The notes under the pieces are model-generated. The model made no database searches. It had not been told where the DNA came from and saw only the letters and a list, made by a program, of their open reading frames with translations. From positions 1-32,763 of the forward strand of contig SVHB01000029.1 of NCBI GenBank assembly GCA_015056005.1: DNA of 32,763 nucleotides. Reading direction: 5' to 3'. Every line of letters begins with the position of its first letter. Positions within the stretch are counted from its first letter, which is position 1. Shown piece by piece: positions 1 to 32,763 of the stretch. This stretch comes from Clostridiales bacterium (GTDB taxonomy: Bacteria; Bacillota; Clostridia; Christensenellales; UBA1750). A program made the translations under genes and the position numbers.

Positions 1-313
1 TTAACTCTGCTTCTTGTGCAGTTGGTATTTGATCGGAATATTCAGCTAAAAAGTATACTATATGCTTCAACTTTGCTTCACCATTACGCATAAAGCTGTG
101 CGTATCCTCAGTTCTAAAACCGTCGATCAACCGGACAGTCAAGCCTGTTTCCTCTGAGATTTCGCGTAAAGCGGTTTCTATTTCACTTTCTGTTCCTTCT
201 ATATGACCTTTAGGGAATCCGTATATTCCTTCTTTGGAACGGATAATTACATATTTTATTGTACTGTTCTCGCATGTGTAAACAATGGCACCACAGGATT
301 TTTCGGTTATCAT
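1..313 (-). CDS. Nudix hydrolase, C-terminal end beyond window
   Basis: This reading frame is absent from the ORF track because it runs off the left edge. The translation begins MITEKSCGAIVY and contains a complete Nudix box (GX5EX7REUXEEXGU), readable as G-HIEGT-E-SEIETAL-REISEETGL at about residues 36-58. That motif binds the divalent metal used to cleave nucleoside diphosphates linked to another group. The early Nudix box and short N-terminus resemble small diadenosine-tetraphosphatase-type Nudix proteins, but the substrate cannot be deduced. The ATG overlaps the TGA of the upstream four-helix-bundle gene (ATGA), so the two are probably translationally coupled. Codon use is more AT-rich than in the core genes to the right. 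About 104 codons are visible. Confidence 0.88.
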   Translation of the reverse strand, partial: MITEKSCGAIVYTCENSTIKYVIIRSKEGIYGFPKGHIEGTESEIETALREISEETGLTVRLIDGFRTEDTHSFMRNGEAKLKHIVYFLAEYSDQIPTAQEAEL

Positions 314-657
314 TTTGTGTTCTCCTTTGCGGTATTGATGGAGGCAATTAAGATGCGGCGAATCGTACCGCACTGATTGTAAAGGTCAACGGCAGTTTCT
401 CTATTCAGAATATCGGATTTCAAAAACAATTCAAGCCAATATTCCGTTTCGTAGCATTCCTTCAAAGCAATTTGTAATTTTGCAATAAAGTCGGGTTTTC
501 CGTGAGCATAATTTGCTTCGTGAATGTTGGCACCAATCGAGGTCGCAGAACGCTCCAATTGATTGACAAGAGAATAATGTCCTTTAATCGTTTCGCAAAG
601 TTTGATGATTTTCACTGCAAAGTCTGTTGAAAGTTCCCGAAGTTTTGATTCCGCCAT
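310..657 (-). CDS. Four-helix bundle protein (S23-like family)
   Basis: This 115-residue protein matches the four-helix-bundle / S23-like family. The family hallmarks are visible in order: FAVKIIKLC near residue 13, SATSIGANIHEA around 37-48, DFIAKLQIALKE around 56-67 and ETEYWLELF around 70-78. These proteins are small and helical. Some are encoded within 23S rRNA intervening sequences, many others are free-standing, and the structurally similar Avd protein assists diversity-generating retroelements. No reverse transcriptase or variable repeat is visible here, so a free-standing member is the conservative reading and its biochemical role is unknown. Its stop overlaps the start of the Nudix gene (ATGA), which makes a two-gene operon. 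An extended -10 promoter lies just upstream. Confidence 0.85.
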   Translation of the reverse strand: MAESKLRELSTDFAVKIIKLCETIKGHYSLVNQLERSATSIGANIHEANYAHGKPDFIAKLQIALKECYETEYWLELFLKSDILNRETAVDLYNQCGTIRRILIASINTAKENTK

Positions 658-681
658 GTTAACACCACAACTCTTGCTTGA

Positions 682-710
682 ATTATATCATCACCCTTAG
701 AAAAGTTAAA
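682..710 (-). promoter_or_regulatory. Extended -10 promoter of the four-helix-bundle/Nudix pair
   Basis: On the minus strand TGATATAAT (TATAAT at 682-687 preceded by TGA) lies about 25 nt upstream of the ATG at 657. The -35 region, TTTAAC 17 nt further up, is poor, so the promoter would depend on the extended -10. It abuts the first heptamer of the palindrome array at 711. Confidence 0.5.
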
Positions 711-880
711 GTGAAATATCCTTCGGATGTGAAATAATGACCTGCGGTCATTGTGAAATATTCGGTGTTCCACCGAATGTGAAATGAAATAAATCCACTC
801 ACGCCCGCAGGCATTTCACACGCCGCAGGCGTATTTCACGCGCGAAGAGCATTTCACAAATCCCGCAAGGGATTTATTTC
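711..880. repeat. Array of mini-palindromes separated by GTGAAAT / ATTTCAC
   Basis: Four GTGAAAT heptamers (711-717, 729-735, 753-759, 779-785) are followed by three in inverse orientation, ATTTCAC (813-819, 833-839, 851-857). Between them lie short palindromes such as ATCCTTCGGAT, AATGACCTGCGGTCATT, ATTCGGTGTTCCACCGAAT and ACGCCGCAGGCGT. GAAATAAATCC (786-796) is exactly complementary to GGATTTATTTC (870-880), so the right half is enclosed in a larger stem. Several loops are of the C-TTCG-G or C-TGCG-G kind. There is no coding potential. It fills most of the gap between the four-helix-bundle gene and the tRNA terminator. Confidence 0.85.
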
Positions 881-883
881 GTT

Positions 884-928
884 GAAAAGAAACACCTTTT
901 GTCAAGTAGACAAAAGGTGTTTCTTTTC
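884..928 (-). terminator. Strong bidirectional terminator after tRNA-Ala
   Basis: A perfect 20-bp inverted repeat (884-903 with 909-928) surrounds a 5-nt loop. The core pairs ACACCTTTTGTC with GACAAAAGGTGT, and the outer part is A-rich in one arm and T-rich in the other, so it can work in both directions. It begins directly after the CCA end of the minus-strand tRNA. Confidence 0.85.
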
Positions 929-1004
929 TGGTGGAGCATACCGGATTCGAACCGGTGGCCTCGACAATGCGAATGTCGCGCGCTACCAACTGCGCTAATG
1001 CCCC
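929..1004 (-). tRNA. tRNA-Ala (anticodon CGC)
   Basis: The minus strand folds as a full cloverleaf. The acceptor is GGGGCAT/ATGCTCC and contains the G3-U70 wobble pair that identifies alanine tRNAs. The D arm contains GCGC-AGTTGGTA-GCGC. The anticodon stem CGACA/TGTCG encloses TTCGCAT, giving anticodon CGC, which reads GCG. The T arm is ACCGG-TTCGAAT-CCGGT. The discriminator A73 and the CCA tail are encoded. A good promoter lies directly upstream and a strong terminator directly downstream, so it is an independent single-tRNA unit. Confidence 0.96.
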
Positions 1005-1021
1005 GAATTTGGTACCTGAAT

Positions 1022-1050
1022 ATTATATCACGCACCCGCCCGTTTGACAA
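1022..1050 (-). promoter_or_regulatory. Promoter of tRNA-Ala
   Basis: On the minus strand TTGTCA (1045-1050) and TATAAT (1022-1027) are separated by exactly 17 nt, with TG directly upstream of the -10. Transcription would start about 10 nt before the mature tRNA 5' end at 1004. The promoter sits in the 53-nt gap after hemW. Confidence 0.8.
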
Positions 1051-1057
1051 GCAAAAT

Positions 1058-2152
1058 TTAATCGGGCAGTAAATTTATGATCAGCTGGTTCAGCACGTCA
1101 AAGCCGGTCTGGGTGGCGATCACGCTTTTGTCGGTAATTTTTACAAGCCCCGCCTTTTCCGATGCCTTGAGCATTGAAAGCTTTTCTGAAGGGATCAGGG
1201 AGAGCGGCGCGCCCTTGCTTGTGCGAAGCATGAGCATCAGCTCTTCTTCTGCGGCTTCTTCTGCGCCTATAATATCCCTTGAAGCTTCGAAATTGCCGCG
1301 CATATATTCGCTTATGCATTCCGTATTGCCAATACGGGCGTTCCCTTCAAGTGAATGGGCGGCAACGCCGAGACCTACATAATCTCCGCGCTCCCAATAG
1401 TTCATGTTATGCCTGCACTCATAGCCGGGCAGAGCGAAATTGCTGACCTCATAGCGCAGAAAGCCAAAGCTTTCCAAAAGATCGTCCGCAGCGTGCATTG
1501 AATCGATATATTCCTCATCCGTGGGCTCCAAATATTGTCCGGATTCATATTTTTTGTAAAGCGCTGTTCCTTCCTCGATCTGCAGCTGATAGCAGGAGAT
1601 GTGTTTGACCTCCAGCGAAACAGCTGTTTTTATGCTGTTTATAAGCGTTTCTTTGGTCTGGAAGGGCAGCGCGCACATAAGATCGACCGATATGTTTTCA
1701 AAGCCCGCTTCTTTTGCAAGCTTTATAGCCTCTATCGCCTTTTTGGAATCGTGTACCCGGCCTATTGCGCCAAGCTCTTTGTCATTAAAGCTCTGAACGC
1801 CGATGGACAGCCTGTTTACGCCCATACCCTTCCAAAAATCGAGCAGCTCTTTGCTTATGCTGTCCGGGTTTGCCTCACAGGTGAACTCTTTTAAGGCGGA
1901 GAGGTCGTATTCTTCTCTTAAAACCGAAACGATCTTTTCAAAATGCTCCTTTTTGAGCAGCGAAGGCGTTCCGCCGCCGAAAAAAAGGGTATCAAAAACC
2001 AAAGCACGGTTTTTTTCTGCCCGTGCTTTGGCTTCTTTTATAAGCATATCGGTATATTCGGTTTGTAAAACTTCCCCGTTTGCAAAGGATATAAAGGCGC
2101 AGTATTCGCATTTGCGCCTGCAAAAGGGGATGTGGACATAAATTCCTGCCAT
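1058..2152 (-). CDS. hemW: HemW-type radical SAM heme chaperone
   Basis: A 364-residue radical SAM protein. The N-terminal CxxxCxxC (C11, C15, C18) holds the 4Fe-4S cluster. It is followed by A-F rather than a fourth cysteine, which separates HemW from true HemN coproporphyrinogen dehydrogenase (CxxxCxxCxC). The glycine-rich SAM motif FFGGGTPS, SIGVQSF and the HNxxYW motif (HNMNYWERGDY) are all present, as is the small C-terminal domain. HemW is a cytosolic heme-binding protein thought to insert heme into respiratory enzymes. The ATG is one base after the lepA stop (TAAaATG), so it is the second gene of a lepA-hemW operon, a common arrangement in Bacillota. Length fits the family. Confidence 0.94.
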   Translation of the reverse strand: MAGIYVHIPFCRRKCEYCAFISFANGEVLQTEYTDMLIKEAKARAEKNRALVFDTLFFGGGTPSLLKKEHFEKIVSVLREEYDLSALKEFTCEANPDSISKELLDFWKGMGVNRLSIGVQSFNDKELGAIGRVHDSKKAIEAIKLAKEAGFENISVDLMCALPFQTKETLINSIKTAVSLEVKHISCYQLQIEEGTALYKKYESGQYLEPTDEEYIDSMHAADDLLESFGFLRYEVSNFALPGYECRHNMNYWERGDYVGLGVAAHSLEGNARIGNTECISEYMRGNFEASRDIIGAEEAAEEELMLMLRTSKGAPLSLIPSEKLSMLKASEKAGLVKITDKSVIATQTGFDVLNQLIINLLPD

Positions 2153-2153
2153 T

Positions 2154-3956
2154 TTAGTCGTCAGCTTTGAGGACGGCGATGAACGCCTCGGAGGGCACCT
2201 GAACGGTACCGACCTGCCTCATCCTGCGCTTGCCTTCCTTCTGCTTTTCAAGCAGCTTCTTTTTTCTTGTGATATCGCCGCCGTAGCACTTGGCAAGAAC
2301 GTCCTTGCGCATCGCCTTTACGGTTTCTCTGGCGATTATCTTGCCGCCGATGCAGGCCTGGATCGGGATCTCGAACATCTGGCGCGGGATAACTTCCTTG
2401 AGCTTTTCTGCAATGCCGCGGCCTCTGGAATACGCCTTGTCCTTGTGGATGATGATGGAAAGCGCGTCGCAGCCCTCACCGTTTAAGAGTATATCGAGCT
2501 TTACAAGATCGGAGGGCTTATAGCCCTTGAGCTCATAGTCGAAGGACGCATAGCCCTTGGTGCGGCTCTTCATCTGGTCGAAGAAATCGTAGATGATCTC
2601 GCCCAGAGGCATGTCGTATTTTATCATAACGCGGTTTGCCTCGATATAGTTCATATCGATAAATGTACCGCGCTTTTCCTGGCAAAGATCCATTATCGCG
2701 CCCACATAATCCGCAGGGGACATGATGTGAGTTTCAACATAGGGCTCTTCCATGGATGCGATCGCTGAAGGATCGGGCATGTTGGTGGGATTGTCGATCC
2801 AAAGCACCTCGCCGTCGGATTTTGTGACCTTGTAAATTACGCTGGGCGCGGTGGTGACAAGGTCAAGGTCAAATTCGCGCTCCAGACGCTCCTGAATAAC
2901 TTCCATGTGCAAAAGACCTAAGAAGCCGCAGCGGAAGCCAAGACCCAGCGCCACGGAGTTTTCGTTCTCTGAGGTGATCGCAGCGTCGTTGAGCTTTAAT
3001 TTTTCCAGCGCTTCTTTAAGGTCGTCGTAATGCGCGCCGTCTGCGGGGTAAATGCCGCAGAATACCATGGGCTGCACTTCCTTATAGCCGGGAAGGGGAG
3101 AAGTGCAGGGACGCTTTGCGTCGGTGATGGTATCGCCGACCTGAGTTTCCCTAAGCTCCTTTATGCTGGCTGCGATATAGCCTACATCGCCTGCGCTCAA
3201 AGATTCAACCGGTCTGAAAGAGGGGGCAAAAACGCCGACCTCGGTGACCTCGAACCTTGCGCCCGTTGCCATCATGAGTATTTCGGTGCCCTTTTTGACC
3301 GAACCGTTCACCACGCGGACAAAGGAGATCGCGCCCTTGTAGTTATCATAGTAGCAGTCAAATATCAGCGCCTGCAAAGGCTCCTCGTCGCTGCCCTTGG
3401 GCGGGGGAACGATCTTTACCACCTGCTCGAGCACATCTTCGATGCCGATGCCCTGCTTTGCGGAAATAAGGGGCGCTTCCTCCGCTTCGATGCCGATAAT
3501 ATCCTCGATCTCTTTTTTGACCCTGTCGGGCTCCGCGCTGGGCAGGTCAATCTTGTTGATAACGGGGATGATCTCAAGATCATGGTCGCTTGCAAGGTAT
3601 ACGTTTGCAAGGGTCTGCGCCTCGATGCCCTGAGAAGCGTCCACGACCAGCACCGCACCTTCGCATGCGGCAAGGGAGCGGGAAACCTCATAGGTAAAGT
3701 CGACATGACCGGGGGTGTCTATAAGGTTCAGGGTATAGGTTTCTCCGTCGTTTGCCTTGTAGCGCATGATGACGGGATGCGCCTTTATGGTTATGCCCCT
3801 TTCGCGCTCAAGATCCATGGAGTCAAGTATCTGCTCCTGCATGTCTCTGAGCTCAAAAACGCCGGTCTTTTCCAGCATGCGGTCTGCAAGCGTGGATTTG
3901 CCGTGGTCGATATGGGCGATTATGCAAAAATTTCTTATCCTGGAAAGGTCCTTCAA
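2154..3956 (-). CDS. lepA: Elongation factor 4 (LepA)
   Basis: A 600-residue translational GTPase of standard LepA length. The G motifs are complete: AHIDHGKST at residues 14-22, RGIT in switch [14 protein letters not shown] and SAK. The EF-G-like domains II, III and V follow, and the LepA-specific C-terminal domain ends with [21 protein letters not shown]. LepA acts on ribosomes under stress, by remodelling or back-translocation, and has been linked to initiation. The start is TTG at 3954-3956, supported by AAGGTGG seven bases upstream; the next in-frame ATG would remove the G1 motif. Its promoter region faces that of smc in the 150-bp gap. A weak TTGACC lies there, but no convincingly spaced -10. 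Confidence 0.97.
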
Positions 3957-4025
3957 GGCCGTACCACCTTTTGATATTTATTCTATTTTATCTTAACCCA
4001 AATCGGTCAAAAATGCAATATTTTC

Positions 4026-4054
4026 TTTTCAAACGGCGTTTTTTGTGATATGAT
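4026..4054 (+). promoter_or_regulatory. Promoter of smc
   Basis: TTTTCA (4026-4031) and TATGAT (4049-4054) are separated by 17 nt, with TGA directly before the -10 (extended -10). It lies about 53 nt before the chosen smc ATG, in the divergent gap between lepA and smc. Confidence 0.6.
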
Positions 4055-4106
4055 ATAAATTGCGCGTTTGCGTGGATTTATGGATTTTTTTGAAAGGAGG
4101 GGCAAT

Positions 4107-7100
4107 ATGTTCTTAAAAAACATCACTTTGCACGGCTTCAAATCCTTTGCCGATAAGATCGAGCTGGATTTCATGAGCGGCATAACCGGCATAGTCGGCC
4201 CCAACGGTTCGGGAAAATCCAATGTATCCGACGCGGTCAAATGGGTGCTGGGCGAGCAGAGCGCAAGGCAGCTCAGAGGCAACACCATGAGCGACGTTAT
4301 CTTCAACGGCAGCGAAAAGCGCAAGATGCGCCAGTACTGCGAGGTATCGCTCACCTTTGACAATTCTGACCATGCCCTTCCCTCCGATTACGAGGAGATC
4401 ATGGTCACCCGCCGCGTTTACCGCAGCGGCAACGGCGAATATTTTATAAACAAGACCGAATGCAGGCGCAAGGATATCGTGGACCTTTTCCATGATACGG
4501 GCATAGGCAAGGACGGCTATTCTCTTATAGGTCAGGGCAGGATAGACGAGATCCTTTCCCTCAAGGGCGAGGACAGAAGGCAGATATTTGAAGAAGCCGC
4601 CGGCATAGTGAAGTTCAAGACCAGAAAGAACGAGGCGGAAAGATCCCTCGAGGCGGCAAATCAGAACCTTACCCGAATTGACGATATCATAGGCGAGCTT
4701 GAAAGATCGCTCAAACCCTTGGAGAGCCAGAGCGAAAACGCGAGGAAATACTTAAAGCTTCGAGACGAGCTCAAAGGGCTTGAGCTTGCCGCTTTTGCCG
4801 TATCGTTTGATAAGTATAACTCAAGGATAAACGAGCTTACGCTTCAATCGCAGGAGCTTTCAAAAAAAATCGAGGAAAACGAAAAGCAGATCCTTGAAGG
4901 TCAGCAAAATGCGGATGAGCTTGAGAGCGTTCTGGATGAAGCGGACGCAGTCCTTTCTTCGGTCAGAGACGAGGTGCTCTCCCTTACCCGCAGCGCAGAA
5001 GCGCTTCAGGGCGAAAGGAACCTCAGCCTGCAGAAAGCAGAGCAGGTAAAGGAGCATAAAGCGCAGCTTGAAAAAAATATCGAGCTTTCAAAGCAGAAGC
5101 TTTTGGAGCTTTCCTCCGATATGTCTCCTGAGAAGATATCTGCTCAGGAAAAGATCATAAAAGAGCTTGAAGCTAAGGAGGAATCGGCTCAGGCCTCTCT
5201 TTTGAGCATGCAGGAAAGCCTCAGGGAAATGGAAGACGAGCTTGAGAGCAAAAAGGCTCAGGTCATTTCGTCCTTAAACCGCCTTTCCGACACCAAAGCG
5301 GCTTTTTCAAGGCTCAACGCCATGAAGGAAAACATCCTTTCAAGGCTCGATGATATCGATTCCAGAAAAAGCGTCAACGAAGACCGCCTTGATGATGCAA
5401 GGATCGCGGTCGAAAACGCCAAAAAGGCAAACGAGCGTGCATATCTGGAGCTTGAAAACCTCAAAAAGCTTGAAAAACAGGCGCAGGATAAGCAAAACGA
5501 GCTGCGCGAGAAGCTCTCGGGCGCTTTCTCCAGGCAGGAAAAGGCTCAGGGGGCTTTAAGGGAAGTTGAAGCCAGATTAAAGCTTCTGACTCAGCTCAAG
5601 GACGATTTTGAGGGCTATACCCAGTCGGTCAAAGAGGTCATGCGCTTTTCCAGGGGAAGGCAGACGGGCATCCACGGCGTTATCGCCTCGCTCATATCCG
5701 TCCCCAAGCAGTATGAGCGCGCAATTGAGATGGCGCTGGGCGCCCAGTCTCAGCACATCGTCTGCGACGATGAGCAAAGCGCGAAGAATATGATAGAGTA
5801 CCTGAGAAAAAACAGGTACGGCAGAGCCACCTTCCTGCCCATTTCCACTGTTTCGGGAAGAGGGCTTAATGCAAACGAAGAAGCGCTGCTTTCAATGGAT
5901 GGCTGTATCGGCGTTGCAAGCGACCTTATCTCCTATGACAAAAAATATGCTCAGATAGTAAAGAGCCTGCTTGGTAGGACCGTTATCGCCAAAGACCTTG
6001 ACTCGGGCATCGAGATCATGCGCAGGGCAAGGCATTCGTTCAGGCTCGTCACCCTTGACGGCGATATCATGAACCCCGGCGGCGCTATGACGGGCGGCAG
6101 CGTGAACAGCCGCGTGACCTCCCTGATATCCAGAGAGCGCGAGATAGCAGAGCATACCCAAAGCGTAAAAAAGCTTCGCGAGGAAGCTGATAAGGCGTCC
6201 TCGTTTATCGAAAGCTCCCAGAAACTGAGGGACGAGGCAAGGGAAGAGCTTGCCGCTGTATCCTACAGAGTCCATCAGCAGGACATAGCCTGCACAAGGG
6301 AGCAGCTTGCCCTTGAAAGAGCAAACGACGAATATAAGGCAAGGCAGGGCGATCTTGAACGCTCTCATCAGGAAAAGGAACAGCTTTCACAGGCGCTGCT
6401 TGATATCGAAAACAGGCTTTCCGCGATGGAAAAGGATCGCCTTGACCAGAGCGGAAAGAGCGATGATGATCAGAAGTTTGTCGATAAGCTTTCCATGGAT
6501 GTTTCAAACCAAAGGGAGCTCACCGAAAACAAGAGGGAAGAGCTCACCGCCATCAGAGAAAAATGCATCGGCGCGCGCAGCGAGCTTTCCCTGCTTTTGA
6601 GGGACGAGCAGCAGGTCGAAAAAGAGCGCGAAAGGCTTTTGGACGGCATTTCTCTTGACGAAAAAGAGCTCGAAAACATAGAATATGAGCTGCCCGAGCT
6701 GGAAAACAAAGCTTTGGAGCTTGAACGCGAGCTTATTCAAAAGCGCGCCTTGCTGGATAGCAAGACCGCAGATCTCAGGCAGAAGGAGCTTGAGCGCACA
6801 AAGCTCAGCCAGAATCTGCGCTCGGTCAACGACGACCTTCTGGTGCTCAGGAATCTTTCCTCCGAGCTTTCCGATAAAAACCATCGCTGCGAGCTGCAGC
6901 TCAGCCGAGCTCAAAGCGAGCTTAAGACCCTTTCCGACCGCATATTTGAGGATTACGAGATCACCTATGCGATGGCGGCGGAATATGTGACCGAAGATTT
7001 TGAGCCGCAGAAGGCGCAAAGGCGCATCGGCGAGATCAGAAGCGAGATCAGAAAGATCGGCAGCGTAAACGTAAACGCGGTCGAGGAATACCAGAGCGCG

Positions 7101-7649
7101 CTTACAAGGTATCAGGATATGAGCGCACAGCGCGAGGATATCACCAAGGCGATGGACGACCTCAATTCCATCATAAGCAGGCTCAAGTCCAAAATGGAAA
7201 AGCAGTTTACCGAGCAGTTTACTCTTATGCAGGAAAACTTTAAGATCACCTTTGCCCGTCTTTTCGGCGGCGGCGAGGCGCAGCTCAAGCTTTCTGATGC
7301 ATCCGATCCGCTCAACTGCGGTATCGAGATCATAGCGCAGCCTCCGGGCAAGAAGCTCACCCTTCTTTCCCTGCTCTCGGGCGGCGAAAGGGCGCTCACC
7401 GCGATCGCCATCCTTTTTGCGATCCTTATGCTCAAGCCCACTCCGTTCTGCATTCTGGACGAGATCGACGCGGCGCTGGACGAAGCAAACGTTGTCGGCT
7501 TTGCGACCTTCCTTAAAGAGTTTTCAAAGAGCACTCAGTTCATCGTTGTATCGCACCGAAAAGGCACCATGGAATCCTGCGATGCGCTCTACGGCGTTGC
7601 CATGGAAGAAAAAGGCGTCTCCAAGATCGTTTCGGTAAAGCTGACTTAA
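4107..7649 (+). CDS. smc: Chromosome segregation ATPase SMC
   Basis: The ATG at 4107 is chosen, giving 1180 residues, because AAAGGAGG lies six bases upstream and SMC proteins begin with a motif like MFLKNITLHGFKSFAD. The ORF track starts 13 codons earlier at a TTG without support. Walker A is GPNGSGKS (residues 31-38), and a Q-loop/R-loop region follows near 145. Long heptad-rich coiled coils flank a hinge at roughly 500-660, recognisable from GIHGVIASLISV and GGAMTGGS. The C-terminal half-head carries the signature LLSGGERALTA and Walker B CILDEIDAALDEAN. SMC with ScpAB organises and segregates the chromosome. An intrinsic terminator follows the stop after a short gap. Confidence 0.97.
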   Translation: MFLKNITLHGFKSFADKIELDFMSGITGIVGPNGSGKSNVSDAVKWVLGEQSARQLRGNTMSDVIFNGSEKRKMRQYCEVSLTFDNSDHALPSDYEEIMVTRRVYRSGNGEYFINKTECRRKDIVDLFHDTGIGKDGYSLIGQGRIDEILSLKGEDRRQIFEEAAGIVKFKTRKNEAERSLEAANQNLTRIDDIIGELERSLKPLESQSENARKYLKLRDELKGLELAAFAVSFDKYNSRINELTLQSQELSKKIEENEKQILEGQQNADELESVLDEADAVLSSVRDEVLSLTRSAEALQGERNLSLQKAEQVKEHKAQLEKNIELSKQKLLELSSDMSPEKISAQEKIIKELEAKEESAQASLLSMQESLREMEDELESKKAQVISSLNRLSDTKAAFSRLNAMKENILSRLDDIDSRKSVNEDRLDDARIAVENAKKANERAYLELENLKKLEKQAQDKQNELREKLSGAFSRQEKAQGALREVEARLKLLTQLKDDFEGYTQSVKEVMRFSRGRQTGIHGVIASLISVPKQYERAIEMALGAQSQHIVCDDEQSAKNMIEYLRKNRYGRATFLPISTVSGRGLNANEEALLSMDGCIGVASDLISYDKKYAQIVKSLLGRTVIAKDLDSGIEIMRRARHSFRLVTLDGDIMNPGGAMTGGSVNSRVTSLISREREIAEHTQSVKKLREEADKASSFIESSQKLRDEAREELAAVSYRVHQQDIACTREQLALERANDEYKARQGDLERSHQEKEQLSQALLDIENRLSAMEKDRLDQSGKSDDDQKFVDKLSMDVSNQRELTENKREELTAIREKCIGARSELSLLLRDEQQVEKERERLLDGISLDEKELENIEYELPELENKALELERELIQKRALLDSKTADLRQKELERTKLSQNLRSVNDDLLVLRNLSSELSDKNHRCELQLSRAQSELKTLSDRIFEDYEITYAMAAEYVTEDFEPQKAQRRIGEIRSEIRKIGSVNVNAVEEYQSALTRYQDMSAQREDITKAMDDLNSIISRLKSKMEKQFTEQFTLMQENFKITFARLFGGGEAQLKLSDASDPLNCGIEIIAQPPGKKLTLLSLLSGGERALTAIAILFAILMLKPTPFCILDEIDAALDEANVVGFATFLKEFSKSTQFIVVSHRKGTMESCDALYGVAMEEKGVSKIVSVKLT

Positions 7650-7676
7650 TGCACATATTTTCATCGTATAAAGCAA

Positions 7677-7711
7677 AAAATACCCCTGTAATTTCTTTGC
7701 AGGGGTATTTT
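7677..7711 (+). terminator. Terminator after smc, overlapping the spoIID ribosome binding site
   Basis: A perfect 12-bp stem AAAATACCCCTG (7677-7688) pairs with CAGGGGTATTTT (7700-7711) across an 11-nt loop, with A-rich and T-rich flanks. It follows the smc stop by 27 nt. The next start codon is at 7714, so the 3' arm (AGGGG) also contains the only Shine-Dalgarno-like sequence of the downstream gene. Confidence 0.75.
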
Positions 7712-7713
7712 AT

Positions 7714-8688
7714 ATGCTTAAAAAACGTGTTTTATCTTTTGTCCTTTCCGTATCCATTTTATTATGCGGCTGCTCAAAGTCTCAGATCGATACGCCAAAG
7801 GCTTCGCCTTCGCCCACCCCGGGCGTTGTTCAAAAGCTCGGTCTTGAGCTGACAGGAGGCGAGCCTACGCTCAAGGTGTATTTGACCGATACGGAAAAAA
7901 TCGAGACAATGGGCATTGAACAGTATCTACTGGGCGTTCTTGCCGGTGAGATGAAGAACGACTGGCCTATGGAGGCGCTCAAGGCGCAGGCGATAATCGC
8001 GCGCACCTTTGCCGTTAAGTTTCTGATGGACAACGAGTCGTCCAAATACGAGGGCGCGGATATTTCCACGGATATCACCGAAGCGCAGGCGTATAACGCC
8101 GAGGGCATAAACTACCGCATCCGACAGGCGATCGACGAGACGCGCGGGCAGGTGATCACCCATAACGGCGATATCGTATACACCTGGTTTCATTCCCACA
8201 GCGGCGGCATGACCGCGACCGCTGTAGAAGGGCTTGATTACGAGGGCGGCGAGCAGCCATATATCCGGGCAGTGGAATCAAATGAGTCCCCCGATTCGCC
8301 CGAGGAAAACCGCACATGGGCGCAGGCGTTTTCCGCGCAGGATGTCATCGAGGCATGTAAGCAGGTTGGCGTGGATGTTTCTTCAATTTCCGATTTTTCC
8401 ATACATGAAACAGGTCCTTCCGGCAGAGCGACAGTGTTTATGATCGACGGAAAGGAAGTCCCCGCGCCCGCTTTCCGCGTTGCCATAGGCTCTGAAAAGC
8501 TCCGCTCGACCCTGATCGACGATGTTCAGGTCTCCGGTCAGGTCGTGATAATCGCAGGCCGCGGCTACGGTCACGGAGTCGGCATGAGCCAGTGGGGCGC
8601 GTATCAAATGGCCCTTTCGGGCAGCTCCGCCTCCGATATCATCCACCACTACTACCAGGACGTTTCCATCGACCCGCTTTGGGAGTAG
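7714..8688 (+). CDS. SpoIID/LytB-domain lipoprotein (peptidoglycan lytic transglycosylase-like)
   Basis: A 324-residue predicted lipoprotein. Residues 1-17 form a signal peptide and LCGC provides the lipobox (C20), followed by a Ser/Pro/Thr-rich linker. The SpoIID domain starts near residue 55. It shows LLGVLAGEM with E79 at the position of the catalytic glutamate, EALKAQAIIARTFAV, then HSHSGGMTA, and the hallmark GRGYGHGVGMSQWGAYQMA near the C-terminus. SpoIID cleaves denuded glycan strands, in sporulation during engulfment. Homologues outside sporulation act in general wall remodelling, so the gene symbol is left open. The start is fixed by the signal peptide. The apparent Shine-Dalgarno lies inside the smc terminator hairpin, and no strong separate promoter is visible. 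Confidence 0.88.
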   Translation: MLKKRVLSFVLSVSILLCGCSKSQIDTPKASPSPTPGVVQKLGLELTGGEPTLKVYLTDTEKIETMGIEQYLLGVLAGEMKNDWPMEALKAQAIIARTFAVKFLMDNESSKYEGADISTDITEAQAYNAEGINYRIRQAIDETRGQVITHNGDIVYTWFHSHSGGMTATAVEGLDYEGGEQPYIRAVESNESPDSPEENRTWAQAFSAQDVIEACKQVGVDVSSISDFSIHETGPSGRATVFMIDGKEVPAPAFRVAIGSEKLRSTLIDDVQVSGQVVIIAGRGYGHGVGMSQWGAYQMALSGSSASDIIHHYYQDVSIDPLWE

Positions 8689-8698
8689 GGAGGGAGGG

Positions 8699-8832
8699 AC
8701 GTTCGAGAGGTTTCACCTCTCGAGCTCTCTGACCAAGGGTTTGCAACCCTTGGATCCCGCGGCATTTTGTTTGAGTAATTGAATACGTTAGCTTACGAGG
8801 AACCCGTAAAGTATGGGTTCCTCGTGATTTCT
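8699..8832 (-). repeat. Multi-hairpin mobile repeat, inverted copy
   Basis: Read on the minus strand this is a copy of the element at 8850-9027, but with different stem sequences that still pair. Hairpin 1 is CGAGGAACCC / GGGTTCCTCG (8796-8805 with 8815-8824). Hairpin 2 is CCAAGGG / CCCTTGG (8733-8739 with 8747-8753). Hairpin 3 is CGAGAGG / CCTCTCG (8704-8710 with 8716-8722). The linkers AAATCACG, CGTAAGC and the GCCGCGG block are conserved. It begins 11 bases after the SpoIID gene and could also serve as its terminator. Confidence 0.8.
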
Positions 8833-8849
8833 TTTAAGGGAAATTATTC

Positions 8850-9027
8850 TTTTTGGTAGTTACTGATTAACCGCCTGACTCTCTCCAAAAATAAATCACG
8901 CGTGACCCATACTTCACGGGTCACGCGTAAGCCAAAGTATAAAATTTACTGTTCCCAATGCCGCGGAGTCCAGAGGATGCAATCCTCTGGGCCCAGAGCT
9001 CGAGAGGGCGCAGCCATCTCGAACGTA
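8850..9027 (+). repeat. Multi-hairpin mobile repeat, full copy
   Basis: This element is built in order: a TTTTGGTAGTTACTGATTAACC lead-like region; hairpin 1 CGCGTGACCC / GGGTCACGCG (8899-8908 with 8918-8927, loop ATACTTCAC); a linker of about 40 nt ending in GCCGCGGAGT; hairpin 2 CCAGAGG-ATGCAAT-CCTCTGG (8970-8990); and hairpin 3 CGAGAGGGC / GCCATCTCG (9001-9021, one mismatch). The last 67 bases (8961-9027) recur exactly at 9267-9333. There is no plausible coding content. Confidence 0.85.
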
Positions 9028-9042
9028 CCCCCAAAAGTTTGA

Positions 9043-9092
9043 GCGATATAGCCTTCGGCTGCGATATGCGCCTTGCGGCGCGCGATATGTGC
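9043..9092. repeat. Mini-palindrome array with GCGATAT spacers
   Basis: Three GCGATAT heptamers (9043-9049, 9061-9067, 9082-9088) separate the short palindromes AGCCTTCGGCT and GCGCCTTGCGGCGC. The layout equals the GTGAAAT array at 711-880, but with a different heptamer. It lies between two copies of the multi-hairpin element, in the 665-nt gene-free block 8689-9353. The ORF-track frames in this block are only stop-free runs through repeats. Confidence 0.75.
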
Positions 9093-9204
9093 GCGAGACG
9101 GCTTTTTTGCCTTATCAAACAAACCAATTCTTCAGCCGTCATAAATTTCACGAACGAAGAATCCGCGCACGCAAAATACTCCTATCTTTCCTCTCAGCCA
9201 TTCT

Positions 9205-9233
9205 CGATGGCGGCATACCTGCCGCCGCCATCG
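9205..9233. repeat. Perfect 10-bp hairpin
   Basis: CGATGGCGGC (9205-9214) pairs exactly with GCCGCCATCG (9224-9233) across a 9-nt loop. It lies between the GCGATAT array and the half copy of the multi-hairpin repeat. There is no T-tract, so a terminator is unlikely. The rest of 9093-9266 shows no gene. Confidence 0.6.
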
Positions 9234-9266
9234 ACAGCTTCCGCTTGACTTCCTAAAATCCCAAAG

Positions 9267-9333
9267 CCGCGGAGTCCAGAGGATGCAATCCTCTGGGCCC
9301 AGAGCTCGAGAGGGCGCAGCCATCTCGAACGTA
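9267..9333 (+). repeat. Multi-hairpin mobile repeat, 3' half copy
   Basis: 67 bases from CCGCGGAGTCC to CTCGAACGTA are identical to 8961-9027. The copy contains hairpins 2 and 3 and lacks hairpin 1. Exact identity to its neighbour 240 bases away points to a recent local duplication or ongoing conversion. Confidence 0.85.
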
Positions 9334-9353
9334 TCCCCCAAAAAGTCGTCCCC

Positions 9354-10061
9354 CTATTCCCCGTCTCTCAGCCTGAGTGCGAGGTTGGGGTGGCGGGTGG
9401 TGATATTTTGTACGCCTATGGAAAGCAGGAGGGAGATAATTTCCTCGGTATCGGCTGTCCATGCAGAGAGGGAAAGGCCGCTTTCTTTAAGGGCGGGCAG
9501 GGTAAGCTCGGGAACGAGCTCAAGATAGCAAAGGTTGAGCCATGAAAGCCCAAGATCGCGCGCGGCTTTGATATCGACCGAAGCGTTTCCGTCCCTGCGT
9601 ATCTGGCGGGTATTGAGCCACACCTGTGCGTGAAGCTCGGCTGCTGCTGAGAGCTCGTCTAAATCCAAAGGCTCGCCCGTGAACACGATGCGGTCGGCCA
9701 TGGAATACTTTTTTGCGATATCGAGCACATCAAGCGCAAGGCGAGATTCTTTCAGGTCGCAGTTGAGCAGATGCGAGCTTGAGTGGCAAAGCATCTGTAT
9801 GCACTGTTCAAGGGTCGGACCGTCCTGAGCGCTGTCGTGACCCAAGCGCAGAGAGCCGTCTGATGTGCGGCGAACGTCGACCTCAAGTGCATCACAGGGA
9901 ATGTCCATGAGCTTGTTTATGGATTCAAGGGTGTTGGGTTCGGTGTTTTCCGCGCCCGCATGCGCGGTTATAAGGACCTGCGGGCGAGCTTGAAATGCGG
10001 TATCGATCGATAAAGGGCAGGATTCAAAGCCCGAGAGCCACCTGATGTTCAGCTTTTCCAT
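9354..10061 (-). CDS. Glycerophosphodiester phosphodiesterase-like protein, divergent motif
   Basis: A 235-residue TIM-barrel protein of the GDPD superfamily with no signal peptide. The family landmarks are: HAG where HRG is usual (about residues 34-36), followed by EPNTLESI instead of PENTLxAF; ALEVDV-RRTSDG with LGHD, supplying the acidic pair and the second histidine; NCDLK; and a C-terminal WTADTEE...GVQNITTRHP, the counterpart of WTVN...GVDGIITDxP. Family enzymes hydrolyse glycerophosphodiesters to glycerol 3-phosphate and an alcohol. The HRG arginine is replaced and the PENT glutamate displaced, so it may belong to a variant subfamily or have a different substrate. It starts at an ATG preceded by GAGAGGA, diverging from the PHP gene. 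Confidence 0.78.
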   Translation of the reverse strand: MEKLNIRWLSGFESCPLSIDTAFQARPQVLITAHAGAENTEPNTLESINKLMDIPCDALEVDVRRTSDGSLRLGHDSAQDGPTLEQCIQMLCHSSSHLLNCDLKESRLALDVLDIAKKYSMADRIVFTGEPLDLDELSAAAELHAQVWLNTRQIRRDGNASVDIKAARDLGLSWLNLCYLELVPELTLPALKESGLSLSAWTADTEEIISLLLSIGVQNITTRHPNLALRLRDGE

Positions 10062-10162
10062 ATATCTTTTGTCCTCTCTGTAAAACTGTTTCCGATGATT
10101 TTATTATAAACACCAAAGCTTTGGCTTGCAACAATATAAATGTTCCATTTTGCTGTGTTTGA

Positions 10163-10171
10163 TGGTATAAT
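10163..10171 (+). promoter_or_regulatory. Extended -10 promoter before the PHP gene
   Basis: TGGTATAAT (TATAAT at 10166-10171 with TG one base upstream) lies 31 nt before the ATG at 10203. No good -35 lies 17 nt upstream. Between them AGGAG-ATA-CTCCT (10190-10202) is a perfect 5-bp palindrome containing the Shine-Dalgarno directly before the start codon. Confidence 0.55.
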
Positions 10172-10202
10172 CAGCGTGTAAAGACAAAAAGGAGATACTC
10201 CT

Positions 10203-10883
10203 ATGATAAAAATAGAGACTCATTGCCACACTTCGCCCGCAAGCAATTGCGCCAAGGTGAACGTTAGAGATACGCTGACAACGCTCAAAGAGCACGGCTA
10301 TGACGGTGTTTGCATTACAAACCACTACACCTATTATGACTGCATTCCCAGAAGCAACAGAATGATATTTGAAAGAGTCCTGGCCGATTATGAGGAAGCG
10401 AGAAATATCGCGCCTGAGATCGGCATCAAGGTGTTTTTCGGTGCAGAGCTCAGGTTTTACGAAAACGCCAACGATTATCTGCTCTATGGACTTACCCCGC
10501 GGGAGCTTTTTGATTTGGGCAGCGTATATGAGCTTGATCCGGAAAGGTTTTATAAGATCAAGCCCAAGCACGCCGTGTTTTATCAGGCTCACCCGTTCAG
10601 GATCAATATGTTCAGAGCCGATCCAAGATTTTTGGACGGCGTAGAGGTGTATAACGGTCACCCCGGACATGAGAGCAGCAACGAGCTTGCGCTCAAATGG
10701 GCAAAGGAAAATAATAAGCTCATGATATCCGGCTCCGATTTCCACCAGACAGTCGCCGCAGGCGCAGCCGGTATATATGTGGAAAAAATGCCCGAAAACG
10801 AGCGCGAGCTTGCTTTTATGCTCAAAACAGGCGCGTTTACCATGATCACTCCCAAATGGGAAAATACGGATATTATTGTATAA
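10203..10883 (+). CDS. PHP-domain metal-dependent phosphoesterase
   Basis: A 226-residue cytosolic protein consisting essentially of one PHP domain. The metal-binding motifs appear in order: ETHCHTS (residues 4-10), CITNHY, the glutamate of GAELRF, QAHPF, a YNGHPGHE segment and SGSDFHQ. This is the classical set of histidine and acidic ligands for a trinuclear metal site. Stand-alone PHP proteins hydrolyse phosphomonoesters (histidinol phosphate, nucleoside 3',5'-bisphosphates or sugar phosphates), and the exact substrate is not readable. The upstream AAAGGAG fixes the start. It is a single-gene unit followed by repeat-rich DNA. Confidence 0.86.
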   Translation: MIKIETHCHTSPASNCAKVNVRDTLTTLKEHGYDGVCITNHYTYYDCIPRSNRMIFERVLADYEEARNIAPEIGIKVFFGAELRFYENANDYLLYGLTPRELFDLGSVYELDPERFYKIKPKHAVFYQAHPFRINMFRADPRFLDGVEVYNGHPGHESSNELALKWAKENNKLMISGSDFHQTVAAGAAGIYVEKMPENERELAFMLKTGAFTMITPKWENTDIIV

Positions 10884-10912
10884 ATAATGTCGAAATTTGT
10901 ATATAAACGCCC

Positions 10913-10995
10913 TTTTCCACCTCAAAAGGAATGGATTTCCACATAAATAAAGCCGTTTTAGTAGGTTTTGCACATAGTTTTCCACATTTTCCACA
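10913..10995 (+). other. Cluster of DnaA-box-like 9-mers
   Basis: Five same-strand 9-mers resemble the DnaA box TTWTNCACA: TTTTCCACC (10913), ATTTCCACA (10935), TTTTGCACA (10966) and a contiguous tandem pair TTTTCCACA-TTTTCCACA (10978-10995). They lie in an AT-rich stretch directly after the PHP gene. Function is inferred only. No dnaA, dnaN or other origin genes are nearby, so a DnaA-titrating or regulatory site is more likely than the main origin. Confidence 0.5.
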
Positions 10996-11016
10996 GCGAT
11001 GGGGATATTCAGATTG

Positions 11017-11074
11017 GCTTGCTGCGCAAGCAATGATATATTCCTTCAGAATATGATATATGCGCTGTAAGCAT
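11017..11074. repeat. Mini-palindrome array with ATGATAT spacers
   Basis: The palindromes GCTTG-CTGCG-CAAGC (11017-11031), ATTCCTTCAGAAT (11040-11052) and ATGCGCTGTAAGCAT (11060-11074) are separated by ATGATAT (11033-11039 and 11053-11059). This has the same architecture as the other arrays, with a third heptamer. It abuts a truncated multi-hairpin repeat. Confidence 0.7.
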
Positions 11075-11150
11075 GTTTTGGTTAGTAACCACCCTAAAGT
11101 AGAACTCTCCACAAAATAAATCACGAGTGGCCCACAGGGCGGTCGTGTGT
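11075..11150 (+). repeat. Multi-hairpin mobile repeat, degenerate 5' fragment
   Basis: GTTTTGGTTAGTAACCACC...TAAAG followed by AAAATAAATCACGAG matches the 5' part of the copy at 11233 (GTTTTGATTAGTAACCAC...TAAAG...AAATCACG). After that the expected hairpin 1 is degenerate (GGCCC-ACA-GGGC) and similarity stops. GGTT-AGT-AACC is itself a small palindrome. Confidence 0.6.
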
Positions 11151-11162
11151 GTCAAGACCGCA

Positions 11163-11232
11163 GTGAGATACGCCTTGCGGCGTGTGAAGAGTGAAATGTC
11201 CCTGCGGGACGTGAAATATGCGCTGCGCGCAC
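11163..11232. repeat. Mini-palindrome array with GTGAAAT spacers (second site)
   Basis: GTGAGAT (11163), GTGAAAT (11191) and GTGAAAT (11211) alternate with ACGCCTTGCGGCGT, GTCCCTGCGGGAC and ATGCGCTGCGCGCAC. It uses the same heptamer as the array at 711-880, ten kilobases away. It lies directly upstream of the third long copy of the multi-hairpin element. Confidence 0.75.
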
Positions 11233-11410
11233 GTTTTGATTAGTAACCACACTAAAGAATAACCTTCCTAAAAACAAATCACGCGTGACCCATACTTTAC
11301 GGGTCACGCGTAAGCTGCAGTATGAAATTACCTGATCCCAAAGTCTCAGGAATCCAAGGGATGAAATCCCTTGGTGGATGAGGGTGTGGGAGAAGGCAAA
11401 GCCTTCTCCC
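11233..11410 (+). repeat. Multi-hairpin mobile repeat, third long copy
   Basis: This copy is about as long as the one at 8850-9027. It contains GATTAGTAACCAC; hairpin 1 CGCGTGACCC / GGGTCACGCG (11282-11291 with 11301-11310, loop ATACTTTAC); hairpin 2 CCAAGGG-ATGAAAT-CCCTTGG (11354-11374); and hairpin 3 GGGAGAAGGC-AAA-GCCTTCTCCC (11388-11410). Hairpin 3 is quite different in sequence from the other copies but pairs perfectly. It ends 19 bases before the start codon of the next gene and would be in its 5' leader. Confidence 0.85.
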
Positions 11411-11429
11411 AAGAAAGCGAGGATTTCAC

Positions 11430-12113
11430 ATGAAAAAAATATATAATGACATACCGTTTACCCTGACTGACACGCAGGTGCTGGCGCATCTGAAGCTTTC
11501 TGAGGATTTTCTGGAAGACATTCGCGACATGATCGACAACACCAAAAAGACGGCAAAGCCCAAGGGCGTTATCGTTGAGGTGGAAATTGAGCGCGTTGAC
11601 GAAAAGACGACCATCGTCGGCGGCAAGAAGATAGTGAGCAAGGTCGTTGCCGCAAATCTTGAAGGCAGGGAAAAGGCGTACGCATATGTTGCGACCTGCG
11701 GCAGGGAAGCCGATAAGCTCATGCAGGAGACTGTCGACCCCGTGGAGAAGCTCTGGCAGGCAGAGATAAACCAGTATCTGCTCATGCAGGCAAGGCTTTA
11801 TATGATGCGCAAGCTGCAGGAGGAGGAGAATCTTTCCGTTTTGAGCTCGCTCAACCCCGGCTCCAACCCCGACTGGCCCATTACCGAGCAGGTGAACCTG
11901 TTCTCTATGATAGGCGATGTTAAAGAGGATATCGGAGTCACGCTGACCGAGAGCTTCCTTATGATGCCCATAAAATCATCGAGCGGCATATGGTTTGAAG
12001 CAAAGGACGATCACTATACCAACTGCTCCATTTGCCTTAGGAAGAACTGCCAGGGCAGAAGAGCGCCCTTTGATCAGCAAAGATACGACAAGATTTTCGG
12101 AGCGGGAATGTGA
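11430..12113 (+). CDS. MetH activation-domain-like protein (B12 enzyme reactivation)
   Basis: A 227-residue protein resembling the stand-alone form of the vitamin B12-dependent methionine synthase activation domain. The C-terminal part carries the recognisable core SLNPGSNPDWPITEQ, LFSMIGDV, GVTLTESFLMMPIKSSSGI and a cysteine pair motif CSICLRKNCQGRRAPFD. In MetH this domain binds S-adenosylmethionine for reductive remethylation of oxidised cobalamin. Stand-alone versions in anaerobes accompany split methionine synthases or corrinoid methyltransferases. No methyltransferase or corrinoid protein is visible in this window, so its partner must be elsewhere. GCGAGGA precedes the ATG. It overlaps the DUF3842 gene by one base (TGATG), indicating coupled translation. 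Confidence 0.82.
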   Translation: MKKIYNDIPFTLTDTQVLAHLKLSEDFLEDIRDMIDNTKKTAKPKGVIVEVEIERVDEKTTIVGGKKIVSKVVAANLEGREKAYAYVATCGREADKLMQETVDPVEKLWQAEINQYLLMQARLYMMRKLQEEENLSVLSSLNPGSNPDWPITEQVNLFSMIGDVKEDIGVTLTESFLMMPIKSSSGIWFEAKDDHYTNCSICLRKNCQGRRAPFDQQRYDKIFGAGM

Positions 12114-12526
12114 TGAGGGTCACCGTTATAGACGCGCAGGGCGGCGGCATCGGCAAAGCCGTCGTTAAAGCGATAAAAGAAAAGGCCCCCGACTGCATGG
12201 TGATCGCAGTGGGAACCAACGCCGTTGCCACCACCGCAATGCTCAAAGCGGGCGCGGATGTGGGCGCAACGGGCGAAAACGCCGTGGTGTATAACTGCGC
12301 AAAAGCGCAGGTGCTCATAGCCCCCATAGGGCTTACGCTCGCAAACGCGATGTACGGCGAGATCAGCCCCGGGATGGCTCGGGCTGTGGGCGAGTGCGAA
12401 GCGATAAAGATACTCATCCCCGTAAAGCAATGCAGCGCCAAGATCGCAGGTCTTATGGATAAGCCGCAGGCGGCGTATATCCAGGACGCTGTCGAAATGG
12501 CGCTGAACGAAATGAAAAATATTTAA
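12113..12526 (+). CDS. DUF3842 family protein
   Basis: This gene encodes 137 residues from the ATG at 12113; the track's GTG at 12110 adds one residue. It matches the DUF3842 family: MRVTVIDAQGGGIGKAVV at the N-terminus has the look of a nucleotide-binding beta-alpha unit. GTNAVATTAMLKAGADVGATGENA, PIGLTLANAMYGEISPGMA and the terminal KILIPVKQC segment follow. It is probably a small cytosolic alpha/beta protein of unknown function. Coupling to the MetH-activation-like gene suggests a role around corrinoid chemistry, but that is inference from position. Its TAA overlaps the convergent stop of the kinase-like gene. Confidence 0.82.
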   Translation: MRVTVIDAQGGGIGKAVVKAIKEKAPDCMVIAVGTNAVATTAMLKAGADVGATGENAVVYNCAKAQVLIAPIGLTLANAMYGEISPGMARAVGECEAIKILIPVKQCSAKIAGLMDKPQAAYIQDAVEMALNEMKNI

Positions 12527-13431
12527 TATCGACCGTTTGACCAGTCTTCAAGCGCTTTGAGAAGATGCGCAGGGCTTTGCGCTGCCGTATCTCCAAAGCG
12601 CTTTTTTATGTTCTGGAGTATTATTTCAGCGCCGAAAGCGTGCAGAAGCAGACCGCGGTATAGATGATGGGCAAGGGAAAGACCGGAAAGAGCGGTGAAG
12701 CTTTGGGCGCATCCAAGGTCAAGATCGAAAAGATCGACTGTCACGCATACCGACTCCAAAAACGCGGGCGCAAGATTGCTGTCGGCAAAATCGATCACGA
12801 AAAGCTCGCCGTCTTTATACAGCACGTTGTCGCCGTTCAGATCGCCGTGAACGTATACCTGCTCCTCTTTTTTTGCGCATTTTGCCACCGATATAGCCTC
12901 TTCTTTGAAGCTTTTTGGCAGCTTGTCCCAGCGCCTGTTGGATATGACCTGCGCGCAGGCGTCCATGGGCGTGAAGCTTTTTACGGGGACGTTTAAGCAG
13001 CGCAATCTTTCTGAGAAGTTTTTTGAAAGTAAAATGAGCTCGTCTTTTGAGAAAGATGCGCGGACAGACTGAAACTCGGGCGCGTCAATGTATTCCATGA
13101 TGATGTAGTAAAAGCGATATTTGTCGTCGATGTAACCGGATGCAAGCACATTTGGCGAGCTGAACCCGCATTTCATCGCATGGCGCATGGAAAAAAGCTC
13201 TATGTCAAAGCCGTCCTTGCCCGAAAGCCCCGTTTCGATCGGGGTGTATATCTTTATGACCGTGTTTCCCGAGCGGAAAACGGCGTTGGTGCCCGGGGTG
13301 AGCGGCGATAAAGGCTCAAAGGGTATTTGGTTTTTTCTGTAGATCTCTTTTGCAAGCGGCGTGAAGGCCTGAAGGTTTTGAAATTCCCTGCCCCAGTTTT
13401 CCCAGCCGCTCAGATCGCGGGTGTAAAGCAT
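12523..13431 (-). CDS. Aminoglycoside-phosphotransferase-fold kinase
   Basis: This protein belongs to the APH/choline-kinase-like fold. VIKIY carries the ATP-binding lysine, followed by MEYI in the hinge, HGDLNGDNVLY as the catalytic HxDxxxxN loop, and VIDFADS as the metal-binding DFG-like segment. The ATG at 13431 (302 residues) is preferred to the track start at 13470: AGGA lies just upstream, the N-terminal extension lacks support, and the shorter form removes a 29-base overlap with the U32 gene. Such proteins phosphorylate small hydroxylated substrates. Resistance is not implied, since the family is broad. It follows the U32 gene by 10 bases, so the two are co-transcribed. Confidence 0.8.
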   Translation of the reverse strand: MLYTRDLSGWENWGREFQNLQAFTPLAKEIYRKNQIPFEPLSPLTPGTNAVFRSGNTVIKIYTPIETGLSGKDGFDIELFSMRHAMKCGFSSPNVLASGYIDDKYRFYYIIMEYIDAPEFQSVRASFSKDELILLSKNFSERLRCLNVPVKSFTPMDACAQVISNRRWDKLPKSFKEEAISVAKCAKKEEQVYVHGDLNGDNVLYKDGELFVIDFADSNLAPAFLESVCVTVDLFDLDLGCAQSFTALSGLSLAHHLYRGLLLHAFGAEIILQNIKKRFGDTAAQSPAHLLKALEDWSNGRY

Positions 13432-13441
13432 GTTCTTTGTC

Positions 13442-15481
13442 CTATTGAAGCTTTTTGTAGTAAAGCCCACGGGTGAATTTGCCGCTCGGGCTCTCGCCGG
13501 TTTTAAAATCTTCGATAATTTTTATGCAGTCGGCGCTCGTTTCGTTGGTAAAATACAGGGTCACAAAATCAAGCCCGGAAAGATCCTTGTCTGAGATGTT
13601 TACGGGAACGGAGTTGAGAAGAACGCTGTAGCGCCTGTTTTTGCAGATCAGGGGGAAATCCACGCCCATCCTGTCTTTAAGCAGCGGCCTGCCGTTGCAC
13701 GAGGGCGGGCAGGCAAAGCCCTTTTTGTTCGGGCAGCTCCTGAGCAGCATCACGGGCAGATTGCCGTAGGCGATAACCCCGCGCGGAATATCGCAGGAAA
13801 GCTTCTTAGCGTCGGTTATAAGACCTTCAAAGGAAACGGTAAGGCTCTTTAAGCCAAGGCGTTCAAATTCCTTTGCCGCCATGGAGTTCAATACGTTGAG
13901 CCCCGTGCCGCCGTGAACTTCAAGCCCCGCTTCTTTAATAAGCTTTAATGCGCCGATGTTGTTACAGTATGCGCCGCGCACGCCGTTTGCTTTGACCGAA
14001 AGGAGCTTTTTAAGCAAGGCTTCCTCCTCCAAGGCAAATACCAGCTCGTCGACCTCTGCGTAAACGTTTTTGAACCTGCCGATCAGGGAAGGATCGGCGT
14101 TTATCGCGTCGATGGGAAGTATCGCGTCGTATTGGGTGTAATCAAAACCCGGCACAATCTGGTTTGCGCTCAAGAACCTCAGGCGCATTTGGGGCTCGAT
14201 ATCGCGGATCCTTTCCTGCTTAGGTATCCCGGGCAGAGGATTTATTTTATAGCCCTCGTTTTTCATGCGAAGGGAAGAAAGCTGTTCAAGGCAAGTGCTT
14301 CTAAGCTTGTTAAGAGCGCTTGCGGGCATGAATATGCCGTCTTCGATATCGCAGGTGAATTCCTTTAAGAAATAGGGAGTGCCGCCGGTCTTTGAAAGGG
14401 AGCGTTTTGCGTATTCTTCGTCCATGGGCTTGCCCGTTGCTGGAAGGGGCTGAGGCCCTTGAGTGTATACGCTGTGCTCGCCGTCGTCTATATATAATGA
14501 AGAAAGGTTTTTGGTCGCTGTAAGATGCATGTTGATGCCGACAAGCGGAGTCTCGTTCCTGTAAAGCTCCTGCAGGGGCTTAAACACGGTCGCGCTTGAT
14601 ATAACGTCGCCCTTGTCGCGGATGCCGAACATGCTCTCACCGATTTTGGAAGTCAGGTATCCGTCAGTGAAACCGCCTCTGGAAAATACGGCTCTTAAAG
14701 TATCGATATCGTATTTTTCACCGCGCAGAGCGTTTTTGCAGGCGGTGACGGCTGCGGCAACGTATTCGGGGCGCTTCATCCTGCCTTCGATCTTGATGGA
14801 GCATATCCCCGCCTGTTCAAGCGCCTTTATGTGCTGTACATAGGACATGTCCTTGAGTGAAAGCGCATAAGGCCTTTTTGATGTGTTGGTAAATTCAAGC
14901 CTGCAGGGCTGGGCGCACATGCCCCTATTGCCGCTGCGGCCGCCCAGCATGGCGGAAAGATAGCACTGACCCGAAACGCTCATGCAAAGCGCGCCGTGTA
15001 CAAAGCTTTCAAGCTCTATATCACAGCTCTTTCTTATTTTTTCGATCTCGGTGAGCGAAACTTCCCTTGCAAGCACCACGCGGGAATAGCCCATGTCCTC
15101 AAGCTGCTTTGCGCCCGAAAGGTTGTGTATGCTCATCTGGGTGGACGCGTGAAGGGGCAGATCGGGGCAGATTTCCCTGAACAGCTTAAACACCGCAAGG
15201 TCCTGGATTATCGCTGCATCCGCGCCCGAAAGCGCAATTTTCTCTATCTGCTTTGCGGCGTCCGAAAGTTCAAGATCGGTTATAAGGGTATTGAAGGTCA
15301 CGTGAACCTTCACGGAGCGCTCATGGCAGTAGTTCACCGCTTCTATGAGCTGCGCATCGTCAAAATTGCCCGCGCTTCTTCTGGCGTTGAAGTTTTTTGT
15401 TCCAAGGTAAACAGCGTTTGCGCCCGAGCGCACAGCCGCGATCAGCTGCTCCATTGCTCCGGCGGGAGCCAGTATCTCCAT
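13442..15481 (-). CDS. U32 family peptidase / RlhA-type 23S rRNA hydroxylase
   Basis: This protein has 679 residues from the ATG at 15481, which is preceded by GGGAG; the track begins 14 codons earlier without support. MEILAPAGAMEQLIAAVRSGANAVYLG is a typical U32 start. The U32 signature is ESFVHGALCMSVSGQCYLSAMLGGRSGNRG followed by CAQPCR, whose cysteines probably hold an Fe-S cluster. A long C-terminal extension with further cysteines (CPNKKGFACPPSC) makes it resemble RlhA/YdcP-type members with a DUF3656 region. Those install ho5C2501 in 23S rRNA using prephenate-derived chemistry. The peptidase name is historical. Whether this copy modifies rRNA or acts in another U32 pathway is not decided by sequence. 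Confidence 0.85.
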   Translation of the reverse strand: MEILAPAGAMEQLIAAVRSGANAVYLGTKNFNARRSAGNFDDAQLIEAVNYCHERSVKVHVTFNTLITDLELSDAAKQIEKIALSGADAAIIQDLAVFKLFREICPDLPLHASTQMSIHNLSGAKQLEDMGYSRVVLAREVSLTEIEKIRKSCDIELESFVHGALCMSVSGQCYLSAMLGGRSGNRGMCAQPCRLEFTNTSKRPYALSLKDMSYVQHIKALEQAGICSIKIEGRMKRPEYVAAAVTACKNALRGEKYDIDTLRAVFSRGGFTDGYLTSKIGESMFGIRDKGDVISSATVFKPLQELYRNETPLVGINMHLTATKNLSSLYIDDGEHSVYTQGPQPLPATGKPMDEEYAKRSLSKTGGTPYFLKEFTCDIEDGIFMPASALNKLRSTCLEQLSSLRMKNEGYKINPLPGIPKQERIRDIEPQMRLRFLSANQIVPGFDYTQYDAILPIDAINADPSLIGRFKNVYAEVDELVFALEEEALLKKLLSVKANGVRGAYCNNIGALKLIKEAGLEVHGGTGLNVLNSMAAKEFERLGLKSLTVSFEGLITDAKKLSCDIPRGVIAYGNLPVMLLRSCPNKKGFACPPSCNGRPLLKDRMGVDFPLICKNRRYSVLLNSVPVNISDKDLSGLDFVTLYFTNETSADCIKIIEDFKTGESPSGKFTRGLYYKKLQ

Positions 15482-15619
15482 AATAACACTCCCGTAAATA
15501 TCTTCTTTTCCATTATACCACATAAATGAGCATTTCTTAGTTTATTTTTAACTTAAGTTCATATATAATTCATTTAGTGGCACTATGCTTTTATCATAAA
15601 GATAAAAGGAGTGACATGA

Positions 15620-15946
15620 ATGACACGCACTCTAAACGCCGCAAAGGAGATAGAGGAGCTTAAAGCAAAGGGCGATCTGTCGGAGCTTTTTCCGTATATG
15701 TTCTCCCCTTTGCCAAAGGTCAGGGCGCTTGCCTATACAGCTATTGCATGCTTCCCCGACGAGAGCAGCGCCGTCTGCGCCCTTATATCCGGAATGGATG
15801 ATCCGGACAGCGAGGCAAGGCAGGCTGCTATCGACGGCATCGTGAACATCGGCGGACGTCAGATCGCAAAGCTCACCCAATGGAAGCTCGGCTCCTCCAA
15901 AAACAAGGCTATCATCCGCGCGGTCAAGCCAACGCTTGCAAGATAG
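15620..15946 (+). CDS. Small HEAT-repeat-like protein
   Basis: A 108-residue, mostly helical protein with about two HEAT-like helical hairpins. One is PLPKVRALAYTAIACFPDE and the next is DDPDSEARQAAIDGIVNIG; the spacing with D/P turns and conserved alanine/valine is typical. It has no signal peptide or membrane segment. It probably mediates protein contacts. It lies 18 bases upstream of the response regulator on the same strand, so it is likely the first gene of that operon. AAAGGAGTGA precedes the ATG at 15620. A TATAAT at 15564-15569 could be the -10, but its -35 is weak. Confidence 0.72.
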   Translation: MTRTLNAAKEIEELKAKGDLSELFPYMFSPLPKVRALAYTAIACFPDESSAVCALISGMDDPDSEARQAAIDGIVNIGGRQIAKLTQWKLGSSKNKAIIRAVKPTLAR

Positions 15947-15964
15947 CGCAATAAAAGGAGTTTT

Positions 15965-16636
15965 ATGTTCAAAATTTTGGTTGTTGAAGACGACGAAAGG
16001 CTTTTGAAGCTGATGAGCGCCGTTTTGAGGAAAAACGGATACGACGCATTGACCGCCCCCAACGGCGTGGAGGCGCTTGAGGTCATGGATCAGAACCATA
16101 TAGACCTCATCATATCCGATATAATGATGCCCAAAATGGACGGCTATCAGTTCACAAGGCAGCTGCGCGAGGGAGGATACACCCAGCCGATACTCATGGT
16201 CACCGCAAAGGACGATTTTGACGCAAAGCTCAGAGGTTTCACCGCAGGCACCGACGATTATATGGTAAAGCCGATAGATTTGAACGAAATGATCCTGAGG
16301 GTGGGCGCGCTGCTTAGAAGGTCCCAGATAGCAAGCGAGCACAGGATAGAAGTGGGTGATATGCTCTTAAATTACGATTCCTTCACAGTCAGATGGCGCG
16401 GCGAGGAAATGATGCTGCCCAAAAAGGAGTTTTTGCTTTTGTATAAGCTTTTGTCCTACCCGGGCAGGATATTTACCCGCCAGCAGCTGATGGACGAGCT
16501 CTGGGGCTTTGATTCTACCGCAGACGAGCGCACGGTCGATGTGCACATAAAGCGGCTCAGGGAGCGCTTCCACGATAACAACGCCTTTGAGATCGTGACC
16601 GTCAGAGGCCTTGGCTATAAAGCGGTGAAAAGCTGA
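15965..16636 (+). CDS. OmpR/PhoB-type response regulator
   Basis: A 223-residue two-domain regulator. The receiver domain has the acidic pair E8-D9-D10, the phosphoacceptor D52 in LIISDIMMPKMDG, T80 and K102. The winged-helix DNA-binding domain (about 125-222) ends with GFDSTADERTVDVHIKRLRERF and VRGLGYKAV, the standard OmpR-family recognition-helix and wing region. AAAAGGAG precedes the ATG. The TGA overlaps the ATG of the kinase by one base (TGATG), so it is a cognate two-component pair. The regulated genes are not visible, but uxuA and the glycosidase-like gene immediately downstream are possible targets. Confidence 0.93.
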   Translation: MFKILVVEDDERLLKLMSAVLRKNGYDALTAPNGVEALEVMDQNHIDLIISDIMMPKMDGYQFTRQLREGGYTQPILMVTAKDDFDAKLRGFTAGTDDYMVKPIDLNEMILRVGALLRRSQIASEHRIEVGDMLLNYDSFTVRWRGEEMMLPKKEFLLLYKLLSYPGRIFTRQQLMDELWGFDSTADERTVDVHIKRLRERFHDNNAFEIVTVRGLGYKAVKS

Positions 16637-17718
16637 TGGATAAGCTGAATAAATTCCGTCAGGAAAAGCGCGGACTGTTTTCGGGCATGAACATGATGCT
16701 CGTTTTGCGCGTTATGGCTCTGCAGGCCATCGCAACGGCCATCATGATCGGCGTTTTCTATATCGTTTCGCGCTTTGAGCTGCTTCCGATAACCACCTGG
16801 AGCCTTTGGCTCGTCGCCTATTGCCTGCTCGGCTGCGGCATGGTGGTCGGCATGATAATGATAGCTATTTTTTCCAAGCATATCATGCAGCCCTTCACAG
16901 ACCTTAACCGCGCCACAGAGCGCGTTTCAAGGGGCGATTTTGATGTTGAAGTAAAGGTTCCCGCGCTTGTCGGCGGCGAGCTCAGGGATTTTATTAATGG
17001 CTTCAATAAGATGGTCAGAGAGCTCAGGAGCATCGAGCAGATGCGCAGCGAGTTCACCGCAGTTATTTCTCACGAATTCAAGACTCCGCTTTCATCGATG
17101 CAGGGATATGCCACCCTTTTGCAGGACGAGGATCTTCCCCTTCAGGAAAGACAGGAATACGCGCAGATCATCATCGACTCATCCAGAAGGCTTTCCGAGC
17201 TTGCCAACAATATATTAAAGCTCACAAAGCTTGAAAACCAGCAGATAATATCGGATGCGAGCACGTTTTCTCTTGATGAACAGCTGCGCCTTGTGATACT
17301 CACCCTGGAACCGCAGTGGAGTAAAAAGAATATCGAAATGGATATCGACCTTGTGCCCTCTATGATCTCCTCCTCGGAGGAGCTTTTGTGGCAGGTTTGG
17401 TCAAATCTTCTGGATAACGCCATCAAGTTCACCCCCGAGGGCGGCACGATCTGTGTGCAGATGAGCCGCGGCAGCGACGCGACCCTTGTTTGCATAAAGG
17501 ATAACGGCGAGGGCATGGACGAAAAAACTCAGGAGCATATTTTCGATAAATTCTATCAGGGCGATAAAACAAGGGCGTCCAAGGGCAATGGTCTTGGGCT
17601 TGCGCTGGTAAAGCGCGTGCTGGATCTTTGCGGCGCGGATATATCGGTCAAAAGCGCTCCCGGGCAGGGCGCGGAATTCACCGTCACCTTCCCCGAGATC
17701 CCGGTTAGAAGCAATTGA
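16636..17718 (+). CDS. Sensor histidine kinase with short extracytoplasmic loop
   Basis: A 360-residue membrane kinase. Two transmembrane segments (about 21-44 and 57-80) are separated by only about a dozen residues (SRFELLPITTWS), so little protein is exposed outside. That architecture is known from intramembrane-sensing kinases of Bacillota. A HAMP linker follows (about 80-132), then the HisKA motif VISHEFKTPLSSMQG with H146, N-box WSNLLDNAIKFTPEGG, G1 IKDNGEGM, F-box and G2 GNGLGLALVKR. All catalytic elements are present. It is translationally coupled to the response regulator and terminated by a hairpin at 17733. Confidence 0.93.
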   Translation: MDKLNKFRQEKRGLFSGMNMMLVLRVMALQAIATAIMIGVFYIVSRFELLPITTWSLWLVAYCLLGCGMVVGMIMIAIFSKHIMQPFTDLNRATERVSRGDFDVEVKVPALVGGELRDFINGFNKMVRELRSIEQMRSEFTAVISHEFKTPLSSMQGYATLLQDEDLPLQERQEYAQIIIDSSRRLSELANNILKLTKLENQQIISDASTFSLDEQLRLVILTLEPQWSKKNIEMDIDLVPSMISSSEELLWQVWSNLLDNAIKFTPEGGTICVQMSRGSDATLVCIKDNGEGMDEKTQEHIFDKFYQGDKTRASKGNGLGLALVKRVLDLCGADISVKSAPGQGAEFTVTFPEIPVRSN

Positions 17719-17732
17719 TAAAATTAGTTTTA

Positions 17733-17763
17733 AAAACGGCGCGGATAAAAGCGCTGTTTTTTT
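17733..17763 (+). terminator. Terminator after the two-component operon
   Basis: AAAACGGCGC (17733-17742) pairs with GCGCTGTTTT (17751-17760) with one G-U pair and an 8-nt loop, followed by TTT. It lies 15 nt after the kinase stop. Confidence 0.75.
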
Positions 17764-17858
17764 GCGCATAAAACGCTCTTTTTGGGGGAAAAATAAGCCG
17801 GTATGGTCGGGTTTGTCAAAAGATTGATAAAATTATAACAAAAAAGATTGTTAAACTC

Positions 17859-17887
17859 TTGACAAAGTCTGCAAATTAAGCTTTAAT
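17859..17887 (+). promoter_or_regulatory. Promoter and leader of uxuA
   Basis: TTGACA (17859-17864) and TTTAAT (17882-17887) are separated by 17 nt. The leader of about 67 nt contains two small hairpins, CCCGA/TCGGG (17904-17922) and GCGC-AAA-GCGC (17922-17932), before a GGGTGG ribosome binding site. No recognisable riboswitch is seen. Confidence 0.68.
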
Positions 17888-17960
17888 ACCAAGGGGCTTG
17901 TGACCCGATGGGAATATTCGGGCGCAAAGCGCTCAAAGACAGAAAAAGGGTGGATTTTTC

Positions 17961-19037
17961 ATGATGAAACTTGGATTCAGATGGTTCGGCGACAAGTATG
18001 ACACCGTAAAGCTCTGGCAGCTTCGTCAGATCCCCGGCACAAAGGGCGTAGTGACCTCGCTGTACGGAGTGGCTCCCGGCGCGATCTGGGGACGTGACAA
18101 GATCCATGCGCTCAAGAGCGAAGTGGAAGAAGCGGGGCTTGAGATCCTCTGTATAGAATCCGTAAACGTGGCGGACGCCATCAAGGCCGCCACCTATGAC
18201 CGCGACAGGTGCATCGAAAACTATATCAAGTCCCTTGAAAACCTCGCCGAAGAAGGCATCCACACCGTTTGCTATAATTTCATGCCCGTGTTCGACTGGA
18301 CAAGGACCGACCTTAACAAAATGCGCGAAGACGGCGCGACCGTCCTTTCCTACGATCATTCCGTGGTCGAATCTGTCGATCCTCAGGAAATGTTTGATAT
18401 CGTCGATTCCGACAGCTCGGGTCATGTCCTCCCCGGCTGGGAACCCGAGCGCTTGGGTAAGGTGAAGGAGCTCTTCGGTCTGTATAAAGGCATGGACGAG
18501 GATACCCTCTTTGCCAACCTTGTATATTTCCTAAAGGCCATTATGCCCACCTGCGATAAATATGATGTGGATATGTGCATCCATATCGACGACCCCTGCT
18601 GGTCCGTTTTCGGTCTGCCGAGGATTGTCAGGAGCAAGGAACACCTCCATCGCATCATGGACGCGGTTCCCAATGTCCATAACGGCGTGACGTTGTGCAC
18701 CGGCTCTCTTTCATCCGACCCGAGCAACAATATCCCAGATATCATCAGAAGCTTGAAGGGCCGCATACATTTTGCCCATATCAGAAACACCCGCCAGTCG
18801 GGAACTTACCGCGTTTTCGAGGAAGCTGCCCATATTTCATGCGATGGCTATCTTGATATGTATGAGATAATGAAAGCCTTTTACGATATCGGGTATGACG
18901 GCCCCTTCCGCCCCGACCACGGCAGAAACATCTGGGGCGAAATGGCAATGCCCGGCTACGGCCTTTATGACCGCGCACTTGGCAGCCAGTATCTCTTAGG
19001 GCTTGAAGAAGCCATAATCAAAGCGAATAAAAAATGA
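17961..19037 (+). CDS. uxuA: Mannonate dehydratase
   Basis: A 358-residue UxuA. It removes water from D-mannonate to give 2-keto-3-deoxygluconate, the step after fructuronate reduction in glucuronate breakdown. The family start MKLGFRWFGDKYDTVKLWQLRQIPG is clear, as are SLYGVAPGAIW, IESVNV, VCYNFMPVFDWTRTDL, and the metal-site region IHIDDPCWSVFGLPRI, HFAHIRN and RPDHGR. Length matches the family and all catalytic segments are present. It has its own promoter and terminator. The next gene, a probable carbohydrate-active protein, fits a glucuronoside-use theme. No uxuB, uxaC or kdg genes are in the window. Confidence 0.95.
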   Translation: MMKLGFRWFGDKYDTVKLWQLRQIPGTKGVVTSLYGVAPGAIWGRDKIHALKSEVEEAGLEILCIESVNVADAIKAATYDRDRCIENYIKSLENLAEEGIHTVCYNFMPVFDWTRTDLNKMREDGATVLSYDHSVVESVDPQEMFDIVDSDSSGHVLPGWEPERLGKVKELFGLYKGMDEDTLFANLVYFLKAIMPTCDKYDVDMCIHIDDPCWSVFGLPRIVRSKEHLHRIMDAVPNVHNGVTLCTGSLSSDPSNNIPDIIRSLKGRIHFAHIRNTRQSGTYRVFEEAAHISCDGYLDMYEIMKAFYDIGYDGPFRPDHGRNIWGEMAMPGYGLYDRALGSQYLLGLEEAIIKANKK

Positions 19038-19046
19038 TTTATGCCT

Positions 19047-19072
19047 GCCCGGGTCTTTGCCCGGGCTTTTTT
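19047..19072 (+). terminator. Terminator after uxuA
   Basis: GCCCGGG (19047-19053) and CCCGGGC (19060-19066) form a GC-rich stem with a 6-nt loop, followed by TTTTTT. It is a textbook intrinsic terminator. Confidence 0.92.
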
Positions 19073-19073
19073 G

Positions 19074-19102
19074 TTGAAATACAGGATGTTTCTTGCTATA
19101 AT
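19074..19102 (+). promoter_or_regulatory. Promoter of the glycosidase-like gene
   Basis: TTGAAA (19074-19079) and TATAAT (19097-19102) are separated by 17 nt, with TGC directly before the -10 (extended -10). It begins immediately after the T-tract of the uxuA terminator. GAAGGA precedes the ATG at 19145. Confidence 0.8.
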
Positions 19103-19144
19103 CAAAGCACCGACAAATAAAAATTAAAGAAGGATGATGACTCT

Positions 19145-21028
19145 ATGGCAGAAAACACCATTTTCTCAGGTGTCGTCTTTGAAAACGATAATTTCATTCT
19201 TGAAATAGGCTCAGACGGCTGCGCAAAAAGGCTTTTCCATAAGGCAGAAAAAAGGGAAATGCTTGAAAACACGCATACGCCCATGTTTTCTATTACTCAG
19301 GACAGGCTTTTCAACAACGAATTAAAGCTTGCCCACCCAAATAAGCGCTCGACCTTCTCTTCAAACTCGGTGGAATTTATAAACGACAGGCTCATAGTAT
19401 CCTTTGAGCTTCTGCAGTACAGGGCGGAAATAAAGGTGAGCGTCAAAGAACGCTATATCGCATTCGAGCTTGTTGATTTCATCGTGCCCGAGCATGCCTT
19501 TGGAGGGCTGAGGATGGACGTTCCCCCCGTTTCCTCCTTCCGCCTTGCTCAGCTGCCGATTATCGCTCTGCCCAATTTCGGTGAGTGGCTGAATGTCGCC
19601 TTTGACGAAAAAACAGCGGTAAACCTTATCGGAACGGATAAATCTTCCATCATCGACGCTCAAAAAGGCGTAGGCTGTGTGACCCTCACCGCCGACTGCG
19701 TGCGCGGTATAAAGCTCAAGGGCTGTTCCTGCGCGCTCATAGTTTCAAAAAAGGACGAGCTGTTAAATGCGATAGAGGATGTCGAAAACGATTTTGACCT
19801 CCCCAAGGGCGTTAAAAGCAGAAACGATAAACGGATAAATGCATCTGTTTACTGGACGAGCGATGCTACCCCCGAAAACATAGACGAGCATATAAAATAC
19901 GCCAAAATGGGCGGTTTTAGGCTCATGCTCATGTACTACACCTGCGCGGTCAAGGAAAGCACCAGGTATTATCACTGCGGCAATTACGACCTGAGGGACG
20001 AATACAAAAACGGCTATGATGACCTAAAAGCCATGCTCAAAAAGGTAAAAGACGCGGGGATCACCCCCGGCCTGCATTTTCTGCACACCCACATAGGCCT
20101 CAGGAGCCGCTATTGCACCCCCAAAGCCGATCACAGGCTGAACATCAAGGAGAAATTCACTCTTTCCGCTCCTTTGGGTAAAGACGATACCGTGATATAT
20201 GTCGAGGAGGACCCAAGCTTTGCGCCCATGCACAAGGACTGCCGCGTGCTCGTCTTTGACGGAGAAATGATCTCGTACGAAAACTATTCTTTAGAGCCGC
20301 CCTTCAGATTCATGGGCTGCAAAAGGGGCTGGAATGATACCGACATCGTTCCCCATCCTGCAGGCAGATGCGGCGGCGTGCTCGATATAAGCGAGTACGG
20401 CGCTTCCAGCGTTTATGTTGACCAGAACTCCACCCTGCAGGACGAGATCGCCGATAAGATCGCAAGGATATATAACTGCGGCTTTGAATTTGTCTATTTC
20501 GACGGCTCGGAGGGTACCAACGCTCCCTTTGAATACCATGTTCCTTCTGCGCAGTACAGGGTCTATAAAAAGCTTTCCCCCGCCCCGATCTTCTGCGAGG
20601 GCGCGGCAAAATCACATTTTTCATGGCATATGCTCAGCGGCGGCAACGCTTTTGATATCTTCCCTACTAATATCTTTAAGGAAATGATAATCAAATACCC
20701 CGCCGAGGAAGCGCCGAGGATGGCAAACGATTTCACAAGAGTCAATTTCGGCTGGTGGGCGTTCTTTGAAGATACCACGCCCGATGTATATGAGTACGGC
20801 ACGAGCAAGGCCTTTGCCTATAACTGCCCCGCAACCATGCAGGCACGCCTTGAAAGGTTTGAGAAAAACCCCAATACCAAAGCCGTGCTTGAGGTCATGC
20901 GCAGGTGGGAGTATGCCCGCCAAAACGATATATTAACCGATGATCAGAAGGAAGCGCTAAAAGACCCCAATAAGGAATTCACCCTTATCATAAACGAAAA
21001 CGGCGAATACGAGCTGAAAGAATGCTGA
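19145..21028 (+). CDS. Probable glycoside-hydrolase-like TIM-barrel protein, family not recognised
   Basis: A 627-residue protein without signal peptide, so probably cytosolic. Residues 1-220 look like a beta-sandwich, as in domains preceding many glycosidase barrels. From about 230 the pattern becomes barrel-like: INASVYWTSD, GGFRLMLMYYT, GITPGLHFLHTHIG, then FEFVYFDGSEG with a candidate catalytic aspartate/glutamate pair. A beta-rich insertion (about 340-415) interrupts the barrel; its LVFDGEMISYE...RFMGCKRGWNDT...PHPAGR pattern recalls small IG-E-I-Y...GC-RG-GT...H-AG modules of phage and surface proteins. I cannot assign a CAZy family. Its position after uxuA suggests action on uronic-acid-containing glycans, which is inference only. 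The C-terminal tail is charged. Confidence 0.6.
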   Translation: MAENTIFSGVVFENDNFILEIGSDGCAKRLFHKAEKREMLENTHTPMFSITQDRLFNNELKLAHPNKRSTFSSNSVEFINDRLIVSFELLQYRAEIKVSVKERYIAFELVDFIVPEHAFGGLRMDVPPVSSFRLAQLPIIALPNFGEWLNVAFDEKTAVNLIGTDKSSIIDAQKGVGCVTLTADCVRGIKLKGCSCALIVSKKDELLNAIEDVENDFDLPKGVKSRNDKRINASVYWTSDATPENIDEHIKYAKMGGFRLMLMYYTCAVKESTRYYHCGNYDLRDEYKNGYDDLKAMLKKVKDAGITPGLHFLHTHIGLRSRYCTPKADHRLNIKEKFTLSAPLGKDDTVIYVEEDPSFAPMHKDCRVLVFDGEMISYENYSLEPPFRFMGCKRGWNDTDIVPHPAGRCGGVLDISEYGASSVYVDQNSTLQDEIADKIARIYNCGFEFVYFDGSEGTNAPFEYHVPSAQYRVYKKLSPAPIFCEGAAKSHFSWHMLSGGNAFDIFPTNIFKEMIIKYPAEEAPRMANDFTRVNFGWWAFFEDTTPDVYEYGTSKAFAYNCPATMQARLERFEKNPNTKAVLEVMRRWEYARQNDILTDDQKEALKDPNKEFTLIINENGEYELKEC

Positions 21029-21105
21029 AAAGCAAAAACTTTGTTTATGAACGATAAAGCTCAACACCGCTGTCAGGAACCCTTCCCGATTAATCCGATA
21101 TAAAA

Positions 21106-21168
21106 GAAAGAACCCTTCGCGTGAAGCAATGTCATTTAGTTTGTGCAAAACCTGTTAAGTTAAGGGGT
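21106..21168 (+). repeat. Left inverted repeat of the cassette
   Basis: The repeat runs from AAGAACCCTTC through AATGTCATTTAGTT to GTTAAGTTAAGGGGT. The last 15 bases and the AATGTCATTTAGTT block are exactly complementary to parts of 24938-25001. The rest has scattered mismatches and a small length difference. Confidence 0.8.
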
Positions 21169-21172
21169 TAAG

Positions 21173-21217
21173 AAAAGAGTACTGCTAACTTTTTCACAAA
21201 GCGAGCGGTACTCTTTT
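21173..21217. terminator. Terminator of the cassette operon
   Basis: AAAAGAGTACTGCT (21173-21186) pairs with AGCGGTACTCTTTT (21204-21217), one G-U pair, with A-rich and T-rich outer arms. It lies about 75 nt beyond the GNAT stop on the minus strand and could work in both directions. Confidence 0.7.
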
Positions 21218-21291
21218 AATAATAGACTACACCAAACTAAAAATTTTGTCTGTTCGATAACTTGTTGTTTATCGCACAAGTTCATATATAT

Positions 21292-22032
21292 TTATTCTTC
21301 AAAAATGTATGCTACACCATACTTCTCATAGCCAATAGATTCTGCCAAGGCGATTGATGCAGTGTTTTCTACATGGCACTCCCATTGTGGACAAATCCCA
21401 TTTTCTACTAAATGATGAGCTGCCAATGCAGCGGTAAGTTTAGCGTATCCTTTTCTGCGCTCGTTTTTTAATGTTACAATTCCGGTATGTTGAATTACAT
21501 CTTCCATATATGGCATATCTGGCGCATCACAAACAGATACCAATTTGCCATTCATAAAATATCCGGTGAAATATTCCTTTTCAACTTTCTCCTCAAAATA
21601 TTCCTGTAGCCACCCGGTTGGGTCAGCCGTTGGAGAAGTCAATCGGAAAAATTCTTCATACAAAGGGTAATCAGCTTTCTTCAGCACTTGTGCGTTCCCA
21701 TATTCCTGCACACATTCTTGTCTGAATTTCATTAACTGCATTTTTTTAATCTTAAAAGAAGTATCTACCGCCGTCAAAATATCGACAGTACTCACATCTT
21801 GCAACTTTTTGAAGAAGTCGTCATATTGCGGTGCATAAGATACAATGCACGCATCTTCTTTTACCAGTACATAAATTGAATATTTACAGCCGAAACCTCT
21901 AACCTCCTCATTTCGGGAATCAGAGCATACAAATGATATGCCGCTTACTGCTTCGGATAAATTTATCCCGCAAAAACAAGAGTAGAACTCATTGGTAATT
22001 TTATCAATTTCCCTTTCAGTCAACCTTGCCAT
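21292..22032 (-). CDS. GNAT family N-acetyltransferase
   Basis: A 246-residue protein of the longer GNAT type. The catalytic GNAT region is C-terminal: IVTLKNERRKGYAKLTAALAAHHL holds the acetyl-CoA pyrophosphate-binding RRKGYA loop. ENTASIALAESIGYEKYG is the usual final helix-strand motif. The N-terminal half (about 1-130) is not a second recognisable GNAT motif. Substrate is unknown. GGAGG precedes the ATG. It lies 46 bases after the carbon-nitrogen hydrolase gene and is the last gene of the ECF sigma operon. Codon use is AT-rich, in line with acquisition together with the cassette. Confidence 0.83.
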   Translation of the reverse strand: MARLTEREIDKITNEFYSCFCGINLSEAVSGISFVCSDSRNEEVRGFGCKYSIYVLVKEDACIVSYAPQYDDFFKKLQDVSTVDILTAVDTSFKIKKMQLMKFRQECVQEYGNAQVLKKADYPLYEEFFRLTSPTADPTGWLQEYFEEKVEKEYFTGYFMNGKLVSVCDAPDMPYMEDVIQHTGIVTLKNERRKGYAKLTAALAAHHLVENGICPQWECHVENTASIALAESIGYEKYGVAYIFEE

Positions 22033-22078
22033 CCTTATACCTCCATTTTGAAAAGTACATTTGTTAAGCCAATCGTAT

Positions 22079-22798
22079 TTATATCGTCACATAAAGCAAA
22101 CCTTCATTGAGAATCGGCAGTTCTCTTTGAATTTTACCTTCGAAGAATTGAGCTGCTCCACCAAAGGCATCACCATCACAGATGGAGTTGATATACAGAG
22201 TATTTTCGCAACATAGTTTCGCTTGCTCTGCGTATTCGAGCTCACTGCCATTTTCCCATTCTTCTTTTGTCCAGCACACATACACAGGCCACAAAAGAAG
22301 GTCTTCACCAAGAGCAAATCTTTCGGGGTAATCCCACAGATCGCCGCACAGACCAATTACACACTTCTTACCTTTATAGTCAAAGGCTTCGACTATCGAA
22401 CCTTCTTTATAGTGTTCATCCGTCTTTGAGTATTCTTTCCACCCCCTTGAAATACGGCGATAATTGTGAATGATTTTGCCGTCTGCAATCAGAGCACAGG
22501 AGGAATAGATACTATCTTCTTCAAGCTCATTATATCCAAACAAAACGTCAATGCCAATTTCTTTCGTCAATGCCTTTATTTGTGTAAACTCCTGCGAGGA
22601 AGTAGTCAATGCCATTTTTCTATCTTCTTCATACTGCCACGAGAGCGCATTGAAACTTTGAAGAAAGGATTCGCCAAAGCACACAAGATCTGCGCCGTTT
22701 GTTTTAGCTTCTCTCATATACCATTGCATCTGTGACAGATTATACTTTATATCTCGATCAACAATTCGTGCCGAGGCGAGAGCAATTTTCATAATCAT
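22079..22798 (-). CDS. Carbon-nitrogen hydrolase (nitrilase superfamily)
   Basis: A nitrilase-superfamily protein of 239 residues from the ATG at 22798 (MIMKIALAS). That start is preferred over the track's upstream GTG because AGGA lies five bases before it. The catalytic glutamate lies in CFGESFL and the nucleophilic cysteine in VIGLCGDLWDYPERF. The lysine motif region reads NYRRISRGWKEY instead of the usual YRKxHL, so the catalytic lysine is either shifted into WKEY or the protein is a variant. The length is a little short for the family and the C-terminus lacks a long extension. Superfamily members hydrolyse or condense amides and nitriles. It is the middle gene of the cassette operon. Confidence 0.8.
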   Translation of the reverse strand: MIMKIALASARIVDRDIKYNLSQMQWYMREAKTNGADLVCFGESFLQSFNALSWQYEEDRKMALTTSSQEFTQIKALTKEIGIDVLFGYNELEEDSIYSSCALIADGKIIHNYRRISRGWKEYSKTDEHYKEGSIVEAFDYKGKKCVIGLCGDLWDYPERFALGEDLLLWPVYVCWTKEEWENGSELEYAEQAKLCCENTLYINSICDGDAFGGAAQFFEGKIQRELPILNEGLLYVTI

Positions 22799-22856
22799 TT
22801 TATTCCTCACATTTCAAACTAAAAGTCAATCCATCGTGCCTCTGTCTTGTCGCTAA

Positions 22857-24128
22857 TTAAAGAATATAATCTGTGATACAATCATACCACTGAACGTAGA
22901 CCGTACCATTGACAATCAATCTATCGTTGTCAGGAAGCAGCTCGCTCCATTTCTTTTTATAATAATCAATAGCCCAATCATCTCTGTTGAATCTGCGCCA
23001 CAAAATAGTTTTTCCGTTCTTATCCAGAAACTGCTCGGATACCACACCACAGTTATAGGTTTCAATGTCCATCACACAAACGGTATCATAGCATTTCCCG
23101 CCGATTGTAACCTTGTATCTACCGACAATATCCAGCAGGAAATCTTTATTGACACTTGTAACGATAGTTCCATTTCTCTGTATATCGCCCTTGGGTGCCA
23201 GATTGGTTTCATTACCACAGTTATCTTCACCAAATCCCCAGTTCGACATGAAATCATCCCCATCCAAGAAGGTAATGTAATTACGAATATCCCCGTCATT
23301 TCTGAGCGTTGCAAGATAACGGCAGTGAGTATCAGTGAGTTGTGCAACAAACGTACGATTGATCCCTTCATACTTATCTGAATATGATGCTTCCCGGGCA
23401 GTCAGCTCCACACCTTCAATACCATGAACCTTTGCTTTACCTGTGACTTGCATATCATATACATGGTTACATTTGCGCGAAGGAATATAGTACATTCCCC
23501 AAGACAACTTTTCTCCTAATTTAGGAATCAGAAACCATCCCATGAGTTCTTCCCATTTCACTGCAAAGGTAGCCTCTGTACTCGGTTCAATTTTATATTC
23601 GGGCATAAATTCAGGTAACTTGTTCATAATGTATTCTCCTTTCGACATTTCGGTGCGATATGGATACTTATTTTTGAAGTTCTGTTTCGCTGTATGCAGT
23701 CTGCTTTTTACTGTTCCTATCGGAATATTCAGTTGTTTCGCAATTTCAGCCTGGGCCATCTCTTTCCAGAAGAAAAGATAGAGGATTTGTTTATCCTTAT
23801 CCCCCAGCAAACTCAAAGTTTCCTTTACAGTATTCGCCACGGAAACTCCGTGTCTGCCATATGACAGCTCTTTTTCAGTCAACTCTTCAATGGTAATTTC
23901 ATATTGAGTTGCTTTCTTACGGAAATAGTCATTACATTTGTTACGTGCAATACTGATGATCCATGCTTTGAATGCATCCTTATTCTTCAACTGAGCTAAC
24001 TTTTGGTAAGCCGTAAAGTATACCTCCTGCAGAACATCGTCAGCATCTGCTTTGGAACTGATCCGAAATCTCACAAATCGCTCTACAGATACTCTCTCCG
24101 CTTTCAGTAAGTTTTCAAACTCATCCAT
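22857..24128 (-). CDS. ECF-type sigma-70 factor with long C-terminal extension
   Basis: A 423-residue protein. Residues 1-155 are a complete ECF sigma factor. Region 2 carries ADADDVLQEVYFTAYQ and AFKAWIISIARNKCNDYFRKK for -10 recognition. Region 4 carries LLGDKDKQILYLFFWKEMAQAEIAKQLNIPIGTVKSRLHTAKQ for -35 recognition. Residues 168-423 form an unrecognised, probably beta-rich domain without membrane segments and with at least seven cysteines. Known ECF groups with C-terminal extensions use them for regulation, which may apply here; no anti-sigma gene is visible. The ATG has a near-ideal AAGGAGGTGA. An in-frame internal ATG (codon 168) has its own AAAGGAG, so the extension may also be made separately. 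Confidence 0.88.
   Translation of the reverse strand: MDEFENLLKAERVSVERFVRFRISSKADADDVLQEVYFTAYQKLAQLKNKDAFKAWIISIARNKCNDYFRKKATQYEITIEELTEKELSYGRHGVSVANTVKETLSLLGDKDKQILYLFFWKEMAQAEIAKQLNIPIGTVKSRLHTAKQNFKNKYPYRTEMSKGEYIMNKLPEFMPEYKIEPSTEATFAVKWEELMGWFLIPKLGEKLSWGMYYIPSRKCNHVYDMQVTGKAKVHGIEGVELTAREASYSDKYEGINRTFVAQLTDTHCRYLATLRNDGDIRNYITFLDGDDFMSNWGFGEDNCGNETNLAPKGDIQRNGTIVTSVNKDFLLDIVGRYKVTIGGKCYDTVCVMDIETYNCGVVSEQFLDKNGKTILWRRFNRDDWAIDYYKKKWSELLPDNDRLIVNGTVYVQWYDCITDYIL
23625..23642 (-). promoter_or_regulatory. Internal ribosome binding site and start inside the sigma-factor ORF
   Basis: On the minus strand AAAGGAG (23636-23642) lies eight bases before ATG AAC AAG (start at 23627). This is codon 168 of the 423-residue frame and begins MNKLPEFMPEYK. 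It sits exactly at the junction between the sigma factor and its C-terminal domain, so it could direct a separate 256-residue product. Confidence 0.55.
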
Positions 24129-24175
24129 ACCGTCACCTCCTTTTCTCTAAATATGATTAAAACCGGTTTCACTTA

Positions 24176-24204
24176 TATAGACGGGCACATATATCGAAAG
24201 GTTC
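24176..24204 (-). promoter_or_regulatory. Probable ECF-sigma promoter (autoregulatory)
   Basis: On the minus strand GAACCTTT (GAAC at 24201-24204) and CGTCTATA (CGTC at 24180-24183) are separated by 17 nt from GAAC to CGTC. AAC motifs at -35 with CGTC at -10 are typical of ECF-dependent promoters. It lies about 50 nt before the sigma gene's start, so self-activation is a natural inference. Confidence 0.6.
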
Positions 24205-24243
24205 ATTTCTCAAAATTATTTTACAAATTTTACAGATTATAAT

Positions 24244-24276
24244 TAAAAATGCCGCCAACAATGCCACTGGCAGCAT
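24244..24276 (-). terminator. Possible terminator behind the transposase remnant
   Basis: On the minus strand ATGCTGCC pairs with GGCGGCAT (24269-24276 with 24249-24256, one G-U) across 12 nt and is followed by TTTTTAATT. It would isolate the sigma operon from transcripts coming out of the transposase remnant. The rest of 24129-24343 holds the ECF promoter and no gene. Confidence 0.45.
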
Positions 24277-24343
24277 AATGGAGACATTTTCACTGCAAAA
24301 ATTGCGCCCCGAGCGCCTATTTAGGGGGCTTAACCGAGATTGC

Positions 24344-24715
24344 TTATTGGCATGATATCATTGACCAATTTAGATTCATAAGACCTCCACTGTAAGTAAA
24401 CAAATCCATTACATCATTACAATTTGCATTAAAATGTTCAAAAGCATCCTCGAAAACAGTCCAAGATAACTTGTTACGCTGCTGCACGAATGCGGATGCG
24501 GTAACATCAATACCGGCATCAGATAATTCCTTTTTCAGACTTCCACCCTGCATAGAGAGCAGAAGATTTACCATTGTTTCCATATTTAGAACACACTTGC
24601 GTGTAAATCCTGTATTGTTTGGATAATCTTTTCTGTAATCTGCAACCGCCTTTGCGATAGCTTCTTCAATTTGGTGCTTTAACACCTTTGGAGTTGTATT
24701 TACTATTTGCATCAT
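24344..24715 (-). pseudogene. Truncated IS4-family transposase (N-terminal part)
   Basis: 123 residues matching only the N-terminal region of IS4-like transposases. TGFTRKCVLNMETMVNLLLSMQGGSLKKELSD corresponds to the family segment FTRKRKL...LILSMGGGSLKKEL, and FVQQRNKLSWTVFEDAFEHFN is the next conserved piece. The frame then changes to unrelated residues (LMNLNWSMISCQ) and stops before the DDE catalytic domain, which is absent from the downstream DNA. A functional protein would be about three times longer. It starts 223 bases inside the right inverted repeat, as expected for an IS end. The element cannot move itself, but could be mobilised in trans by an intact relative. Confidence 0.8.
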
Positions 24716-24759
24716 TAAGACCTCATTTCATTACAGTAGTTAATGATGTGTATAAAAAA

Positions 24760-24800
24760 ACAAGACGAAAACCCTACTATGTAGGGAATACCAGTCTTGT
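24760..24800. repeat. Nested hairpin near the right end of the cassette
   Basis: ACAAGAC (24760-24766) pairs with GTCTTGT (24794-24800) and encloses CCCTAC-TAT-GTAGGG (24772-24786). It lies just upstream of the transposase remnant on the minus strand, a position where IS elements sometimes block incoming transcription. The remainder of 24801-24937 shows no gene. Confidence 0.5.
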
Positions 24801-24937
24801 GTGCGTAGTTTTCCTATTCTCTCTTTTCTCTCTAATCTAAAATATCTCTACTAAAAATCGGTTCTCTCTGTTTACTGTAAAGAAAATAATCGTTCTTAAT
24901 CTCTCAAAATGTTTTTAAGGGGCAAACCCGAAGATTT

Positions 24938-25001
24938 ACCCCTTAACTTAACAAGATCTTGAACTAACTAAATGACATTGTCGTGTGAAGGGTTCTTTTT
25001 T
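24938..25001 (-). repeat. Right inverted repeat of the cassette
   Basis: Read on the minus strand it gives AAAGAACCCTTC...AATGTCATTTAGTT...GTTAAGTTAAGGGGT, the counterpart of 21106-21168. It ends nine bases from the stop codon of the aldo/keto reductase gene. Confidence 0.8.
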
Positions 25002-25009
25002 GCAGTTCG

Positions 25010-26020
25010 TTATTTGAGGAAGGTGCGGTAGTCTTCAAGGTTGCGCCTGAGCAGCGCGGGGGTGTTAAGACCATAGGGGCAGCGGGTCATGCATGCGCCG
25101 CAGTTTTTGCAGTCCTCGATCTTGTTCATCTTTTCCTGATTTGCGGGGGTGAGCCACTGCGCGGTGGGCGAGCGGCGCAGAAGCAGGCTCATGCGCGCGC
25201 AGTTGTTGATCTCGATGCCAGCGGGGCAGGGCATGCAATAGCCGCAGCCGCGGCAGAAATCGCCGGCAAGCTCGTCCTGATCGTGTGCTATAAGCGCCTT
25301 GATATCGTCGGTCATGGTCGGGGGATTTTCGTTGTAGGAAATGAACTCGTCCAGCTCGCTCTCCCTCTGGATTCCCCAGATGGGCAGGGTATTAAAAAAC
25401 TGCGCAAGGTAGGCGTAAGCGGCGTCGCTTCTTGTGATCAGACCGCCCGAGAGCGCCTTCATGCAGATGAAGCCAATGTTCTTTTCCTCGCAGAGCTTTA
25501 CAAGTGCCTCGTCCTTTTCGTCTGCAAGGTAGGAGAAGGGGAACTGCAAGGTGTCATAGAGCCCGGAATTTACGGCTTCTTCAGCCACGGGCAGGCGATG
25601 GTTGGTGATGCCGATAAAGCGGATCTTGCCCTGCTTTTTGGCTTCAACCATCGCATCATACAGGCCGCTTTCATCGCCGGGCTTGGGGCAGAAGGCGGGG
25701 TTGTGGAGCTGATAGATATCGATGTGATCGGTTTTGAGGTTTGTAAGGCTGGTCTCAAGGTCCTTCCAGAACTGATCGGCAGTCTTTGCCGCGGTCTTGG
25801 TGGCGATGATGATATTGTTCCTTACATCGGACAGGGCATGACCCAGCTTTATCTCGCTGTCGGAATAGGAGCGGGCGGTGTCGAAAAACTCGATGCCGTT
25901 ATCGTATGCTTTCCTTAAAAGGTATTTTGCTTCCTCAAGGCTTACCCTTTGTACCGGCAGAGCGCCGAAACCGTTGCGGTTTACAGTTATGCCGGTTCTG
26001 CCAAGCGTCATTCTTATCAT
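25010..26020 (-). CDS. Aldo/keto reductase with C-terminal 2x[4Fe-4S] domain
   Basis: A 336-residue fusion. The N-terminal aldo/keto reductase barrel has the tetrad D47 and Y52 (FFDTARSYSDSE), K75 (IIATKT) and H106 (IYQLHN). The C-terminal part (about 250-336) carries two cysteine clusters of ferredoxin type, CRGCGYCMPCPAGI and CKNCGACMTRCPYGL. This arrangement is widespread in anaerobic Clostridia; the enzymes probably transfer electrons between an Fe-S centre and NAD(P)H-linked carbonyl chemistry, with substrate unknown. GGAGGCG precedes the ATG. A TTGACG-17-TATTAT promoter lies upstream. The inverted-repeat cassette begins directly after its stop, so its native terminator may have been displaced. 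Confidence 0.92.
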   Translation of the reverse strand: MIRMTLGRTGITVNRNGFGALPVQRVSLEEAKYLLRKAYDNGIEFFDTARSYSDSEIKLGHALSDVRNNIIIATKTAAKTADQFWKDLETSLTNLKTDHIDIYQLHNPAFCPKPGDESGLYDAMVEAKKQGKIRFIGITNHRLPVAEEAVNSGLYDTLQFPFSYLADEKDEALVKLCEEKNIGFICMKALSGGLITRSDAAYAYLAQFFNTLPIWGIQRESELDEFISYNENPPTMTDDIKALIAHDQDELAGDFCRGCGYCMPCPAGIEINNCARMSLLLRRSPTAQWLTPANQEKMNKIEDCKNCGACMTRCPYGLNTPALLRRNLEDYRTFLK

Positions 26021-26050
26021 GTTTCCGCCTCCGTATCTTTGTATATAAAT

Positions 26051-26079
26051 ATAATATATCCATTGAGCCCTTCCGTCAA
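26051..26079 (-). promoter_or_regulatory. Promoter of the aldo/keto reductase gene
   Basis: On the minus strand TTGACG (26074-26079) and TATTAT (26051-26056) are 17 nt apart. It is back to back with the padR promoter, with about 50 bp between the two -35 boxes. Confidence 0.65.
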
Positions 26080-26130
26080 ATGCGGACTCAATTACAGCAA
26101 TATATTACAATAATCGTTCCAATCATTGCA

Positions 26131-26160
26131 TTGACACCCATATTATACCGATGCTATAAT
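26131..26160 (+). promoter_or_regulatory. Promoter of padR-potABCD
   Basis: TTGACA (26131-26136) and TATAAT (26155-26160) match the consensus perfectly, with an 18-nt spacer and TG near the -10 (ATGCTATAAT, extended -10). Such a strong promoter normally needs repression, and a perfect palindrome lies two bases after the -10. Confidence 0.85.
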
Positions 26161-26162
26161 CA

Positions 26163-26192
26163 TTTCGGAAGCCGATATATCGGCTTCCGAAA
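26163..26192. promoter_or_regulatory. 30-bp perfect palindrome, probable PadR operator
   Basis: TTTCGGAAGCCGATA and its exact reverse complement meet at 26177/26178, making a gap-free 30-bp palindrome. It covers the expected transcription start of the strong promoter at 26131-26160, so a bound dimer would block initiation. The adjacent PadR gene is the obvious candidate regulator; this is inference from position. Confidence 0.7.
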
Positions 26193-26236
26193 TACCCGGA
26201 TATCCAACCGCATATCATCAAAAAGGAGGGGAAACG

Positions 26237-26581
26237 ATGCCCGAGAGTACCGAAAGAGGCGCGCTGACCGAGGCCGTATACTATATTATGCTGGTCCTTC
26301 AGACCCCCATGCACGGCTATTGCGTCATGCAGCGCGTAAGTTCGATCAGCGACGGACGCGTGAACCTTTGCCCCGGAACGCTTTACGGGGCGATAAACAC
26401 CCTTTTGCAAAAACGGTGGATCGAGGATGTTACAAACGCCGAGGATGCAGGGAGAAGGAAGGAATATGTCCTGACGGACCTTGGCAGACAGGCGCTGAAA
26501 TATGAAATGGATCGCCTGCGCGGGCTTATCGCAGACGGAGAAAAATATAACGCCGTAAATTTCGGCGATTGCGAGGCGTAG
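26237..26581 (+). CDS. PadR family transcriptional regulator
   Basis: A 114-residue winged-helix repressor-like protein. LTEAVYYIMLVLQTPMHGYCVMQRV (helices 1-2), NLCPGTLYGAINTLLQKRWIED (recognition helix and following strand) and DAGRRKEYVLTDLGRQAL (wing) match the PadR family closely. A short C-terminal dimerisation helix follows, as in the shorter PadR subfamily. PadR proteins usually repress an adjacent operon, often including themselves, and release on binding a small ligand. AAGGAGGGG precedes the ATG. It is the first gene of the potABCD operon, with only three bases to potA. A polyamine ligand is plausible but unproven. Confidence 0.92.
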   Translation: MPESTERGALTEAVYYIMLVLQTPMHGYCVMQRVSSISDGRVNLCPGTLYGAINTLLQKRWIEDVTNAEDAGRRKEYVLTDLGRQALKYEMDRLRGLIADGEKYNAVNFGDCEA

Positions 26582-26584
26582 AAT

Positions 26585-27655
26585 ATGAGCGAGACCATAC
26601 TCTCTCTTAGAAACATAACCAAATCCTTTGGCGACAACAAGGTCATCAAGGGGATCGATATGGATATCGATGCCGGCGAATTCATAACCATTCTGGGCCC
26701 ATCGGGCTGCGGCAAGACCACCATGCTCAGGATAATCGCGGGTCTTGAAAATCCAGACAGCGGCAGCGTTTCAATAAGCGGGCAGGACGTGACCGCCCTT
26801 CCCCCCGAAAAGCGCAATGTAAACACGGTTTTTCAGAATTATGCGCTTTTCCCGCATATGAATGTATACAAAAACATCGCATACGGCCTGAAGCTGCGCG
26901 GATTAAAAAAAGACGAGATCGATAAAAAGGTCAAAGAAGCCCTGGAGCTTGTGCAGCTGCCCGGCTATGAAAAGCGCATGCCCGACCAGCTTTCGGGCGG
27001 TCAGAGGCAGAGGGTCGCCATCGCAAGGGCGATAGTGAACGACCCCGCGCTGCTGCTTTTGGACGAACCCTTGGGCGCGCTGGACTTAAAGCTTAGAAGG
27101 CAGATGCAGGTGGAGCTCAAAAACCTGCAGAACCGTCTTGGTATAACCTTCATCTATATCACTCACGATCAGGAGGAGGCGCTCAACATGTCAAGCCGCA
27201 TCGCTGTCATGAACGGCGGCGTGTTTGAGCAGGTCGGCTCTCCCGACGATATTTACGAGCGCCCGAAGACCAGATTCGCAGCCTCCTTTATCGGCGATGC
27301 AAATATTATCGATGCAAAGATAGTAAGCGCCGATAAAGAATGCGCGATTGCCTCCTTTGCCGGCGGCAGCATCCGCGTTTGCGGTTCTTCCCTGAAGGCG
27401 GGCGATTCGGTCGCGCTCTCTGTAAGAGCTGAGCGCATCTCCTATTCCGACAAGAGCGAAAACGGTTTTGATCTTGAGGGCGTTATAGAGCGCCATTCCT
27501 ATATCGGCGGTGTGCTCAAGACTGCGATTAAGCTTAAAAACGATCAGGAGCTGACCATCACCGGCTCCAATCCCACCGCTTCCTACCCCGTGGGCAGCGC
27601 AGTTAAGGTTTACTGGGATCCTCAGTTTGCCGCAATAGTGGAAGGGGGCGCGTAA
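26585..27655 (+). CDS. potA: Spermidine/putrescine ABC transporter ATP-binding protein
   Basis: A 356-residue ABC ATPase. It shows Walker A GPSGCGKTT (residues 38-46), Q-loop NTVFQNYALFPHM, signature LSGGQRQR, Walker B LLLLDEPLGALD and the H-loop ITHDQEEAL. The C-terminal third is a TOBE-type regulatory domain (VALSVRAERI...VIERHSYIGG), typical of PotA-class importers. Its place before two permeases and a PotD-like binding protein identifies the complex as a polyamine importer. It energises uptake from the cytoplasmic face. The potB start follows one base after its stop. Confidence 0.93.
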   Translation: MSETILSLRNITKSFGDNKVIKGIDMDIDAGEFITILGPSGCGKTTMLRIIAGLENPDSGSVSISGQDVTALPPEKRNVNTVFQNYALFPHMNVYKNIAYGLKLRGLKKDEIDKKVKEALELVQLPGYEKRMPDQLSGGQRQRVAIARAIVNDPALLLLDEPLGALDLKLRRQMQVELKNLQNRLGITFIYITHDQEEALNMSSRIAVMNGGVFEQVGSPDDIYERPKTRFAASFIGDANIIDAKIVSADKECAIASFAGGSIRVCGSSLKAGDSVALSVRAERISYSDKSENGFDLEGVIERHSYIGGVLKTAIKLKNDQELTITGSNPTASYPVGSAVKVYWDPQFAAIVEGGA

Positions 27656-27656
27656 A

Positions 27657-28523
27657 ATGCGCCGCAGAGCAGAAAAAAACAAGGGCAAAGTGTCTCCCGC
27701 GCTTTGGCCCATGTACATAACCACCATAGCCTTCATCGTTTTGCCCCTTTTGTACATCGTGGGCATCTCCTTCCTTGAAAAAGGCGATTATTTCGGCGTG
27801 AAAAACGTGGTAACGATTGAAAACTACCACAAGATATTCGACCCTATGTACCTGTCGGTTCTGTGGGAATCGTTAAAGCTTGCGATCATCACAACGGTCC
27901 TTACCTTCCTTATCGGCTATCCCTTTGCCTATTGCACGGCAAAGCTGCCCGTAAAGTGGCGCGGGATGGTCAGGATGCTTCTTATGACCCCCTTCTGGCT
28001 CAATTCGCTCATCCGCTTAAACGGCTGGATAATCCTCATGAAGGCAAACGGCGTTATAAATACCGTGCTTCAGTCCATGGGGCTGATCGAAGAACCGCTT
28101 CAGCTTTTGTATAACGACGGCGCGGTCATAATCGGCATGGTGTACGCGCTGGCGCCCTTTATGATCCTTGCGATTTATAACTCGGTCGAAAAGCTCGATT
28201 GGTCCTTGGTCGAGGCCGCGCGCGACCTTGGCGCAGGCCCGGTAAAGGCGTTCTTCACGGTAACTTTGCCGCTTTCGCTGCCCGGCATCATCGCCGGCTG
28301 CGTGCTGGTGTTCGTGCCCTGCATCGGTCTTTTCTATGTGTCCGACCTGTTCGGCGGCTCAAAGACTATGCTGCTTGGCAGCCTTATCAGAAACGAGATG
28401 CTGCAGGCAAGGAACTGGCCCTTCGGCGCTGCTCTTTCCATGCTCATGCTCATTGCCACCATCGGAGCATTGCAGCTTTATAAGAAGATCGCCAAAACCG
28501 ACAGCCTGCAGGGCATAATGTAG
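27657..28523 (+). CDS. potB: Spermidine/putrescine ABC transporter permease PotB
   Basis: A 288-residue inner-membrane permease with about six transmembrane helices. The first is WPMYITTIAFIVLPLLYIVG. The EAA loop that docks on PotA reads EAARDLGAGPVKAFFTVTLPLSLPGI (about residues 182-207). A long periplasmic-side segment after helix 1 is typical of PotB. With PotC it forms the channel for polyamines. It is tightly packed in the pot operon, and its stop is twelve bases before the chosen potC ATG. Confidence 0.9.
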   Translation: MRRRAEKNKGKVSPALWPMYITTIAFIVLPLLYIVGISFLEKGDYFGVKNVVTIENYHKIFDPMYLSVLWESLKLAIITTVLTFLIGYPFAYCTAKLPVKWRGMVRMLLMTPFWLNSLIRLNGWIILMKANGVINTVLQSMGLIEEPLQLLYNDGAVIIGMVYALAPFMILAIYNSVEKLDWSLVEAARDLGAGPVKAFFTVTLPLSLPGIIAGCVLVFVPCIGLFYVSDLFGGSKTMLLGSLIRNEMLQARNWPFGAALSMLMLIATIGALQLYKKIAKTDSLQGIM

Positions 28524-28535
28524 GGGGTGCGGATA

Positions 28536-29318
28536 ATGAAAAAAAGATCAAAGTTCGCCCCGATATTCGTTGCGCTCATCCTGTTTTTGATGTACCTGCC
28601 CATACTTGTGGTAATCGTGTATTCGTTCAACGAATCCAAGTACTCCAACTGGACGGGGTTCACCTTTGACTGGTACGACAAGCTGTTTTCCAACAAAGCC
28701 ATAGGAGCCTCGGTCATAAACAGCTTGAAGGTGGGCGTGACCTCATGCCTTTTGTCCATAGTCATCGGCACTGCGGGCGCGATAGGTATGAACAAATCGA
28801 AGTTCAAGTTCAAATCGATGCTTGAAAACCTTTCGCTCGTCCCCATCATGATCCCCGAGATCATTTTGGGTATGGCGTACCTTGCCTTCTTCACTTTCCT
28901 TGATATCGAGCTTGGCTTTACCACGCTTATCATATCGCACACCATGTTCTGCATACCCTATGTGTTCATAAACGTGCAAAGCAGGCTTGTGGGCATCGAC
29001 CCGCATTTTGTGGAGGCTGCGCGCGATATGGGTGCAAGCCCCGTCAGAGCGTTTTTCGATATCACCCTGCCGCTTATCTCGCCGGCTATAATATCGGGCG
29101 CGCTGCTTGCATTTGCAATGAGCATAGACGATGTGGTCATAAGCTATTTTGTGACCGGCGCCACTACCAACACATTGCCGCTCAAGGTTTTTTCGATGCT
29201 CAAAACCGGCGTTACCCCCGAGATCAACGCGCTTTGCACGGTTATGCTTGTGATCGTCTGGACTGCGATAGGCCTTGGGCTTGCGCTAAAGAGAGTAAGG
29301 AATCTTCAGTCAAAATAA
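28536..29318 (+). CDS. potC: Spermidine/putrescine ABC transporter permease PotC
   Basis: This permease has 260 residues from the ATG at 28536 (MKKRSKFAP). That start is preferred to the track's GTG at 28527 because AGGGGG lies at a good distance upstream, partly over the GTG, and the lysine-rich start suits a membrane protein. Six transmembrane helices are apparent. The EAA motif EAARDMGASPVRAFFDITLPLISPAI (about residues 160-185) contacts the ATPase. It is the partner of PotB in the polyamine channel. A 61-base gap separates it from potD, with no terminator in it. Confidence 0.9.
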   Translation: MKKRSKFAPIFVALILFLMYLPILVVIVYSFNESKYSNWTGFTFDWYDKLFSNKAIGASVINSLKVGVTSCLLSIVIGTAGAIGMNKSKFKFKSMLENLSLVPIMIPEIILGMAYLAFFTFLDIELGFTTLIISHTMFCIPYVFINVQSRLVGIDPHFVEAARDMGASPVRAFFDITLPLISPAIISGALLAFAMSIDDVVISYFVTGATTNTLPLKVFSMLKTGVTPEINALCTVMLVIVWTAIGLGLALKRVRNLQSK

Positions 29319-29379
29319 AAATACCGCGATCATTCGCTGTATATATATTCCCTTAAATTAATTTATTTGGGAGGTAATT

Positions 29380-30429
29380 ATGAAAAAATTTGTTCGTTTG
29401 ACCGCTGTTGTTCTGGCAATGGTGCTCATGTGCATGCTGCTCGTGGGCTGCCAGAGTGAAAAAGAAGCAGAGCCCCTGGTAATATTCACCTGGTCCGACT
29501 ATCTGCCCCAGGAAGTGCTTGACGCTTTCACCGCCGAGACCGGCATCCCCGTTGAGTACACCTATTTCACCCAGAACGAAGAGATGCTCACCAAGCTGCA
29601 GGCAGCAAACGGCGGCACCTATGACCTCGTTCTTGCTTCCGACTATATCATCGATATAGCCATCAAGGAAGGCCTTGTTCAGAAGCTTGACAAGAACATC
29701 ATCACCAACTACCAGTACATCGGCGAAGGCTTCAAGGGTCAGTTCTATGATCCCAACGACGAATATACCGTTCCCTTCGCAGCAGGTACTCCCCTTATCG
29801 TATACGACCCCGCGAAGGTCGATATAGAGGTCACCGGCTATAACACCTGGTGGGATCCTTCCCTTGAAAACTCCATCGTCGTTATGGACAGCGCCAGAGT
29901 CGTTGTGGGTATGGTCCTTAAATCCATGGGCTATTCTCTCAATGAGTCCGACCCCGCCATCCTTAAACAGGCCGAGGAAAAGCTGATGCAGCTCAAACCC
30001 AACATCCTTGCTCTTGACTACGATACTCCCCACGAGAAGATCATCTCCGGCGAGTGCGCAATGGCGTTCATGTTCACCCCCCAGGCATACTGGGCAGTGA
30101 CCGAGCGTCCTGAGCTCGAGGTCGTTTACCCCGTTGAAGGCATGGGCTACGGCGTTGACAGCTTCTTCATCCCCTCTCAGGCTCCCAACGCTGAGGCTGC
30201 CAATAAGTTCCTCCAGTTCATTCTGGAAGGCGAGACCGCAGCTGAGCTTGCGATGTTCACCCAGTACATGTGCTGCGTAGAGACCGCTTATGATTATCTG
30301 CCCGAGGAATACTTCAACGAGATCCTCTACATCCCCGCAGAGATCCTTGGCGAGACCGAGATCGTTCAGGACGTCGGCCCCGAAGCCACCGCGATCTACG
30401 ACGAGATCTGGACCAGATTCAAGCAGTAA
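29380..30429 (+). CDS. potD: Spermidine/putrescine-binding lipoprotein PotD
   Basis: A 349-residue extracellular binding protein. Residues 1-23 are a lipoprotein signal ending in the lipobox LVGC (C24), so it is anchored to the outer face of the membrane. The mature protein begins with LVIFTWSDYLPQEVLDAFTAETG and continues with YDLVLASDYIIDIAIKEGLVQKLD, the canonical PotD/PotF fold. The aromatic and acidic residues needed for polyamine binding (for example TWSDY and NTWWD) are present. It has an excellent GGGAGG ribosome binding site, and its codons are more biased to C-ending than those of neighbouring genes, suggesting high expression. A strong terminator follows. Confidence 0.94.
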   Translation: MKKFVRLTAVVLAMVLMCMLLVGCQSEKEAEPLVIFTWSDYLPQEVLDAFTAETGIPVEYTYFTQNEEMLTKLQAANGGTYDLVLASDYIIDIAIKEGLVQKLDKNIITNYQYIGEGFKGQFYDPNDEYTVPFAAGTPLIVYDPAKVDIEVTGYNTWWDPSLENSIVVMDSARVVVGMVLKSMGYSLNESDPAILKQAEEKLMQLKPNILALDYDTPHEKIISGECAMAFMFTPQAYWAVTERPELEVVYPVEGMGYGVDSFFIPSQAPNAEAANKFLQFILEGETAAELAMFTQYMCCVETAYDYLPEEYFNEILYIPAEILGETEIVQDVGPEATAIYDEIWTRFKQ

Positions 30430-30442
30430 AACAGCATAAAAT

Positions 30443-30475
30443 ACAGCACGGAAGAAATTCCGTGCTGTTTTTATT
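30443..30475 (+). terminator. Terminator of the padR-potABCD operon
   Basis: ACAGCACGGAA (30443-30453), a GAAA tetraloop and TTCCGTGCTGT (30458-30468) form a perfect 11-bp stem followed by a T-rich run. The run overlaps the end of the minus-strand small ORF. Confidence 0.93.
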
Positions 30476-30602
30476 TGATCGTGATTCCTTTTTGAATTTT
30501 TATTGAGCTCAGATCGACTCCGTACAGTGCAAGCGTTAGAAGAAGAAACAGTATTATAAGTATACCGATCGCGGCGATCAAGATTTTTGTCTGCTTATCC
30601 AT
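30471..30602 (-). CDS. Possible 43-residue single-pass membrane protein
   Basis: The track's longer frame (to 30782) is an artefact of the phosphatase gene's other frame. The credible part starts at the ATG at 30602, five bases after the phosphatase stop. It encodes 43 residues: a charged start (MDKQTK), a 23-residue hydrophobic helix (ILIAAIGILIILFLLLTLALYGV) and a short polar tail ending IKIQKGITIK. No strong Shine-Dalgarno is visible, so translation would depend on coupling with the upstream gene. I recognise no family. It may be a membrane microprotein linked to the phosphatase, or a chance frame. Confidence 0.45.
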   Translation of the reverse strand: MDKQTKILIAAIGILIILFLLLTLALYGVDLSSIKIQKGITIK

Positions 30603-30606
30603 AGCT

Positions 30607-31419
30607 TTATTTGCTTTTCCCGATCGCGCCGTAGAAATGCAGGATGTTGATATCCTCGGGCATATAAAGACCGTGGGAGCCGAGCCCGCCGTCGATCTCG
30701 TGACAGCCGTGGTCGGGGGCAAAGCCGATAAGGGTATCGTGATGAGCCCAGTTTTCTTTGCATGCGTCAAAGAACATGGCAAAAGCGTCCATGTTGGCTT
30801 TAAGCGCCTTTAATGAATCCTCGCCCTCGGGAGCCCATCTGTGCATTGTGGAATCGTAATTGCCGTTGTAGATAACGATAAGATCGTGCTCGTCGTTTTT
30901 GATAAGCTCCATAGCTTTTTCGTTTACCTCGTCGACCGTCGGGTAGATGAAATAATCCATTTCCCTTTCAAGGAAGATGCAGGATATGCTGTCGTTTGCG
31001 GTAGATACTATAGCCGGCTTTTTGCCCGCTTTTATCATCGCGTCAAATATGGTCTCGATCCTGATCACGGGCTTTGTATAGCTTTGTATGCCGTGGACCT
31101 CGGGCTGCGCGCCGGTGTACATGGTGCCGAAGCAGACAGGGGTGACCGAGGGCATTACGCAGGCAAGGGGAAGGGTAAGGCTCGTCCTTTCCTGAACGGG
31201 AATATAATAGGAAGAATATTTCTGATAAAGCCACAGAGCCACGGCGTCGGGGTTGTACATAAGTATCCTGTCAAAATTTCTGCCGCAGATCCTGTTTTTC
31301 ATGGAAAGCAGAGCCGGGTTGCCCTCGTTTGCTTTTTCGGGAGCTTCAATGCCCATAAGAGAGCAAAGAGCGGCGCAGACGCCGTCAAGATTATAGGAAT
31401 TGTAAACCTGATCGTTCAT
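30607..31419 (-). CDS. Alkaline phosphatase superfamily protein (phosphodiesterase/pyrophosphatase-like)
   Basis: A 270-residue protein with no signal peptide. The alkaline phosphatase superfamily metal-site motifs are present: NPDAV (D58), the threonine nucleophile in MPSVTPVCFGTMYTG (T93), HGIQSYTKP, YNGNYDSTMHR, then FAPDHGCHEIDGGLGSHG, which supplies the D-H pair and the final histidine. This is the pattern of type I phosphodiesterases and nucleotide pyrophosphatases, but the protein is much shorter than typical members and lacks their extra domains. Substrate is unknown. AAAGGAAG precedes the ATG. It diverges from the solute-binding protein gene and may be co-transcribed with the 43-residue ORF. 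Confidence 0.82.
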   Translation of the reverse strand: MNDQVYNSYNLDGVCAALCSLMGIEAPEKANEGNPALLSMKNRICGRNFDRILMYNPDAVALWLYQKYSSYYIPVQERTSLTLPLACVMPSVTPVCFGTMYTGAQPEVHGIQSYTKPVIRIETIFDAMIKAGKKPAIVSTANDSISCIFLEREMDYFIYPTVDEVNEKAMELIKNDEHDLIVIYNGNYDSTMHRWAPEGEDSLKALKANMDAFAMFFDACKENWAHHDTLIGFAPDHGCHEIDGGLGSHGLYMPEDINILHFYGAIGKSK

Positions 31420-31530
31420 ATTTATCTTCCTTTCTTTTTATTTGAGCAAAAGATTTTATGCTTTTGGGCTTGATTTATTCTGCATTTGGCCTTATTCTCT
31501 AAAGAGAGTAGTTAACAATGATGAAATTTT

Positions 31531-31560
31531 TTGATTCTGTGGATCGAGTGTAAATATTAT
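31531..31560 (+). promoter_or_regulatory. Tentative promoter of the solute-binding protein gene
   Basis: TTGATT (31531-31536) and TATTAT (31555-31560) are separated by 18 nt, about 95 nt before the ATG. The region 31420-31655 is AT-rich and shows no gene or strong hairpin; other -10-like sequences occur, so the choice is uncertain. Confidence 0.35.
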
Positions 31561-31655
31561 AACACAGTTTTTATGTTTTTTCACTATCATTTAAGCCGCT
31601 CTGTTACATGCATTGCTCCACGTTTTAATATAAAAGAAAGGCGGAGAAAAACAAT

Positions 31656-32763
31656 ATGAAACTTCAAAGGGTTTTTGCATTGCTTCTGTGTGCAGCGCTT
31701 TTGCTTTGCGGCTGCTCAAACGGAGGCAAGGAAGAAGCGCAGATCACGGCTGTTGAGATCACACCGGATCCTGCCTATATCGGAAAAGACGGTGTTTTTG
31801 AATACCCAATGGAGCCGGTCACTTTGAGCATCAATCTTGACCCGGTCGATCGCAGCACGATACCTGCCTGGGCTCTTGAATACTATATCTGGGATATCAT
31901 TGCCGAAAAGACCGGCGTTACCTTGGAGCGCATCGGCTCTTCGGGTCAGGGCGGCGGAAACAACGATGCGATCTATACCCTGATCGCATCAGGTGATCTG
32001 CCCGATATTTTCCTCAATAATTGGTTTGCCTATTCAGACGGGCCCGAGGACGCGATCAAGCATAATATAATCCTCAGGCTCAACGAGATATACTCCATGT
32101 ATGCCCCGAACCTTACCAAGGTGCTCGAGGAAAACGAGAAGTGGGCAAAGGATACGGCAACGGATGACGGCACATATTATGTTTTCCCCTTCCTTCGCTC
32201 TTCGGGCGGACAGTCCTCTTACGGCTTGGCTTACAGAAAAGATAAGCTTAATGAGTTTGATCTTGAGGTGCCCGAAACTCCGGGCGAGCTGGAGAATATT
32301 TTGAGGGTGTTCAAGCAAAACGGCGAGGGCTGCGGACTGACTTTTGAATACCGCTATCTGTTTACGGGCGAACAGGGCTACGGCACCGCTCTTCAGTCGG
32401 GCTTCGGCATCAAATCCGGCTTCTATGTCGAAGACGGCAAGGTTCGTTTCGGCGAATGCGAACCCGCTTATGAGGAATTTGTTTCATGGCTCAATAAACT
32501 GTATTTGGAAGGCCTGATCGACCCGGAAATGCCCTCTGTCGATAAAACCATCGTTCAGAACAAGTTTAGAAACGGTGATGCTCTGGCAGTTCTTATGGGT
32601 CCGGCTCAAAGCGCTGCGGAAGTAAGCGTATTCGGCGAAGGTTGGGAGATCGCAGGCGGTCCTTCGCTTACGCCTGAAAAAGGTACTGCGCCCAAGTTCG
32701 GTCATGCTGAGAATTCATATACCGGAGCCTCCTGCGCAGCCATCTCCACAGATTGTGAAAATA
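31656..32763 (+). CDS. Extracellular solute-binding lipoprotein (ABC sugar-type), 3' end beyond window
   Basis: An open frame of 369 codons that runs off the right edge and so is missing from the track. Residues 1-19 are a lipoprotein signal with lipobox LCGC (C20). The mature region has the layout of large family 1 solute-binding proteins of Clostridia (LplA-like): EYYIWDIIAEKTGVTLERIG, IYTLIASGDLPDIFLNNW, KHNIILRLNEIYSMYAPNL, YRKDKLNEFDLEVPETPGELENILRVFK and YEEFVSWLNKLYLEGLIDPEM. Such proteins deliver oligosaccharides to PotB/UgpA-like permeases, which would be expected just beyond the window. GGCGGAG precedes the ATG. No stop occurs up to base 32763. Confidence 0.9.
   Translation, partial: MKLQRVFALLLCAALLLCGCSNGGKEEAQITAVEITPDPAYIGKDGVFEYPMEPVTLSINLDPVDRSTIPAWALEYYIWDIIAEKTGVTLERIGSSGQGGGNNDAIYTLIASGDLPDIFLNNWFAYSDGPEDAIKHNIILRLNEIYSMYAPNLTKVLEENEKWAKDTATDDGTYYVFPFLRSSGGQSSYGLAYRKDKLNEFDLEVPETPGELENILRVFKQNGEGCGLTFEYRYLFTGEQGYGTALQSGFGIKSGFYVEDGKVRFGECEPAYEEFVSWLNKLYLEGLIDPEMPSVDKTIVQNKFRNGDALAVLMGPAQSAAEVSVFGEGWEIAGGPSLTPEKGTAPKFGHAENSYTGASCAAISTDCEN

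What the first reader, a model, noticed from the sequence alone, without database searches (positions are those of the whole stretch)
8699..11410. Mobile multi-hairpin element with compensating stem changes between copies
At least three long copies (inverted 8699-8832, direct 8850-9027, direct 11233-11410) and two fragments (9267-9333, 11075-11150) share linkers but differ in their stems while keeping the pairing. Hairpin 1 is CGCGTGACCC/GGGTCACGCG in two copies and CGAGGAACCC/GGGTTCCTCG in the third. Hairpin 2 is CCAGAGG/CCTCTGG or CCAAGGG/CCCTTGG. Hairpin 3 is CGAGAGG/CCTCTCG or GGGAGAAGGC/GCCTTCTCCC. Compensating double changes show that the structure, not the sequence, is kept. The two longest copies have about equal length. 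This may be a non-autonomous mobile DNA that moves as folded single strand (REP-like), or a structured RNA family.
Basis: seen in the sequence. Interest (0 to 1): 0.74.

Follow-up and report, generated by a model that had tools for sequence, protein, structure and literature searches.

The report
Dispersed hairpin mosaic carrying gene terminators
This bacterial genome carries about 150 scattered copies of a modular three-hairpin DNA repeat that mostly sits just after gene stop codons and whose first hairpin looks like a transcription terminator; its stems keep changing in matched pairs and its parts have been shuffled between copies.

Summary
The window holds four full copies and one truncated copy of a roughly 150-nt, three-hairpin unit. 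The "fragment" 9267-9333 is a full copy with a different hairpin 1. Stems covary strongly: hairpin 1 is perfectly paired in 130 of 139 copies, with 16 stem sequences. The hp3 end abuts genes, mostly just after stop codons; neighbouring copies form 38 divergent, 21 direct and 0 convergent pairs. On the gene strand, hairpin 1 gains G-U/A-U pairs and a U-tract, so it looks like an intrinsic terminator. Copies lacking the U-tract are not biased to gene 3' ends. Hairpin 1 type is independent of hairpins 2 and 3. Five copies share one insert but carry four hairpin 1 stems, so they were copied and then reshuffled. Rfam's Gut-1 "sRNA" is a neighbouring module. The hp2-hp3 pair recurs, multi-copy and patchily, in 17 other genomes of the order and in 0 of 119 sampled outside it. 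No Y1/REP transposase or reverse transcriptase was found. Best reading: a new BOX/BIME/SPRITE-like interspersed mosaic repeat that supplies terminators. Its mode of spread is unknown.

The parts
8699..8848 (-). Copy A, full unit; hp3 at 8704-8722, hp2 at 8733-8753, hp1 about 8793-8827; hp3 end 10 nt after the stop of the SpoIID gene (7714-8688, +)
   Evidence: R1 159 bits; stem positions; gene distance
8793..8827 (+). hp1 of copy A read on the gene strand: 16-pair, 3-nt-loop hairpin followed by TTTCTTTT; predicted terminator of the SpoIID gene
8875..9026 (+). Copy B, full unit; hp1 8898-8928, hp2 8970-8990, hp3 9001-9021; divergent partner of copy A
   Evidence: R1 155 bits
8896..8930 (-). hp1 of copy B on the gene strand: terminator-like, TTTATTTTTG tail, facing the GDPD gene on the - strand (9354-10061)
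9030..9093 (+). Weak Gut-1-like mini-hairpin stretch
   Evidence: Rfam RF01706 25.9 bits, below gathering score
9181..9332 (+).
   Evidence: R1 114 bits
11076..11134 (+). Truncated copy E: leader plus 5' arm of hp1 only
   Evidence: blastn 81% to copy D; family D1
11161..11222 (+). Gut-1-like module on the hp1 side of copy D
   Evidence: Rfam RF01706 47.6 bits, gathering score 50
11258..11414 (+). Copy D, full unit; hp1 11281-11311, hp2 11354-11374, hp3 11388-11410; hp3 end 15 nt before the start of the 11430-12113 gene
   Evidence: R1 169 bits

Best explanation
It is a genome-wide interspersed mosaic repeat built of swappable hairpin modules: leader or Gut-1-like arrays, hp1, linker, hp2, hp3, then a C-rich or longer tail. 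SHOWN BY SEQUENCE: about 150 copies; covarying stems; hp3 end next to genes, usually 5-27 nt after a stop codon; hp1 pointing into the spacer; module reshuffling; and, on the gene strand, a terminator-shaped hp1 with a U-tract in the major (A) class. INFERRED: transcription of the abutting gene runs hp3-hp2-hp1 and ends at hp1, so the repeat serves as a portable 3' end (terminator plus 3'-UTR hairpins). Between convergent genes each gene has its own inward-facing copy, which would explain the divergent pairs. INFERRED: copies spread by an unidentified trans-acting or recombinational route, and modules are exchanged among copies by gene conversion or template switching, which moves matched stem arms together.
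For: Copies. Covariation. Position: 84 of 117 hp3 ends face a gene 3' end, median 20 nt; within 60 nt the split is 64 to 15, binomial P 2e-8, while only 1 of 40 hp1 ends lies within 60 nt of a gene. Orientation: 38 divergent, 0 convergent, 21 direct neighbours. Terminator: T content after hp1 on the gene strand averages 5.3 of 10 against 1.0-1.9 for the other five stem/strand cases; gene-strand hp1 is more stable in 132 of 136 copies because of G-U/A-U extensions; three 16-pair terminator-like sites in the window. A-class copies with the U-tract sit at gene 3' against 5' ends 67:16, T-class without it 12:15, Fisher P 0.0005. Shuffling: hp1 is independent of hp2 (P 0.34) and hp3 (P 0.50), while hp2-hp3 are linked; five copies share one ~75-nt insert but have 4 hp1 stems.
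Against: There is no RNA-seq, so termination is a prediction. 33 copies lie beside gene starts, where a terminator for the abutting gene makes no sense. hp3 is slightly more stable on the other strand, so not every module follows the gene strand. Gene calls are my own codon-scored ORFs, not curated annotation. Mobility has no empty-site proof, because no congeneric genome was available. The U-tract is interrupted (GATTTATTTT).
Confidence: 0.72

Rival explanations
1. REP/BIME-type mobile palindromes moved as single-stranded hairpins by a RAYT or other HUH (Y1) transposase, with terminator shape a side effect.
For: Dispersed, intergenic, palindromic, paired in opposite orientation, mostly downstream of genes, as described for REPs (PMC3733652). 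54 of 144 tails contain CGTC within about 25 nt after hp3, the tag of one REP superfamily.
Against: No Y1_Tnp in the own assembly, while the same search found it in 5 of 14 control genomes. Unit is 150 nt with three hairpins rather than 20-40 bp. The tag is not constant (41 tails CGT without CGTC, 49 neither). hp1 asymmetry favours the gene strand.
Confidence: 0.1
2. A trans-acting or riboswitch-like RNA family (as Rfam types Gut-1 and Clostridiales-2), conserved for the function of a free structured RNA on the strand drawn by the first reader.
For: Strong covariation. Gut-1 modules lie next to units: 55 of 67 within 400 nt against 3.8 expected. hp2-hp3 resembles Clostridiales-2 weakly (29.9 bits, cutoff 58.6).
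Against: About 150 copies beside unrelated genes; no promoter-like excess in the window region (5 found, 3.4 expected); no U-tract after hp1, hp2 or hp3 on that strand; modules freely reassort.
Confidence: 0.08
3. A composite MITE-like element whose two divergent copies are long terminal inverted repeats around a cargo of mini-hairpins, mobilised by a DDE transposase.
For: 38 divergent pairs with gaps often 250-310 nt and shared Gut-1-like interiors.
Against: Gaps range from 9 to 749 nt, many copies are single, 21 neighbours are direct, and partners usually differ in hp1 (1 of 36 the same). Orientation follows the flanking genes. No transposase with matching ends was identified; DDE families were not searched.
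Confidence: 0.07
4. Ordinary terminators that look alike by convergence, not a dispersed family.
For: Terminators are common at these places and are GC-rich hairpins (established knowledge).
Against: Linkers, loops, leaders and tails are shared across copies, as is a 75-nt insert.
Confidence: 0.02

Closest known systems
BOX elements of Streptococcus pneumoniae (boxA-boxB(n)-boxC; PMC3049150)
   Same: Composite, modular, intergenic, hairpin-forming, about 150-nt class, lineage-restricted, with tandem duplication of a module (two tail modules in C63 and C92).
   Different: No sequence relation shown; placed next to stop codons with orientation tied to the gene; carries a terminator-shaped hairpin; much stronger stem covariation; no donor IS found.
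SPRITE repeats of S. pneumoniae (PMC3049150)
   Same: Dispersed repeat with a long duplex followed by a U-rich tract, thought to act as a Rho-independent terminator.
   Different: SPRITE is a single loosely folded unit; here there are three hairpins, many alternative stems and mosaic reshuffling.
REP/BIME palindromes (GTAG/CGTC families, RAYT; PMC3733652)
   Same: Downstream of genes, between convergent genes, neighbouring units in opposite orientation.
   Different: Unit length, three hairpins, no constant tag, no Y1 transposase found.
bcr1-bcr18 repeats of the Bacillus cereus group (cited in PMC3446304)
   Same: Families of intergenic repeats, some MITE-like and some with conserved secondary structure, often part of UTRs.
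   Different: Different sequences and host; modular hp1/hp2/hp3 reassortment and stop-codon placement not described in the text read.
Rfam Gut-1 RNA (RF01706)
   Same: Matches the mini-hairpin arrays on the hp1 side; 67 matches in this genome, 9 over the cutoff.
   Different: Rfam types it as an sRNA from human gut samples; here it is a repeated module of the mosaic, not the three-hairpin unit itself.
Rfam Clostridiales-2 RNA (RF02937)
   Same: Two tandem hairpins resembling hp2-hp3.
   Different: No match reaches the cutoff (best 32.8 against 58.6 bits); the conserved linker is absent.

Membership tests
Interspersed mosaic repeat (BOX/BIME kind) | Many dispersed intergenic copies sharing sequence | tested here: met
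   51 blastn and 149 CM matches in one assembly
Interspersed mosaic repeat (BOX/BIME kind) | Composite of modules in varying combination | tested here: met
   hp1 independent of hp2/hp3; insert-tagged subfamily; tandem tail modules
Interspersed mosaic repeat (BOX/BIME kind) | Presence/absence differs among close strains | not testable with these tools
   no congeneric genome held; genome-contig scan gave only distant relatives
REP/REPtron (RAYT-mobilised) | Y1 HUH transposase in the genome | tested here: not met
   PF01797: 0 matches in the 94%-complete assembly; 5 of 14 control genomes positive
REP/REPtron (RAYT-mobilised) | Constant GTAG or CGTC tag at one end | tested here: not met
   CGTC in 54 of 144 tails; GTAG was not counted
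Intrinsic terminator | Stable GC-rich hairpin directly followed by a U-tract on the transcribed strand | tested here: met
   A-class hp1: 100 copies, mean 6.4 T in 11 nt; 16-pair hairpins in the window
Intrinsic terminator | Transcript 3' ends at the U-tract | not testable with these tools
   needs RNA-seq/Term-seq
MITE | Terminal inverted repeats matching a resident transposon, and target-site duplication | not tested
   DDE transposases not searched; no empty sites available
Rfam Gut-1 (for the neighbouring arrays) | Score at or above the gathering score of 50 bits | tested here: met
   9 of 67 genome matches over the cutoff, including window 808-884 (74.2); the two near the units score 47.6 and 25.9
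Rfam Clostridiales-2 | Score at or above the gathering score of 58.6 bits | tested here: not met
   best 32.8 bits in the own genome

The most novel reading that the evidence does not exclude
A class of clostridial mobile terminators: a dispersed element that takes over the 3' ends of genes and whose hairpin stems are rewritten arm-to-arm (both arms changed together, almost no one-sided intermediates) by template-switch or gene conversion. This would generate a pool of interchangeable, mutually different terminators per genome and would show an order-wide, patchy repeat family with independent expansions.
Probability: 0.25. Interest if true: 0.72.

Novelty: new variant of a known kind. Interest (0 to 1): 0.5.

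Why it matters
If the reading holds, a dispersed repeat provides the 3' ends of scores of genes in one gut-type bacterium, so a repeat family helps shape termination genome-wide. It also suggests that the Rfam Gut-1 'sRNA' is, at least here, a repeat module, a caution for structured-RNA discovery in metagenomes, where covariation can come from dispersed repeats. With about 150 copies and 16 perfect hp1 stems, it is a natural data set for asking how palindromes change both arms together.

Tried and rejected
(2) 'Divergent partners never share a stem': looked striking at first (0 of 15), but with all copies it is 1 of 36 against 4.3 expected, P 0.05; kept only as weak. (3) First gene calls by longest ORF gave false antisense ORFs overlapping copies; replaced by codon-scored calls. 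(4) RAYT and reverse-transcriptase partners: none found. (5) IMG/VR scan for the hp1 pattern: 0 hits. (6) Empty sites through SMC or GDPD relatives: too distant and without copies. (7) Filing under Clostridiales-2: below the cutoff. (8) Absence of G-U pairs as proof of a DNA-level function: not decisive, since hp1 uses G-U in its loop and base extensions on the gene strand, and stems may be shared by module exchange. (9) Swapping of hp1 as a whole unit only: stem and loop types are associated, but several loops occur with more than one stem, so unit swapping alone does not explain everything. (10) Paper searches for a published name of this repeat found none in the held open-access library; this is not proof of absence.
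Full report
CHECK OF THE OBSERVATION. The window has four full copies of a roughly 150-nt, three-hairpin unit, at 8699-8848 (-), 8875-9026 (+), 9181-9332 (+) and 11258-11414 (+), and a truncated one at 11076-11134. The window is contig 52 of a 2.50-Mb, 105-contig assembly estimated 94% complete. Own-genome blastn with copy B gives 51 matches. The 147 copies analysed cover 22.8 kb, 0.9% of the assembly.

COVARIATION. On the MAFFT alignment of 54 copies, which was not fitted to the structure, 98.5% of cells pair, 16 of 28 pairs have changes on both sides and 188 cells are double changes; none of 500 shuffles reaches these values and sliding the partners destroys them. With 150 copies aligned to the model, 22 of 28 pairs and 676 cells are double changes (fitted, so leaning). 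Hairpin 1 has 16 distinct perfect stems in 130 of 139 copies and only 9 imperfect ones; nine pairs of stems differ by a single base pair, and only one of the possible one-sided intermediates was seen. Copies are related, so these counts are cells and not independent events.

PLACEMENT. With codon-scored gene calls, the hp3 end faces a gene 3' end in 84 of 117 unobstructed cases, median distance 20 nt, 55 of them within 27 nt of the stop codon; 33 face gene starts at larger distances. Within 60 nt the split is 64 to 15 (P 2e-8), whereas the hp1 end lies within 60 nt of a gene in 1 of 40 cases. Neighbouring copies within 800 nt are divergent 38 times, direct 21 times and convergent never. In the window, copy A starts 10 nt after the SpoIID stop, copy C ends 21 nt from the GDPD stop, and copy D ends 15 nt before a start. 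The short stop-to-hp3 spacer is G-rich on the gene strand (55% G).

TERMINATOR ANATOMY. Counting T in the 10 nt after each stem on each strand, only hp1 read on the gene strand is T-rich: 5.3 against 1.0-1.9 for the others and a background of 2.4. On that strand the loop adds a G-U and further pairs, and the base often adds a U-G and a U-A, so the hairpin is more stable there in 132 of 136 copies. The window scan lists these as 16-pair, 3-nt-loop terminators in copies A, B and D. Two classes exist. A-class stems (100 copies) have 6.4 T in 11 nt and sit at gene 3' against 5' ends 67:16. T-class stems (TCGA..., 32 copies, including copy C) have 2.8 T and split 12:15; Fisher P 0.0005. The association of the U-tract with gene 3' ends is the best argument for terminator function; termination itself was not measured.

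MOSAIC AND COPYING. hp1 type is statistically independent of hp2 (P 0.34) and of hp3 (P 0.50), while hp2 and hp3 are linked. Five copies on different contigs share the same ~75-nt insert between hp1 and hp2, yet carry four hp1 stems and different hp2 and hp3 types: they descend from one tagged ancestor and the hairpins around the tag were exchanged or rewritten later. Tails are modular too, with a ~77-nt tail module duplicated in tandem in two loci. Rfam's Gut-1 (RF01706) corresponds to the mini-hairpin arrays on the hp1 side: 67 matches in this genome, 9 over the cutoff, 55 of them within 400 nt of a unit against 3.8 expected.

DISTRIBUTION. Among 60 relatives, R1 found only weak matches in four genomes, but these show the same tandem hp2-hp3 layout with different stems. 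A model of hp2-hp3 alone (R2) matches 18 of 121 genomes of the order (own genome included), often in many copies, and none of 119 other genomes drawn from the phylum. R2 was built from four of the genomes (G000, G001, G048, G054); matches in genomes not used to build it, such as G018 with 31, G011 with 14 and G004 with 12, are independent of it. The pattern is patchy and multi-copy, as expected of a dispersed repeat with separate expansions, and the full three-hairpin form at high score is so far seen only in this genome. The species name was not determined.

MECHANISM. Best reading (0.72): an interspersed mosaic repeat whose A-class hp1 terminates transcription from the gene that abuts hp3, with hp3 and hp2 as 3'-UTR hairpins. 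How it spreads is not known: no Y1 transposase and no reverse transcriptase were found in an assembly that is not complete, and DDE transposases were not searched. The matched changes of both arms could come from selection on pairing, from exchange of whole hairpins, or from arm-to-arm template switching; stem and loop types are associated but several loops occur with more than one stem, so more than one process is likely.

COMPARISON. Closest in kind are BOX and SPRITE of pneumococcus (PMC3049150), REP/BIME (PMC3733652) and bcr repeats (PMC3446304). REP membership fails on the transposase and on the constant tag; Clostridiales-2 membership fails on score. Filed as a new variant of interspersed mosaic repeats. 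No published name was found in the held library.

Noticed in passing
window 709-790 (+) and 808-884 (-): A divergent pair of Gut-1 matches (45.6 and 74.2 bits) next to a tRNA at 932-1004, with no three-hairpin unit detected beside it; Gut-1 arrays also occur on their own.
   Followed up: partly
window 21127-21171 and 24936-24980: An imperfect 45-bp inverted pair (73%) flanking four minus-strand genes (GNAT, carbon-nitrogen hydrolase, sigma-70-like, unknown), possibly another dispersed repeat or element ends.
   Followed up: partly
G000:C16:29390, C26:43876, C33:15451, C61:3848, C76:6687 (partial C38:29978): The ~75-nt insert shared by five units itself contains two short hairpins (CTCGGGATAAACCCGAG and AACAGTCCACCGGACTGTT), a candidate small inserting element.
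   Followed up: partly
many copies, tail TTCCACATAAATAACTAAAGAACAAAATCTATCTGCCAGGGGAAGAAAAATC: An extended ~77-nt tail module shared by about 14 copies and tandemly duplicated in C63 and C92:24638.
   Followed up: partly
G048, loci L046, L054, L057, L125, L131: In this genome of the same order an AATCCCGAATTTGC..GCAAATTCGGGATTAA hairpin takes the place of hp1 upstream of hp2-hp3, in multiple copies.
   Followed up: partly
window 8699-9332: Partners of divergent pairs rarely share the hp1 stem (1 of 36, expected 4.3, P 0.05); weak, might reflect instability of long perfect inverted repeats or assembly bias.
   Followed up: partly
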